Part shown: positions 1 through 64,000 of the stretch, piece after piece
Layout of the letters: the number at the start of each line of letters is the position of its first letter
How positions within the stretch are numbered: the stretch's first letter is position 1
Assembly: GCA_029975525.1 (NCBI GenBank)
Contig: JARKOX010000045.1
Coordinates: 47,490 to 111,489, forward strand
Origin: Prolixibacteraceae bacterium
GTDB taxonomy: Bacteria > Bacteroidota > Bacteroidia > Bacteroidales > Prolixibacteraceae
Length of the DNA: 64,000 nt
Direction: 5' to 3'
Made by a program: the position numbers and the translations under genes
The notes under the pieces: generated by a model
Database searches by the model: none
What the model was told of the DNA's origin: nothing
What the model saw: the letters and a program-made list of their open reading frames with translations, nothing else

Positions 1-2913
1 ACCGGCAATAAATACGCAGTCGAACTCCAGCCCTTTTGACGCATGCAGCGTCATCAACGAAACGGCCTCCTGCCGGCGGTCAAAACCATCCGACGGCGAC
101 CCCGATTTTATCCAGGCCAGGAACTCTTCTGCCGACTGGAAATTCCGGCTGATTTCGAGCAGGTGCAAAAACAGGTTGTGGTCAAAGGCTGTTTTGGGGA
201 AAAAGGTGTTGCGAATAAATTGGATAGACTGTTCAGGAGGAACCGTCAACATCCGTTCGACGAGGTCGGCCGGAAGCGTCGGCGGAATCCCGGCATTAGC
301 GCTTTCCGAAACAACAGGCAGTCCGGGGAGCAGCGCCCTCGAAAACAGATCCAGTAATTCGCGGAAGGGAGGCTCTCTGAAAAATGGCTCCTCTCCCACC
401 TGCTGAAACGGGATGTTGTGATCCCGAAACGCCTTTCCAATGGCATCAAACTGCTGTCGGGTGCGGCAAAGCACAGCAATCTCCGATAATCCCGCGATAT
501 GGTCGTTGCCGTGCCCCGAAGCCACCTCGCTGTCGATTGAAAAGAAACTGATCCCGCCCAGCATCCGGACCACTTCCCGGGCAATAAATTCGGCTTCACT
601 TTTATCGGTTGCCTGTCCGGCAATGTTGATCTTAACCCCGGAAGATATCCCGGTAAGCATCCCGGCTTCACCGACAACCTGCGCGGAGGCATCCAGAATG
701 GTTTGCGGACAGCGGTACGAAGTGGAGAGCCGGAACGTGCGGGCTGCCGGGTAATCGGCGGTAAACCGGCGGATAAACTCCACGCTGGCCCCCCGGAATC
801 CGTAAATCGCCTGCTGCGGATCGCCCACCACGCAAAGACGGGAGTGGCGATGCGGCGCCAGCAAACGAATCAGTTCATACTGTTTAGGGTTAGTATCCTG
901 GTATTCATCCACAAAAATAAACGGGAAGGAATGCCGGTACGCCTCCACTATTTCCGGATTTTCGCGGAACAGTTTCACTGGTAACGCCAGCAGGTCGTCG
1001 AGATCGAAAACATTCAGTCCGGCCAGCCGGGCATCAAATTTTTCGGCCCACTCCGGAAGGTCATCGGTGACAATCCCCTGTTTCCAATCCGACAACAGCC
1101 TGCAAGCCCGGGCGGCTTCCCGCTCCGTGAGGCCGACGACCTGCTGCACAAGCAGCCTCTTCTCCGGCTCGTCGATAATGCCAAAATGCGGCTTCCGGTT
1201 GAAGCGGGTATGATGTTCTTTCAGGATGCGATATCCAAAGGCGTGAAATGTCGAAACCGTCAGCTGGCGGGCCTGGATCTCCGGCGGGAGCATCTTTTCG
1301 ATCCGCTCCCGCATTTCGAGGGCGGCCTTCCCGGTAAATGTCAGCGCCAGGATCTGTCCGGGCAACGCTTTCCCGCTGGTGAGAAGCCTGACGATTTTGG
1401 CCGTTAAGGTTTTGGTTTTTCCGGTTCCGGGACCAGCCAGCAGCAAAGCCGGCCCTTCGTCGTACTCCACTGCGGCCTGCTGTTCAGCATTCAGCTCCGT
1501 TGTGCTGGCGACAGGTCCCGCAGCATTGTAGGCTGCTTCCGGCTCAGCAGCGGCGGCTTCCTTGCGCAGCTGGTCAATGCCGTGGAGATCGAATGCGATG
1601 AGCGGATGTTCTTTCGGCGGAGCTATCCTCTTTCCTGCTCCAAACAGGGAGGGAGGCGCCGAAAACTGTTGTACTTCCCCCGGCGCAAACACCGTAATCC
1701 GCCCATATTCACCATCAAAACCTTCCCGGACATACACTTCGCGAAGCCGCATCCGGCGGATGGCTTCGCCCAGCGCCGGCGAAACAGCCGAAACCGAACT
1801 TTCCGGAACGTTTAGCAGAATATCCAGCTCTGTCCCCAATTTGCCGATCAGCTGAAAATATTCAGTTTCCACCTTTCGCGAAGATTCGCCGGTCTGAAGA
1901 ATTTCGGCCAGCAACTCTTTCAGGGGGATAATGGAACGGAACGGCTTTTTCAGTTTTCGCTCCTGCGGGTCTTCCCGATCCGAAAGGCGGATCACCCGGT
2001 TCATCACCCCGACGGTAACGGGTTTTTCGCAAACAGGGCAAACCTCCCGGTTTTTCAACGTTTCTGCCGGATTCCAGCAGAGGTTGCATTTGCGGTGTCC
2101 GTCGTAATAATATTTTCCTTCCTGCGGAAAAAGGTCGATGGTTCCTTCAAAGCCGTCATGTCCGGGATGGCGCAAAGCGCCGACAATTCCGTGGTAAGAA
2201 AGTTCGCCACTGAACAGGTTTGCATTTCGCCCCAGGCGGTCGGGCGAGTGGGCGTCGGAATTGGAAACCAGCGCCATGTTGTCGAGAAACGAGCAGAGCC
2301 AGTTCATCGGCGCATCGGTAGACAGGCCCGTTTCGATGGCGACGATGTGCGGGAGCAGGTCGCCAAAACACTCTTCGGGAGAATCGAATCCCGACCGGGA
2401 CCCGAGCATGGAAAACCAGGGGGTCCAGATGTGGGCCGGGATCAGCAGGTTTTCGGGCGAAGCTTGGAGCACAATCTCCAGGAGGTCGCGGGAGTCGAGC
2501 CCTAAAATCGGCCGGCCGTCGGAGGTGAGGTTCCCGCCCAGCTGGCGCAGCCGGCTGTTGATGCGTTCGGCTTCTTCAAAACCGGGGGCCAGCACCACGT
2601 GGTGAACTTTCCGCACTTTGCCATCGCGTTTGTAAATATTGCTGATCTCAGCCGTAAGCAGGAAGCGGGTTTCGTTACCGGGCCGAAACGGCGCAATCGC
2701 CGCCTCTTTTTTCAACCGGAACAGCCCGTTCCCTTCGGGCACCAATTTCTCTTTCAACTCAGCCAGCCAGCCCGGATGGGTAAAATCGCCCGTTCCGACC
2801 ACCTTAATTCCTTTGATGGCAGCCCAGTAGTCCAGATATTCCGGAACCAACTGCGGACTGGTCGCCCTCGAAAAGCGGGAATGAATATGCAAATCAGCAA
2901 TAAAAGTTGCCAT
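1..2913 (-). CDS. EndoQ-type PHP-domain nuclease fused to UvrD/REP-family helicase (partial, C-terminus off left edge)
   Basis: Frame read by hand: no tta/cta/tca triplet in this frame from 1 to 2913. ATG at 2913 gives MATFIADLHIHSRFSRATSPQLVPEYLDYWAAIKGIKVVGTGDFTHPGWL..., then HIWTPWFSMLGSRSGFDSPEECFG, SNSDAHSP and CNLCWN..CPVCEKP (PHP/EndoQ-like with Zn ribbon), then LLLAGPGTGKTKTL, FVDEYQDTNPKQYELI and VVGDPQQAIYGFRGA (UvrD motifs). Absent from the ORF track because it runs off the edge. Confidence 0.9.
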   Translation of the reverse strand, partial: MATFIADLHIHSRFSRATSPQLVPEYLDYWAAIKGIKVVGTGDFTHPGWLAELKEKLVPEGNGLFRLKKEAAIAPFRPGNETRFLLTAEISNIYKRDGKVRKVHHVVLAPGFEEAERINSRLRQLGGNLTSDGRPILGLDSRDLLEIVLQASPENLLIPAHIWTPWFSMLGSRSGFDSPEECFGDLLPHIVAIETGLSTDAPMNWLCSFLDNMALVSNSDAHSPDRLGRNANLFSGELSYHGIVGALRHPGHDGFEGTIDLFPQEGKYYYDGHRKCNLCWNPAETLKNREVCPVCEKPVTVGVMNRVIRLSDREDPQERKLKKPFRSIIPLKELLAEILQTGESSRKVETEYFQLIGKLGTELDILLNVPESSVSAVSPALGEAIRRMRLREVYVREGFDGEYGRITVFAPGEVQQFSAPPSLFGAGKRIAPPKEHPLIAFDLHGIDQLRKEAAAAEPEAAYNAAGPVASTTELNAEQQAAVEYDEGPALLLAGPGTGKTKTLTAKIVRLLTSGKALPGQILALTFTGKAALEMRERIEKMLPPEIQARQLTVSTFHAFGYRILKEHHTRFNRKPHFGIIDEPEKRLLVQQVVGLTEREAARACRLLSDWKQGIVTDDLPEWAEKFDARLAGLNVFDLDDLLALPVKLFRENPEIVEAYRHSFPFIFVDEYQDTNPKQYELIRLLAPHRHSRLCVVGDPQQAIYGFRGASVEFIRRFTADYPAARTFRLSTSYRCPQTILDASAQVVGEAGMLTGISSGVKINIAGQATDKSEAEFIAREVVRMLGGISFFSIDSEVASGHGNDHIAGLSEIAVLCRTRQQFDAIGKAFRDHNIPFQQVGEEPFFREPPFRELLDLFSRALLPGLPVVSESANAGIPPTLPADLVERMLTVPPEQSIQFIRNTFFPKTAFDHNLFLHLLEISRNFQSAEEFLAWIKSGSPSDGFDRRQEAVSLMTLHASKGLEFDCVFIAG

Positions 2914-3100
2914 AATCTCCTCAACAGCAATTTTTCAAAAGATAAGTGAATTTGACAGACTATTCCAAATTTTTGAACGTTATATTTCCACGTCAAAATC
3001 ATTTCAAGTGCTTTAAAAATGTAAAAAAGAAGCTATTGCAGTTGACATGAAAAGTTGGTAAATTGAAAATACCTTTCATCCTCTACTAAATTTAAACGAT

Positions 3101-3598
3101 ATGCAAAACGCCAAGAATCCGCTGATCTTCATCATCGAAGACAACCCGATTTACAACGAACTGATAACCGGCGTGTTACGGTCGAAGAAATTCAAAAACA
3201 TCCAGTCTTTTAAAAGTGCAGAAGAGTGTCTGAGAAAAATTGACCAGAACCCCGACATTGTTATTCTTGACTATTCATTTACCGGGATCAACGGATTGGA
3301 ACTGATGCGCAGAGTACACGAAACCAAGCCTGCTACCGACTTTATTTTTCTGAGTGCCCAGAATGATGTGGAAATTGCGGTTAAAATCGTCAAACTTGGC
3401 GCCTTCGATTACATCGTCAAAAACGAAAAAGCCCCCGAAAAGCTGCTCAAATCGATTAACGACGCGATTAGCGTCACCAAAAAAGTAAACCTGAAGAAGG
3501 GGATGAAAAAGGGGGTGGTTCTATTTTTCGTATTACTGACCATCATTATCATGATCATTTTCTCCCTGACGATTTTTGTCGAAGATTTCCGTTTCTGA
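3101..3598 (+). CDS. Response regulator receiver domain with C-terminal transmembrane segment
   Basis: IIEDNP, DIVILDYSFTGINGLELM, FLSAQND and FDYIVKNEKAPEKLL receiver motifs; C-terminus KKGVVLFFVLLTIIIMIIFSLTIFVEDFRF is hydrophobic. Confidence 0.88.
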   Translation: MQNAKNPLIFIIEDNPIYNELITGVLRSKKFKNIQSFKSAEECLRKIDQNPDIVILDYSFTGINGLELMRRVHETKPATDFIFLSAQNDVEIAVKIVKLGAFDYIVKNEKAPEKLLKSINDAISVTKKVNLKKGMKKGVVLFFVLLTIIIMIIFSLTIFVEDFRF

Positions 3599-3762
3599 AA
3601 AACGGCCAGTTTTCGGTTTTTCAGCTGTTTACAACAGCAACGCCCTTCTTTTTTTGTTGCGGATTCCTTAAAAGGAGGTCGCTGCCTCGGTTCATTTCCT
3701 TTCGAAAAGCTACATTTTTACTACTTTAGCCCTCCTGATTTAATTTTTAAAATCCGGATCCG

Positions 3763-5208
3763 ATGAGTTTTTTACGTGTTTTCCGAAAGTACAGCGCTAC
3801 TTTCTGGGCCTCCAATGTCATTGAACTTTTTGAAAGGTGGGCCTGGTACGGTTTCTACATGGCGTTTGCACTTTACCTGGTCAATTCGAAAGACACCGGC
3901 GCCCTTGGCTTTTCGCAGGCTCAAAAGGGAATTATTATGGGAACCGGCTCCATGCTGCTTTACCTGTTGCCGGTTATTACCGGCGCCATCGCCGACAAAA
4001 TGGGGTACAAACGGATGCTCTTCCTCTCGTTTACCCTTTACGTTTCCGGATTTTTCATGATCAAAAGCTTCGATACCTTCGGCTGGATATTCTTTGCATT
4101 CATCTGGACCTGCGTGGGCGGGGCATTTTTCAAACCGGTCATTTCGGCCATGATTTCCCGCACGACCAACGAGGAGACCGCCTCCATCGGATTTGGCATT
4201 TTTTATATGATGGTCAACATCGGCGGATTTATTGGCCCGTTTATCACCGGGATTATTCTGCAAAAAAGCTGGGATTACGTCTTTTACACGTCGATGCTGG
4301 CCATCGGTGTCAACTACCTGATTACCTTCCTCTTTTTCCGCGACCCGATCAGCCAAACGGGCGGCACATCGATCGGCCGCAGCATCCTGCAGGCCCTGCA
4401 TAATATCTGGATTACCCTCCTGAACTGGAAATACCTGCTTTTCCTGGTCATTATGATCCTGTTCTGGACCGCTTTCAACCAGCTCTACTATTCGTTTCCG
4501 GTTTTTGTTGACCAGTGGGTCGATACCGGTGTGATTTACCAGGGGATTCATTCGGTATTTCCGTGGCTGGCCCGTGCCATCGGCACCAGTGAGGGGACCA
4601 TTACCGCCGTCACCCTGTCAAGTATGGACTCCTTTTTCATCATCATTTTTCAGATTTTGGTTTCGGCTTTTGTGATGCGTTTCCGTCCGCTGGCAGCCAT
4701 GATGGGCGGTATTCTGGTACTGGCCGGCGGAGTGGGACTGATGTTCTCCGGACAGAACGGCTGGCTGATCCTGCTCGGGATCCTGGTCTTCAGTTTGGGT
4801 GAGATGGCCAGTTCCCCAAAATTTACCGAATATGTAGGCCGGATTGCCCCTGAGGATAAGAAGGCGCTGTATATGGGCACCTCCTTTTTGCCCGTTGCGG
4901 CTGGCCACCAGTTGGCCGGCTGGCTGTCGGGCGGCGTTTTCGAACGGATAGCCGACAAATATTACCTCCTCCACCTCGAAGTGGAGCGCCGCGGACTCCA
5001 CCTTCCGGAAGTTTCCGAAACCTTCAGCAAAAACGATTTCTGGCAGGAAGCCGCCCGGCAAATGGGGCTCAACCACGCCGAACTCAACCTGCTGCTTTGG
5101 GAAAATTACCATCCTTCGCACATTTGGTACCTTTTCTCCGGACTGGCTGTGTCAGCTGTCGTCTTCCTGTGGCTTTACGACCGCTTTATCCTGGGCCGTT
5201 CCCGCTAA
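3763..5208 (+). CDS. POT/MFS-family (peptide transporter-like) membrane transporter
   Basis: Polytopic; NVIELFERWAWYGFYMAFALYL, GAIADKMGYKRML and GFGIFYMMVNIGGFIGPFITG resemble the proton-dependent oligopeptide transporter/MFS family. Confidence 0.8.
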   Translation: MSFLRVFRKYSATFWASNVIELFERWAWYGFYMAFALYLVNSKDTGALGFSQAQKGIIMGTGSMLLYLLPVITGAIADKMGYKRMLFLSFTLYVSGFFMIKSFDTFGWIFFAFIWTCVGGAFFKPVISAMISRTTNEETASIGFGIFYMMVNIGGFIGPFITGIILQKSWDYVFYTSMLAIGVNYLITFLFFRDPISQTGGTSIGRSILQALHNIWITLLNWKYLLFLVIMILFWTAFNQLYYSFPVFVDQWVDTGVIYQGIHSVFPWLARAIGTSEGTITAVTLSSMDSFFIIIFQILVSAFVMRFRPLAAMMGGILVLAGGVGLMFSGQNGWLILLGILVFSLGEMASSPKFTEYVGRIAPEDKKALYMGTSFLPVAAGHQLAGWLSGGVFERIADKYYLLHLEVERRGLHLPEVSETFSKNDFWQEAARQMGLNHAELNLLLWENYHPSHIWYLFSGLAVSAVVFLWLYDRFILGRSR

Positions 5209-5214
5209 AAACAA

Positions 5215-5246
5215 ACCCGGTGCCTCCTCTGCAGGAAACACCGGGT
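5215..5246. terminator. Hairpin between convergent genes
   Basis: ACCCGGTG (5215-5222) / CACCGGGT (5239-5246); no strong T-run. Confidence 0.4.
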
Positions 5247-5272
5247 GAACTTATTCAGATTTGGTTTTTGGA

Positions 5273-6181
5273 TCAGGCTAGCTCCCACTGCTCACGCATC
5301 AGCTTCACCGCGGCAGGCAGGGTAACAGCAGGATCGCCCTCCGAACCACATTCAAAACTGACATAATCGGAATAGCCGATCTCTTTTAATCCTTTGAATC
5401 CTTCCGTATAATTATCGGCAGCGCCGTCTTCACCGGGCATCTTCCGCCTTTTCCGGCTGGCAATATGCACATGGTGCAGGTAATTTCCGGCAGAGATAAA
5501 TGCTCCGCGATCGCTGGTCTCCTCCCAGGTCATGTGCCAGAAGTCGCCCATCACGGCGGCGGCCGGATGGTTGACATCGCGCATGATGGCGGCGGCATCG
5601 GCCACCTGGCGGCAGAAGTAACATTCGCCGCGGTTGAGCGGCTCGAGCAACAGGCGGGTACCTTTTTCGGCAGCAAAAGCCGCCAGTTCTTTCAGCTCTT
5701 CAACCAGCAATTCGCGCGACTCCTTGTGGGGCAGCGACGGCTGGTTGTTGAACGCGGGAACAAAGATCAAACCGGTTGATCCCAATGCACCGGCCGCTTC
5801 GAGGATCACCCGCATGGAATCGATACAAGTTTGTCGCACGGCCGGATCGTCGGCAATCAGCCAACCGCCGAAACCGGCACAGATGGCACTAACCTTGATC
5901 GACCGGTTTTTCAACGCATCCTGAATCTCATTCACGCGGTTTTCCAGTCCTCCGCCCCACACTTCCAACCCAACAATTCCGAGTTGCTCCATAAAGTCGA
6001 GCTTCTCGGTAAGGGTTTTACCGGGAGCAACTCCCTCCTGGCAGGAGATTTTCAGTTCAACCTGGCTGGTTGCCCCTTTTTTCTCCAAAGGGGCCGAACA
6101 GGATGAAAAAAAACTGCCTGAGGCAGCCAGTGCGGCACCAGAGGCAGTTATTCCCAGAAATTTTCTTCTGTTATAAGTCAT
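5273..6181 (-). CDS. Sugar phosphate isomerase/epimerase (TIM barrel), predicted Tat lipoprotein
   Basis: Likely start at 6181: MTYNRRKFLGITASGAALAASGSFFSSCSAP (twin Arg plus lipobox-like FSSC); AP-endonuclease-2-like TIM barrel (LLLEPLNRGE, GDFWHM, HHVHIASRKR, YVSFECG). Confidence 0.82.
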   Translation of the reverse strand: MTYNRRKFLGITASGAALAASGSFFSSCSAPLEKKGATSQVELKISCQEGVAPGKTLTEKLDFMEQLGIVGLEVWGGGLENRVNEIQDALKNRSIKVSAICAGFGGWLIADDPAVRQTCIDSMRVILEAAGALGSTGLIFVPAFNNQPSLPHKESRELLVEELKELAAFAAEKGTRLLLEPLNRGECYFCRQVADAAAIMRDVNHPAAAVMGDFWHMTWEETSDRGAFISAGNYLHHVHIASRKRRKMPGEDGAADNYTEGFKGLKEIGYSDYVSFECGSEGDPAVTLPAAVKLMREQWELA

Positions 6182-6191
6182 GGAACACCGA

Positions 6192-7571
6192 TTATGACTT
6201 CGACTCTCCCGGAACCGGGATGGTGGCATTTTTAACGATACCAACGTCGCCCATCACGTAGGTCGACGGTCCAAGTTTCATATCCGAGTTCATCATCTCT
6301 TCCCAGGTAACCTGTTTGCCGGTGTAAGCCGACACACGGCCCATGATGGCAACCATACAGGAGATTGCGGTAGCTTCAGCTTCATTGATCGGAATATCCT
6401 GGCGGATGCAGGTTACCAAGTCAATGTGCTCCTGGACATATGGATTAACTTTTACATTTCGGGTTGGTTCGCCTTTTTCGTTTAACGGATAGGGATAGGC
6501 ATAGATTTCGTTCCCGGCGAGGTCAAAAATCTTGTTGGCACAGTTGGTCGAGCCTTTGGTCCCGCGGATCCATTCGCTTACGTTGTTGGCGCATCCGTTG
6601 ATCTGGCGGCACATACTGTGCATGTGCATTCCGTTGTCGTAAACAAAATCGACCGAGAAGTTATCATACTGGTCGCCGGTTACCCTGCGCTGACGCGAAC
6701 CGAAGCCAACGGCTTTGGTGGGATAGGTTCCGGTGAACCAGTTGATGACGTCGATATTGTGGACGTGCTGTTCCACGATGTGGTCGCCCGAAAGCCAGAG
6801 CCAGTTTACCCAGTCGCGGATCATGTATTCCATTTCGTTCCAGTCGGCCTGCGGATTGCGGTACCACAGCTGCGACTGGTTCCAATAAGCATTGGCAGAG
6901 ATGATCTCCCCGATGGTTCCGGTGGCAACCTGTTTGTAAACTTCTACATAGTCGCGCTGGTGGCGGCGTTGCGTTCCGGTAACGATCTTCAAACCGAGTG
7001 ACTCAGCTTTTTTGGCGGTAGCCATCACACTGCGAACGCCAACCGGGTCGACAGCAACCGGTTTTTCCATAAACACGTGTTTACGGGCATTAACGGCAGC
7101 TTCAAAATGTTCGGGACGGAATACCGGCGGGGTAGCCAGAATAACCACATCAACGCCCGAGTCGATGACTTTCTGGAAAGCGTCGAATCCGACGAAGCAA
7201 TTTTCTTCGGGAACTTCAACGTTTTTCTCACTTTTGATTTTTTCACGACAGGAATCCAAACGATCCTTCAACACATCGCCCAGTGCGGTGATGGTCAGGT
7301 TCGGGCCGGCTGCCAGGAAGTTGAGGGCTGCACCGGTACCTCGTCCGCCGCAACCAATAACGCCGGCTTTCAACGGAGCGCCATCGGGAGCCTGGTCGAG
7401 CAGCGGCGGAATATTCAGCTCTTCAAGTTTTTTAAAGGCACCTCCGGCGGCAGATTTATCGCCCGAAGGGGTACAGGAAGTGATAATCGACGGAACGCCG
7501 ACTGCTCCGACAGCGCCTACTACTGCTGCGCCGGTCAGGAATCTTCTTCTGGAAAAATTATTTTCACCCAT
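6192..7571 (-). CDS. Gfo/Idh/MocA family oxidoreductase, predicted Tat lipoprotein
   Basis: SRRRFLTGAAVVGAVGAVGVPSIITSC signal; KAGVIGCGGRGTGAALN; MEKPVAVDPVGVRSV. Confidence 0.88.
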   Translation of the reverse strand: MGENNFSRRRFLTGAAVVGAVGAVGVPSIITSCTPSGDKSAAGGAFKKLEELNIPPLLDQAPDGAPLKAGVIGCGGRGTGAALNFLAAGPNLTITALGDVLKDRLDSCREKIKSEKNVEVPEENCFVGFDAFQKVIDSGVDVVILATPPVFRPEHFEAAVNARKHVFMEKPVAVDPVGVRSVMATAKKAESLGLKIVTGTQRRHQRDYVEVYKQVATGTIGEIISANAYWNQSQLWYRNPQADWNEMEYMIRDWVNWLWLSGDHIVEQHVHNIDVINWFTGTYPTKAVGFGSRQRRVTGDQYDNFSVDFVYDNGMHMHSMCRQINGCANNVSEWIRGTKGSTNCANKIFDLAGNEIYAYPYPLNEKGEPTRNVKVNPYVQEHIDLVTCIRQDIPINEAEATAISCMVAIMGRVSAYTGKQVTWEEMMNSDMKLGPSTYVMGDVGIVKNATIPVPGESKS

Positions 7572-7596
7572 GATTTAAGAATTTTTGTTGATTGGA

Positions 7597-9135
7597 TTAG
7601 TTATTGCCTGTTTTAGTATCAAATTCACAAACTACCCTGAAGCTGATAAAGTTACAATCCGAGAGCCACCAAATACTTTTGGGCATTTGCGGGTCGGTTT
7701 TGAGCCATGCTTCGGTGCGGGTATAGTCGCGGGCTGCGCTCCGGACCGAGCCGACATCGCTTTTAAATGTTCCGCCCCGTACTACGTGTTCTTCGCCGCT
7801 TTCCGGGCCTTTCGGGTCGACGACCCCGTCGGAGAGCTGGGTATAAGCATCGGGAGCATACCAGTCGGAACAATATTCGGCGGCATTCCCCAGCATATTT
7901 TTCAGCCCAAACGGGTTGGGTTGGACATCTTCGGGCGCCTTGGTTTTGCTCATGCTGTTTCTTTCGAAAACAATGAAGCTGTCAATAGCGGTATTGGTTT
8001 TACCAAACAGTTTCTTGAAGAATCCGCCCTCGCCAAAATCTTTGGGGCTTCCCGGGAAGAAGTAAGGAGTCTGGGTGCCGCCGCGGGCAGCATATTCCCA
8101 TTCCGCTTCAGTGGGAAGGCGGTAAGTTTTGCCGGTAACCTGCGAAAGCCAGCGGCAATAGGTTTCGGCGGCGTGGTAACTCATGGTAATTGCCGGGCGG
8201 GATCCCATTCCCCAGTTTTGGTCGGGTTGACCGTATGGCGGGGTGGGGCCCGAGATGGCATCCACTTCGGTCATGGTACGGGCGCCTTCGGTGTCGGTCG
8301 AGCGGCCTTCTCCGGCGGTAGCGGTGTAGAAGGCGAGATATTCGTCCCAGGTTACTTCCACCTCAGCCATAAAGAAAGGGGTAACTTTCACCTCCCGCAC
8401 CGGTCCTTCGTCGGGACGGCGCATCGGTTCATCCTCGGGGCTTCCTATCCGGAAGGTGCCACCGGGAATGGCTTTCATGTTGAAAGAGACCGTTGTGTTC
8501 GGAATGGTTTCCTTAAAATCTTCCAATTTTTCAACAACTGCCGGCGAGGTAAAAAGTTGCAGGTTAGCTGCCCCTTTGCTGCCAAAGTGGATATTTTGGG
8601 CATGAACCATGTTGGGATCGTAGTGACCGGCGTCGAGATGACAGTTGATACAAACCAGCCCCTTCTCCTTTTCATTCTGCGAATAGTAAAGGTGCGCCTC
8701 CTGCCCCTCTTTGGTCAGGGTAAGCGGAAAAAGGTTCTGGTGACAGGCCACGCACGATTCCTGATAAACAAAATGCTGCGCCTGCTCAAAAGTACTTTTG
8801 GCCTGCCAGTTAAAATCGGCACTGTCTTTAAAAAGAAATCCGTAAATATCTTTGGCGCCCAGCCTCACTTTTTCTATCAAATAGCCCTCGCCTTTGGGAG
8901 GCAGGTGGCAATCGACACAGTTGACGCGAACGCCGCTGCGGGTATCATAATGACCGGAAAGTTTCCAGGAGTCAAAAACATGCGGGTGCACATGGCAAAC
9001 CGCACAAAATTCATTGGTAGAGGTGGCGTCGATGGCTTTATGCGAATAGATCGTAATAACAATTCCCACAACAAATCCTAAAAATGCCACCAACAAGAGC
9101 TTCTTCTTTAACCAGGAGCCTATTCTCTTAAACAT
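7597..9135 (-). CDS. NapC/NrfH-like tetraheme cytochrome c fused to formylglycine-generating-enzyme (SUMF1) domain
   Basis: N-terminal TM helix; four CXXCH (CAVCH, CVDCH, CVACH, CINCH); C-terminal MKAIPGGTFRIGS, RLPTEAEWEYAARGG, NPFGLKNMLGNAAEYCSDWY, VVRGGTFKSD, SFRVVCEF. Confidence 0.9.
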   Translation of the reverse strand: MFKRIGSWLKKKLLLVAFLGFVVGIVITIYSHKAIDATSTNEFCAVCHVHPHVFDSWKLSGHYDTRSGVRVNCVDCHLPPKGEGYLIEKVRLGAKDIYGFLFKDSADFNWQAKSTFEQAQHFVYQESCVACHQNLFPLTLTKEGQEAHLYYSQNEKEKGLVCINCHLDAGHYDPNMVHAQNIHFGSKGAANLQLFTSPAVVEKLEDFKETIPNTTVSFNMKAIPGGTFRIGSPEDEPMRRPDEGPVREVKVTPFFMAEVEVTWDEYLAFYTATAGEGRSTDTEGARTMTEVDAISGPTPPYGQPDQNWGMGSRPAITMSYHAAETYCRWLSQVTGKTYRLPTEAEWEYAARGGTQTPYFFPGSPKDFGEGGFFKKLFGKTNTAIDSFIVFERNSMSKTKAPEDVQPNPFGLKNMLGNAAEYCSDWYAPDAYTQLSDGVVDPKGPESGEEHVVRGGTFKSDVGSVRSAARDYTRTEAWLKTDPQMPKSIWWLSDCNFISFRVVCEFDTKTGNN

Positions 9136-9301
9136 ACACGTTCGTAAAGTAGTTTCAGTTCAGATGATTATTTAAATGCTTTCAAAATTAGCAAAATATT
9201 AGTCTGACGGGCAGTCGGGTTGCAAATTGATGCTTATTTAGAAACAATTTGAATATTTCGCATATTGATGTGACACGGCAGCAAAATTCCCATCGAAAAA
9301 C

Positions 9302-10000
9302 TTACTCTTTGACAATTCCGATGCTGAAAATTGCATACGCCTGCGATCGGGAGGGATTGGTGTTAAAAGCCATTTTGAGCGGAATAAAAAGCCTTTCACC
9401 CACCCGAATCCGGTCGGCTACGGAAATTCCGGCGTGCACCAGTGCAAACCGCGCAGAGTAATAACTCTCCCACGGGGAGAGCCCGGCAGAAACTTCGAGA
9501 TGGGCGCCGCACCACTGAAACGGATACCCGCCCTGCAGGTAAGTTGAAAACATGGGGTCCCGGTTGGCCGGATGCCTGTCGCCCAGCAAAAAGGTGCCTA
9601 CCATCCACGACAGCGGGAATTTTCCCTTGCCGCTATACTTGGCCGTTAACTCTACCGAGTGGCGGTTCCCCTCTTTTGAAAAATCAAAAAAACGGTTAAC
9701 CTGCCCCGGAACCGGATTGTAATAATCATAGAGGGAAAACGTAAAATTTCCGGTGGTGAAAGTGGGAATCAGGTCGATCTCCGTGTAACTCTCGTCGATG
9801 GTGTTGGCGGCCCACAGGTCGAAACTAAACTTTCCGCTGTAAAACGTAACCTGCGGCTCAATACAGGGTGAAGTCCCAAACGCAAATCCGCGCCAATAGT
9901 GGCGGCTCAGTAGATCGGCCTGAAAAGTAACCCCCCGGGATTCCTGCGCCTGGCCCCAAAAACCTGTCAAAAGTAAAATCGTCAATAAGGCTTGTTTCAT
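9302..10000 (-). CDS. Exported outer-membrane beta-barrel/porin-like protein of unknown function
   Basis: Signal peptide MKQALLTILLLTGFWGQAQ; alternating aromatic beta-strand pattern (DLLSRHYWRGFAFGTSPCIEPQVTFY). Confidence 0.6.
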   Translation of the reverse strand: MKQALLTILLLTGFWGQAQESRGVTFQADLLSRHYWRGFAFGTSPCIEPQVTFYSGKFSFDLWAANTIDESYTEIDLIPTFTTGNFTFSLYDYYNPVPGQVNRFFDFSKEGNRHSVELTAKYSGKGKFPLSWMVGTFLLGDRHPANRDPMFSTYLQGGYPFQWCGAHLEVSAGLSPWESYYSARFALVHAGISVADRIRVGERLFIPLKMAFNTNPSRSQAYAIFSIGIVKE

Positions 10001-10074
10001 GCCGCAAATTTGCCCAAACCTAACGGTTTGACAAAAAACACAACAGGATTTTTATCAAGTCTGCCAACGGGTAT

Positions 10075-11934
10075 TTACTTTTCGGGATCGGTCCAGTCTC
10101 CGTTTTCGCGGATCAAACCTTCCAGTTCGCCCACGGCTTCCTCAAAAGGAATGTGCCGTTTGAACAACTGCTGGCCTTTGTAAAGATTTACCTTTCCGTT
10201 GCCGGCGCCCACAAAACCGTAATCGACATCGCCCATTTCACCGGGACCATTCACCACGCACCCCATTACGCCTATCTTCAGGTGGTTGAGATGTTTAAAA
10301 TGCTCTTTCACCTTCAGGGTGGTTTCGTGCAGGTCGAACTGGGTCCGCCCGCAGCCCGGACACGAAATAAATTCGGTTTTCGAAACCCGCATCCGGCTGG
10401 CTTGCAGGATGCCGTAACTCAAATCCTTCAGTTCGGTGAAAGTGGTGGTATCGCTGTCGTTCGAGATGCAGATGCCGTCGCCGTAACCGTCGATAAACAG
10501 TCCGCCCAGATCGGCCGAAGCTTTGATCTGCAAATCTTCCAGACTGCGTTCGTCGTAACGGCGGTAAAGGATAACCGGCACTTTCCAGATGTGCGTTTCC
10601 AGCATCATAAAAAAGGCCCGCAGTTCGGCAAACGGGTTTTTATTGAAACTCTCCAGCACCAGCACGGTTTTCCGGGTCTGTTTCAGCTTGGTGATAATCT
10701 CCGGATGCTGGTCCATAAAACGGTCGAAATCCATTTTATTGGTGCGGATAAACTTCATCCGCCCCCAGCGGGTACTTTCAAACAGGTACTCTTCCAGCGA
10801 AATGATGGGATAGATGTTCCCTTCGATATCCAAAATTTTATTTCCGGAGAGGAAATAGTCGGGAATCAGTTTCCCGCGGATGGGTAAAATTTCCTGCAGG
10901 CTGCGTTCGCCCAGGTCGGCTACCACCACCGGCAGAAATTTGCCTCCCATATTCATGACCGGACGGGTCGAGCGCCGCTCATATTCAAACGGGTTGGTCT
11001 GCGCGTGCATGGGCGCCGTGATGGGCTCGTGGTCCTGGTAACTTTTGAAATGATTAATCAGTTTGCGGGCTACCGGAACCTCCCGTTCAGGGCTTTCGGT
11101 GAGCGAAATCCGGATGGTGTCGCCAATTCCGTCGGCCAGCAGGGCGCCAATCCCCACTGCCGATTTGATCCGGCCGTCTTCGCCTTCTCCGGCTTCGGTC
11201 ACCCCGAGGTGAAGCGGGTACTCCATATCTTCGAGCCGCATCTTCAGGCTGAGCAGCCGCACGGTGTAAACCATCATCCGGGTGTTGCTCGACTTGATGG
11301 AGATCACCACATTGTTGAAGTTCACCCTTTTGCAAATGCGCAAAAACTCCATCACCGATTCTACAATCCCGGCCGGAGTATCGCCATAACGGCTCATTAT
11401 CCGATCGGAAAGCGATCCCTGGTTGGCACCAATCCGCAGCGCCGTGTTGGTACTGCGCAGCATTTCGAGAAACGGGATAAACTGCTCCTCGATTTTCTTC
11501 AACTCATCTTTATACTCTTCGTCGGTGTAAATCAGATGTTTAAACTGCGCCCTCTTGTCGTAGAAATTACCGGGATTGATCCGCACTTTCGAGATGTAAC
11601 GGGCTGCAATTTCAGCCAGTTTCGGGTTGAAATGGATATCGCCGATCAACGGGTTGTTGTAGCCCCGTTCGACCAGTTCGCGTTTGATGTTGCGCAAATT
11701 TTCAGCGTCGCGGATGCCTTTTACGGTCACCCGCACATAATCGGCGCCTGCTTTAATAATCTTGATTATCTGATTTACAGTAGCTTCCGTATCTTTGGTG
11801 TCCGTATCGGTCATCGACTGAATACGGATTGGATTATCTCCCCCCAGCCGGGTCATCCCCACACTAACTTCCCACGTTCTTTGTCGCTGGTATTTACACA
11901 GGTTTTCTATATAATTGAAATTCAAGTTTTTCAT
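10075..11934 (-). CDS. ispG: 4-hydroxy-3-methylbut-2-enyl diphosphate synthase (large insertion-containing form)
   Basis: IRIQSMTDTDTKDTEATVNQI, RINPGNF, LHLGVTEAGEGEDGRIKSAVGIGALLADGIGDTIRISLT, SCPGCGRTQFDL, VMGCVVNGPGEMGDVDYGFVGAG; MKNLNF start at 11934 preferred. Confidence 0.95.
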   Translation of the reverse strand: MKNLNFNYIENLCKYQRQRTWEVSVGMTRLGGDNPIRIQSMTDTDTKDTEATVNQIIKIIKAGADYVRVTVKGIRDAENLRNIKRELVERGYNNPLIGDIHFNPKLAEIAARYISKVRINPGNFYDKRAQFKHLIYTDEEYKDELKKIEEQFIPFLEMLRSTNTALRIGANQGSLSDRIMSRYGDTPAGIVESVMEFLRICKRVNFNNVVISIKSSNTRMMVYTVRLLSLKMRLEDMEYPLHLGVTEAGEGEDGRIKSAVGIGALLADGIGDTIRISLTESPEREVPVARKLINHFKSYQDHEPITAPMHAQTNPFEYERRSTRPVMNMGGKFLPVVVADLGERSLQEILPIRGKLIPDYFLSGNKILDIEGNIYPIISLEEYLFESTRWGRMKFIRTNKMDFDRFMDQHPEIITKLKQTRKTVLVLESFNKNPFAELRAFFMMLETHIWKVPVILYRRYDERSLEDLQIKASADLGGLFIDGYGDGICISNDSDTTTFTELKDLSYGILQASRMRVSKTEFISCPGCGRTQFDLHETTLKVKEHFKHLNHLKIGVMGCVVNGPGEMGDVDYGFVGAGNGKVNLYKGQQLFKRHIPFEEAVGELEGLIRENGDWTDPEK

Positions 11935-12024
11935 ATACCTATTCCGCAATGCCTGAAATGCAAATTTAATCCAATGTGTGTAATATAAAAAGAAGTGACT
12001 ATTTTTGTTTCTCATTATAAATGT

Positions 12025-12933
12025 ATGTCAGTAGAAATTAGGCATATAACAAAATTATTTGGAAAACAGAAGGCGCTTGACGAGGTCAGTTTCACGGTGG
12101 AAAGGGGTGAAGTTGTTGGCTTTCTGGGCCCCAATGGTGCAGGAAAATCAACCCTGATGAAGATCATCACCGGCTATCTGCCCGCTTCGGCAGGCGAGGT
12201 GTTGGTGAATGGCTGTAAAGTACAGGCCAACAGCACCAACCTCAAGCAGGAGATTGGTTATCTGCCCGAAAACAACCCGCTGTATGCGGATCTGTATGTT
12301 AAAGAGTTCCTGGAGATATCGGCCGGATTCTACCGGCTCCCCAACAAAAAACAGCGGGTAACCGAGATGATCGGGTTGACCCGGCTGGAACGCGAGCAGC
12401 ATAAAAAAATCGGGGCGCTGTCAAAAGGTTACCGCCAGCGGGTGGGGTTGGCCCAGGCGCTGATCCACAATCCGCAGGTGCTCATCCTGGACGAGCCCAC
12501 CACCGGCCTCGACCCCAACCAGATCGACGAAATCCGGGCTTTGATCCGCGAAATCAGCCGCGAAAAAACGGTGATTCTTTCCTCCCACATCATGCAGGAG
12601 ATCGAAGCTGTTTGTTCGCGGGCCGTCATCATCAACCTGGGCAAACTGGTTGCCGACGGTGAAATCGGCCAGCTGAAAAGCGGGGTAATCGGGCAGCGGC
12701 AGGTGGTGGTTGCCGGCTTCGACCGTCCGGTTACCCGGGCCGAACTGCTGCAGATCGGGGGGGTGGCCGATGCACAACCCGAAGCCGGCAACTGGCTGCT
12801 GAAAGCCGCCTCCGAAGAGGATATCCGTCCGGCCCTTTTCCGGTTTGCCGTTGACTCTGGACGTATCCTGCTGACCCTCCATGAAAAACAGCAAAACCTG
12901 GAAAATGTCTTCCGGAAATTAACCCGTTCGTAA
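12025..12933 (+). CDS. gldA: Gliding motility-associated ABC transporter ATP-binding protein GldA-like
   Basis: MSVEIRHITKLFGKQKALDEVSFTVERGEVVGFLGPNGAGKSTLMKIITGYLPASAGEVLVNG; LSKGYRQRVGLAQALIHNPQVLILDEPTTGLDPNQI. Confidence 0.85.
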   Translation: MSVEIRHITKLFGKQKALDEVSFTVERGEVVGFLGPNGAGKSTLMKIITGYLPASAGEVLVNGCKVQANSTNLKQEIGYLPENNPLYADLYVKEFLEISAGFYRLPNKKQRVTEMIGLTRLEREQHKKIGALSKGYRQRVGLAQALIHNPQVLILDEPTTGLDPNQIDEIRALIREISREKTVILSSHIMQEIEAVCSRAVIINLGKLVADGEIGQLKSGVIGQRQVVVAGFDRPVTRAELLQIGGVADAQPEAGNWLLKAASEEDIRPALFRFAVDSGRILLTLHEKQQNLENVFRKLTRS

Positions 12934-12965
12934 AACGGGTTATCCAACCGGCATTATTTCTAAAA

Positions 12966-14066
12966 CTACTTCTGCTTTTCTCTTCCTTCAAAGGTCAGAA
13001 AGGGCCGCATCAATGTCGGGAAAGACCAGGCAAAATGGTGCTTGTCGTAACAAATCGGACGGGCAGGTTGACTGTAGGCCGAGTAGCGGCTATCGCCGTA
13101 AATAGCGCCCATCGCTTCAAAAAGATTTCCGGGCCAGCTGTCGGGCGAACCGGGGCGCGGATCTTTAAACCAGCTCCATTCATCGGGATGCTGGTTATAA
13201 TAGAAGAGATAATCCAACGCCTTTTTAATCGACTTTCCGTCCTCGGTGACTTCAAAAATATTTTCGCCCCCCGACTGATAAATCACCTGGCAGGCAGCGG
13301 TAATCGGCGCCAAGGAAAAGTAGGTGTACCAAATTCCGTTTTTTTCACGCCGGGTCTCTTCGGGCATGTCGCCGTCAGGGGCAATTTTATGAAACAGATC
13401 GCTTTTAATCAGCCGGGTATTTTCGGCCATCTCCTGCGGGTTATCAAGCAGATGGGCGCAAAGCACCGACCCCAATCGTCCCCAGTCGGCCCAGTTATTC
13501 TTTCGTGTCCGAATCTCTTTACACGCTTTCAGGTAAACATTTTCCACCCACGAAAAAAACTGCTGCCGCTCTTTTTCACTCCATCCCCGGTAGTGATAGA
13601 GCAGTTCGCCCGCCATCACCATTGCCGTTCCGGAGTAAGCCATCACCAGCGGCCCGTCGAAATCTGAATATCCGCTATTTTCGTTGGCCCAGGCCATCAA
13701 AAACCCAAGCGCCCCGCGGGCATACTTCTCCTTCCCTGACAGCTGCCAGGCCAGCGCACAGGCATACGCATCAAACGCATCCGACTGAAAACCGGCTGAG
13801 TTTTTCCGGTGCCCCTCCGGATCGGTGTAATATCCCGGGACATTAAAATCGGCCAGCACATGTTTTTCATGGTCAAAGGCCGAATCGGCTTTGGCAAGCA
13901 ACTGCTGATAAGCCTGAACATAAGGCGCTGTGCGGGTTTTTATCATTTTCTTCACAAACGTAATTTGGGCAGCCGGATGCATCCCACCCGGATGCTGGTA
14001 ACCGGCAGCCCTTCCCAAAACCGCCAGCAGGACGAAAGACAAAATAAAAAATGGTTTCCGTAACAT
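12966..14066 (-). CDS. Secreted alginate lyase family protein
   Basis: Signal peptide; HVLADFNVPGYYTDPEGHRKNSAGFQSDAFDAYACALAWQLSG, NNWADWGRLGSV, GDMPEETRREKNGIWYTYFSL pattern of alginate lyase (alpha/alpha toroid) domains. Confidence 0.75.
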   Translation of the reverse strand: MLRKPFFILSFVLLAVLGRAAGYQHPGGMHPAAQITFVKKMIKTRTAPYVQAYQQLLAKADSAFDHEKHVLADFNVPGYYTDPEGHRKNSAGFQSDAFDAYACALAWQLSGKEKYARGALGFLMAWANENSGYSDFDGPLVMAYSGTAMVMAGELLYHYRGWSEKERQQFFSWVENVYLKACKEIRTRKNNWADWGRLGSVLCAHLLDNPQEMAENTRLIKSDLFHKIAPDGDMPEETRREKNGIWYTYFSLAPITAACQVIYQSGGENIFEVTEDGKSIKKALDYLFYYNQHPDEWSWFKDPRPGSPDSWPGNLFEAMGAIYGDSRYSAYSQPARPICYDKHHFAWSFPTLMRPFLTFEGREKQK

Positions 14067-14251
14067 GGTTTACTCTTTTGATTCAGCCACGAAGTTAACG
14101 GAAAGTATCTTTTTTGAAATTTTTGGAAATAAAGAAATAGCCCGAAAACAGCGGTTTTTCGGGTATTCTACCTCATTTCGGAAAAAATCAGGATAAAAAA
14201 ATCCAAAAAACTCCTTTTTTCTTTCGTGAAAGAAAATTACTTTTGCCCCGC

Positions 14252-14309
14252 TACGTGGAAGAATTTGTGATTGATTGCAACCACCTGAAAAAATGCTAAA
14301 ACAATCGGG
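14252..14309 (+). promoter_or_regulatory. SAM-II-like (SAM_alpha) riboswitch aptamer upstream of metK
   Basis: CGUGGAAGAAUUUGUGAUUGAUUGCAACCACCUGAAAAAAUGCUAAAACAAUCGGG: P1 GUGG (14255-14258)/CCAC (14281-14284), UUGCAA and GCUAAA conserved blocks, pseudoknot GAUUG (14269-14273)/CAAUC (14302-14306); directly upstream of a SAM synthetase. Confidence 0.8.
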
Positions 14310-14397
14310 CAAACAGCTGCTTTTCAATCATTCATCCCACCGCAGAAATAATTGTTAAACGTAGCCGGAACCTCCCGGCTAAAAAAACTTTGGGATA

Positions 14398-15651
14398 ATG
14401 AGCTATTTATTCACCAGCGAATCCGTTTCGGAAGGCCATCCCGACAAAGTGGCCGACCAGATTTCCGACGCTTTATTAGATCAGTTTCTGGCCTACGACC
14501 CCGACTCGAAAGTGGCCATCGAAACCTTGGTGACGACCGGACAGGTAGTCGTTGCCGGCGAAGTAAAATCCAACACCTATGTCGATGTGCAGGAAGTAAC
14601 CCGCCAGGTGATTAACCGGATCGGTTACACCAAAGCCGCCTACCGCTTCGACGGCGATTCGTGCGGCATTCTGGTTGCCATCCACGAACAGAGCCCTGAC
14701 ATCAACCGTGGGGTGGAAAAAGCCAACCGCGAAGAGCAGGGCGCCGGCGACCAGGGAATGATGTTCGGTTATGCCTGCAAAGACACCGACGATTACATGC
14801 CCCTGTCGCTCGAACTGGCCCACCGCATCCTCATCGAACTGGCGGCCATCCGCCGCGAAGGAAAAATGATGACCTACCTGCGCCCCGACTCCAAATCGCA
14901 GGTCACCATCGAATACAACGACGACCACACCCCCCGGCGGGTGCACACCATCGTGGTATCGACCCAGCACGACGAGTTTGACCGCGACGAACCGATGCTG
15001 GCCAAAATCAAAAAAGATGTGATCGACCTGCTCATCCCCCGTGTTAAAGAGCAGCTTCCCGAAAGGCTGCAAAAGCTGTTCGACGCCGACATCGTTTACC
15101 ACGTAAACCCCACCGGAAAATTTGTAATCGGCGGGCCACACGGCGACACCGGCCTCACCGGACGTAAAATCATCGTGGACACCTACGGCGGAAAAGGGGC
15201 CCACGGAGGTGGCGCCTTCTCCGGAAAAGACCCGTCGAAAGTAGACCGCTCGGCTGCCTACGCCGCCCGCCACATCGCCAAAAACCTGGTGGCTGCCGGT
15301 GTCTCCGACGAAATCCTCGTTCAATTGGCTTATGCCATCGGAGTGGCACAGCCGGTAGGTGTTTACGTCGATACCTACGGAAGAAAAAATGTGGACCTCA
15401 CCGACGGCCAGATTGCCGAAAAAGTGAAGGAACTGTTTGACCTGCGACCCGCAGCCATCGAAAAAAAGCTGCAACTGCGGAATCCCATCTACCTGGAAAC
15501 TGCGGCATACGGCCATTTGGGACGCACTCCCAAAACCGTGTCGAAAAAATTCGATTCCTCTTACCACAAATCGAAAAAAGTGGAGGTCAACCTCTTTACC
15601 TGGGAAAAACTGGATGAAATCGACCGCATCAAACAGGCATTCGGACTGTAA
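14398..15651 (+). CDS. metK: S-adenosylmethionine synthetase
   Basis: [78 protein letters not shown]. Confidence 0.98.
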
Positions 15652-15675
15652 AAACAATCTTTGTCTTTTCAATAG

Positions 15676-15703
15676 GGCGGAAACGAAAGTTTTCGCCTTT
15701 TTT
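15676..15703 (+). terminator. Rho-independent terminator after metK
   Basis: GGCGGAAAC gaaa GTTTTCGCC followed by TTTTTT. Confidence 0.8.
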
Positions 15704-15795
15704 GTTTCCATCCCCAATTCTTCGTTTGTTTTTTGAAACTTCTTCCGGGAATCGCACGAATACGTTTGTACTTACGACTTTAAAACCGGAATGCC

Positions 15796-16905
15796 ATGAA
15801 AAAGAAACTACTGACCATTGCCACCCTTCCGTATGTAAAAGCGCAAGTGCTGAAAACATTACTCGAAACAGAAGGGATTGAATGTATGCTGGAAGAAGTA
15901 GATCTGACGGACGGCACTTCGGCGTTGCCCGTCAAGATTGAAATCCTGGAAGAAGAGGTAGAAAAAGCTTTCCCGATCGTGGAAGAATTCCTTGGAAAAC
16001 CGGTCGTCAAAGCTGCCGTCGAAGACGAGAAGGAACGGCACCTGCTGGTTCCGGTCGATTTTTCGGCTTATTCCATGAAAGCTGCCCAGGTTGCCTTTCA
16101 CATCGCACAGAAGACCGGCCTCAAAATGGTTTTGTTCCACTCCTACCCCAACCCGGTCGCCTTTTCGGTTCCCTTCAGCGACGTGTACGCTTTTGACACG
16201 GGGGTGCTCATCCACCTTGAAAATGCCGAAAAAGCAGCCCAGAAAAGCATGGAGTCATTCCTGAGCGAGCTGATCCAGAAAATCGGAAAGCAGAACTGGG
16301 AAAAAGCCGAGACCGAATACATCATCAAAGCTGGTGACGCCCAGGAAGATATCCTTTCGTTTGCCCATAAAAACCATGCGCAGCTGATCGTGATGGGAAC
16401 CCAGGGCAAAGCCGGAAACCGCAGTGACATCATCGGAAGCGTAACCGCCGAAATCATCTCCTCGGCGCGGATTCCCGTCCTGGTGGTTCCGCCGGGTACG
16501 CCCGACAATTTTGCCGTCAGCTTCAGCAAAGTGGTGTATGCCACCAATTTCGACGACAAAGATTTTATGGCTCTCGACAAACTGATGCGCCTGATGCAGC
16601 CTTACCAGGCTGAAATTCACTGCATCCATGTAAAAAAAGATGAAAAACCGGAATGGGACCTCGCCCGCCTGAAAGGTATGAAGGAGCTGCTACGCGAAAA
16701 ATATGGCAACCAATCATTTGAATGCCACCTGCTGGAAGGCGACGACATTCTGGATGCGCTGGAAAAATTTATTGAAGAAAACCGGATGGATGTGCTGTCG
16801 CTGACCACACACAAACGCAGTATGCTGGCCCGGGTTTTCAATCCCAGTGTGGCCCGTAAAATGGCTTTTCACACCAACACCCCGCTGTTGGTTTTTCACG
16901 CCTGA
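15796..16905 (+). CDS. Tandem universal stress protein with N-terminal DUF2007-like domain
   Basis: N-terminal TLPYVKAQVLKTLLETEGIECMLEEV; two Usp modules (LLVPVDFSAYSMKAAQVAFHIA...LIVMGTQGKAGNRSDIIGSVTAEIISSARIPVLVVPPG and KVVYATNFDDKDF...). Confidence 0.85.
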   Translation: MKKKLLTIATLPYVKAQVLKTLLETEGIECMLEEVDLTDGTSALPVKIEILEEEVEKAFPIVEEFLGKPVVKAAVEDEKERHLLVPVDFSAYSMKAAQVAFHIAQKTGLKMVLFHSYPNPVAFSVPFSDVYAFDTGVLIHLENAEKAAQKSMESFLSELIQKIGKQNWEKAETEYIIKAGDAQEDILSFAHKNHAQLIVMGTQGKAGNRSDIIGSVTAEIISSARIPVLVVPPGTPDNFAVSFSKVVYATNFDDKDFMALDKLMRLMQPYQAEIHCIHVKKDEKPEWDLARLKGMKELLREKYGNQSFECHLLEGDDILDALEKFIEENRMDVLSLTTHKRSMLARVFNPSVARKMAFHTNTPLLVFHA

Positions 16906-16955
16906 ACGGTGGACTAAAAAAGGTCCGGAACAAACAGATTCTGCCGGCAAAACCC

Positions 16956-17981
16956 TCAGCGGCCGTTGTCGCACAGAAGACAGGAGGCGGTGTGGGCAAT
17001 CGATTCTGCAACCGGACGGTAAGTAAAACCAAACAGCCGGTTGATCTTTTCCCCGTTGTACGAAGTAAGAACATTGGCTCCGGAAACCGTTTCGCGTGTA
17101 ATTTGAGGTGCGCGGCCGGTCATCAGCGACCACACCCTGGCTGCGCGCCAGGCCACTCCCAGCATCGGGTTCGAAGCGTAAACCGAGGGACGCTTTTTCC
17201 CCAGCGCATCGGCAACGCTGCTGAAAAAATCGCGATAGCTCAGGTTTTCAGCATTCAACAAAAACCGCTGCCTCTTTGCCTTTTCAAAATTGCGATCGTC
17301 GGTGAGCAGCAGCATGGCCGCCACCACGTCGCGCACATCGACAAAGCCGGTGGTTCCGCGGGTATAAAACATCAATCCTTTTTGCACCTGACGAAACAGG
17401 CGGGCACTCCCGCTCTCCCAGTTTCCGGGTCCTAAAATGATGGACGGATTTACCACCACCACTTCCAGCCCCTCCTCGGCGCCGCGCCAGATTTCGGTTT
17501 CGGAGAAAAATTTGCTTTCCGAATACCCGGAATTTTTACGCGCCGGCACCCAGTTGGTATTTTCGTCAACCGAAAAACCGGGGAGCGCACGCCCAAGCGC
17601 CGCCACCGAACTCACGTGGCAAATACGCCTGACTCCGCTGACGAGGGCGGCATTCACCAGGTTTGCCGTACCTTCCACATTGTTGTGGATCATCATTTTT
17701 CGCTGGCCGCCGTCAAACGAAACCACTGCGGCACAGTGATAAATAAGATCAACGCCCCGCAACAGCGGTTCAAGCGAGCAGAGATCGAGGATATCGCCTT
17801 CCACCCATTCGATCCGGCGAAAAAGTTCGTCGGCACCGTTTTCATACCACGAGAACAGCTTACGGACCTGTTCCAGATTACTCGACGGACGCCGGAGCGC
17901 CCGGACCTGTTTTCCGCCCTTCACCAATTCGAGCAGCAGATGACTGCCCACCAACCCGGTTCCGCCGGTTACAAAAACCAT
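16956..17981 (-). CDS. NAD-dependent epimerase/dehydratase family protein
   Basis: MVFVTGGTGLVGSHLLLELVKGGKQVRALRR; IYHCAAVVSF; VNPSIILGPG. Confidence 0.85.
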   Translation of the reverse strand: MVFVTGGTGLVGSHLLLELVKGGKQVRALRRPSSNLEQVRKLFSWYENGADELFRRIEWVEGDILDLCSLEPLLRGVDLIYHCAAVVSFDGGQRKMMIHNNVEGTANLVNAALVSGVRRICHVSSVAALGRALPGFSVDENTNWVPARKNSGYSESKFFSETEIWRGAEEGLEVVVVNPSIILGPGNWESGSARLFRQVQKGLMFYTRGTTGFVDVRDVVAAMLLLTDDRNFEKAKRQRFLLNAENLSYRDFFSSVADALGKKRPSVYASNPMLGVAWRAARVWSLMTGRAPQITRETVSGANVLTSYNGEKINRLFGFTYRPVAESIAHTASCLLCDNGR

Positions 17982-18020
17982 ATCTGCAATGTTTTTAATT
18001 TATTTATGAGACGGTCCCCT

Positions 18021-18518
18021 TCACGCTTGTTCTTCAGAAGAGGTCCACGGGGTAACGGCTTTGGCGCCGAATTTTTTGGCCGAAATTTTCCGGATGGCGA
18101 CCTTGAAAACGCCCACATTCCGGATTGAAGGTGCGCCAAACTTAAAAGAGCGGTTGCTGTACTGGGCCATCACCTTCTCCATGCAGCGCACTTTTTCGTC
18201 AAAATCATCCACCAGTTCGATCTCTCCTTCCACCAGCACCGATTCCGATTTCACCCGGTAGCTGCATCCCACCTGCACATCCTGCCACGCCAGCTCTTCG
18301 CCCAGCGTCCAGTTGATGCACACTTTCGGATTTTGCAGCAGGGTTTCCCACATTCGCCCCGACTGTGCCGAATGTAAAATGACAACATCGCCGTCGAGGG
18401 CAAAGTTCATGGGCAATACATAGGGCACATCGTTGAGGCTCATCCCCAGGTAGCAGGTTTTGCAGGCCCTGATGATCCGGTCGATCTCCTCCCGTTTTTC
18501 AATGAAAATGGTTCGCAT
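18021..18518 (-). CDS. Pyridoxamine 5'-phosphate oxidase family (flavin-nucleotide-binding) protein
   Basis: CYLGMSLNDVPYVLPMNFALDGDVVILHSAQSGRMWETLLQNPKVCINW. Confidence 0.8.
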   Translation of the reverse strand: MRTIFIEKREEIDRIIRACKTCYLGMSLNDVPYVLPMNFALDGDVVILHSAQSGRMWETLLQNPKVCINWTLGEELAWQDVQVGCSYRVKSESVLVEGEIELVDDFDEKVRCMEKVMAQYSNRSFKFGAPSIRNVGVFKVAIRKISAKKFGAKAVTPWTSSEEQA

Positions 18519-18558
18519 GGTAAGTTATTTCAATACATTTCAAAAAATCTCCTGAAAA

Positions 18559-20505
18559 TCAGCTGATCATCGTCCGGTTTCCCAATCGGTCGGCCAGAAA
18601 TTTTTCAACCTTTTTCAGGTTCATATATTTCGATTGTGCGTCGATTACCTTTTCAAAATCGTCTTCCCCGGTAAGTCCGGCGATCTGCTTCTCGATATCG
18701 GCCAGCAGGTATTTCACCTTCCGCAGCTTGTACTCATTCACAATTTTGGGGACCAGCCACTCCAGGATATCCTCCTCTTTTTCGGTGTAAGAGCCGGCTT
18801 TGCTCCAGCGTTTGCTTTCCACCCATTTTTCGGCCAGCAGGTCGATGGCCAGCCGACTGATCCGGGCATCGGGATGATGGAAGAAATAGCGGTCGGGCTG
18901 AAAATCATCCTCCTCGAGCCGATCGGCCATCTCTTCGATAATCGTTTTAAATTCGGGTTTGTCCGAAACCAGGTCGTCGTTGATCAGCTGGGCAAGAATA
19001 AAATACCCGACGGAAATAATTTCTGTTTGCCCCGGCGTTTCCGATTCCTGTTCAAAAAGCGGAGACTTGCAGTATTTCAGCAAAATACGCAGCAACTCCT
19101 GTTCTTCGGTATCCAACCCGGCTGGTTGCGGCGTGGGTGGAGCAACCTGCGGTTTGGCTTTGGCGGGCTGGTCGGGAGGAAGCTGAAAGCCGGCTTTCCC
19201 CGACCGGTGGCGGAGAATCTTCCGCACTTCGTTATACAGGATCGACTCGTCCACATTCAGCAACTTGCTGCATTCGCGGATATACACCGACCGCATGATG
19301 GTATCGGGAATCACGGAGACCGAGCGCAACACGTCGGTAATTAATTTTGCCCGCGCCACCGGATCGTTTTCAGTGGTTTTCAGCAACAACCGCGTTTTAA
19401 ACTGGATGAAGTCGGTTTCGTTTTCGGCAATATAGTGCAACAGTTCGGTAGCATTGTGTTTCCGGGCAAACGAGTCGGGATCTTCGCCGCCGGGCAGCAG
19501 CAGCACTTTTACGTTCAGCCCCTCTTCGAGTACCAGGTCGATCCCGCGCAACGAGGCTTTGATGCCGGCTTCGTCGCCATCGTAAAGAATGGTGACATTG
19601 GGGGTAAAGCGCCGGATGAGCCGGATCTGGTCGGGGGTGAGCGCCGTTCCCGACGAGGCCACCACATTCTCAATTCCCGCCTGGTGCAGCGAAAGCACAT
19701 CGGTGTACCCTTCCACCAGGAAACATTTGTCGGCACGCATTATTTCGCGTTTGGCCTGAAAAATCCCGTAGAGCACCCTGCTTTTGTGGTAGATCTCCGA
19801 CTCGGGCGAGTTGAGGTATTTGGCGGCGTTGGGATCGTGTTTCAGGATACGTCCGCCAAAAGCGATTACCCTGCCGGCCAGGTTGTGGATCGGGAACATC
19901 ACCCGTCCGGAAAAACGGTCACGCACCCAGTCGTCGCGTTTGATGGTCAGCCCTGTTTTTTCCAGGAATTCCATGCGGTACCCTTCGCGCTGGGCTGCGT
20001 CGGTGAAGGTACTTTTCCCGTCGGGACAGAAGCCCAGCTCAAATTTTTTGACAATGTCCTCGCGAAAACCCCTTTCGCGAAAATAGCCCAGTCCAACGGT
20101 CCGCCCTTCCGGCTCTTCCCACAGGAATCGCGAAAAATATTTCTGGGCAAATCCCGAGACGATCATCATACTTTCGCGGTCGTCTTTCTGCTGCCGCTCC
20201 TCTTCGCTCTCCTCCTTTTCAACAATCTCGATGTGATACTTGCGCGCCAGCCATTTCAGCGCCTCCGGGTAAGAGAGGCTTTCATGCTCCATGATAAAGT
20301 TGACCGCATTTCCTCCCTTTCCGCAGCCAAAACATTTAAAAATTCCTTTGGCGGGCGAAACGGTAAACGAGGGGGTCTTTTCGTTGTGGAACGGGCAGTT
20401 CCCCAAATAATTGACGCCCCGCCGCTTCAGGTTTACAAAATCGGAAACTACCTCCACAATTTCCGAAGCATCTAAAATCCGTTCAATGGTAGCCTGTTCG
20501 ATCAT
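18559..20505 (-). CDS. dnaG: DNA primase
   Basis: RRGVNYLGNCPFHNEKTPSFTVSPAKGIFKCFGCGKGGNAVNFIM zinc finger; TOPRIM KCFLVEGYTDVLSLHQAGIENVVASSGTALTPDQ; ILYDGDEAG. Confidence 0.97.
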   Translation of the reverse strand: MIEQATIERILDASEIVEVVSDFVNLKRRGVNYLGNCPFHNEKTPSFTVSPAKGIFKCFGCGKGGNAVNFIMEHESLSYPEALKWLARKYHIEIVEKEESEEERQQKDDRESMMIVSGFAQKYFSRFLWEEPEGRTVGLGYFRERGFREDIVKKFELGFCPDGKSTFTDAAQREGYRMEFLEKTGLTIKRDDWVRDRFSGRVMFPIHNLAGRVIAFGGRILKHDPNAAKYLNSPESEIYHKSRVLYGIFQAKREIMRADKCFLVEGYTDVLSLHQAGIENVVASSGTALTPDQIRLIRRFTPNVTILYDGDEAGIKASLRGIDLVLEEGLNVKVLLLPGGEDPDSFARKHNATELLHYIAENETDFIQFKTRLLLKTTENDPVARAKLITDVLRSVSVIPDTIMRSVYIRECSKLLNVDESILYNEVRKILRHRSGKAGFQLPPDQPAKAKPQVAPPTPQPAGLDTEEQELLRILLKYCKSPLFEQESETPGQTEIISVGYFILAQLINDDLVSDKPEFKTIIEEMADRLEEDDFQPDRYFFHHPDARISRLAIDLLAEKWVESKRWSKAGSYTEKEEDILEWLVPKIVNEYKLRKVKYLLADIEKQIAGLTGEDDFEKVIDAQSKYMNLKKVEKFLADRLGNRTMIS

Positions 20506-20617
20506 GGATACAAATGTAGAAAATTAGCACCTGCTTTTCGTTGTAATACTCCCAACAACCTCTATTTTTAGACGGAAAACCCGGTGGTTAACGCCATTGT
20601 GCAAAAAATAAATTTGG

Positions 20618-21310
20618 ATGAAGAAGAAAAAACTGGTGGTCTTTTCGGGAGCCGGAATGAGCCAGGAGAGCGGACTGAAAACCTTCCGCGACATGGGCGG
20701 AGTGTGGGAGCAATACGAGGTAACCGAGGTCGCCAGTCCCGAAGCCTGGGACCGGCATCCCGCACGGGTGCTACAGTTTTACAACGAACGCCGCAAGCAG
20801 CTGTGGGAAGCTCGCCCCAACGCAGGCCATCTGGGAATCGCCGCGCTCGAACAACATTTCGAGGTGCAGGTGATCACCCAAAATGTCGATGACCTGCACG
20901 AACGGGCGGGGAGCAGCCAGGTGCTCCATCTGCACGGCGAATTGCGCAAAGCCCGCAGCACGGCCGATCCGCGGCTGGTTTACACACTGGAACACTGGGA
21001 GCTGAAGCTGGGCGACCGGTGCGAAAAAGGGAGCCAGCTTCGCCCGCACATCGTTTGGTTTGGCGAGGCCGTTCCGGCGATGGCCGAGGCAATTTCCCTG
21101 ACCCGTCAAGCCGACATTTTTGTGGTCATCGGCACCTCGCTGGCCGTTTATCCGGCAGCCAGCCTCCTCGACGAGGTGCGCAGCGGCGTACCGGTCTTTG
21201 TGGTCGACCCCGGCGATCTTCCCCTTTCCGGCAAACAGATCACCTTCATCCGCCAAAAAGCCGGCGAAGGAATCAAAATGTTGACTGAAAAACTTCTACC
21301 TTTGAAATAA
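20618..21310 (+). CDS. cobB: NAD-dependent protein deacylase, Sir2 family
   Basis: VVFSGAGMSQESGLKTFRD; ITQNVDDLHERAGSSQVLHLHGEL; LRPHIVWFGE; FVVIGTSLAVYPAASL. Confidence 0.93.
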   Translation: MKKKKLVVFSGAGMSQESGLKTFRDMGGVWEQYEVTEVASPEAWDRHPARVLQFYNERRKQLWEARPNAGHLGIAALEQHFEVQVITQNVDDLHERAGSSQVLHLHGELRKARSTADPRLVYTLEHWELKLGDRCEKGSQLRPHIVWFGEAVPAMAEAISLTRQADIFVVIGTSLAVYPAASLLDEVRSGVPVFVVDPGDLPLSGKQITFIRQKAGEGIKMLTEKLLPLK

Positions 21311-21367
21311 GCGGCCACCCGGATGAAAAACCGACCGCTTTTTGTTATAACAAATAAACAGATTACC

Positions 21368-21985
21368 ATGAACCTGAAAAAAACAGTCTGCCTGCTCCTC
21401 TTTTCGACAGCGGTTTTCGGCGCTGCCGCCCAGCGTTTCGAAGGAGGTGTCCTGGTGGGTTTTAACGGCACCCAGGTGGAAGGCGATACCTACAAGGGAT
21501 ACAACAAACCCGGCCTGCTGGCCGGCGCTTATATCCAAACCGACCTGGCACCCGCTGTTTTCGCCGGCATGGAAATCAAATATTCGCAAAAAGGCGCCCG
21601 CAACCGGCAGGATCCCAAAAATCCCAATCCCGAAAAATATATCATGCGGCTCAACTATGTCGACATCCCGTTTTTTGCCGGTTTTCGCACCAGCGAAACC
21701 ATTTCGGTGATTGGCGGCGCTTCGCTGGGATACCTCATCCGGGCCACCGAGTATAATGAATACGGCGAATTCCCCCCGCAGGACCAAAAACCTTTCAACG
21801 ATTTTGACCTGCAGCCTTTTGTTGGCTTCCAGTTTGAACTGCTCGACCGGCTGAAGCTGGACCTGCGCATGGCCTACTCGGTACTTCCCGTCCGCGGGAA
21901 ACCCGAAAACGACCTTTGGTACTGGAGGCAAAACCAATTCAACAACGTTATTTCGCTGGCCCTCTATTACCGTCTCGACCGATGA
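21368..21985 (+). CDS. Outer membrane beta-barrel (PorT-like) protein
   Basis: Signal MNLKKTVCLLLFSTAVFGAAAQ; GGVLVGFNGTQVEGDTYKGYNKPGLLAGAYIQTDLA; YVDIPFFAGFR. Confidence 0.75.
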   Translation: MNLKKTVCLLLFSTAVFGAAAQRFEGGVLVGFNGTQVEGDTYKGYNKPGLLAGAYIQTDLAPAVFAGMEIKYSQKGARNRQDPKNPNPEKYIMRLNYVDIPFFAGFRTSETISVIGGASLGYLIRATEYNEYGEFPPQDQKPFNDFDLQPFVGFQFELLDRLKLDLRMAYSVLPVRGKPENDLWYWRQNQFNNVISLALYYRLDR

Positions 21986-22563
21986 ACAGGACCAAACGTA
22001 AAATAGCAGTGGCTGTAACCGGCGCCAGCGGCGCTGTTTATGCCCAAATCCTCCTGCAAAAACTTTTGCACCCGGCTTTTGAACTGGAAGAAGTTGCCGT
22101 CATTTTTTCAACAAATGCCCGCGATATCTGGCATTTTGAACTCGAAGAAGAATTTGTACCGGAAGCTCCGCTGAAAGTTTACCGCAAAGACGATTTTTAC
22201 GCCCCTTTTGCATCGGGCTCCTCCTCGTTTGACACGCTGATTGTCTGCCCCTGCTCCATGGGCACTTTGGGACGGATTGCCGGCGGAATTTCGGACGACC
22301 TCATTACCCGCGCCGCCGATGTGATGCTGAAAGAGCGGCGACGGCTCATCCTGGTACCGCGCGAAACACCTTACAGCCTGATCCATCTCGAAAATATGCA
22401 GCGGGTAACCCTGGCCGGCGCCATCATCTGTCCGGCAACACCGTCGTTTTACAACAAACCGGAAAATATCCGCCAACTGGCAGAAACCGTTGTGGACCGT
22501 ATCCTGCAACTGGCCGGTTTCCCGGTTGACACCTTCCGGTGGGGCGAAAACCCAACGCTGTAA
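21982..22563 (+). CDS. ubiX: UbiX family flavin prenyltransferase
   Basis: KIAVAVTGASGAVYAQILLQKL; IVCPCSMGTLGRIAGGISDDLITRAADVMLKERRRLILVPRETPYS; ATG overlaps the upstream stop (ATGA). Confidence 0.93.
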   Translation: MNRTKRKIAVAVTGASGAVYAQILLQKLLHPAFELEEVAVIFSTNARDIWHFELEEEFVPEAPLKVYRKDDFYAPFASGSSSFDTLIVCPCSMGTLGRIAGGISDDLITRAADVMLKERRRLILVPRETPYSLIHLENMQRVTLAGAIICPATPSFYNKPENIRQLAETVVDRILQLAGFPVDTFRWGENPTL

Positions 22564-22644
22564 TCCGAACATATTCTCGCCATTCTTTGCTTGCAATTTG
22601 ATTCATTTCCCCGTAACTTATATCGTATTATTAATCAGGAAGAA

Positions 22645-23337
22645 ATGGATCATCAGCAGCACCTTGCAGAAATTAAATTTTCGGTTCTGATGTGGAGTGT
22701 AATGGTTTTTTTTTATCTCTACTATTATACCACACACGCCAGATTTTTCCTGAAAATTGCTGAAAAAAACTGCTCCCCCCAACTTCAGAATACCGCATTA
22801 TTCCTGGCAAAAAAACTAACCGGAGCTCTTCTGTTGGGTATTATTCCCGGAATTTTGTACTACCTCTTGATTCGCCCTGATTTTTCAGAATTCGGATTAA
22901 CTTTTTCCGATTTTAAAACGAACCTGCTCCCCATTGGGATTCTCTCCCTGATCATTTTTTCAATTCTTTTCATTTATCAAAAATTTTACCCAGCCGAGGA
23001 GTTGCTTCAAGCGGAAAAGAGCTTTTCAACCCGCTTTGTCCATGCGATGGGCTGGATATTTTATTTGACGGGATATGAATTTTTTTTTCGGGGAATTCTG
23101 CTGGTAGAATGCTACCATTTTTTGGGATTTTGGCCTGCAATTGCGGTGAATATCGCCATCTACTCCGCCATCCACATGGTAAATGGGAAAGCACAAACGA
23201 TTGGTTCAATGATTTTTGGTTTTGTTGCCTGCTACTTTACCCTTACCCGGGGAACCATCTTGATCCCCATTTTCATGCACATCGCTCTCAGTATTTTCGC
23301 TGACTATTTCAATCTGTCACAGAAAAATCAAATTTAG
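22645..23337 (+). CDS. CPBP-family intramembrane protease-like protein
   Basis: Polytopic; YEFFFRGILLVECYHFLGFWPAIAVNIAIYSAIHMVNGKAQTIGSMIFGFVACYFTLTRGTILIPIFMHIA resembles the CPBP motif order. Confidence 0.65.
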   Translation: MDHQQHLAEIKFSVLMWSVMVFFYLYYYTTHARFFLKIAEKNCSPQLQNTALFLAKKLTGALLLGIIPGILYYLLIRPDFSEFGLTFSDFKTNLLPIGILSLIIFSILFIYQKFYPAEELLQAEKSFSTRFVHAMGWIFYLTGYEFFFRGILLVECYHFLGFWPAIAVNIAIYSAIHMVNGKAQTIGSMIFGFVACYFTLTRGTILIPIFMHIALSIFADYFNLSQKNQI

Positions 23338-23367
23338 GTATGCCCTAATCAATAATCTTCTGCTGCC

Positions 23368-24378
23368 ATGAAATGTTTGGTAACCGGTGCCACCGGATTT
23401 GTAGGCGATCGTTTGGTAGAGGAACTTCTGAAAAAAGGGAACCAGGTTCATGTTTTGGCCCGGTCTCCCGACAGCTTAAGCCCTTTTTTAGCCTGGCTGG
23501 TAACCCCTTTTCAGGGAGATTTGAACGACAGGCAGATGTTAAACCGCGCCATGAAAGGCTGCGATACGGTTTTTCACCTGGCGGCCTATGCCAATATCTG
23601 GTCGAAAGATAAAAGGCAGGCCTGGAATACCAATGTTGCCGGGACCAAAAACATCCTGGAGGCAGCCTTGCAAAACAACATCAAAAAGATCGTTTTTACG
23701 TCCACCGCCGCGATTCTTCCGCCATCCCCAAGCGGGGAAGCGATTGACGAAAATGCTCCATGGCCGGAAAAATTTCTGACCGACTATGAAACGACCAAAA
23801 TGATGGCCGAACAGCTCTGTCAGGAATACAGCCAAAAAGGGCTGAATATTGTAATCGTAAATCCTCCCCGCATTTTCGGGCCGGGCCGTCTTTCCAAAAG
23901 TAATTCCCTTACCCTTCTGATAAAAAAATACATCGAGGGAAAATGGCGGATTATTCCTGGAAACGGAAAGGCCATTGGAAGTTATGTTTTTATCGACGAC
24001 GTAATCAACGGGCACCTTCTGGCCATGCAAAAGGGGGTCTCCGGCGAAAGATACATTTTGGGAGGGACGAATATTTCGTTCAACGATTTTTTCAAGCTCC
24101 TTGCTTACGTTTCCGGAAAAAAAACCAGACTCTTCCATCTGCCCTGCTTTTTGATGTTACTCATTTCAAAAATTGAGCTGCTGATGGCTGAATGTTTTAG
24201 CAAAAAACCCCTCATCACCCCGGCGTGGGTAAAAAGATATCTCCAAAATCGTCCGGTTTCAAGCCAAAAGGCCATCACGCAGTTGGACTACACCATTACG
24301 CCTCTTGACGAGGGAATTCGCAAGACGATTAACTGGCTGAAAACGAAAGAAAAATGGAACTCGGAAACTATGCTTTAA
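23368..24378 (+). CDS. NAD-dependent epimerase/dehydratase (3-beta-HSD-like)
   Basis: MKCLVTGATGFVGDRLVEELLKKGNQVHVLAR; VFHLAAYANIW; VNPPRIFGPG. Confidence 0.87.
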   Translation: MKCLVTGATGFVGDRLVEELLKKGNQVHVLARSPDSLSPFLAWLVTPFQGDLNDRQMLNRAMKGCDTVFHLAAYANIWSKDKRQAWNTNVAGTKNILEAALQNNIKKIVFTSTAAILPPSPSGEAIDENAPWPEKFLTDYETTKMMAEQLCQEYSQKGLNIVIVNPPRIFGPGRLSKSNSLTLLIKKYIEGKWRIIPGNGKAIGSYVFIDDVINGHLLAMQKGVSGERYILGGTNISFNDFFKLLAYVSGKKTRLFHLPCFLMLLISKIELLMAECFSKKPLITPAWVKRYLQNRPVSSQKAITQLDYTITPLDEGIRKTINWLKTKEKWNSETML

Positions 24379-25139
24379 TTACCGGCGCCAGCGCCGGCAC
24401 CGGAAAACAAATTGCGGTTGAATGTGCCAAACGGGGTTTTAACCTTTATTTGGTTTCATTGCCCGATTCGGGCCTTGAACAACTGGCTGAAGAGCTGCAA
24501 CGCAATTATCCTGTCGATATCAAGTTCCTCTCCATCGACCTTACCCAATCGGAATCCCCGAAAAAAGTATTTGACTATGCCGTTAAAAACCGGATTGCCG
24601 TTAACATTCTGGTCAATAATGCCGGTTTGGGATTTGACGGAAAACTGGAAGATTTATCCCTTTTTTTAATCGACACCATGATCCTTTTAAATATTCGCGC
24701 ATCCACTTTACTCACCTTCCTTTTTCTGTCAGAAATGAAAAAGCAAAAAACCGCTTACATCCTAAACATCAGCAGTTTTGGAGCGCTTGTCCCCCTGCCT
24801 TTCAAAAGTGTTTATGCTGCAACCAAAACCTACCTGCTTTTTTTAACCAGCGCACTACGCCGGGAATTAAAAGGGACCAATATTCACTTAACCTCGGTTC
24901 ATCCCTGCGGAATCACTTCTGAAAGGGCAATCGAAAACGTAAGGAAATCAGCATTTTTTGCACGGGCTGCTGCGTTAACCCCCTCCGAGGTTGCCAAAAT
25001 CTCGATGGATAACCTTTTTGCAGAAAACCCTTTTGTAGTGCCCGGTTTAATGCCAAAAATCTACTATTATTTAGGATCGTGCATTCCACATGGAATCGTT
25101 ATCAAACTGGTGGAGCGCATATTTCAAAAAACCACCTGA
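24354..25139 (+). CDS. Short-chain dehydrogenase/reductase
   Basis: ALITGASAGTGKQIAVECAKRGFNLYLVS; ILVNNAGLGFDG; SSFGALVPLPFKSVYAATKTY; 25-nt overlap with the upstream gene. Confidence 0.88.
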   Translation: MELGNYALITGASAGTGKQIAVECAKRGFNLYLVSLPDSGLEQLAEELQRNYPVDIKFLSIDLTQSESPKKVFDYAVKNRIAVNILVNNAGLGFDGKLEDLSLFLIDTMILLNIRASTLLTFLFLSEMKKQKTAYILNISSFGALVPLPFKSVYAATKTYLLFLTSALRRELKGTNIHLTSVHPCGITSERAIENVRKSAFFARAAALTPSEVAKISMDNLFAENPFVVPGLMPKIYYYLGSCIPHGIVIKLVERIFQKTT

Positions 25140-25193
25140 CCCAATCACTTTTAATCCGGACGCACCCTTTGACACCCGAGCTGTCCGGTATGG

Positions 25194-25883
25194 CTAACTT
25201 TCGGCACAGGCCAGCGTAGCGATGCTCACCCTGGCGGCCCCGGCCTGTAACAGCGCAAAAGCGGCTGCTTCGAGGGTTGAGCCGGTGGTAACCACATCAT
25301 CAACCAGCAGCAGGTGTTTGCCGGCAAACTCTTCGGGATTTTCCACGGCAAATATTCCTTCCACATTTTGCCACCGTTCAAAACGGGTTTTGCGGGTTTG
25401 GGTGGGCGTAAAACGCACCCGCTGCAGGTTAGCCGCCGAAAGCGGTTTTTGCATGGCCTCCGCAATCCCGCGGGCAATCCATTCGCTCTGGTTGTACCCC
25501 CGCTGCCGCAACTTTTTCGGGTGCAGCGGAACGGGCACCACCACCTCAACGTCGCCAAATGGTGAAGAGAGAAGCTCCTGCCCGAAAATATTTCCGATTT
25601 CCGGCCCCAGCTCTTTCAATCCTTTGTATTTGAGAAAGTGCACCAGCCGCTGATAACGGCTCCCCTTCCGGAAGTAAAGAAACGACGTGGCCAGCTCGAC
25701 CTCCACCCTTCCCCAAAAGAGTTGGGCCACCTTGTTTTCTGTCTCCCGGTGAAAGTTTGTCCGCGGGAAGTCGCTCCGGCAATCCAGACAAACATATTTC
25801 TCCTGGGAAATAAGTTTTTTCCCGCAAGTCACACACAGCGAAGGAAAAAACAGCTCCAGCAAATCATTCCACAAACCCGACAT
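25194..25883 (-). CDS. comF: ComF family phosphoribosyltransferase-like protein
   Basis: N-terminal CVTCGKKLISQEKYVCLDC; VVVPVPLHPKKLRQRGYNQSEWIARGIAEAM; LLVDDVVTTGSTLEAAAFAL. Confidence 0.9.
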   Translation of the reverse strand: MSGLWNDLLELFFPSLCVTCGKKLISQEKYVCLDCRSDFPRTNFHRETENKVAQLFWGRVEVELATSFLYFRKGSRYQRLVHFLKYKGLKELGPEIGNIFGQELLSSPFGDVEVVVPVPLHPKKLRQRGYNQSEWIARGIAEAMQKPLSAANLQRVRFTPTQTRKTRFERWQNVEGIFAVENPEEFAGKHLLLVDDVVTTGSTLEAAAFALLQAGAARVSIATLACAES

Positions 25884-26062
25884 TATGCAAAGGATTTTCG
25901 TAAAGTTAAATTTACATCAACCGGCTTAACTTTTAAATAAAGTTGGGGTAAAATCGACACCCGCCTGCTTAACAGATTCTTAAAAGTTCAGTAAAAACAG
26001 CATAAAATGCAGAAATTCAATTCCCTGTACATTTGAAGCATTACAAATTAACAATCCGAAAG

Positions 26063-26416
26063 ATGAAATTGAAAACAGTGATCCTGGGAGTAGTGATCCT
26101 TGCAGCGGCTACAACTACTGCTGCCGCCAGGGAGGGCAAAGCAGCCAAACCGGCAGAAGCCATGGTTACGCTGTCGGGCAAAGTAACCGACCAAAAAACC
26201 GGGGAAACCCTGACCGGTGTCAAAGTGGAAGTAAAAGAGACCGGCGTTTGCACCTACACCGATTTTGAGGGCGCCTACCAGCTGACCCTGCCCAAATCGG
26301 AAACTTACCAGCTGCGGTTCAACCTGGTTTCTTACCAGCCGGCCGTGACTGAAAAGATCAAAACCATCCCAACCGACGCCGTAAAAATCAATCAGGCATT
26401 AAACAGACTTCCATAG
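26063..26416 (+). CDS. Secreted carboxypeptidase-regulatory-like (CarboxypepD_reg) domain protein
   Basis: Signal peptide; VTLSGKVTDQKTGETLTGVKVEVKETGVCTYTDFEGAYQLTLPKSETYQLRFNLVSYQP. Confidence 0.8.
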   Translation: MKLKTVILGVVILAAATTTAAAREGKAAKPAEAMVTLSGKVTDQKTGETLTGVKVEVKETGVCTYTDFEGAYQLTLPKSETYQLRFNLVSYQPAVTEKIKTIPTDAVKINQALNRLP

Positions 26417-26460
26417 AATCATTTCCCCGATTCTTTTCCTTTTGATCAGAATGTCTTCGC

Positions 26461-26489
26461 AAGGTTGTTCGTCCGGACAACCTTTTTTT
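26461..26489 (+). terminator. Rho-independent terminator
   Basis: AAGGTTGT...ACAACCTT followed by TTTTTC. Confidence 0.75.
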
Positions 26490-26586
26490 CGTGCCGGCGG
26501 GTCGCCAAATGTAATTTTTGAACGGCATCGCATCCATTCTCTCACTTTTGAAGTAATTTCGTGGGAAAGATCAAACAGAAACATCA

Positions 26587-27171
26587 ATGGCAAAAATACA
26601 CTGGAAACCGGGCACCATGATCTACCCGTTGCCGGCCGTGATGGTCAGCTGCGGCGAATCGCCCGAAGAGTACAATATCCTCACCGTTTCATGGACCGGC
26701 ACCATCTGCAGCGACCCGCCGATGTGCTATATTTCGGTACGCCCCACCCGCTATTCCTACGGAATCCTCAAACGTACCGGCGAATTTGTGATCAACCTCA
26801 CCACCGAAAAGCTGGCCCGCGCAACCGACTGGTGCGGCTGCCGCTCGGGGCTCAAATACGACAAATGGAAAGAGATGGGGCTCACCCCGCTCCCCGGCCG
26901 GATCGTGAAAGCCCCCCTGATTGCCGAATCGCCGGTAAACATCGAATGTGTGGTAAAACAGATCATCGACCTGGGCGTGCACCACATGTTTATTGCCGAA
27001 GTGGTCAGCGTTACCGCCGATGACAGCTACATCGACGAAACCGGCGCATTCAGCCTGGCCAAAGCCCGCCCGCTGGTGTACAACCACGGTCACTATTTTG
27101 GACTGGGCAAAAAAATCGGGAAATTTGGCTGGTCGGTCGAAAAGAAAAAACGGAACAAAAAAGAGAAGTAA
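26587..27171 (+). CDS. Flavin reductase family protein
   Basis: GTMIYPLPAVMVSCG; NILTVSWTGTICSDPPMCYISVRPTRYSYGILKRTGEFVINLTTEKL. Confidence 0.88.
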   Translation: MAKIHWKPGTMIYPLPAVMVSCGESPEEYNILTVSWTGTICSDPPMCYISVRPTRYSYGILKRTGEFVINLTTEKLARATDWCGCRSGLKYDKWKEMGLTPLPGRIVKAPLIAESPVNIECVVKQIIDLGVHHMFIAEVVSVTADDSYIDETGAFSLAKARPLVYNHGHYFGLGKKIGKFGWSVEKKKRNKKEK

Positions 27172-27384
27172 CTTTTGGGGTTCTCTTCTCCCTGCTGAAT
27201 TAAGCCTTTTCATTTCACGGTTCAGTAACCTCGCTCCCGAATTTTTCGCCGGATCAATTGTAATAACCAGCGCCTGCATTTTACCCATTGGCTGTGTCTG
27301 GGGCAAAAACAGAGAAGGTTCTTTGCCGAAAATTCCTGCTTTTAACCTGAAATCCGTAATCTTGCAACCTAAAATCATTCGACA

Positions 27385-29472
27385 ATGAAACAAGTTTTAT
27401 TATTAACGCTGCTATTTATGAATACAGAAATACTGTTGGCCCAACACAATCCGTTGTTGCAGCCTTTTACGTCGCCGCACGAAACGGCCCCGTTCCACCT
27501 GATCCAAAACGAGCACTTCCTGCCGGCACTGAAGACGGCCATGGAACAGGGAAGAGCCGAAATTGACGCCATTACGGACAATCCGCAGGCTCCCTCCTTC
27601 GAAAACACCATCGAAGCGATCGACCGCTCGGGAAGATTACTGAGCCGGGTGGCCGGCGTTTTTTTCAACCTGCTCGGTTCGGAAACCAACGACCAGCTCC
27701 AGCAGGTTGCCCAGGAGGTGTCGCCGCTGCTCACCCAGTATCGCAACGACATCACCCTCAATGCCGCCCTCTTCAAACGGGTAAAATCGGTTTACGACAA
27801 CCGCGGAAAACTGAAACTCACCCCTGAACAACAAATGCTGCTCGAAGAGGTCTACACGCAGTTTGTGAGACAGGGCGCCAACCTTTCGGACGAACAAAAA
27901 GCCAAATTCCGCGAAATCAGTACCGAATTATCGGTGCTTTCACTCAACTTCGGCGATAACGTACTGAAAGAGACCAACCAGTATGAAAAGCTGGTTACCG
28001 ATAAAAACCTGCTGGCCGGAATTCCCGAAAGCCTGCTTGAAGCCGCCGCCGCCAAAGCCAAAAGCCGGAATAAAGAGGGCTGGATGTTCGACATCTCAGC
28101 GCCTGTTTACATGGCTTTTATGAAATCGGCCGATAACCGCAACCTGCGCAAAGAGCTCTATTTTGCCTACAACTCCAAATCTTTTAAAGGCGACGAATCC
28201 GACAACCAGGAAACTGTTAAACGGATAACCGAACTGCGCTTGCAGCTGGCCAACCTGCTGGGATACAACACCTACGCCGATTATGTACTCGAACGGACGA
28301 TGGCGGCCAATACAACCCAGGTTTACAAACTGCTCAACGAGCTCTACAACGCCTCGGCACCGGTGGCCAAAAAAGAGAAGGAAGAAGTGCTGGCGTTTGC
28401 CCGAACGCTTGGTTTTCAGGAGGAGCTGATGCCCTGGGACTGGTCTTATTATGCTGAAAAACTGAAAGAAAAAAAGTTCGACCTGAATGACGAAATGCTG
28501 AAACCCTATTTCGAACTGAACCGGGTTATCGACGGGGTGTTTGGCCTGGCCACCGAACTCTACGGCCTCACCTTCCAACTGAACAAAGCGATTCCGGTTT
28601 ACCATCCCGACGTGCTTCCCTACGAAGTTTTCGACCGCGACGGGAAATTCCTGTCGGTTCTCTACGCCGATTTTCACCCGCGTGCAGGAAAACGCGGCGG
28701 CGCCTGGATGAACGACTTCAAACCACAGTGGAAAGAAAACGGCACCGACTCACGCCCGCACATCACCATTGTGATGAATTTTACGCAACCCACCGAAACC
28801 AAACCGGCCCTGCTCACCTTTTACGAAATGGAAACTTTCCTGCATGAGTTTGGCCACGCCCTTCACGGCATACTGGCCAACTCAACCTATTCCACCCTCT
28901 CGGGAACCAGTGTGTACCGTGATTTTGTGGAACTTCCCTCGCAGATCATGGAAAACTGGGCCGTCGAAAAAGCTTTCCTCGACCGTTTTGCTGTGCATTA
29001 CCAAACCGGCGAAAAAATTCCTGCCGAATTGGTGAAAAAAATCAAAGATTCAGAAAATTTCCTGGCCGGATATGCCAGCATGCGCCAGCTCAGCTTCGGC
29101 TTTCTTGACATGGCCTGGCACACCCTCGAAAAACCCTACACCGGCGCCGTGAAAGAATTTGAAGAGAGAGCCTGGCACAAAACACAGATTTTTCCCCGCA
29201 TCGAAGGGGTTTGCCAGAGTGTGGCCTTTTCGCACCTGTTTGCCGGAGGTTATGCCGCCGGTTATTACAGCTACAAATGGGCCGAAGTGCTGGATGCCGA
29301 CGCCTTCAGCCTCTTCAGGCAGCGCGGGATTTTCGATAAGACGACCGCCGAATCGTTCCGGAAAAATATTCTGGAAAAAGGGGGAACCGAACATCCGATG
29401 GAGCTTTACAAACGGTTCCGCGGACAGGAGCCAACCGTGGATGCCCTGCTCGAACGCAGCGGAATGAAATAA
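27385..29472 (+). CDS. dcp: M3 family metallopeptidase (peptidyl-dipeptidase Dcp-like), exported
   Basis: Signal-like N-terminus; zinc motif ETFLHEFGHALHGIL; PHITIVMNFTQPT. Confidence 0.9.
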   Translation: MKQVLLLTLLFMNTEILLAQHNPLLQPFTSPHETAPFHLIQNEHFLPALKTAMEQGRAEIDAITDNPQAPSFENTIEAIDRSGRLLSRVAGVFFNLLGSETNDQLQQVAQEVSPLLTQYRNDITLNAALFKRVKSVYDNRGKLKLTPEQQMLLEEVYTQFVRQGANLSDEQKAKFREISTELSVLSLNFGDNVLKETNQYEKLVTDKNLLAGIPESLLEAAAAKAKSRNKEGWMFDISAPVYMAFMKSADNRNLRKELYFAYNSKSFKGDESDNQETVKRITELRLQLANLLGYNTYADYVLERTMAANTTQVYKLLNELYNASAPVAKKEKEEVLAFARTLGFQEELMPWDWSYYAEKLKEKKFDLNDEMLKPYFELNRVIDGVFGLATELYGLTFQLNKAIPVYHPDVLPYEVFDRDGKFLSVLYADFHPRAGKRGGAWMNDFKPQWKENGTDSRPHITIVMNFTQPTETKPALLTFYEMETFLHEFGHALHGILANSTYSTLSGTSVYRDFVELPSQIMENWAVEKAFLDRFAVHYQTGEKIPAELVKKIKDSENFLAGYASMRQLSFGFLDMAWHTLEKPYTGAVKEFEERAWHKTQIFPRIEGVCQSVAFSHLFAGGYAAGYYSYKWAEVLDADAFSLFRQRGIFDKTTAESFRKNILEKGGTEHPMELYKRFRGQEPTVDALLERSGMK

Positions 29473-29487
29473 CCGGCAATGTCCAAT

Positions 29488-29531
29488 AAAAAGAGACAGG
29501 ACACTCCACTCCGGGTGCCCTGTCTCTTTTT
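29488..29531. terminator. Bidirectional terminator between convergent genes
   Basis: AAAAAGAGACAGGACAC...GTGCCCTGTCTCTTTTT. Confidence 0.85.
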
Positions 29532-29555
29532 CTGCTCGTTTGGTCTTCGCCTGTC

Positions 29556-30290
29556 CTATTGCAGCTTCCGGATCCTCACCTCCATATCCTTTTCGCCGGC
29601 CAGCAATTTTACCAGTTCGGCCGGATCGGTATTTCCAAAATGGTAGGGATACAAAATCTTCGGATGAAAAGCCCTGGCAGCGTCGGCGACCATTGCGGGA
29701 GTCATGGTATAAGGCAGGTTCATGGGTAAAAAGGCCACGGTAATATTTTTAAGCGCTTTCATTTCGGGGATGTTTTCCGTATCGCCGGCAACATAAACCC
29801 GTGTCCCGTCAAAGTCCAGGATATATCCGTTCCCTTCTCCTTTGGGATGAAACGGTGCTCCGTTCGGACGTTTGTGCACGATATTATACGCCGGCACCGC
29901 TTCCACTTCAATCCCGGCGGCGCGGACTGTCTCTCCGTTTTTCAAAACTTTACCCTCCGGACAACCCGCCTGACACACCTCCGCCATCCAAATTTCCGTG
30001 TTCTCTTTTTTGATTTTCGCGATGGCGGCACCATCCAGGTGATCGCCGTGCTGATGGGTAACCAGGATCAGGTCAGCCTTCGGAAGTTTTGCATAATCGG
30101 CATATTGCCCCACCGGATCGATGTGGACAACTTTTCCGCCGTATTCCATCATAAGGGTTCCGTGGCCAATAAAGGTGAGCACCAGCTCGCCTTTGTCCGT
30201 CCGGATCACATCTTTTTCGAAACCGGCAGCAAATGATTTAAAACCAAAAGTCAGCAGGATCATGATCAGAATTGTTTTGCCGTTTTTCAT
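29556..30290 (-). CDS. Metal-dependent hydrolase (beta-lactamase-fold, UPF0173-like)
   Basis: LTFIGHGTLMMEYGGKVVHIDPVGQYADY; LVTHQHGDHLDG; VYVAGDTENIPEMKAL; YPYHFGNTDP. Confidence 0.88.
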   Translation of the reverse strand: MKNGKTILIMILLTFGFKSFAAGFEKDVIRTDKGELVLTFIGHGTLMMEYGGKVVHIDPVGQYADYAKLPKADLILVTHQHGDHLDGAAIAKIKKENTEIWMAEVCQAGCPEGKVLKNGETVRAAGIEVEAVPAYNIVHKRPNGAPFHPKGEGNGYILDFDGTRVYVAGDTENIPEMKALKNITVAFLPMNLPYTMTPAMVADAARAFHPKILYPYHFGNTDPAELVKLLAGEKDMEVRIRKLQ

Positions 30291-30335
30291 CTTTCAGCCT
30301 TTTGAGTTCATCTTTCAGCTACAAAACCGACGCGG

Positions 30336-31382
30336 TCAGGCACCAAGGTCCCACCGGCGGAAATAGAGTCCTTGCCTGACAATAGGCAATGTTTTGTATT
30401 CAATTTCTTCCATTTGCGCCTGGCTCAACGGAGAAAATTCCGAAGCGATCCGGACGTTCTCTTCGATCTGTTCAACCGTGTCCACGCCGATGATGGTTGT
30501 ACTCACGGGCAGACTCATGTTGTAGGTCAGCGCCTCTTTGATAGAGATCGTCCCCGGCTTGGGAGTCCGCAGGCGTTCGGGCTGTTCTTCCAGCGGCGGC
30601 GGGGTCCAGCATGCAAGCATCCTGCCGCGGGTGGCCACTTTCATGCCAATAATGGCCATGCCTAACTTTTGCGCTTCGGGCAGCAGGTAGTTTTTAAAGC
30701 TGAGATAATGGACATCCGCTGCATTGACAGCCATCAGGATCGAGTCGAAAGGATAGCGGCGAATCGCTTCGGCAAGCACAACCGGCTCAAAATGGCCGGT
30801 AATCCCGACATTTCTGACGATTCCTTCGGCCCGGGCCTTTTCCATGGCTTTGATGGCGCCGTCTGCCGCAAAAATCTGGTCAACCTGCTCCTGCCGCTGC
30901 ACATTGTGTAATTGCCAAAGATCGAGATGGTCGGTTTGCAAACTTTTCAGGCTCTCTTCGAGCAGCCGCATCGACCCGTCGTAGGTGCGGTCGTGGGTTT
31001 TGGTAGCCAGGAAAACCTCACGCCGGCGGCTTTTCATTACCCTCCCGATATTCTTCTGGCTGACCCCGCCCCCGTAGGAAGCGGCCGTGTCGATGTAATT
31101 AATTCCAAGGTCAATCGCCCGGTTGATAATTTTCTCGGAGAGCTCTTCCCGTCCGGCAATTTCGAGCGTGGCTTGTCCGCCCAGGCTCAAGATGCCCACT
31201 TTGTAGCCGGTTTTCCCCAATGAGCGGGTCGGCATCGCCTGAAAGGTGCGTTCATTGTAGGGATGTTCCCGGCTGGTTTGCCCGGCCGCCGACGATATTC
31301 CGTTTTCGGCGGCCACCGATTTGCCGGTCGCAACGGCCGCCGCCGCAGCCAGTCCGGTTCCTAAAAAATTTCTTCTATCCAT
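30336..31382 (-). CDS. Aldo/keto reductase with predicted Tat signal
   Basis: MDRRNFLGTGLAAAAAVATGKSVAAEN; YIDTAASYGGGVSQKNIGRVMKSRRREVFLATKTHDRTYDG. Confidence 0.88.
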   Translation of the reverse strand: MDRRNFLGTGLAAAAAVATGKSVAAENGISSAAGQTSREHPYNERTFQAMPTRSLGKTGYKVGILSLGGQATLEIAGREELSEKIINRAIDLGINYIDTAASYGGGVSQKNIGRVMKSRRREVFLATKTHDRTYDGSMRLLEESLKSLQTDHLDLWQLHNVQRQEQVDQIFAADGAIKAMEKARAEGIVRNVGITGHFEPVVLAEAIRRYPFDSILMAVNAADVHYLSFKNYLLPEAQKLGMAIIGMKVATRGRMLACWTPPPLEEQPERLRTPKPGTISIKEALTYNMSLPVSTTIIGVDTVEQIEENVRIASEFSPLSQAQMEEIEYKTLPIVRQGLYFRRWDLGA

Positions 31383-31545
31383 GATTTTAATTTTATTCGT
31401 TCTGCGTCATCGCGTTGGTCCTCTGAAATTTAAGAAAAAAGAGAAAGTTAAGGCATTTTTTTAACGGCGAAACCGGTGATTTGTTTATAAAAAAAGAAAA
31501 CCACCGCACTACCTTGCTGTCATTCAGAATTATTTTTGAAACTCC

Positions 31546-31575
31546 TTGCCCTGAAAGCGGAAATTCCTATTTTTG
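31546..31575 (+). promoter_or_regulatory. Bacteroidota-type promoter upstream of tRNA-Arg
   Basis: TTG (31546-31548), 19-nt spacer, TATTTTTG (31568-31575); fits the TTTG-N19-TAnnTTTG consensus. Confidence 0.55.
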
Positions 31576-31589
31576 CACTCCTGTTTTAC

Positions 31590-31664
31590 GGCCTCATAGT
31601 TCAACGGATAGAACGACAGTTTCCTAAACTGTAAATCCAGGTTCGATTCCCGGTGGGGCTACCA
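31590..31664 (+). tRNA. tRNA-Arg (anticodon CCT)
   Basis: GGCCTCA/TGGGGCT acceptor, GTTC/GAAC D-stem, ACAGT TTCCTAA ACTGT anticodon arm, TTCGATT T-loop, encoded CCA. Confidence 0.93.
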
Positions 31665-31667
31665 ACC

Positions 31668-31701
31668 AAAAGCTCTGTAAAACTAGTTTTTACAGAGCTT
31701 T
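31668..31701 (+). terminator. Terminator-like hairpin after tRNA-Arg
   Basis: AAAGCTCTGTAAAA...TTTTACAGAGCTTT. Confidence 0.75.
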
Positions 31702-31766
31702 GTTATTTCATGCAGCGCCCCTCCGGCGAGGGTTGCCGTTTTTAGTTTCCGGGCCGGCAGCCGGGA

Positions 31767-32855
31767 TCAGACATAATTTTCTCCCTTTTCGAGCCGCACG
31801 TCGCTAACAAACTGACGGATCTGCTGCTCATCTTCGCGCCGGCACACCAGCAGCGTGTTGTTCGACTCCACCACAATATAGCCGTCGAGACCCTGCAAAA
31901 CGGCAATCTTTTCGTTGGGCAGGTTGACAATACAGTTCCGGGTATCATAGGTGAGGATATTGGCGCCGCTGATCACATTTCCGTGTTCGTCCTTATCCTT
32001 GTTTTCATAGAGCGATCCCCAGGTTCCCAGGTCGCTCCAGCCAAAATCGGCCGTCAGCACAAACACGTTGTCCGACTTCTCCATAATCCCATAGTCGATG
32101 GAAATGCCCATACATTCCGAATAAATTTTGTTGATGAAGGCTGTTTCATCGGGCGTGTTGTAAAGATGTTCGCCCTGCGAAAACAGGAGCGCCACTTCGG
32201 GGAGGTATTTATCGAAAGCTGCAAGAATGGAGGGAAGCGACCAGAGAAAAATTCCGGAGTTCCAGAAAAATTCGCCGCTTTCGAGAAAGATTTCGGCCAT
32301 TTTCAGGTCCGGTTTTTCGGTAAAAGTTTTTACCTGGAACAGGTTTGTCAGCTCGTCAAAACTGGCCTGGTCGCCCACCTGGATATAGCCGTAACCGGTT
32401 TCGGGCCGGCTGGGTTTGATACCCAGGGTGAGCAGCGCATTGTTTTCCGAAACAAACTGCAGCCCGTTACGGATCTGTTTCAAAAACTCTTCCTCTTTCA
32501 GAATGAGATGATCGGAAGGGGCCACAATCAGCCGGGCCCGGGGGTTGAACGTTTTAATCTTGTTGGCGGCGTAGGCAATGCAGGGGGCCGTATTCCGGCG
32601 CAGCGGCTCCGACAGGATCTGGTCGCAGCGCAACTCCGGAAGCTGCTCTTTTACCAGGTTTTTGTAATCCACACTGGTTACAACATAGAAATTCTCTTTG
32701 GGAACGATCTTTGAAAATCGGTCGAAAGTTTGTTGCAGAAAGGTTCTTCCGGTTCCCAAAATGTCGAGAAACTGTTTCGGCATGGTTTTACGGCTGAGCG
32801 GCCAGAAGCGGGAACCGATCCCCCCGGCCATTATTACACAGTAAGTATTGTTCAT
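31767..32855 (-). CDS. manC: Mannose-1-phosphate guanylyltransferase
   Basis: CVIMAGGIGSRFWPLSRKTMPKQFLDILGTGRTFLQQTFDRF; VAPSDHLI; RPETGYGYIQVG; FTEKPDL; WNSGIFLWS. Confidence 0.92.
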   Translation of the reverse strand: MNNTYCVIMAGGIGSRFWPLSRKTMPKQFLDILGTGRTFLQQTFDRFSKIVPKENFYVVTSVDYKNLVKEQLPELRCDQILSEPLRRNTAPCIAYAANKIKTFNPRARLIVAPSDHLILKEEEFLKQIRNGLQFVSENNALLTLGIKPSRPETGYGYIQVGDQASFDELTNLFQVKTFTEKPDLKMAEIFLESGEFFWNSGIFLWSLPSILAAFDKYLPEVALLFSQGEHLYNTPDETAFINKIYSECMGISIDYGIMEKSDNVFVLTADFGWSDLGTWGSLYENKDKDEHGNVISGANILTYDTRNCIVNLPNEKIAVLQGLDGYIVVESNNTLLVCRREDEQQIRQFVSDVRLEKGENYV

Positions 32856-33004
32856 GTCTTAGCTTTTAAGCGGTCAAGTCAAATATATCCTTTTTTTGAT
32901 GAGATGTGAATTAAAAATGTCACCTGTCGGCCCGAATTGTTAAACCTTGCCGGCAAAGTTTCCGAAACGGTGATTAAGTTTGTAATTTTAAGCGCAAAAC
33001 GAAA

Positions 33005-33084
33005 TGTGCGGAATCAGGAGCCAGCAAAACCCCGCCGGCAGGTTAGTTTTAGGCAACCTGCCCAGTGTGCACCGGTGCCGCACA
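33005..33084 (+). ncRNA. Candidate structured leader RNA upstream of mlaEF (unclassified)
   Basis: Outer stem TGTGCGG (33005-33011)/CCGCACA (33078-33084) enclosing GGCAGGTT (33037-33044)/AACCTGCC (33055-33062). Confidence 0.4.
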
Positions 33085-33152
33085 GGTCTTAAAAAAACGG
33101 AAGTATTTCCGGATATACAAACTGGTTATTAAAAATTTACAACGATTCAACA

Positions 33153-33893
33153 GTGAAATTTCTGTTTCATGTGGGCCGCTACTTCTGGATGTTGGGAAAA
33201 GTTTTCACCCGGCCCGAACGACATAAAATCTACATTCGCCAGCTATTCAACGAAATTGAGGCGCTCGGACTTAATTCGGTTGGGATTGTGGTGATCATCT
33301 CCGTTTTTATCGGCGGAATTATGACCATCCAGCTGGCCTACAACCTGGTTAACCCGCTCTACCCGACGACCATTATCGGCCTGGGAACCCGCGACACCCT
33401 GATTCTCGAATTCTCTTCCACCATGCTGGCCCTGATCCTGGCCGGAAAGATCGGCTCGAACATCACCTCCGAAATTGGGAGTATGAAAGTGACCGAACAG
33501 ATCGACTCGCTTGAAATTATGGGGATCAACTCGGCCAACTACCTCATCCTCCCGAAAATTGTGGCGGTGGTGTTTATCTTCCCGTTCCTTTTTATCCTGA
33601 GCGTATTTTTTGGGTTACTGGGCGGCCTGTTTGTCGGCCCCACTGTGGGAGTTGTTACCGTCACCGAATACATCGACGGGATCCGATACATGTTTGTTCC
33701 CTATTACATCACCTTCTCCGTGATCAAATCGCTGGTATTTGGTTTTTTGGTGGCCTCGGTGCCGGCCTACTTCGGCTACTTTGTGCAGGGTGGCGCCCTC
33801 GAGGTGGGCAAGGCCAGCACGCAGGCCGTGGTCAGTACCAACATCCTGATCTTACTTTTTGACCTGATATTAACCCGATTGTTACTTGCATGA
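33153..33893 (+). CDS. mlaE: MlaE family ABC transporter permease
   Basis: GGIMTIQLAYNLVNPLYPTTIIGLGTRDTLILEFSSTMLALILAGKIGSNITSEIGSMKVTEQIDSLEIMGINSANYLILPKIVA. Confidence 0.92.
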   Translation: MKFLFHVGRYFWMLGKVFTRPERHKIYIRQLFNEIEALGLNSVGIVVIISVFIGGIMTIQLAYNLVNPLYPTTIIGLGTRDTLILEFSSTMLALILAGKIGSNITSEIGSMKVTEQIDSLEIMGINSANYLILPKIVAVVFIFPFLFILSVFFGLLGGLFVGPTVGVVTVTEYIDGIRYMFVPYYITFSVIKSLVFGFLVASVPAYFGYFVQGGALEVGKASTQAVVSTNILILLFDLILTRLLLA

Positions 33894-34657
33894 TTGAAGC
33901 CAGAAATATTACCAAACAGTTTGACGGCACAACGGTCCTGAAAAACATCTCCGCCGAATTTCAGCCCGGCCAGACCAACCTGATTATCGGACGCAGCGGA
34001 TCGGGAAAAACGGTTTTGCTGAAGTGTATCCTCGGGCTCTATGAAGCCGACGAAGGGACAATTTTTTACGACGGCCGGAATTTCACCGACATGTCGCAAA
34101 AAGAGCGCAAGAACCTCCGGCGCGAAGTGGGAATGGTTTTCCAGGGCGGGGCGCTGTTCGACAGCCTTTCGGTAGAACAAAACATCCGGTTTCCGCTCGA
34201 CATGTTCACCAATTTCAGCAACCGCGAAAAACAGGACCGCGTCGATTTTTGCCTCGAACGAGTTAATATCCCCAACACCAACAAGCTGTTTCCCTCCGAA
34301 ATCAGCGGCGGGATGCAGAAACGGGTGGCCATTGCACGGGCGATCGCGTTAAACCCGCGCTACCTGTTTTGCGACGAACCCAACTCGGGCCTCGACCCCG
34401 AAACAGCCACCGTCATCGACAACCTCATCCAGTCGCTGACCAAAGAGTTTAACATGACCACCATTATCAACACCCACGACATGAATTCGGTGATCGAAAT
34501 CGGCGAAAAAGTCCTCTTCATCCACCAGGGCGAAAAGTGCTGGGAAGGGTCGAAACACACCATCCTCGACTCGGGAAACCAGACCCTCGAAGATTTTATT
34601 TTTGCCAACAAACTTTATGCACAGATGAAAAAGGCACACACCGGAAATCCCCGGTAA
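33890..34657 (+). CDS. mlaF: MlaF-like ABC transporter ATP-binding protein
   Basis: IIGRSGSGKTVLLKCILGLYEADEGTI; ISGGMQKRVAIARAIALNPRYLFCDEPNSGLDPETA; overlaps mlaE by 4 nt. Confidence 0.92.
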   Translation: MIEARNITKQFDGTTVLKNISAEFQPGQTNLIIGRSGSGKTVLLKCILGLYEADEGTIFYDGRNFTDMSQKERKNLRREVGMVFQGGALFDSLSVEQNIRFPLDMFTNFSNREKQDRVDFCLERVNIPNTNKLFPSEISGGMQKRVAIARAIALNPRYLFCDEPNSGLDPETATVIDNLIQSLTKEFNMTTIINTHDMNSVIEIGEKVLFIHQGEKCWEGSKHTILDSGNQTLEDFIFANKLYAQMKKAHTGNPR

Positions 34658-34875
34658 AAACGTAAAAAAACTCCTTTCAAAACCCCGATTTTTCAACGAA
34701 ATGCGGGTTTTCAGCCCCACCCTTTTTCCAACAAAAGTTGTTGAAAAAAAGAGAGATATCCTATCCATTACATTTTTACCTATTTTTGCGATGCCGTAAC
34801 TGTTTGGAACAGTCGGGCAGGGCCGGAATGCATCGGCCCGAACTTAGTCAATTAACCTGTTTAACAGCTATTTAA

Positions 34876-36768
34876 ATGAGAAAATGGCGCATTGAAGATT
34901 CTGCGGAGCTTTACAACATCAATGGTTGGGGAATCAATTTTTTTTCGATCAACGAGAAGGGACATGTTGTGGTAACTCCGCGAAAAGACGGTGTAGCGGT
35001 TGACCTGAAAGAGTTAGTTGAAGAACTTCAGCTACGCGACGTGTCGACCCCAGTCCTGATCCGGTTTCCTGATATTCTCGACAGCCGGATCGAGAAAATG
35101 GCAAGTTGCTTTAAAGTGGCGGCAGAAGAGTACCAGTACAAAGGGCAAAATTTTATTATTTACCCGATTAAGGTGAATCAGATGCGCCCGGTGGTGGAGG
35201 AGATCGTGAGTCACGGAAAAAAATTTAATATCGGACTGGAAGCCGGCTCAAAGCCTGAACTTCATGCCGTTATTGCCATCAATACCGATAACGACTCACT
35301 GATCATTTGCAACGGTTACAAAGACGAAAGTTACGTTGAACTGGCCATGCTGGCCCAAAAAATGGGCCGGCGAATCTATATTGTGGCGGAAAAACCCAAC
35401 GAACTACGGCTGATTGCCCGGGTGGCCAAACGGCTCAAAATTAAGCCCAACATCGGCATCCGCGTTAAACTGGCCAGCTCGGGAAGCGGCAAATGGGAAG
35501 ACTCCGGCGGCGATGTGAGCAAATTCGGCTTTACCTCAAGCGAACTGCTGGAGGCGATGGACTTTCTGGAAAAAAACAACCTGAAAGATTGCCTGCGGCT
35601 GGTTCATTTCCACATCGGCAGCCAGGTCAACAAAATCCGCCGGATCAAAATTGCCCTGCGCGAAGCAGCCCAGTTTTACGTCCAACTGCACAACCATGGT
35701 TTTAACCTCGAATTTGTGGATATTGGCGGCGGCCTGGGCGTTGACTACGACGGCACCCGCTCGTCGAACAGCGAAAGCAGCGTAAATTACAGCATCCAGG
35801 AGTATGTCAACGATGCGGTGTCAACCATGGTCGACGCCTGTGACAAAAACAACATTCCGCACCCCGATATCATTACCGAATCGGGAAGGTCGCTCACCGC
35901 GCACCACTCCATCCTGATTTTTGAAGTGCTGGAATCCACAACGCTCCCCAGTTGGGACGAAGAAGAAGATATCAGTCCGGACGACCACGAACTGGTGCGC
36001 GAACTCTACCAGGCGTGGGACCAGCTCAACCAGCCCCGGATGCTCGAAATCTGGCACGACGCCCAGCAGATCCGCGAAGAGGCGCTCGACCGGTTCAGCC
36101 TGGGCCTGCTCAACCTGAAAACCCGCGCACAGGTGGAAAAACTCTTCTGGTCGATCACCCGCGAAATCTACCAGATGATTTCCAAGCTGAAACATGTGCC
36201 GGAAGAGTTGCTGACCTTGCCCAAACTTTTGTCGGACAAATACTTCTGCAACTTCTCCCTGTTCCAGTCGTTACCCGACTCGTGGGCCATTGACCAGATC
36301 TTCCCGATCATCCCGATCATGCGGCTGGATGAAAGACCCGACCGCTCGGCGACGCTGCAGGATATTACCTGCGATTCCGACGGAAAGATCGACAACTTCA
36401 TCTCGACCCGCAATTTGTCGTATTACCTGCCCGTTCACTCGCTGCGGGCGAAAGAACCTTACTATATCGGCGTTTTCCTGGTGGGCGCTTACCAGGAAAT
36501 TTTGGGCGACCTGCACAACCTGTTTGGCGACACCAACGCGGTACACGTATCGGTAAATAACAAAGGTTATGAAATCGACCAGGTGATCGACGGGGAGACC
36601 GTTGCCGAAGTGCTCGACTATGTCCAGTACAACGCCAAAAAATTAGTACGTACTGTGGAAGGCTGGGTAACCTCATCGGTCAAATCGGGGATCATTTCCG
36701 CTGAAGAGGGGAAAGAGTTCCTTTCGAATTACCGGTCGGGGCTGTATGGTTATACGTACCTGGAATAA
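34876..36768 (+). CDS. speA: Biosynthetic arginine decarboxylase
   Basis: YPIKVNQMRPVVEEIVSHGKKFNIGLEAGSKPEL; GNGYKDE-like CNGYKDESYVELAMLAQKMGR; LRLVHFHIGSQ; DIGGGLGVDYDGT. Confidence 0.96.
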   Translation: MRKWRIEDSAELYNINGWGINFFSINEKGHVVVTPRKDGVAVDLKELVEELQLRDVSTPVLIRFPDILDSRIEKMASCFKVAAEEYQYKGQNFIIYPIKVNQMRPVVEEIVSHGKKFNIGLEAGSKPELHAVIAINTDNDSLIICNGYKDESYVELAMLAQKMGRRIYIVAEKPNELRLIARVAKRLKIKPNIGIRVKLASSGSGKWEDSGGDVSKFGFTSSELLEAMDFLEKNNLKDCLRLVHFHIGSQVNKIRRIKIALREAAQFYVQLHNHGFNLEFVDIGGGLGVDYDGTRSSNSESSVNYSIQEYVNDAVSTMVDACDKNNIPHPDIITESGRSLTAHHSILIFEVLESTTLPSWDEEEDISPDDHELVRELYQAWDQLNQPRMLEIWHDAQQIREEALDRFSLGLLNLKTRAQVEKLFWSITREIYQMISKLKHVPEELLTLPKLLSDKYFCNFSLFQSLPDSWAIDQIFPIIPIMRLDERPDRSATLQDITCDSDGKIDNFISTRNLSYYLPVHSLRAKEPYYIGVFLVGAYQEILGDLHNLFGDTNAVHVSVNNKGYEIDQVIDGETVAEVLDYVQYNAKKLVRTVEGWVTSSVKSGIISAEEGKEFLSNYRSGLYGYTYLE

Positions 36769-36792
36769 CCTTCAGAATAAAAAATTAACCGT

Positions 36793-38280
36793 TTGAACCC
36801 GTTTCGGAAATTATTAGGCGACACGGCTATTTACGGTGTGAGCAGCATCGTGGGCCGGTTTCTCAACTGGTGGCTGGTACCTTACCATACCGGCATTTTC
36901 AAGCCCGATGAATATGGGGTGGTAACCAACCTCTATTCGTATGTGGCCTTTGCAATGGTTTTGCTCACCTACGGCATGGAAACCGGCTTTTTTCGGTTTG
37001 CCTCACGCAGCAACGACCAGGAGAAGGTGTATTCCACTTCGGTGATTTCGCTTTTTTCCACGTCGTTGCTGTTTATTATTCTGGTTTGGTTTTTCCGGAC
37101 CGATCTGGCTTCGCTGATGCAGTACCCCCACCATCCGGAGTACGTGTGGTGGCTGGCGCTCACCGTCAGTATCGATGCCTGCACGGCGATCCCGTTTGCC
37201 CAGTTGCGCCTGAAAAACCGGCCGATGAAGTTCCTGTTCGTCAAAATGGTCAACATCGGGCTGAATATCGGGTTCAACGTTTTTTTCCTCAGCCTCTGCC
37301 CGTTCCTCCTGAAACATTTTCCCGACTCGTTTATTCGGCACCTCTATTCGCCCGAAATCGGGGTCGGTTATGTTTTTATTGCCAACCTGCTCGCCTCGCT
37401 TTCCACCCTGTTCCTGCTCTACTTCGAGATTTTCAAAATCAAGCTGGTATTCGACCGCAAGCTGCTTTTGAAGATGCTCGATTACTCCTTCCCGATTTTG
37501 GTGGTGGGCGTTGCCGGAATGGTAAACCAGAACATCGATAAAATTCTGCTGCTGTTTCTGCTCCCCGAATCGCAGGATCCCATGTTCCAGGTCGGAATTT
37601 ACGGGGCCAACTACAAACTGGCCGTGCTGATGAACATGTTCATCCAGGCGTTCCGGTATGCTTTCGAGCCTTTTTTCTTTTCGCGAAGTTCGTCCGAGTC
37701 GGCCGACGACCCGAAAATTTATGCCATTGTCATGAAGTATTTCGTCATTTTCGGCCTGATTATCTTCCTGGGAATGATGTTCTACCTCGATATCGTAAAA
37801 CTGCTGATCGCCGCGGAATACCACGAAGGCTTAAAAGTGGTACCCTTAATTTTACTGGCCAACCTCTTTTTCGGAATCTTTTTTACCCTTTCCATCTGGT
37901 TCAAACTGAAAGACATGACCCGTTACGGCGCCTACATTGCGCTGCTGGGAGCCGTCATCACCCTGGCACTCAACTTCCTGCTGATCCCCACCATGGGATA
38001 TATGGGATCGGCCGTGGCTGTGCTGGTCTGCTTCCTGGTGATGATGATCGTTTGCTACTTCTTCGGACAGAAATACTACCCCATCCCCTACGATCTCAAA
38101 CGGATGGGGACCTACTCCCTCTGGGCGGTGCTCTTTTACGGCAGTTCCCTTCTGACCGCTTCCTTGCCGCTACTCCCCAAATTGTCGCTGAATACCATAC
38201 TGATGCTGGCTTTCCTGGGATTGATTTTCCGGAAAGAAAAAACCGAACTTCAGGCTATCCTGAAAAAAAATAAAAGATAA
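36793..38280 (+). CDS. Polysaccharide biosynthesis protein / oligosaccharide flippase (Wzx/MATE-like)
   Basis: Polytopic; KLLGDTAIYGVSSIVGRFLNWWLVPYHTGIFKPDEYGVVTNLYSYVAFAMVLLTYGMETGFFRFAS; TTG start. Confidence 0.88.
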   Translation: MNPFRKLLGDTAIYGVSSIVGRFLNWWLVPYHTGIFKPDEYGVVTNLYSYVAFAMVLLTYGMETGFFRFASRSNDQEKVYSTSVISLFSTSLLFIILVWFFRTDLASLMQYPHHPEYVWWLALTVSIDACTAIPFAQLRLKNRPMKFLFVKMVNIGLNIGFNVFFLSLCPFLLKHFPDSFIRHLYSPEIGVGYVFIANLLASLSTLFLLYFEIFKIKLVFDRKLLLKMLDYSFPILVVGVAGMVNQNIDKILLLFLLPESQDPMFQVGIYGANYKLAVLMNMFIQAFRYAFEPFFFSRSSSESADDPKIYAIVMKYFVIFGLIIFLGMMFYLDIVKLLIAAEYHEGLKVVPLILLANLFFGIFFTLSIWFKLKDMTRYGAYIALLGAVITLALNFLLIPTMGYMGSAVAVLVCFLVMMIVCYFFGQKYYPIPYDLKRMGTYSLWAVLFYGSSLLTASLPLLPKLSLNTILMLAFLGLIFRKEKTELQAILKKNKR

Positions 38281-38319
38281 AAAGAACCAAAATATATTAG
38301 ATTTGTAAAAACTTCTGAG

Positions 38320-38760
38320 ATGGAACCATTAACTATTGCCCTGGCCAGTGACCACGCCGGATTTGACAAAAAACAGGCGGTGAAAAAATACCTGGACCAG
38401 AAAGGGATTCCTTACCACGATTTGGGCTGCTATTCCAACGAAAGCTGCGACTATCCGGAATTTGCCCATGCGATTGCCAATGCCATCAGCAATGGCGAAT
38501 TTCCGCTGGGTATCACCTTTTGCGGAAGCGGCCAGGGAATCAGCATTACGGCCAACAAACACCAGCAAATCCGCTCGGCGCTTTGCTGGATTCCCGAGAT
38601 TGCCCGGCTGGCGCGCCAGCACAACGACGCCAACATTTGCGCAATTCCCGGCAGGTTTGTTACCGACGAAGAAGCGATTGCCATTGTTGACGCTTTCCTG
38701 AATGCCCAGTTTGAAGGCGGCCGGCACGAACGTAGAATTAAAAAAATTCCGCTGATGTAA
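38320..38760 (+). CDS. rpiB: Ribose 5-phosphate isomerase B
   Basis: IALASDHAGFDKKQAVKKYL; DYPEFAHAIANAI; GITFCGSGQGISITANKH; HNDANICAIPGRFV. Confidence 0.95.
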   Translation: MEPLTIALASDHAGFDKKQAVKKYLDQKGIPYHDLGCYSNESCDYPEFAHAIANAISNGEFPLGITFCGSGQGISITANKHQQIRSALCWIPEIARLARQHNDANICAIPGRFVTDEEAIAIVDAFLNAQFEGGRHERRIKKIPLM

Positions 38761-40131
38761 ATGACCAACAGCGAGCAAATATTTATCAGGGATTCAAAAA
38801 TTGCATTTGACCGGAAACATCGTGCGACCCTGCGTCATAACATTTCAAAATATGACCAGGCCGTTGCGCGGGGCAGGCAACGCTATTCCCATTTTCAGCA
38901 GGCGCGTGAAAAGGCCTCTTTTCTGAAAGGGTGTGCGGTTGCCCGGTTACCCGAACTTTTGCTCGAGTTTGAAAAAAACATCACCGCCCGCGGCGCCCGG
39001 GTTCTGTGGGCACGCGACGCTGCCGACGCCACCCTTTTCATCGAAAATATTTTAAAGGAAAACGATGCCCGGTTACTGGTCAAAAGCAAGTCGATGATTT
39101 CAGAAGAGATCGGCCTGAACGAACACGCCGCCGAATGGGGAGCCGAGGCCGTGGAAACCGACCTGGGAGAGTTTATCGTCCAGGTGGCCGGCCAGAAGCC
39201 CTACCATATTCTCACGCCGGCCATGCACAAATCAAAAGAGGATGTGGCCTCGCTTTTTCACGAAAAATTCGGAACCTCCGCCGAAGCAACTCCTGAACAA
39301 ATCACCCGTTTTGTCCGCAAAAGATTGCGCGAAAAATTTGTGACAGCCGATGTGGGCATTACCGGCGCCAACTTTCTGGTCGCCGATGTGGGCGGCGTGG
39401 GGTTGACCGAAAACGAAGGAAACGGCCTGATGACAGTCTCCTTTCCTAAAATCCACATCGTAATTGCCGGCCTCGAACGGGTCATTCCGTCGGTCGCCGA
39501 TCTGCCTTTCTTTTTTCAGCATCTGGCCGCCCACGGAACCGGACAGGCCATTTCAGTTTACAACTCGTTGTTGCTGGGGCCCCGCACAGCGGCCGAAACC
39601 GACGGTCCGGAACAGATGTACGTGATCCTGCTCGATAACGGGCGTTCGCAACTGCTTGCCGAGCAGGAGGAGTCGGCAGCCCTGAAATGTATCCGCTGCG
39701 GCGCCTGTCTCAACGCCTGCCCCATCTACCAAAATGTGGGTGGCTACACCTATGCGGCGACCTACACCGGCCCTATCGGTTCGGTTATCACCCCGTTTTA
39801 CAACGGATTCCGGGAGTTTGGCCACCTCAGTTTCGCCTGCACCGTTTGCGGGCGTTGTTCCGAAGTGTGCCCGGTAAAAATTCCGCTGCACGAGCTGCTG
39901 CTCCTGAACCGTCACCGGAAAATCACCGCTGAGGAAACCTCTTTCGGCTGGAAAGCCGCCCTCAAAACCTTTGGTTTTCTTTCCCGGAAACGTTCGCGGC
40001 TCGACCTGGCCGGCGGACGTTGGAAAAACCGGCTGGCCCGAATCGCCGGCCATCCGTTGGGAAAAAACAGAGAAATGCCCCGGTTTGCCCCCCTCTCTTT
40101 CAGCAAACAATGGAAAAATAAAATAGCGTAA
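38761..40131 (+). CDS. lutB: LutB/LUD-domain iron-sulfur protein (lactate utilization-like)
   Basis: LLVKSKSMISEEIGLNEHAAEWGAEAVETDLGEFIVQ; two 4Fe-4S motifs CIRCGACLNACPIY and CTVCGRCSEVCPVKIP; ATG directly abuts the rpiB stop. Confidence 0.9.
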   Translation: MTNSEQIFIRDSKIAFDRKHRATLRHNISKYDQAVARGRQRYSHFQQAREKASFLKGCAVARLPELLLEFEKNITARGARVLWARDAADATLFIENILKENDARLLVKSKSMISEEIGLNEHAAEWGAEAVETDLGEFIVQVAGQKPYHILTPAMHKSKEDVASLFHEKFGTSAEATPEQITRFVRKRLREKFVTADVGITGANFLVADVGGVGLTENEGNGLMTVSFPKIHIVIAGLERVIPSVADLPFFFQHLAAHGTGQAISVYNSLLLGPRTAAETDGPEQMYVILLDNGRSQLLAEQEESAALKCIRCGACLNACPIYQNVGGYTYAATYTGPIGSVITPFYNGFREFGHLSFACTVCGRCSEVCPVKIPLHELLLLNRHRKITAEETSFGWKAALKTFGFLSRKRSRLDLAGGRWKNRLARIAGHPLGKNREMPRFAPLSFSKQWKNKIA

Positions 40132-40133
40132 TT

Positions 40134-40577
40134 ATGTTGTCGAATACCTGTAAATATGCCTTGCGTGCACTGATCTATCTTGCCAAGTATTCCAAGGAGG
40201 AAAACCGGATCGGGATCAAAAAAATTTCAGAAGATTTGGATATCTCTTCCCCTTTCCTGGGAAAAATTCTGCAGAACCTGGTAAAAAAGAAGCTGCTGGT
40301 TTCAACCAAAGGCCCCAACGGCGGCTTTGCGCTGGCCCGTAACCTGGAAGCGATCACCCTGTGGGACATTGTCATTAATGTCGACGGGGAGGAGTTTTTC
40401 ACCAACTGCCTGATCGGACTGGGCTCCTGTAAAACGCACGACGCTTCGAAGCCGCTTTGTCCCGTCCATTTCAAATACGAGGAGCTGCGCAGCCAGATTG
40501 CCACGTTCTACCGGGAGACAACGCTGAAAACCATCAGCGACGATATCAAAAAATTTGAAGATCTGGTCAAGCTTTAG
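40134..40577 (+). CDS. Rrf2 family transcriptional regulator
   Basis: MLSNTCKYALRALIYLAKYSKEENRIGIKKISEDLDISSPFLGKILQNLVKKKLLVSTKGPNGGFALAR; three C-terminal-half cysteines. Confidence 0.93.
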   Translation: MLSNTCKYALRALIYLAKYSKEENRIGIKKISEDLDISSPFLGKILQNLVKKKLLVSTKGPNGGFALARNLEAITLWDIVINVDGEEFFTNCLIGLGSCKTHDASKPLCPVHFKYEELRSQIATFYRETTLKTISDDIKKFEDLVKL

Positions 40578-40592
40578 CTTTCAGAAAATTTT

Positions 40593-41720
40593 ATGGCCGG
40601 TATTTACGTTCATATCCCGTTTTGCAGAAAAAAATGTTTCTACTGCGATTTTTACAAAACCACCGCCATCGCTGACAAGCAACCTTTTTTGCAAGCGCTG
40701 AAACGGGAAACCGAAACGCAGGCCGCTTACCTGGAGGGCGAAACGGTTGAAACCATTTACCTGGGCGGCGGGACCCCCTCGGTGCTTGAAATTGACGAAC
40801 TGGCTGCCCTGCTCGGGCTGTTCAGGAATCAATTCCCGGTTTCGCCCGGGGCGGAGATTACCCTCGAAGCCAATCCGGACGATCTCACGCCGGAGTACCT
40901 GCTCCACCTGCGTGCTGCCGGCTTCAACCGGCTGAGTATCGGCATCCAGTCGTTCGACGATGCGGCGCTGAAAAAAATGAACCGGCGCCACACCGCCCGC
41001 CAGGCCTTCGAATCGGTAGAAATGGCTGCCGCCGCGGGTTTCAGCCAGATCAGCATCGACCTGATCTTCGGACTGCCCGGGCAAACCACCACCCAGTGGG
41101 AAGACAACCTGCACCAGGCGCTGCAACTCCCGGCCAACCACCTTTCCGCCTACCACCTCACCTACCACGAGGGAACTCCTTTTTACAACTGGCTGAAAAA
41201 GGGGACCCTGCATGAACTCGACGAGGAAGAGAGCCTCCGCCAGTTTGAAATCCTAACCGACCTTACTGCCCGCGCCGGCTTCGAACAGTACGAAATTTCC
41301 AATTTTGCCCGCGCCGGCGCCTATTCCAAACACAACACCGGCTACTGGACCGGCAAAAAATACCTCGGACTGGGCCCCTCAGCCCACTCCTACAACGGCA
41401 GCTCGCGCCGCTGGAACATCGCCAGTCTGAAGCAATATCTGGAAAAGATCAACCGGGACGAATGCTGCTTCGAACAGGAGATCCTTACCGAAAAGGAGCA
41501 GCTGAACGACTACCTGATCACCTCGATCCGGACCAAGTGGGGCATTTCCCGCCAGTTTGTACAAACCCGTTTTGGCACCGCGATGCTGAAAACGGTCTGC
41601 GACTCTGTCAAAAACTACGAAAAAACAGGCCACGTCAAAACCGAAAACGACCGGATTCTGCTTACTCATCAGGGAATTATGATTTCCGATGAAATTATGG
41701 TTGCGCTGATGGTCGTGTGA
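40593..41720 (+). CDS. hemW: Radical SAM family heme chaperone HemW
   Basis: GIYVHIPFCRKKCFYCDFY; ETIYLGGGTPSVL; LSIGIQSFDDAALKKMNRRHTA; DLIFGLPGQT; GPSAHSYNGSSRRWN. Confidence 0.95.
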   Translation: MAGIYVHIPFCRKKCFYCDFYKTTAIADKQPFLQALKRETETQAAYLEGETVETIYLGGGTPSVLEIDELAALLGLFRNQFPVSPGAEITLEANPDDLTPEYLLHLRAAGFNRLSIGIQSFDDAALKKMNRRHTARQAFESVEMAAAAGFSQISIDLIFGLPGQTTTQWEDNLHQALQLPANHLSAYHLTYHEGTPFYNWLKKGTLHELDEEESLRQFEILTDLTARAGFEQYEISNFARAGAYSKHNTGYWTGKKYLGLGPSAHSYNGSSRRWNIASLKQYLEKINRDECCFEQEILTEKEQLNDYLITSIRTKWGISRQFVQTRFGTAMLKTVCDSVKNYEKTGHVKTENDRILLTHQGIMISDEIMVALMVV

Positions 41721-41802
41721 ATCTCCCGTTTGATAAAGATTGTTAACGGGCCTGAATTCTTTCCTGAAATCTTTATCTTAGCGGTCTTTAAATTTTGAAA
41801 GA

Positions 41803-42237
41803 ATGGAAGTTAAGATCGTCAACAAGTCGGGGAATGAACTTCCGGCTTACAGTACGGTGCACTCGGCCGGGATGGATATCCGGGCCTTTCTGCAGGAAGA
41901 GGTAATTTTGAGACCCCTCGAACGCCGGCTGATTCCTACCGGATTGTATGTGGAATTGCCGGAAGGTTATGAAGCGCAGATCAGGCCGCGCAGCGGACTG
42001 GCCCTCAAAAAAGGAATTACCGTACTCAACACCCCCGGCACCATTGACGCCGATTACCGCGGCGAAATTTGTGTAATCCTGATTAATCTTTCCAACGAAG
42101 ATTTTGTTATCAAGAACGGTGAACGGATCTGCCAGATGGTTGTGGCTTCGCACGAAAAAGTAGAGTGGCAGGTTGCCGAAAAACTGGAAGAAACCGACCG
42201 CGGAGCCGGCGGATTCGGACATACCGGAAAAAACTGA
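41803..42237 (+). CDS. dut: dUTP diphosphatase
   Basis: [78 protein letters not shown]. Confidence 0.97.
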
Positions 42238-42241
42238 AAAC

Positions 42242-43996
42242 ATGACAAGCAAACCTTTATACCTGCTCTTCTTTTTGCTGGCCTTGCTGGCTGGTTGCAC
42301 GGGAGTAAAAAAAACCAGCACCCCGGCCTTGCCGCAGAAGAGTGCCGACGCGCCGGTTTCGGAGCAAAAACTGAAAGAGTTTGAATATCTCTTCATCGAA
42401 GCCCTCAAACAAAAAACGCTTGGCAACCCGCAACGGGCCGTTTCGCTGTTCGCCTCGTGCCTCGAAATCGACCCCAATTCAACGGCGGCCATGTACGAAC
42501 TGGCCAACCTGCATGTGGCCAGCAACGACCTCACCAGCGCCGCCCTGCTTCTCGAAAAAGCCATCAGCATCAACAACAGCAACAAGTGGTATAAACTGAT
42601 GCTGGCCAATATTTACCAGCAAACCAAAAAATATGCGGAAGCCGCCCAGCTCTTCGACCAGCTGCTGAAAGAAGAACCCGAGAACCACGAGTACCTCTAC
42701 ATGAAAGCCATGTTGTACTCATCGGCCAAAAACTACGACGAAGCCATCCGCGCCTTCAACGAACTCGAAAAAAAGGTGGGGCTGAACGAACAGATTTCGG
42801 TGGCCAAAGAGCAGGTTTATCTTGCGAATGGAAAAATCAAAGAGGCGTTTGCCGAGCTGCAGAAACTGATCAGCTCCAACCCGGCCGAACCCAGATACTA
42901 CGGGCTGCTGGCCGATCTCTACCTCGACCAGGGCGACAAGGAAAATGCCCTGAAACATTACCGGAAAATCCTGGAAATGGACCCCGCCAACGGATATGTC
43001 CAGTTTTCGCTGGCTACATTCTACCGCGAACAGGGCGACTCGGTCCGGGCGTTTGAGCACACCAAACTTGGTTTTTCGAGCCAGGAGGTGGATATCGAAA
43101 CCAAACTTCAGCTCTACCTGCTCATGACCGGCGAAAACTCCCCGGCCAAACTCAGCGAAGCCCAAAACGAAGAGCTCATTAAAATCCTCTTGGAAGCCCA
43201 TCCGGCCGATTTCCGGGTTTATATGGTTTATGCCGAATTCCTGATCCGCCGCGACCGGAACAACGAAGCCCGCGAACAACTGCTGAAAGTCATCGACCTG
43301 GGCAACAACGAATACCTGGTGTGGGAACAGATCCTCTACCTGGACAACGACCAGCAGGACTGGAACTCACTCTACCAGCACAGTAAAAATGTCATCAACC
43401 TGTTTCCCAACCAGCCACAGGTCTATTTCCTGCATGCGGTGGCCTGCCTGCAGCTGGAGAAACTCAACGAAACGGTTGCCGTTGTCGAAGAAGGGATGAA
43501 CTATGTGGTAGACAACCCGCCGCTGAAAGGACAGTTCCTGATGCTAAAAGGCGAAGCCAGTTACAAACTGGGCATGCTCAACGAAGCGTTTGAACTGTTC
43601 GACCAGGCCATCAAACTGGATCCGGAAAATTTTATCGCCCAGAATAATTACGCCTACTACCTGTCGCTCGAAAGCCGCGACCTGGAAAAAGCCGAACGCA
43701 TGAGCGGCCGGGTGATCGAACGTTTTCCCACCAACCCGACTTACCTGGATACCCACGCCTGGGTCCTTTTCAAAAAGAAAAACTACTCGCTGGCTAAATT
43801 TTATATGGAAACCGCCCTCTCCAACGGCGGCAGCGAAAACCCAACCCTGCTCGAACATTACGGCGACATCCTGATGATGCTCGAAAAAACCGATGAAGCC
43901 CTCGACTACTGGAACAGGGCCAAACAGTTGGGAAGCGACTCCGCTACCCTGGACCGGAAGATTAAAGAAAAAAGGTACATCGACGAGAAAAAATGA
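42242..43996 (+). CDS. Tetratricopeptide repeat lipoprotein
   Basis: Lipoprotein signal PLYLLFFLLALLAGCTG; multiple TPR units across the length. Confidence 0.88.
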   Translation: MTSKPLYLLFFLLALLAGCTGVKKTSTPALPQKSADAPVSEQKLKEFEYLFIEALKQKTLGNPQRAVSLFASCLEIDPNSTAAMYELANLHVASNDLTSAALLLEKAISINNSNKWYKLMLANIYQQTKKYAEAAQLFDQLLKEEPENHEYLYMKAMLYSSAKNYDEAIRAFNELEKKVGLNEQISVAKEQVYLANGKIKEAFAELQKLISSNPAEPRYYGLLADLYLDQGDKENALKHYRKILEMDPANGYVQFSLATFYREQGDSVRAFEHTKLGFSSQEVDIETKLQLYLLMTGENSPAKLSEAQNEELIKILLEAHPADFRVYMVYAEFLIRRDRNNEAREQLLKVIDLGNNEYLVWEQILYLDNDQQDWNSLYQHSKNVINLFPNQPQVYFLHAVACLQLEKLNETVAVVEEGMNYVVDNPPLKGQFLMLKGEASYKLGMLNEAFELFDQAIKLDPENFIAQNNYAYYLSLESRDLEKAERMSGRVIERFPTNPTYLDTHAWVLFKKKNYSLAKFYMETALSNGGSENPTLLEHYGDILMMLEKTDEALDYWNRAKQLGSDSATLDRKIKEKRYIDEKK

Positions 43997-44862
43997 CCAT
44001 CCTAAAAAAGATTACCGGAATTCGCCTGTTGGGAATGGTTATTCTCGCGGCAGCAATATTTTCATGCAAAACAGCCGAAAAAGTGGCTGAAGTTAAAATC
44101 CGCCCCATGAGTTCGGGACGACTGCTCAAAAAAGTGGAGGAAAACGCCTTCGACTACCAGCGGCTCGACATCAAACGGATCAACTGCCAGCTCGACAACG
44201 GCGACTCCAAAACCTCGTTCCGCGCCAGCCTGAAATCGATCAAAGACCGAAACATCTTACTCACTCTCAGCAAGCTGAATATTCTTGTCGGACGGGTACT
44301 GCTCACCCCCGACAGCGTGTGGTATGTCAACTACCTCGAACGGAAATATTTTGCGGGCGACTACTCCGGCCTCAGCCAGCTTTTTAACCTCGACCTGGAT
44401 TTCAACACCATCCAGTCGGTCATTTCCAACCGTGCATTTACTTTCAACGAAGACGACGATTTTGAATCGGTCGTTGAAGACGGGATGTACATGCTTCAAT
44501 CGGAAAAGGTAAAAAAGCTGTCGCGCCTCGGGATGAAAGGGAAACCCCAGCGGGTGGAACGACTGATGAAACGACTCGACGAAGATGCACTGGTGATGCA
44601 AACCCTGTTTATTGACCCGGTGATGTTTGTCCTGCGTAAAATGCAGGTGCAGGACAAAACCAACAACCGCCAGGCTGAATTTCTTTTCAATGATTTTGAA
44701 CAGGTTAACCAAAAAAACTATCCCACTTCGCTGGACATGAGTTTCAGGTCGCCCGATACCTTTATCCGCCTGAATGTGAAGATGTCGGGGTTTTCAACCG
44801 AAGAAACCGATTCGGTTACCCTGAAGATTCCGGAGAAGTTTACACAAGTTTACCTAAATTAG
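43993..44862 (+). CDS. DUF4292-like lipoprotein
   Basis: AIFSCKTAEK lipobox; LTLSKLNILVGRVLLTPDSVWYVNYLERKYFAGDY; syntenic position between the TPR protein and the M23 peptidase. Confidence 0.78.
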   Translation: MTILKKITGIRLLGMVILAAAIFSCKTAEKVAEVKIRPMSSGRLLKKVEENAFDYQRLDIKRINCQLDNGDSKTSFRASLKSIKDRNILLTLSKLNILVGRVLLTPDSVWYVNYLERKYFAGDYSGLSQLFNLDLDFNTIQSVISNRAFTFNEDDDFESVVEDGMYMLQSEKVKKLSRLGMKGKPQRVERLMKRLDEDALVMQTLFIDPVMFVLRKMQVQDKTNNRQAEFLFNDFEQVNQKNYPTSLDMSFRSPDTFIRLNVKMSGFSTEETDSVTLKIPEKFTQVYLN

Positions 44863-44893
44863 GAGTCACAAACATCAATCAAAAATTCTCTGC

Positions 44894-46084
44894 ATGAAAC
44901 GGTTGGGGGTTATTATGGGGTTGTGGTTGCTGGGAACCACCTGCTTCGGCCAGTCGCTCGACGACTTGCGGAAGAAGAAAGAGTCGGCAGCCGAACAGAT
45001 CCGTTACACCAACCAGCTGCTCGAAAAAGTCACCGAAAACCAGCAGGTAACCCTCAACAAACTTCGCCTGATCAACAACCAGATTTCGCAGCGCAACCAG
45101 CTCATCCACACGATGAACGACGAAATTTCGCTGCTTCAGACCCTTATCAACGACAACACGCTGGTTGTCGAAATCCTGACGGCCGACCTGGCTGAGATCA
45201 AAAAAGAGTATGCCGAAATGGTCCGTTTTGCCTACAAAAACCGGAATGCCTACGACCAGATCCTCTTTTTCCTTTCGGCTGAAAATTTCAACCAGGCCTA
45301 CCGCCGCTTCGTTTACGTCAAACAATACACCGAATACCGGAAAAAACAGGCACTGCTGATCTCGGCATTGCAGGATATTTTAGCGCGCAAGCTGGTTGAT
45401 CTGGAGAACCAGAAGCAGTCGCGCCGGCTGGTGATGAACGAGAAAGAGCAGGAACGGCAAAAACTGCAATCGGAAAAACAGCAACAAAATTCGGTGGTGC
45501 AGAAACTGCAAAGCCAGCAGCGCGACCTGCGCAACAAGCTGAACCAGCAGCGGCAGGTTGAACAACAGCTGGAGCGCGAAATCCAGCGGATTATTGAAGA
45601 AGAGGCCCGTAAAGCCGGCAAAACCGGGCAAAGCGGTTTTGCGCTCACCCCCGAGCAAAAACTGGTGGGCGCCAATTTCGAACAAAACAAACGGCGGCTT
45701 CCCTGGCCGGTTGAACGCGGCGTGATTACCGAACAGTTTGGCGTACATCCGCATCCGGTGCTGAAAAATGTAACGGTCCGCAACAACGGCGTCAACATTG
45801 CCACCCAGCCCGGTTCAAAAGCCCGTGCGGTCTTCAATGGCGAAGTCAGCCGGGTGTTTGGCATCACCGGCGGAAACATGGCTGTGATTATCCGCCACGG
45901 ACAGTATTTATCCGTTTACTCCAACCTGGTGGATGTTACCGTCAAAAAGGGTGATAAAGTGAATATCCGGCAGCATATCGGGACCGTCTTCACCGACACC
46001 AGCGACGGAAACAAAGCAATCCTCAAATTCCAGATCTGGCAGGAGAGCCAGAAACTCGATCCCGAAGAGTGGCTGAGCAGGTAG
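44894..46084 (+). CDS. EnvC-like murein hydrolase activator / M23 peptidase-domain protein
   Basis: Signal peptide, long coiled coil, C-terminal WPVERGVITEQFGVHPHPVLKNVTVRNNGVNIATQPGSKARAVFNGEVSRVFGITGGNMAVIIRHGQYLSVYSNL. Confidence 0.9.
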   Translation: MKRLGVIMGLWLLGTTCFGQSLDDLRKKKESAAEQIRYTNQLLEKVTENQQVTLNKLRLINNQISQRNQLIHTMNDEISLLQTLINDNTLVVEILTADLAEIKKEYAEMVRFAYKNRNAYDQILFFLSAENFNQAYRRFVYVKQYTEYRKKQALLISALQDILARKLVDLENQKQSRRLVMNEKEQERQKLQSEKQQQNSVVQKLQSQQRDLRNKLNQQRQVEQQLEREIQRIIEEEARKAGKTGQSGFALTPEQKLVGANFEQNKRRLPWPVERGVITEQFGVHPHPVLKNVTVRNNGVNIATQPGSKARAVFNGEVSRVFGITGGNMAVIIRHGQYLSVYSNLVDVTVKKGDKVNIRQHIGTVFTDTSDGNKAILKFQIWQESQKLDPEEWLSR

Positions 46085-46087
46085 AAA

Positions 46088-46876
46088 CTATTCCGGAAAG
46101 TCGATCAGATAGTAAGCCGTTGTGGTAAAAAAGTTGCGCACTCCCGGCAGGCGGGCCATCCAGGCGGCCTGTTTACGCGGTTTCAATCCAAACTTGATTT
46201 CATAATTGGGGTTCACCAGATACAACGTTTTGCGCAGCAGGCGGTAATTCTCCTTTTTCAGGATGCTCTCGAAATGTTCAATCGAGATGCCTGTTTCTTT
46301 AATCTCCAGCAAACCGTCGATGGTCGCCCTGCTCTCCCCGCCTGTTTTTAAAACGAAACGGTAACATGAAGTCGGAAGCAGATGAAAATAGGGCAGGTGC
46401 GAAAGTAACCGGTTTTGACAAACCTGCTGATGCCCGCCAAACGGGTTTTGCCAGGGCGGAAAAACCAGTAAAAAAAGCCCCTGCCTGCTCAGAAAGCGTT
46501 TCACAAATGCCATAAACCGCTCCTGGTTGTGGATATGCTCGATCACATCGCGCATCAGAATCAGGTCGAAACGATGGCCGGCAGGTTCGAGGTTGTAAAT
46601 ATCATCGCAGATCAGCGCCAGTTGGTCGCGGTCCGGATCGTCGGCAAAAAAGCGGCGGGCCAGCTCAATTTTATTCTCCGAGAGGTCAACCCCGGTAACC
46701 TGGCATCCTCTTTCCAGAAACGGTTTCAGGTTTCCACCGTCGCCGCAGCCGATTTCAAGAATCCGCATCCCGGGGTACAACGGCTGGTGCTGTTCAATAA
46801 AAGGAATCACATAACGGCGGGTTGTGTAATCCTGCTCTTCGAAGTATAATTTCCGGTTTTGATGTCGTTTTTGCAT
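46088..46876 (-). CDS. Class I SAM-dependent methyltransferase
   Basis: MRILEIGCGDGGNLKPFLERGCQVTGVDLSENKIELARRFF; ILMRDVIEHIHNQERFM. Confidence 0.9.
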   Translation of the reverse strand: MQKRHQNRKLYFEEQDYTTRRYVIPFIEQHQPLYPGMRILEIGCGDGGNLKPFLERGCQVTGVDLSENKIELARRFFADDPDRDQLALICDDIYNLEPAGHRFDLILMRDVIEHIHNQERFMAFVKRFLSRQGLFLLVFPPWQNPFGGHQQVCQNRLLSHLPYFHLLPTSCYRFVLKTGGESRATIDGLLEIKETGISIEHFESILKKENYRLLRKTLYLVNPNYEIKFGLKPRKQAAWMARLPGVRNFFTTTAYYLIDFPE

Positions 46877-46886
46877 AACCCAGTTG

Positions 46887-46907
46887 CGCCCGTAATGTTT
46901 ACGGGCG
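46887..46907. promoter_or_regulatory. Perfect palindrome in the crp/fnr - methyltransferase gap
   Basis: CGCCCGTAA-TGT-TTACGGGCG, 9-bp arms, 10 nt upstream of the minus-strand ATG at 46876. Confidence 0.5.
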
Positions 46908-46948
46908 TAAAAGTAAACTAAAAAACAACGGGGCAGGTGGGCCGGTTC

Positions 46949-47650
46949 TCAAATGCTGGCAACTTTCCGCAAGCCTGAAATATTGAGGAATTTAATTTTG
47001 CGGCCCTGCAGCTCAATAAGCTTGTCCTGTTTAAACTCCGACAAGAGCCGGATAACCGACTCGGTGGCAGTTCCCACCATGTTGGCCAGCTCTTCGCGGG
47101 TCAACGAAATCTGAAGGGTATTCTGGTTGTCGAGCTCAAAGTTCTCCTTCAGCAGGAGCAACACCTCGGCCAGCCTTTCGCGGACGGTTTTCTGGGCGAT
47201 ATCGGTGATGTAGTCGTTGGCTTCGCGCAGCTCACGACAAACAATCTGAAGCATGTGGTGCGAAAACTGCCAGTTGTTCTGAATGAGATACAGCAACGTC
47301 TGGTACGGGATGTGGCACAACACCGCATCGTCGATGATTTTGGCGGTGGTACAGGCCAGCTCCTGGCTCAGCAGCGAACGGTAGGCAATGATATCGCCAC
47401 GTTTGGCAAACCGGATAATCTGCTCTTTTCCGTCGATCCCCGTTTTAAAAATTTTCACAATACCTTTGGTCACACAATAAAAACCGGTTAACCGGCTCCC
47501 TTCGCGGTAAACAATCGTTCCCTTTTTGTAGAGCGAGCACGATTTTTCATAATTCAACCGGTTGAATTCATCTTCCGTAAGTTTTTTAAAAAGCTGAAAT
47601 CCACTCAGATTTGACTCTTCTTCAGCGGGTCGTTTAGTCGTAGTTCTCAT
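46949..47650 (-). CDS. Crp/Fnr family transcriptional regulator
   Basis: CSLYKKGTIVYREGSRLTGFYCVTKGIVKIFKTGIDGKEQIIRFAKRGDIIAYRSLL; LTREELANMVGTATESVIRLLSEFKQDKLIELQGRKIKFLN. Confidence 0.93.
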   Translation of the reverse strand: MRTTTKRPAEEESNLSGFQLFKKLTEDEFNRLNYEKSCSLYKKGTIVYREGSRLTGFYCVTKGIVKIFKTGIDGKEQIIRFAKRGDIIAYRSLLSQELACTTAKIIDDAVLCHIPYQTLLYLIQNNWQFSHHMLQIVCRELREANDYITDIAQKTVRERLAEVLLLLKENFELDNQNTLQISLTREELANMVGTATESVIRLLSEFKQDKLIELQGRKIKFLNISGLRKVASI

Positions 47651-47809
47651 GTTTAATTGGGCAAATAGTGAAAATTAAAACGGTATCATTTCATTCAAAA
47701 CCTTCTAAAGATACAATTTCAATCAATATTCGAGAAACAATTTATATAGATATTTAGATGTATTATATTTGCGCCGGAAACAAAGAATAAATTAAATAAA
47801 AAGAATCGT

Positions 47810-48226
47810 ATGAAACATGTAGTAGATTTAGCGTGGAAGACCAACATGGCCTTTGAAACCGAGGTTGACGGGCATACGCTCCGGTTAGACACCGCCGCCG
47901 ACTCGGGCGGAGATGACAGCGGCCCCCGCCCGAAAAAACTGATGCTGGCGGCGCTGGCCGGCTGCACGGCAATGGATGTAATCACCATCCTCCATAAAAT
48001 GAAAATTGAACCCGAAGAGTTTCATGTTATTGTGGAAGGCGATGTGGCGGAAGAACATCCCAAAAAATACCTCTCCATGCACATGATTTACCAGTTTAAA
48101 GGACAGGAGCTCCCGCTCGATAAAATTGAAAAAGCGATCAACCTGTCGCAGGAAAAATATTGCGGGGTAAGCGCCGTTTATCGCGATGCCGTGCAACTCA
48201 CTTCGGAAATACGAATCGTGAAATAG
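47810..48226 (+). CDS. OsmC family protein
   Basis: GPRPKKLMLAALAGCTAMDVITILHKMKIEPEEFHVIVEGD; LSQEKYCGVSAVYR. Confidence 0.92.
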   Translation: MKHVVDLAWKTNMAFETEVDGHTLRLDTAADSGGDDSGPRPKKLMLAALAGCTAMDVITILHKMKIEPEEFHVIVEGDVAEEHPKKYLSMHMIYQFKGQELPLDKIEKAINLSQEKYCGVSAVYRDAVQLTSEIRIVK

Positions 48227-48267
48227 ATCCGTACGCCTGACATTAAATCATTGTCGATCTGACAATT

Positions 48268-48297
48268 AAAAGCAGCTCCAGAAAAGCTGCTTTTTTT
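48268..48297 (+). terminator. Rho-independent terminator after osmC-like gene
   Basis: AAAAGCAGCT ... AGCTGCTTTTTTT. Confidence 0.8.
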
Positions 48298-48384
48298 GTA
48301 TAAAAAAAGTGGAGGTTTACTTGAACAAAGTAAAATACTTTTTTGTCTTTTAAAGAAAAACTTGAACAATTAATTCGCAGAAAA

Positions 48385-48996
48385 ATGAAAACAAAGTTAA
48401 CATCAATTGTTGTAGCCCTGCTTTTGATATCCGGAACGCTGGCGGCAAACAACTATACTGTAAGTAAGGATCAAAGTGAGGTAAAATGGACCGGTAAAAA
48501 AGTAACCGGCGAACACCACGGAACCATTACCTTCAAAACCGGAGCAGTTCAGACCAACAACAAACAGATTACTGGCGGAACCTTCGAAATCGATATGAAT
48601 ACGATTGTCTGCCTCGACCTTCCTGCCGGGGAGATGAACGGGAAACTGGTGGGTCACCTCAAGTCCGACGACTTCTTTTCGGTCGCGTCCCATCCGGTAT
48701 CAAAACTGGCCCTTACCACGGTAAAGAAGCTAAAAGGTAATGAATACCAGTTTAATGGAAATTTAACGATCAAAGGAATTACCCATCCGGTCAGTTTTAC
48801 GGCAAAAGTAGACCTCGCCGGTGAAAGCCTCAAAGCCAGTGGACAATTGACCGTCAACCGCGCCAAATACGATATTCGGTACGGTTCAGGTTCGTTCTTT
48901 TCCAATCTGGGCGACAAAATGATTTATGATGATTTTACGCTCGATTTCAACGTAGTGGCCCACGCCAAAAGCGGAAACCCGACAGCTCAAAATTAA
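48385..48996 (+). CDS. YceI family protein, exported
   Basis: Signal peptide MKTKLTSIVVALLLISGTLAANN; YTVSKDQSEVKWTGKKVTGEHHGTITFKTGAV; HLKSDDFFSVASHPVSKLALT. Confidence 0.92.
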   Translation: MKTKLTSIVVALLLISGTLAANNYTVSKDQSEVKWTGKKVTGEHHGTITFKTGAVQTNNKQITGGTFEIDMNTIVCLDLPAGEMNGKLVGHLKSDDFFSVASHPVSKLALTTVKKLKGNEYQFNGNLTIKGITHPVSFTAKVDLAGESLKASGQLTVNRAKYDIRYGSGSFFSNLGDKMIYDDFTLDFNVVAHAKSGNPTAQN

Positions 48997-49027
48997 TTCT
49001 CAGTCATAATTTTAAAAGGTTCGTAAG

Positions 49028-49055
49028 AAGGTGGGCAGTTGGCCCGCCTTTTTTT
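49028..49055 (+). terminator. Rho-independent terminator after yceI-like gene
   Basis: AAGGTGGGC AGTTG GCCCGCCTT TTTTT. Confidence 0.82.
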
Positions 49056-49073
49056 GATTTAAAAACAAAAACA

Positions 49074-49787
49074 ATGAAAACACTTCTCCACCCGGCCAGC
49101 GAACGCGGACAGGCTAACCACGGCTGGCTGAAAACCCACCATTCCTTTAGTTTTGCAGATTATTACGACGCTGCAAAAGTCCATTTCGGAAAACTACGCG
49201 TGTTGAACGACGACTGGATAGCCGCCCGACAGGGGTTTGGCCTCCATCCCCACCAAAATATGGAGATCATCACCATCCCGCTGGCCGGAAAACTACGCCA
49301 CGGCGACAATATGGGCAACGAATCGGTAATAGTTCCCGGCGAAGTGCAGGTCATGTCGGCCGGAACCGGGGTGTGGCACTCCGAATACAACGCTTCGGAA
49401 ACCGACCCGCTGGAGCTGCTCCAAATCTGGATTTTTCCCGATAAAAACGGCTACCAGCCCCGCTACGACGATTATAAATTTGACGAAACCGCTCAGCACG
49501 ACCGCTGGCAGCTTCTGGTGTCGCCCGATGCCCGCGACGAATCGCTCTGGATCAACCAGCAGGCTTTTTTATCGTTGCGAAAGGTTGTCGACGAAAAATC
49601 CTTCTCTTATCCGCTCAACCATCCCGATCACGGCGTTTACTTTTTTGTAATCGCCGGAAACCTCACCGTTGCCGGACAACAGCTTGCCACGCGCGATGCC
49701 GTGGGTGTTTGGGAAATCCCGGGGGCTGTTCCGGTTGATGCCGAAAAAGAGTCGCTGTTGCTGGCGATTGAGGTGCCCATGAAATAA
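49074..49787 (+). CDS. Pirin family protein
   Basis: LKTHHSFSFADYYDAAKVHFGKLRVLNDDWIAARQGFGLHPHQNMEIITIPLAGKLRHGDNMGNESVIVPGEVQVMSAGTGVWHSEYN. Confidence 0.95.
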   Translation: MKTLLHPASERGQANHGWLKTHHSFSFADYYDAAKVHFGKLRVLNDDWIAARQGFGLHPHQNMEIITIPLAGKLRHGDNMGNESVIVPGEVQVMSAGTGVWHSEYNASETDPLELLQIWIFPDKNGYQPRYDDYKFDETAQHDRWQLLVSPDARDESLWINQQAFLSLRKVVDEKSFSYPLNHPDHGVYFFVIAGNLTVAGQQLATRDAVGVWEIPGAVPVDAEKESLLLAIEVPMK

Positions 49788-49877
49788 ACGGCAAGGAGAT
49801 TTTTTCCCGGATTAAAAGCTTTGTGCTTCTTTTGGCTTTTTTGTAACTTGAGCTGAATCACAACTCAAAAAAATCAG

Positions 49878-51239
49878 ATGAAAGCGATCAATCCAACGTC
49901 CGGCGAACTGATCCGAACCTACGAGGCCCACTCCGAAAAGGGGGCCGAAAAAATTATCAACTCGGTTGACAAAGCGTGGCAAAGCTGGCGCTCGGTGCCG
50001 TTTCGGAACCGTTCGGCGCTGATGCTCAACATGGCCAGTCTGTTACGCAGCGAACGCGACAGGCTGGCCTTGCTCATTACCCTCGAAATGGGCAAGGTGC
50101 TGCGGGAGTCAAAAGCAGAAATCGAAAAATGTGCCTGGGTTTGTGAATATTATGCCGAAAATGCCGAGAGTTTTCTGCAAAACGAACCCATTTCCACCGA
50201 ATTCAAACAGTCGTACATCAGCTTTCAGCCGCTGGGAACCATCCTTGCCGTAATGCCCTGGAACTTCCCGTTCTGGCAGGTTTTCCGTTTTGCCGCGCCA
50301 ACCCTGATGGCGGGCAATACCGTGGTGCTGAAACATGCCAGCAATGTTCCGGGGTGTGCTTTGGCTATCGAAGAGCTGTTCCGCGAGGCCGGGTTCCCTG
50401 ACAATGCCTTCCGGAGCTTGTTAATTGACGGAAAAAAAGTGGAATCACTGATCGCCCATCCGGCTATCAAAGCCGTTACCCTCACCGGCAGCACTCCTGC
50501 CGGGCGTTCGGTGGCCTCGGCAGCCGGTCGCTGGCTGAAAAAAAGCGTTCTGGAACTGGGCGGAAGCGACCCCTACCTCATTCTGGAAGATGCCAATTTA
50601 GACGAAGCCGCCAGGATTTGTGCAGCCTCGCGCCTGCTCAACGCCGGACAAAGCTGCATTGCCGCCAAACGGTTTATTGTGATTGAAAGCATCTTTGATG
50701 AATTCAGCCGCCGTTTTACAACCCGGATGAAAGAAGCCGTTTACGGCGATCCCTGTCACGAAGAGACCACCCTGGGGCCGATGGCACGGCGCGAACTGCG
50801 TGATGAACTGCACGACCAGGTGATCGCCTCGGTAAAACAGGGAGCGGTAATCCTGACCGGCGGCATGATTCCCGACCAGACAGGCGCCTTCTACCCGCCG
50901 ACAATCCTGTCAAAGGTTAAACCCGGAATGCCTGCTTACCAGGAAGAGCTGTTTGGCCCGGTAGCCGCACTCATTTCGGCCCGAAACGAAAAACAGGCGG
51001 TGGAAATTGCCAACGACACCTCTTTTGGACTGGGCGCCGCCGTCTTCACCCGTGATGTCGAACGCGGCAGATGGCTGGCCGAAGAGAAACTCCAGGCCGG
51101 CTCCTGTTTCGTCAACGACATGGTGAAATCCGATCCGCGCCTGCCCTTCGGCGGAATCAATGAAAGCGGCTTTGGCCGTGAACTCTCCGTTTTTGGCATC
51201 CGCGAATTTGTCAACATCAAAACCGTGGCAATCAGATGA
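49878..51239 (+). CDS. NAD(P)-dependent aldehyde dehydrogenase (succinate-semialdehyde dehydrogenase-like)
   Basis: MPWNFPFWQVFRFAAPTLMAGNTVVLKHASNVPGCALAIE; TGSTPAGRSVASAAGRWLKKSVLELGGSDPYLILEDA; LNAGQSCIAAKRFIV. Confidence 0.92.
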   Translation: MKAINPTSGELIRTYEAHSEKGAEKIINSVDKAWQSWRSVPFRNRSALMLNMASLLRSERDRLALLITLEMGKVLRESKAEIEKCAWVCEYYAENAESFLQNEPISTEFKQSYISFQPLGTILAVMPWNFPFWQVFRFAAPTLMAGNTVVLKHASNVPGCALAIEELFREAGFPDNAFRSLLIDGKKVESLIAHPAIKAVTLTGSTPAGRSVASAAGRWLKKSVLELGGSDPYLILEDANLDEAARICAASRLLNAGQSCIAAKRFIVIESIFDEFSRRFTTRMKEAVYGDPCHEETTLGPMARRELRDELHDQVIASVKQGAVILTGGMIPDQTGAFYPPTILSKVKPGMPAYQEELFGPVAALISARNEKQAVEIANDTSFGLGAAVFTRDVERGRWLAEEKLQAGSCFVNDMVKSDPRLPFGGINESGFGRELSVFGIREFVNIKTVAIR

Positions 51240-51307
51240 CTTTCAAAAAACGGTTGAAGCAATATTTTTCCCCTGTTCTATGTGCAGATCTCCTAAAGTC
51301 CAAAACG

Positions 51308-52942
51308 ATGTCGCGAATTTCAAAACCAGGAATCTGGATCTTAACCGTCCTGACCATGACCGGATGTACCAAAACCAGCGTTGACCTGATTGTTCAAAAT
51401 GGAAAAATTTACACGGTCGACAGCCTTTTTACAGTGGCTGAAAGTTTTGCCGTAAACGATGGCAAAATTGTGGCTACCGGCAGTACCCGGGAAATTTCCG
51501 AGACTTACGACGCCAGGCAGGTGATCGATCTGGGCGGAAAATTTGTCTATCCCGGTTTTAACGATGCCCACTGCCACTTTTACGGCTACGGAATGAACCT
51601 GCTCCGTTACGCAGATCTTTCAGGGACCCAAAGTCCGGAAGAGATTTACGAAATCCTGAAAAAACACCAGGAACAATACGGGCGCAACTGGATGCTGGGT
51701 CGCGGCTGGGACCAAAACGACTGGCCGGGCAAAACATTTCCCGATAAATCGCGGCTCGACGAGTTATTCCCCGACGTAGCCGTTTACCTCATCCGGATCG
51801 ACGGGCACGCAGCCTGGTGCAACTCGCGGGCGCTCGAACTGGCCGGCATTACCGCTGCCACCAGCGTTGAAGGTGGCCAGGTGCTGCTCCAAAACGGCGA
51901 ACCCACCGGAATTCTGATCGACAAAGCCGAAGAACAGGTTGCCCGGGTGATACCGCATCCCACTCCCGAACAGGAAGAGGCAGCCCTGCTCGAGGCACAG
52001 AAAAGCTGTCTGGCAGCCGGGTTGACCTCTCTCACCGACTGCGGTGTGCCGTTAAACATCATCCGGTTGATGGAGAAACTGCAAAAAGAAGAAAAACTGC
52101 AGCTTCGCATCAACGCCATGATGAACCCCGACTCGGTAACGCTGGACCATTTCGTAAAAAATGGCCTGTACAAAACGGACCGCCTCCGGGTGGGCACCAT
52201 AAAACTGTATGCCGACGGGGCGCTGGGTTCGCGGGGCGCCCTGCTACTCGAACCCTATTCCGACGACCCGTCAAACCAGGGATTACAAATGGAACCCGCT
52301 GCCTATTACGATTCGATCTGCAGCCTTGCCCGGCAACACAACTGGCAGGTAGCCACCCACTGCATTGGCGACAGTGCAAACCGGCTGATCCTGAATATCT
52401 ACGGAAAATTTCTGCAGAGCACCAACGACCGGCGCTGGCGGATCGAGCATGCCCAGGTGGTGCACCCTGCCGATTTCGACCAGTTTGCCCGCTACTCCGT
52501 TGTCCCTTCGGTGCAGGCAACCCATGCCACCAGCGACATGGAGTGGGCAGTTCAGCGGCTGGGAAAAGAACGGCTGAAAAATAGCTATGCCTATCAGAAA
52601 CTGTTGCAGCAAATGGGCTGGCTCCCGAACGGGACCGACTTCCCAATCGAAAAGATCAGTCCCGTGCTCACATTTTATGCGGCCGTTTTCCGAACCAACC
52701 TGGAAGGAAAACCGGAAAAGGGCTTCCAGCCCGAAAATGCACTGACTCGCGAACAGGCGCTCCGCTCGATAACCGGTTGGCCGGCCAGAGCCTCGTTTGA
52801 AGAGCCGGAAAAAGGCAGTATTGAATCGGGTAAATGGGCCGACTTTGTGGTTCTCGACACCGATTTGATGGAAGCACCGCCGGCACAAGTCGCGCAGGCC
52901 CGCGTGACACAAACCTGGATCGCCGGCGTCAGACTATTCTGA
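51308..52942 (+). CDS. Amidohydrolase (YtcJ-like), predicted lipoprotein
   Basis: VLTMTGCTKT lipobox; VYPGFNDAHCHFYGYG; GTIKLYADGALGSRGALLLEPYSDDP; WRIEHAQVV. Confidence 0.88.
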   Translation: MSRISKPGIWILTVLTMTGCTKTSVDLIVQNGKIYTVDSLFTVAESFAVNDGKIVATGSTREISETYDARQVIDLGGKFVYPGFNDAHCHFYGYGMNLLRYADLSGTQSPEEIYEILKKHQEQYGRNWMLGRGWDQNDWPGKTFPDKSRLDELFPDVAVYLIRIDGHAAWCNSRALELAGITAATSVEGGQVLLQNGEPTGILIDKAEEQVARVIPHPTPEQEEAALLEAQKSCLAAGLTSLTDCGVPLNIIRLMEKLQKEEKLQLRINAMMNPDSVTLDHFVKNGLYKTDRLRVGTIKLYADGALGSRGALLLEPYSDDPSNQGLQMEPAAYYDSICSLARQHNWQVATHCIGDSANRLILNIYGKFLQSTNDRRWRIEHAQVVHPADFDQFARYSVVPSVQATHATSDMEWAVQRLGKERLKNSYAYQKLLQQMGWLPNGTDFPIEKISPVLTFYAAVFRTNLEGKPEKGFQPENALTREQALRSITGWPARASFEEPEKGSIESGKWADFVVLDTDLMEAPPAQVAQARVTQTWIAGVRLF

Positions 52943-53004
52943 AAATAAATGAATTATCACGCAACCGCACTGCCGGTTCTTGCATCTTTAGAAAAAAACC
53001 AGCT

Positions 53005-54006
53005 ATGAAAAAACTTTACCTGCTTATGACCGTTGTGGCGTTTGCAACCGCCTGCAAAACCGGTGAAATTGACGAGATCCCGATGTTAAACCCCGAGATC
53101 AGCTTCGAAATATCGGAACACCTCCGGGTGGGAGAGAATGTAAAAAACCTCTGTCTGGTCAATCAAAAGAACTATTTCTACTCGGTGGGCGCCAATATTA
53201 TCCGGGTCCAGAACGACCAGCAAACAACGTTCACGGCCTCCTCCGAAATTCTGTCCCTTGCCTGGAACAACGCCGAAGCGGCTTTGTATTTCGGGACCCA
53301 CGCGTCGGGTCTGGGATGTCTGAAAAATGGGCAGATACACTATTTTACCGAAAGTTCGCACGGACTCCCCCGAAACCTGGTGCGTCACGTGGTGTGCGAC
53401 AGCGAGGGCGGAGTCTGGTTTAACACGAGCGCACATTTGCTGGGCGGACTGGGTTATCTGCAAAACAACCGTGTGGAAATTTACACCCCGCAGAATTCAC
53501 TCCTGCCCGACAACCTCATCAAAAGCATTGTTTGTCGCGACCAGGAAATCTGGGTGGCAACCGGAGGTTACGTTACCTACCAAAAAGTGGTTAAAATAGC
53601 AGCCGGGCAGTGGGAATTACTCCCCGTTTCCGGCTACTACCTGATGGAGATGGACGTGGACACCAACGGCGCACTCAATATCATCGATGATTACGGACTT
53701 TCGTCTTCATTTAGTGTCACGAATCACATTATCAATTACACCGGCAAACAAACCAAAATCCTGCTCCCTCCCAGCGCAACCCGTTTTTCATTCTATCCTT
53801 ACCGTTTGAAAAGCGACCGGCGGAATTACCTCTGGGTGGCAAAATACAGTTCGCCAGACGCCAAGCGGTTAATTGTGTACAATGGCGAAAGCTGGATAGA
53901 ACCGCCGGCCAGCTTCCCCGACGATTTTATAAACTGCATCGCAACCGATCCGCAAAACCGGATCTGGCTCGGAACCACCGACGGAATTTACCGCTTAGAC
54001 CAGTAA
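53005..54006 (+). CDS. Lipoprotein with two-component-regulator-type beta-propeller repeats
   Basis: Start MKKLYLLMTVVAFATACKTG; repeats GGVWFNTSAHLLGGLGYLQNNRVEIYTPQNSLLPDNLIKSIVCRDQEIWVATGG and DPQNRIWLGTTDGIYRLD. Confidence 0.72.
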   Translation: MKKLYLLMTVVAFATACKTGEIDEIPMLNPEISFEISEHLRVGENVKNLCLVNQKNYFYSVGANIIRVQNDQQTTFTASSEILSLAWNNAEAALYFGTHASGLGCLKNGQIHYFTESSHGLPRNLVRHVVCDSEGGVWFNTSAHLLGGLGYLQNNRVEIYTPQNSLLPDNLIKSIVCRDQEIWVATGGYVTYQKVVKIAAGQWELLPVSGYYLMEMDVDTNGALNIIDDYGLSSSFSVTNHIINYTGKQTKILLPPSATRFSFYPYRLKSDRRNYLWVAKYSSPDAKRLIVYNGESWIEPPASFPDDFINCIATDPQNRIWLGTTDGIYRLDQ

Positions 54007-54143
54007 TGTAGGGGTATTTGAAACACTGACCAACAATTATTTTACCTCTTCGGACGGCCATCCGGGGGTTCCCTTTTGCACAGATTCAAAATAGTGCTAT
54101 TTTTAGAAACTTCAATTAATTCTAAACCAAAATACCTATACCG

Positions 54144-55304
54144 ATGAATAGAAAGCTAAGAATGGGAATGGTTGGGGGCGGCAGCGATGCTTTTATTGGC
54201 GCCATCCACCGACTTGCCGCCTTTATGGACGGGCAGATTGAAATGGTTTGTGGCTGTTTCAGCGTTGATCCGGAGATTTCAATCTCCTCCGGAAAATCGT
54301 ATTACCTGCCCGAAAGCCGTATTTACCGCACCTACCATGAAATGTTCGAAAAAGAGGCCCGCCTCCCCGAAAACGAACGAATGGATTTTGTTTCCATCGT
54401 CACGCCAAACTTTGTTCATTTCGAACCGGCCATGCTGGCCCTGGAAAACGGCTTCCATGTAGTGATCGACAAGCCGATTACCTTCACCCTCGACCAGGCT
54501 GTTCAGCTGAAGAACAAGCTGGACGAAACCGGTCTTTTACTGGCGCTGACCCACACCTACTCGGGCTACCCGGCCGTAAAACATGCCCGCCAGATGGTTG
54601 CCGACGGCGAACTGGGAAAAATTCGTAAAGTGTACGTCGAATATCCGCAAGGGTGGCTCTCGGCCAAAGTGGAAGATCAGGGAAATGCCCAGGCTTCGTG
54701 GCGTACCGACCCCAAACGTTCCGGAAAAGCCGGCTGTATGGGCGATATCGGCACCCATGCCCACCACCTGGCCGAATACATCACCGGGTTAAAAGTGACC
54801 GAACTGTGCGCCAGCCTCAACACCTATGTGCCCAACCGCCTGCTCGACGACGATGGCGCCGCCCTGCTCCGTTTTGAAAACGGCGCTTCCGGGGTTTTAA
54901 TTGCCACGCAGATTGCCGCCGGCGAAGAGAATGCCCTGAAGATCCGGGTTTACGGTGAAAAAGGCGGACTGGAGTGGGCACAAATGGAGCCCAACACGTT
55001 AATTGTAAAATGGTCCGGCAAGCCGACTCAACTCCTGCGCGTGGGCACCAGCCTGGGCAGTGTGGTGGCGGCCTGCAACACCCGCACCCCCGGCGGTCAC
55101 CCCGAAGGGTATTTGGAAGCTTTTGCCAATATCTACCGCAACTTTGCTCACACCCTCATGGCCCGCATGGATGGCGTGGAACCCCAGCCCGAATGGCTCG
55201 ACTTCCCCTGCGTGGAAGATGGTATCCGCGGAATGCAGTTCATCGACACGGTGGTTAAAGCCGGCTACGACGACACCGTCAAATGGGTAAAATTCGGGGA
55301 ATAA
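54144..55304 (+). CDS. Gfo/Idh/MocA family oxidoreductase (cytosolic)
   Basis: [72 protein letters not shown]. Confidence 0.92.
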
Positions 55305-55336
55305 ACTTCAAACCAATAAATTCTGAAGCTACAATT

Positions 55337-56332
55337 ATGGCAAGACCAGTAACATTATTCACCGGACAGTGGGCCGACCTGCCCATTGAAACCATGTGCC
55401 AGAAAGCCAAACAATTTGGCTACGATGGGCTGGAGCTCTGCACCTGGGGCGACCACATGGAAATCGACAAAGCCGACCAGGCCTACTGCGATCAGCGGAA
55501 AGCGCTGCTGGAGAAATACGGGCTGAAACTATTCGCCATCTCCACCCACCTGGTAGGACAGTGCGTCTCCGACAACATCGACGAACGGCACAAAAATATT
55601 GTCCCCGGCTACATTTGGGGCGATGGAAATCCGGACGGCGTTCGCAAACGGGCTGCCGAAGAGATGGTAAAAACGGCAGAAGCCGCCAAGCGGCTGGGAC
55701 TCGACACCGTGGTTGGGTTCACCGGAAGCCCCATCTGGCACCTGCTCTACTCCTTCCCGGCGGTTCCGCCCGAAATGATCCGGAAAGGATACGAAACCTT
55801 CGCCAGCCAGTGGATTCCCATCCTCGACGAATTTCAGAAACTGGGAGTAAAATTTGCCCTCGAAGCGCATCCCACTGAAATTGCTTTCGATATCCACACC
55901 GCGCACCTCACCCTGAAAGCGCTGAATGACCACCCGGCATTTGGGTTCAATTTCGACCCGAGCCACTTCGGATACCAGGGGGTGGATTACGTCAGGTTTA
56001 TCTACGAATTTTCCGACCGTATTTTCCACGTCCACATGAAAGATGCCTACTGGAGCGACATTCCGATGGGGGTCGGCGTTTTTGGCGGTCACATGGAGTT
56101 TGGCGATAACCGCCGTTATTGGAACTTCCGCAGTCTGGGCCGCGGCAAAATCGACTTCGAAAATATCATCCGCGCCCTCAACGACATCGGCTACCAGGGC
56201 CCCTTGTCGGTGGAATGGGAAGACAGCGGCATGAACCGCGAAGCCGGCGCCGCCGAAGCGTGCGAATTTGTCCGCTATTCCGACTTTGAACCGTCGGCTG
56301 TAGCTTTTGACGATGCCATGCAGAAAAAATAA
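55337..56332 (+). CDS. Sugar phosphate isomerase/epimerase (TIM barrel)
   Basis: [83 protein letters not shown]. Confidence 0.9.
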
Positions 56333-56377
56333 GAACAAATTCTTTGGTACAAACGGCTCAACCCGGCCGCTTAAACA

Positions 56378-56800
56378 ATGACGGTTTTGGAACAGGATTT
56401 TTCCAGATATCAGCAGCAATTTGAAAAAGACCTTTTTGCAAAAAATGCCGGCATCAAACTGGTGGAAGCTGCGCCGGGGTATGCCAAAGCCCGGATGAAA
56501 ATCAGCCCAGAACATCTCAATAGTGTGGGTGTTTTGCATGGCGGAGCGCTCTTTACCCTGGCCGATTTTACCTTTGCCGTGGCATCCAATGCCCACGGAA
56601 AGGTTGCTCTGGCCATCGACGCCGAAATCTCATTTTTCAAATCGGTAAGCGCCGGAACCTTAACCGCCGTTGCCAAAGAGATCTCCCTGCACAGCAAGCT
56701 CGGTACCTATCTCGTCGATATTTTCAACGAAAAAGGAGAGTTGCTGGCAAATTTTAAAGGAACCGTTTACCGGAAAAACGAAACCCACCCGTTCGGATAA
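56378..56800 (+). CDS. PaaI family (hotdog-fold) thioesterase
   Basis: LNSVGVLHGGALFTLADFTFAVASNAHGKVALAIDAEISFFKSVSAGTLTAVAKE. Confidence 0.92.
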   Translation: MTVLEQDFSRYQQQFEKDLFAKNAGIKLVEAAPGYAKARMKISPEHLNSVGVLHGGALFTLADFTFAVASNAHGKVALAIDAEISFFKSVSAGTLTAVAKEISLHSKLGTYLVDIFNEKGELLANFKGTVYRKNETHPFG

Positions 56801-56844
56801 TCCGCAAACGGTTCCTTTTCTTTCAAAATCCAACTCATTGAAAC

Positions 56845-58164
56845 ATGACTAACCGAAGAAACTTTATCCAAAAAACAACCCTTGCAGCTGCCGGAATCGG
56901 ACTGGCAACGGCACTTCCCACCCGGGTTTATTCCAATATTCTGGGAGCCAATGAAAAACTCACCTGCGGGGTGATTGGCGTAAAAGGGATGGGCATGTCA
57001 GACCTGAGGGCATTTCTGAAACAGTCTCATACCGAATGCGTGGCGCTTTGCGACGTAGACCAGCAGGTACTGAATGAACGCATTGCCGATGTGGAAAAAA
57101 TCCAGGGATCCAAACCGAAAGGTTATGCCGATTTCCGAAAAATGCTTGAAAACAAAGACATTGACGTGGTAATCATCGGCACCCCCGACCACTGGCACTG
57201 TATTCCGTTTGTGTATGCGGCCCAGTTGGGAAAATACATCTATTGTGAAAAGCCGCTGGCAAACTCGATTGAAGAGATCAACATCATGCAGCGGGCTGCC
57301 AAGAAGTACAACACCGTTGCCCAGATCGGGCAGTGGCAGCGCAGCGATCCGCACTGGCAGGATGCAGTGAAGTTTGTCCACTCGGGCCAGCTGGGGAAAA
57401 TCCGCACCGTCCGCACCTGGTCGTACCAGGGATGGATGAGTTCGGTGCCGGTAAAACCAGATGGTCCGGTGCCGGCTGGCGTCGACTACGACTTCTGGTT
57501 AGGTCCGGCGCCCAAACGCCCCTTCAACCCCAACCGCTTTCACTTCACCTTCCGCTGGTACTGGGATTACGCCGGCGGCATGATGACCGACTGGGGCGTC
57601 CACATCATCGATTATGCACTGTTTGGAATGAATGCCAAAGGGCCTAAGTCGGTTATGTCGATGGGCGGCAAATTTGCCTATCCCGACGACGCCTGCGAAA
57701 CTCCCGACACGCAACAAGCCCTCTATGAATTCGACGGCTTCACCATGCTGTGGGATCACGGCATCGGCATCGACGGCGGTTACTACGGCCGGACCCACGG
57801 TGTGGGATTTGTCGGAAACAACGGGACCCTGGTGGTTGACCGCGGCGGATGGGAGGTTATTCCGGAATTCAAAAACAACAAACCCGAAATGGAACGGGTC
57901 GAACTTCAGAAATCAACCGGAAAAGGGCTCGACCTGCACATGCAGAACTTTATTGCCTGCATCAAAGACCGCAGCCTGACGCCCAACGCCAGTATCGACA
58001 TTGCAGCCAACACGGCCAAAGTGTGCCACCTGGGAAACATCGCTTTCAAAACCGGGCGGCGCCTTTACTGGGACAACGACAACAGCCGGTTTGTCAACGA
58101 CAAGGAGGCCAACAGCTTCCTCACCCCCGATTACCGCAAGCCGTGGGAACTTCCGAAAGTTTAG
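56845..58164 (+). CDS. Gfo/Idh/MocA family oxidoreductase with predicted Tat signal
   Basis: TNRRNFIQKTTLAAAGIGLATALPTRVYS; CGVIGVKGMGMSDLRAFLKQ; CEKPLANSIEEINIMQRAAKKYN; MMTDWGVHIIDYALF. Confidence 0.92.
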   Translation: MTNRRNFIQKTTLAAAGIGLATALPTRVYSNILGANEKLTCGVIGVKGMGMSDLRAFLKQSHTECVALCDVDQQVLNERIADVEKIQGSKPKGYADFRKMLENKDIDVVIIGTPDHWHCIPFVYAAQLGKYIYCEKPLANSIEEINIMQRAAKKYNTVAQIGQWQRSDPHWQDAVKFVHSGQLGKIRTVRTWSYQGWMSSVPVKPDGPVPAGVDYDFWLGPAPKRPFNPNRFHFTFRWYWDYAGGMMTDWGVHIIDYALFGMNAKGPKSVMSMGGKFAYPDDACETPDTQQALYEFDGFTMLWDHGIGIDGGYYGRTHGVGFVGNNGTLVVDRGGWEVIPEFKNNKPEMERVELQKSTGKGLDLHMQNFIACIKDRSLTPNASIDIAANTAKVCHLGNIAFKTGRRLYWDNDNSRFVNDKEANSFLTPDYRKPWELPKV

Positions 58165-58229
58165 CTCAAAACATTCAGGAGCTTCACTTCCGGTGAGCTC
58201 CTGAATATTTTTTCAATCTCCCGACGACT

Positions 58230-59345
58230 ATGAAACGACTGCTTTTCGTTGATAATCTGCGAATTTTCCTCACTGCCCTGGTGGTATTGCACCACCTGTC
58301 GCTGACTTACGGGGCGCCCGGCAGCTGGTACTACAATGAAACCGAGGCCGGCCTACCCGAAATTGTACCCATGATCCTGTTTGTGGCTTCCAACCAATCC
58401 TTTTTTATGGGCATGTTCTTCCTGATCTCCGCCTTTTTTATGGTGCCTTCCCTGGAACGCAAAGGAACCTCCCGGTTTCTGAAAGAGCGATTGCTGAGGC
58501 TTGGAATTCCGATGCTGATTTTTTATTTCCTGATCTCGCCGCTGACCATCTTTCTGCTGGTAAAATTTATTCGGGGCGAACAGACCTCCTTTTTCCAGTT
58601 TATGGCAGAAAGCAGAGGACAAAATATCGGGCCGATGTGGTTTGTGCTGGCGCTCCTTCTTTTTTCACTGATTTACCTGCTCATGCAGCGTTTCAGGAGT
58701 CCGGAGCAGCAACGCCGGCCGCTCCCTTTACCGGGCGTGGTGCCTGTGCTACTGTTTGCCCTGCTGACCGGAATCGGACAGTACCTCATCCGCATCCGGC
58801 TACCGGTAGGCTGGTCGATGCCCCTCACCAACTTCCAGTTTCCATTCTTTTTGCAATATATCCTGTGGTTTATCATCGGCGTGGTCGCCTGGCGTAACCA
58901 GTGGATGACGGCAATAACTCCCCGAATGGGCTGGCGATGGTTTGCACTGGCGCAAATCATGATTTTTGTCGGAATGCCGCTCTTACTCTTTCTGGGGAAT
59001 ATTTTTGAAACCGGTACCGAACCGGTGGCTGGCGGCGGAACCTGGCAGTCGCTGGGCTACGCCGTCTGGGAACAAATTACCGGGATCAGCCTGATGATAG
59101 GACTTTTCGGCATTTTCCAACGCAGGTTTAACCGTCAGGGTAAACTACTGAAGCATCTCTCGGCCAGCGCCTACACCGTTTATATCATCCATCCGCTGGT
59201 ACTGGTGGCCCTGTGTCTTTTAATCCGGGATCTCTCCATGAATCCGTTGCTGAAATTTATGGTGGCTGCCCCCTTCGCACTGGCCGCCTGCTTTCTCACG
59301 GCCTGGGTGATCCGCCGGTTACCGCTGGCCAAAAAAATTCTTTAA
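58230..59345 (+). CDS. Acyltransferase family 3 membrane protein
   Basis: MKRLLFVDNLRIFLTALVVLHHLSLTYG; polytopic; YTVYIIHPLVLVALCLLIRDL. Confidence 0.85.
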   Translation: MKRLLFVDNLRIFLTALVVLHHLSLTYGAPGSWYYNETEAGLPEIVPMILFVASNQSFFMGMFFLISAFFMVPSLERKGTSRFLKERLLRLGIPMLIFYFLISPLTIFLLVKFIRGEQTSFFQFMAESRGQNIGPMWFVLALLLFSLIYLLMQRFRSPEQQRRPLPLPGVVPVLLFALLTGIGQYLIRIRLPVGWSMPLTNFQFPFFLQYILWFIIGVVAWRNQWMTAITPRMGWRWFALAQIMIFVGMPLLLFLGNIFETGTEPVAGGGTWQSLGYAVWEQITGISLMIGLFGIFQRRFNRQGKLLKHLSASAYTVYIIHPLVLVALCLLIRDLSMNPLLKFMVAAPFALAACFLTAWVIRRLPLAKKIL

Positions 59346-59365
59346 CCTTAAAAAACAGAAAAATC

Positions 59366-60346
59366 ATGTATCAGCCCTGTGAAAAACGTTACCAATCGAT
59401 GCCCTACAACCGCTGCGGAAAATGGGGTTTGAAACTTCCGGCAGTATCGCTGGGATTGTGGCACAACTTCGGCGGAGCAGATATTTTTGAGAATGGGCGG
59501 GCCATGCTGCACCGCGCTTTCGATCTCGGGATCACCCACTTCGACCTGGCCAACAACTACGGCCCTCCTCCGGGATCGGCGGAAGAAAACTTCGGAAAAA
59601 TCCTGAAACAGGACTTGCTCCCCTACCGCGACGAGCTGGTCATTTCGACCAAAGCCGGTTACCTGATGTGGTCCGGTCCGTACGGAGAGTGGGGAAGCCG
59701 CAAATATGTGCTTGCGAGCCTCGATCAGAGCCTCAAACGGATGGGACTTGATTATGTGGACATCTTCTACTCGCACCGCCCCGACCCCGACACCCCGCTG
59801 GAAGAGACCATGATGGCGCTTAACCAGGCTGTCCGGTCAGGAAAAGCGCTGTATGCCGGTATTTCCAACTACCCGCCCGATATGACCCGGGAGGCCTCGC
59901 GTATCCTCAAAGAGCTGGGAACTCCCTGCCTGATCCACCAGCCCAAATATTCCATGTTTGTCCGCTGGGTGGAAGAGGAACTGCTCGATGTGCTTGAAGC
60001 GGAAGGAATCGGTTGTATCCCGTTTTCGCCCCTGGCGCAGGGACTGCTCACCGACCGTTACCTGGGAGGTATTCCGCACGACTCACGGGCCGCCCGCGAA
60101 GTTTTTCTGAAGCCGGAACAGGTGCAGTCGGCATCCGGGAAAGTGAAAAGATTAAATGAGCTGGCACAGCAACGCGGGCAGTCGCTGGCACAAATGGCGC
60201 TGGCCTGGGTCCTGAAAGACAAACGGATCACTTCGGTGCTGATCGGCGCCAGCTCCGTGAAGCAGATTGAAGATAACGTTGCCTCCCTGCAAAAACTTCA
60301 TTTCACGGAACAAGAGCTTCAGGCAATAGAAGATATTCTGCAATAA
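59366..60346 (+). CDS. Aldo/keto reductase (YghZ-like)
   Basis: Start MYQPCEKRYQSMPYNRCGKWGLKLPAVSLGLWHNFGG; ITHFDLANNYGPPPGSAEENFGKIL; FYSHRPDPDTPLEETMMAL. Confidence 0.92.
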   Translation: MYQPCEKRYQSMPYNRCGKWGLKLPAVSLGLWHNFGGADIFENGRAMLHRAFDLGITHFDLANNYGPPPGSAEENFGKILKQDLLPYRDELVISTKAGYLMWSGPYGEWGSRKYVLASLDQSLKRMGLDYVDIFYSHRPDPDTPLEETMMALNQAVRSGKALYAGISNYPPDMTREASRILKELGTPCLIHQPKYSMFVRWVEEELLDVLEAEGIGCIPFSPLAQGLLTDRYLGGIPHDSRAAREVFLKPEQVQSASGKVKRLNELAQQRGQSLAQMALAWVLKDKRITSVLIGASSVKQIEDNVASLQKLHFTEQELQAIEDILQ

Positions 60347-60352
60347 CCCAAC

Positions 60353-60397
60353 AAAAAAGCTGCATCCGGCAGGTCTTCCCAGCCGGATGCAGCTTTT
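60353..60397. terminator. Bidirectional terminator between convergent genes
   Basis: AAAAGCTGCATCCGGC (60355-60370) / GCCGGATGCAGCTTTT (60382-60397), 16-bp perfect stem. Confidence 0.88.
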
Positions 60398-60414
60398 ACA
60401 GTTATTCGGTAAAA

Positions 60415-61434
60415 TTAAATCGCCGACTCGAACTGCCGCAGGAAGCGGACATCATTTTCAAAGTACAGCCGGATATCTTTAATTCCGTAAAGTAGCATGG
60501 TAATCCGTTCGATGCCCATTCCAAAGGCAAAGCCGGTATATTTGTGGCTGTCGATGTTGCAAGCCTCCAACACGTTGGGATCGATCATTCCGCAGCCCAA
60601 AATTTCGAGCCACCCCGTATATTTACAAAGGTTACACCCTTTACCTCCGCAGATGGAGCAACTCACATCCATTTCGGCCGAAGGCTCGGTGAACGGGAAA
60701 TAGGAGGGCCGGAGCCTTATTTTGGTGTTTTCGCCAAAAAGTTCCTTGGCAAAATAGAGCAGCGTCTGTTTCAGGTCGGCAAACGACACATTTTCATCCA
60801 CATACAAACCTTCCACCTGGTGGAAGATGCAGTGCGAACGGGCCGAAATAGCCTCGTTACGGAAAACCCGTCCCGGGAAGATCGCCCGGATGGGCGGCTG
60901 GGTGTGTTCCATCACCCGGATCTGCACACTCGACGTGTGGGTACGCAGCAGAACATCGGGATTTTTCTCGATAAAGAAAGTATCCTGCATGTCGCGGGCC
61001 GGATGTTCAGGCGCAAAGTTCAGCGCCGAAAACACATGCCAGTCATCTTCAATTTCAGGACCTTCGGAAACGGTGAAGCCCAATCGCCCAAAAATGTCAA
61101 TAATGCGGTTGCGGACGATTGCCAGCGGGTGGCGGGTCCCCAGATGGACAGAATCGCCCGGACGGGTCAGGTCGAGCCCCGCTTGCCCGTCGGCGCCAGC
61201 TTCAAAAGCCTCTTTTAAGGCGTTGATTTTATCCTGGGCCGCATTTTTCAGGTCGTTAAGTGCCTTGCCAACCTCTTTCTTCAAATCGGGATGAACCTCC
61301 TTAAATTCGGAAAATAACTGGTTGATTACCCCTTTTTTGCTGATGTAGCGGATGCGTAACTCCTCTACTTCCTCCCTGGTAGTGGCGGAAACGACTGAGA
61401 TTTCGTCGAGTAAAGCCCTGATTTTATCTAACAT
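60415..61434 (-). CDS. pheS: Phenylalanine--tRNA ligase alpha subunit
   Basis: HPLAIVRNRIIDIFGRLGFTVSEGPEIEDDWHVFSALNFAPEHPARDMQDTFFI; HCIFHQVEGLYVDENVSFADLK; FGMGIERITMLLYGI. Confidence 0.97.
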   Translation of the reverse strand: MLDKIRALLDEISVVSATTREEVEELRIRYISKKGVINQLFSEFKEVHPDLKKEVGKALNDLKNAAQDKINALKEAFEAGADGQAGLDLTRPGDSVHLGTRHPLAIVRNRIIDIFGRLGFTVSEGPEIEDDWHVFSALNFAPEHPARDMQDTFFIEKNPDVLLRTHTSSVQIRVMEHTQPPIRAIFPGRVFRNEAISARSHCIFHQVEGLYVDENVSFADLKQTLLYFAKELFGENTKIRLRPSYFPFTEPSAEMDVSCSICGGKGCNLCKYTGWLEILGCGMIDPNVLEACNIDSHKYTGFAFGMGIERITMLLYGIKDIRLYFENDVRFLRQFESAI

Positions 61435-61635
61435 GACAACTCTTTTTTAGCCCTGCAAAGATAACGATTCCTGTGAAAAGGCGGCACCGGCAGGGTTTTT
61501 CCGTGTCAGGAAAGTGATATCCCCGACGACGGCACCACCTCCTCCCTGTTCAAAGGTCAGATTGCCCGGATGCTGCCGGGTTTCCAATATTCTTAACCCT
61601 TTTTAAAAACGATGCAAAAATGAAATGAAATGTCA

Positions 61636-61816
61636 GAATTAGGCATTTGGTAAATACGAGCACTTTTTTTATAAACCCTCTGGGTTTGCATGTTTGCAGC
61701 TATTTCAAAAGCGGTAGATATTCGACCCCGGTTGGGGTCGTACAAACATCGCCCCCCTTTTTCTATAACCATGCGATGCCTCCGCCATCCTTTGGGATTC
61801 ATTAAATGCCTAATTC
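61636..61816. repeat. MITE-like or other non-autonomous dispersed element
   Basis: 13-bp perfect terminal inverted repeats GAATTAGGCATTT (61636-61648) / AAATGCCTAATTC (61804-61816); internal palindromes AAACCC-TCT-GGGTTT and CGACCCC-GGTT-GGGGTCG; no ORF with support. Confidence 0.6.
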
Positions 61817-61895
61817 AATAAAATGTTTTTATTCCCCACCCTCGAAAGGATTCGGAAAAGCTTGTCTAACTTTGAATAAACCAAATTCATGTGGA

Positions 61896-62582
61896 ATGGA
61901 AACGCCTGTTTTGATCCAGCTACAGATCGGTTACACCAATCCGGTGCTGATTGTGAATGGCTCTAATTCCGTGCTGGTTGACACCGGGCCCAAAGGCAGT
62001 CTGAACAGGTTCCGGCGTTATTTCAGCAGGTACGGTCTTGAGCCGGCCGACATCCGCCTGATTATCCTGACGCACACCCATTTTGATCACACGGGCAACC
62101 TGGCCGCCTTACAAAAACTGACCGGCGCAAAAGTGGTGGTGAACCTCCGCGAAGCCGGCCTGCTGCGAAACGGAAGCACCCCCATCCCGCGGGGAACCAA
62201 TCTGTTTACCAAAGGAATTTCGTTGTTCGGCCGGACCTTTGTGCCCCGGTTTGCGGCGCCCGAACCCTTTGTGGCAGATGTGGAGGTGGACACCGAAATG
62301 GATCTTTCGCCGTGGGGACTCGAGGCCCGGATCATCCACACGCCTGGTCACACCGAAGGGTCACAATCGGTTATTGCGGGCAAAAACCTCATTGCCGGCG
62401 ACTGTTTCTTCAACATTTATCCGCACACGGTATTCCCGGTTTTTGCCAACCAGCCCCACGTGTTGCTTGAAACCTGGGAAAAGTTGTTTGCATCGGGTAT
62501 CGAGCAGATCTACCCCGGGCATGGCCGCCGCTTCCCGGTAAAAAAAGCGTTGGAAACTTACAAACGGCTGAAGAAAGAATAA
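61896..62582 (+). CDS. MBL-fold metallo-hydrolase
   Basis: Preferred start METPVLIQLQIGYTNPVLIVNGSNSVLVDTGPKG; LTHTHFDHTGNLAAL; IIHTPGHTEGSQSVI; YPGHGRRFPV. Confidence 0.9.
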   Translation: METPVLIQLQIGYTNPVLIVNGSNSVLVDTGPKGSLNRFRRYFSRYGLEPADIRLIILTHTHFDHTGNLAALQKLTGAKVVVNLREAGLLRNGSTPIPRGTNLFTKGISLFGRTFVPRFAAPEPFVADVEVDTEMDLSPWGLEARIIHTPGHTEGSQSVIAGKNLIAGDCFFNIYPHTVFPVFANQPHVLLETWEKLFASGIEQIYPGHGRRFPVKKALETYKRLKKE

Positions 62583-63497
62583 CTACCTCAGCTCCAGGGT
62601 TGTTGTTCCGATGTTGTTGCCGTCGGCAAAAATATCGATGGTGTATTTACCGGCCATCAAAGGAGCTGCCCCTTTGTTATCCCAGAAAATATTGACCGGC
62701 AGTTCGTTCCCCTCATAATTCACCTCGCGCATGGCCGAAAACGGAATTTTAAGGTCTTCGAACGGGAAAACATCATTGGGTGATTTGCTGAGCAGAAGCT
62801 GGTCGGGACGCATGATGCGCACGTAAATATTTTTGGCCCCCCGTTTGGCTGTCACATTTTTGGAAAGGGTGAAACTCACCCGGATCATCTCGGTACGGTT
62901 GGCAAACTTAGTCTCTTTGCTGCGGTTATTCAGGGCTTCGGCAAGCAACCCCACGCTTTCGAGGGTAGCTGCCCGCTGCAGGTTCTGTTCCAGCCGTTTC
63001 TTTTCCTGCGAAAGCTGAACGTTTTGCGACTCCACCTGTTTCACCTGCTCCTTTACTTCCAGGTTTTCAGCCATCAGCTGTTGGTTCCGGCGATTCAGCG
63101 AGTCGATCTGCACAATGTAGTTGCGCATAATTCCCCGCAGGGTGGTCACCTCTTTCTGGTAACGGGTAATTTTTTCGTAGCTGACCCGTTTGGTTTGCTC
63201 CACCTCCAGCAGCAGGTCTTTAACTTTAGACTGGGCGGCAAAAAGTTGTTCATTGAGGGTGTCGTTATCGGTTCGTAACGAATCGTAACTGGTTACCATC
63301 TGGTTCAGTTCAAACTGAATTGAATCTTTTTCGGCAGTGATCTCCCCAACCATCGAACGGTGTTCCATTCGCTGGAAAAAATAAAGGAAAATCAGTATCA
63401 GCAACAGAACCGAAAGGATAATGACAATGATGTTGTTCCTGCGATCCTTCGGGGTGTCGCCTAAAAAATGCTTTTTTTGTCCGGTTAATTCCTCCAT
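62583..63497 (-). CDS. Membrane-anchored coiled-coil protein of unknown function
   Basis: N-terminal TM helix NNIIVIILSVLLLILIFLYFF, long heptad-rich coiled coil, C-terminal globular region. Confidence 0.72.
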   Translation of the reverse strand: MEELTGQKKHFLGDTPKDRRNNIIVIILSVLLLILIFLYFFQRMEHRSMVGEITAEKDSIQFELNQMVTSYDSLRTDNDTLNEQLFAAQSKVKDLLLEVEQTKRVSYEKITRYQKEVTTLRGIMRNYIVQIDSLNRRNQQLMAENLEVKEQVKQVESQNVQLSQEKKRLEQNLQRAATLESVGLLAEALNNRSKETKFANRTEMIRVSFTLSKNVTAKRGAKNIYVRIMRPDQLLLSKSPNDVFPFEDLKIPFSAMREVNYEGNELPVNIFWDNKGAAPLMAGKYTIDIFADGNNIGTTTLELR

Positions 63498-63561
63498 CGT
63501 TCAACAATTTCCTGTTTCAAAAGATGATACAAAATTAAGAACTTTTCTATGCCAACAAGGC

Positions 63562-63592
63562 AAAAGGGCCGGCTTTCAAACCAGCCGGCCCT
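63562..63592 (-). terminator. Rho-independent terminator (minus strand) after TonB-dependent receptor gene
   Basis: AGGGCCGGCT ... AGCCGGCCCT followed by TTTTG on the minus strand. Confidence 0.82.
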
Positions 63593-63614
63593 GAAGTTAC
63601 TGCAAAAATTGTAT

Positions 63615-64000
63615 TCAGAAACTCCCGAATTTCAATCCCAGATAGATTGTCCGCGGCGAAATGGGCCCGTAAAGGTAAGCCGGGTCGCGGTTGACCCCCG
63701 TGTCGAAATCATCCTGGTACGAATTCAGAAGATTCCGGACCCCCGCATTGAACCGGACTTTTACCGCATCAGTCAGCCGGAGGTGGTAGCTCAGCTTGAG
63801 GCCGGCATCGTAGAAGGAGCCGCTCCGGTTCAGCTCGCCTTCTTCGGGATTGGCCAGGCGCGGCCCGAAGTAGGGAACCAGCATCGGGCCGGTATAATTT
63901 CCCGTTAAAGCGATATCAAACAGCAGGGAGGGGCTGTAATTCAAACTGACATACCCGTAACGGCCGGGCGAACGAAAAAACCGTTTTTCATTGAATTCCT
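63615..64000 (-). CDS. TonB-dependent receptor, C-terminal fragment (continues off right edge)
   Basis: Minus-strand frame open to edge: EFNEKRFFRSPGRYGYVSLNYSPSLLFDIALTGNYTGPMLVPYFG...FNAGVRNLLNSYQDDFDTGVNRDPAYLYGPISPRTIYLGLKFGSF (terminal beta-barrel with C-terminal aromatic residue). Confidence 0.85.
   Translation of the reverse strand, partial: EFNEKRFFRSPGRYGYVSLNYSPSLLFDIALTGNYTGPMLVPYFGPRLANPEEGELNRSGSFYDAGLKLSYHLRLTDAVKVRFNAGVRNLLNSYQDDFDTGVNRDPAYLYGPISPRTIYLGLKFGSF

Follow-up and report, generated by a model that had tools for sequence, protein, structure and literature searches.

The window, i.e., the whole stretch of 64,000 nucleotides analysed here, corresponds to C126:47490-111489 of its source genome, a member of the Prolixibacteraceae. 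At its left edge lies a minus-strand gene, with coaX and a response regulator gene as its direct neighbours, whose product joins an EndoQ-like nuclease to a UvrD-type helicase. The preliminary description had reported a single unbroken minus-strand frame leaving the window on the left; this is indeed what we see, with an ATG at position 2913 and 971 amino acids encoded within the window. Followed into the flanking part of genome contig C126, the frame remained intact, giving a complete product of 1057 amino acids with 0 internal stops; the last 260 or so bases, with the stop codon, lie to the left of the window, and the gene ends at contig position 47229. The elements of the gene, all on the minus strand, are the following:

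1-2913, minus strand: EndoQ-UvrD fusion, residues 1-971 of 1057 (the rest, including the stop codon, at C126:47229-47489)
1687-2913, minus strand: EndoQ-like domain, residues 1-409, comprising PHP nuclease, zinc ribbon and C-terminal DNA-binding region
2029-2097, minus strand: zinc ribbon with ligands His273, Cys276, Cys292 and Cys295, placed by alignment to PfuEndoQ and by conservation
1495-1686, minus strand: variable linker, residues 410-473, with poor conservation and low pLDDT over part of the matching region
1-1494 and then outside the window, minus strand: UvrD/PcrA-type SF1A helicase, from residue 474 to about residue 1040
1414-1434, minus strand: Walker A motif GPGTGKT, residues 494-500 (81/81 save one T497S)
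895-909, minus strand: motif II DEYQD, residues 669-673, placed by conservation in the alignment
C126:47232-47246, outside the window, minus strand: putative clamp motif QLKLF, residues 1053-1057

The same window also holds an ordinary SAM-II riboswitch at 14249-14309 (Rfam RF01726, 50 bits), ahead of an apparent metK.

A stop codon or frameshift between the two domains had been named beforehand as the observation that would speak against a true fusion; neither is found, be it in the window gene or among some 80 homologues. The homologue set consists of the best 80 of 239 relatives obtained in a scan with one genome per species, and nearly all of these 80 are full-length fusions, a few running off contig ends. 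The same architecture recurs at full length in about 80 genomes independent of one another, which rules out both a chimeric assembly and a frame open by chance; the EndoQ-UvrD fusion is an established protein family. The best 80 are distributed over approximately 12 phyla, the groups bearing the fusion being Bacteroidota, Spirochaetota, Omnitrophota, Elusimicrobiota, Aminicenantes, Cloacimonadota, KSB1, Fidelibacterota, Calditrichota, Chloroflexota, Thermodesulfobacteriota and bins labelled Deltaproteobacteria. The fusion is thus old and widespread. Within the phylum of the window, a match to TIGR00375 was found in 14 of 297 genomes, mostly in frames of about 1000 amino acids; two of these frames are broken by indels, and in one genome (G228) the match is weak and the frame short. 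The broken genes (L097 and L098, in G283 and G287) are fusion genes split by single-base indels, attributable to sequencing error or gene decay; a programmed frameshift was rejected, since the indels occur at different positions.

The N-terminal half had been described as an EndoQ-like PHP domain, and the searches bear this out: residues 6-408 match PfuEndoQ along its length in phmmer with an E-value of 2e-45, and the TIGR00375 profile gives a significant match (E 1.1e-44). The domain scores 153.4 bits against a curated TIGR00375 cut-off of 326.6, and it is therefore filed as a distinct, fused EndoQ-like subfamily and not as an EndoQ equivalog. Residue conservation was assessed on 81 sequences (the window protein and the 80 homologues) aligned with PfuEndoQ. 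All eight catalytic positions considered (PfuEndoQ D6, H8, H10, E76, H84, H139, D193, and H195) are present in the window protein, and they are kept across the 81 fusions with a single D193N exception in one of them; mutants of E76, H84 and H139 are reported to be inactive in PfuEndoQ (PMC8307549). In addition, H139, G169 and S171 (PfuEndoQ numbering), which form the EndoQ pocket keeping out T and A (PMC8307549), are identical in 81/81 fusions. The zinc ribbon has to be redrawn: it had been read as two CXXC motifs, but Cys279 occurs in only 45 of the 81 sequences, and the ligands are His273, Cys276, Cys292 and Cys295, which are invariant and align with Pfu C249/C252/C268/C271, His thus standing for the first of the four cysteines. 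Beside the ribbon, the window protein carries Tyr269 (window 2107-2109) at a position occupied by His in 80/81 homologues and in PfuEndoQ (H245). Finally, the fold of homologue L006, which is 57% identical, superimposes in an AlphaFold2 model on PfuEndoQ (5zb8) with a TMt of 0.89 and an rmsd of 3.0-3.7.

The assignment of the C-terminal half to the SF1 UvrD helicases, made previously from its Walker A GPGTGKT and DEYQDTN motifs, holds as well: PF00580 matches with an E-value of 8.5e-70, PF00580 and PF13361 both exceed their gathering scores, and the motifs are conserved. Over the 81 aligned sequences, conservation extends to GPGTGKT, DEYQD, YR, and the TLHASKGLE and YVGMTR regions, and the closest relatives in the PDB are PcrA and UvrD. 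The part of the protein lying in the window does not reach the NCBIfam equivalog cut-offs for pcrA (286 vs 911 bits), rep (264 vs 951) or uvrD (215 vs 1144). In the AlphaFold2 model, made for the Tangfeifania homologue L006 (pLDDT 83.8, pTM 0.62), the helicase half has a TMt of about 0.74 to UvrD, PcrA and Rep; this model is not a reliable guide to how the halves are positioned relative to each other.

The window protein ends in QLKLF. A Q[LM]xL[FL] motif lies at most 6 residues from the stop in 68 of the 77 complete homologues, against 0.1 matches expected after shuffling of the last 30 residues, and the looser Qxx[LF][FL] is found in 76 of the 77. In the alignment of 81 sequences, Q1053, L1056 and F1057 are nearly fixed, while the preceding sequence is variable. 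Among UvrD paralogues of the same family and order, 14 were scored, and none of them carries such a motif at its C-terminus. Clients of the bacterial beta clamp share the consensus QL[S/D]LF or QxxLF (PMC12309361), and the C-terminal motif of the fusions matches this consensus at an accessible terminus. Judged from the motif, the fusion is likely tethered to the replication beta clamp. There is precedent among its relatives, as the C-terminal PIP box of Thermococcus kodakarensis EndoQ binds PCNA and is needed for the stimulation of cleavage by PCNA, and a beta-clamp-like motif has been noted in bacterial EndoQ homologues (PMC4858679).

The fusion could also merely serve co-expression, its halves acting on separate substrates and their link having no mechanistic meaning. 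This is in keeping with the variable sequence of the linker and a model that leaves domain placement unfixed, as well as with the existence of a standalone EndoQ close to the fusion family. The latter is a protein of about 470 amino acids, encoded at L108:1498-2907 in a genome of the same order as the window genome (G349), which ends in QLRLF and falls, with weak support, inside the fusion clade of the tree. It may have arisen by loss of the helicase with retention of the clamp motif, and as a standalone relative with a clamp motif of its own it indicates that the helicase has been dispensable at least once. Nevertheless, a link kept across about 12 phyla, together with strongly constrained active sites and terminal clamp motif, makes mere co-expression highly improbable.

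A comparison of the homologue loci revealed lineage-specific gene neighbourhoods and none common across phyla. In related genera that carry the fusion, the gene adjoins coaX. In four genomes of the window's own genus (G322, G323, G324, and G327), which have a canonical Ung, the fusion is absent between coaX and a POT transporter gene, and in three of them the response regulator is also kept at that locus. Since the fusion stands beside coaX in related genera and is cleanly missing in these genus-mates, it was probably ancestral at the coaX locus and later lost. At five loci of Thermodesulfobacteriota (L049, L053, L076, L080, and L084) the fusion and dnaN-gyrB, which lies upstream of it, are divergently oriented and 0.5-1.7 kb apart; in L053 a weak RdgC-like gene lies in between.

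Repeated loss and patchy occurrence are also what one might expect of a defence or DNA-quality enzyme that acts on foreign uracil- or hypoxanthine-containing DNA and is insensitive to Ugi, the loss of Ung then being due to phage pressure. Indeed, Bacillus subtilis EndoQ is not inhibited by Ugi and a possible antiviral role of bacterial EndoQ has been put forward (PMC8307549), and the helicase half shows similarity to GajB and to further UvrDs of defence systems. On the other hand, the likeness to GajB is generic to UvrD helicases, and a test for a Gabija system showed coaX and the response regulator next to the gene and no GajA-like partner beside the helicase. The neighbours are of a housekeeping kind (coaX, response regulator and dxs; elsewhere dnaN-gyrB), and the clamp motif points toward the host replisome. 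Moreover, the phage records contain 0 matches to the EndoQ domain and the plasmid records none over 80% of the fusion, and for this reason carriage by phages or plasmids was rejected. Overall, we regard a defence function as improbable.

The relation to uracil-DNA glycosylases was analysed in 140 Prolixibacteraceae genomes, 9 of which carry the fusion and 131 do not. Canonical family-1 Ung (TIGR00628 above its cut-off) is found in 0/9 carriers vs 116/131 non-carriers (Fisher 3e-8). As relatives are not independent, the safer figure is given by the exact test within genera, in which fusion and canonical Ung exclude each other with p = 0.006, or 0.0013 when the genomes counted have a completeness of 90% or more; the pattern had first emerged from the data and was tested over the full family afterwards, and the informative genera are only three. 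Most carriers in other phyla have UDGs of other families, and three carriers outside the Prolixibacteraceae (L011, L029, and L070) possess canonical Ung and the fusion together.

Loss of every UDG was rejected for the window genome, as a divergent family-1 Ung-like gene, with GQDPYP in place of GQDPYH, was found there (L153:8554-9384, minus strand, contig C36). This weak match emerged upon repetition of the search, so that a single loose profile search is not a safe basis for declaring a UDG absent. The divergent Ung-like protein (about 100 bits), which may be active, occurs in 9/9 carriers and in about 13 of the 131 non-carriers. Given its presence in all nine carriers, uracil may be excised there independently of the fusion, and the divergent protein may supply either the function of the fusion or its AP-site substrate. 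The strongest rival explanation is built on this: the divergent protein would remove uracil, the EndoQ half would serve as an AP endonuclease, the helicase would clear the nicked strand, and deaminated bases would be recognised directly only to a minor extent. The co-occurrence in carriers fits such a scheme, and AP sites are also cut by EndoQ homologues (PMC6202378). However, an enzyme restricted to AP sites has no need of the residues that exclude T and A from the pocket, and these are invariant. Furthermore, the divergent protein occurs on its own in some non-carriers of the family and together with canonical Ung, but without the fusion, in six genomes; in the genome with the standalone EndoQ, which is 98% complete, no UDG-superfamily or Ung match was found. 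We consider such a role downstream of a glycosylase unlikely.

The explanation that we find best, and hold to be probable, is a self-contained, clamp-tethered alternative excision repair of deaminated or abasic DNA, in which a nick is followed by stripping of the strand by the helicase. The preliminary description had proposed a nick-and-unwind machine for deaminated DNA; this remains an inference from sequence, which gains indirect support from the conserved clamp motif and the exclusion of canonical Ung. The architecture, the intact active sites, the clamp motif, the wide conservation and the exclusion of Ung are seen directly in the sequences, whereas the substrates, the position of the nick, the polarity of the helicase, clamp binding and the order of the steps are extrapolated from relatives. 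The fusion would be held at the beta sliding clamp by its C-terminal QLKLF, and its EndoQ domain would flip out the lesion, be it a deaminated base (U or hypoxanthine) or an AP site, and nick the strand immediately 5′ of it, leaving a 3′-OH. UvrD-type helicases travel 3′ to 5′. The fused helicase would accordingly be expected to load onto the intact strand at the nick and to move away from the 3′-OH, peeling off the lesion-bearing 5′ end; displacement would thus proceed the way a polymerase travels when it extends the 3′-OH. A clamp-bound polymerase would fill in and the flap would be removed.

The EndoQ nick leaves a 3′-OH and a 5′-phosphate (PMC4357722). EndoV occurs in 2/140 genomes of the family and none was found in the window genome. 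Double incision by EndoQ and EndoV was rejected for the Prolixibacteraceae because EndoV is nearly absent, and displacement from a single nick is therefore the natural reading. A bolder proposal, namely a clamp-tethered, single-polypeptide nick-and-unwind pathway that spans about 12 phyla, replaces canonical UDG, supplies the helicase step of EndoQ repair and has been swapped repeatedly with Ung at the genus level, is put forward tentatively, at slightly under an even chance.

No paper describing an EndoQ-UvrD fusion was found in the collection of literature searched; in databases it may well be listed simply as a helicase. Each component is known, but there appears to be no earlier description of the combined architecture, of its terminal clamp motif or of the exclusion of Ung. 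The steps after the EndoQ nick are not settled, and the helicase invoked in the 2015 model has had no candidate; a widely conserved covalent fusion names one. In addition, a bacterial beta-clamp motif in the place of an archaeal PCNA box suggests that clamp recruitment is core to EndoQ repair in both domains of life, and the exclusion of Ung is a genetically testable claim on the control of C-to-T mutation in bacteria lacking the standard glycosylase.

Three known systems invite comparison. In the model of Shiraishi (2015), a helicase for which no protein was named removes the strand after cuts by EndoQ and EndoV (PMC4357722). The fusion would resemble it in cutting on the 5′ side of the lesion and then having a helicase remove the damaged strand. 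The model relies on a second cut by EndoV; in the fusion the helicase is covalently attached. With the SF1A helicases UvrD, PcrA and Rep, the fusion has every core motif and the overall helicase fold in common. It differs from them in its identity of about 30%, in the N-terminal nuclease, in scores far under the equivalog cut-offs, and in the stretch from motif II to motif V (286 amino acids in the window protein vs about 340 in PcrA), the length of which varies within the fusion family; its terminal beta-clamp motif was also not seen in UvrD paralogues of the same bacterial family. The third system is Endonuclease Q (PfuEndoQ, TkoEndoQ, and the Bacillus pumilus and Methanosarcina acetivorans EndoQ; TIGR00375/COG1379), which shares with the fusion the PHP nuclease, the zinc ribbon and the C-terminal DNA-binding region, as well as the catalytic and base-pocket residues, the fold and a sliding-clamp motif at the protein C-terminus. 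Compared to EndoQ, the fusion is about 29% identical, has His in place of one zinc Cys, carries an attached helicase of nearly 600 amino acids, and bears a clamp motif of the bacterial type at the helicase end, in parallel with the PCNA box of archaeal EndoQ.
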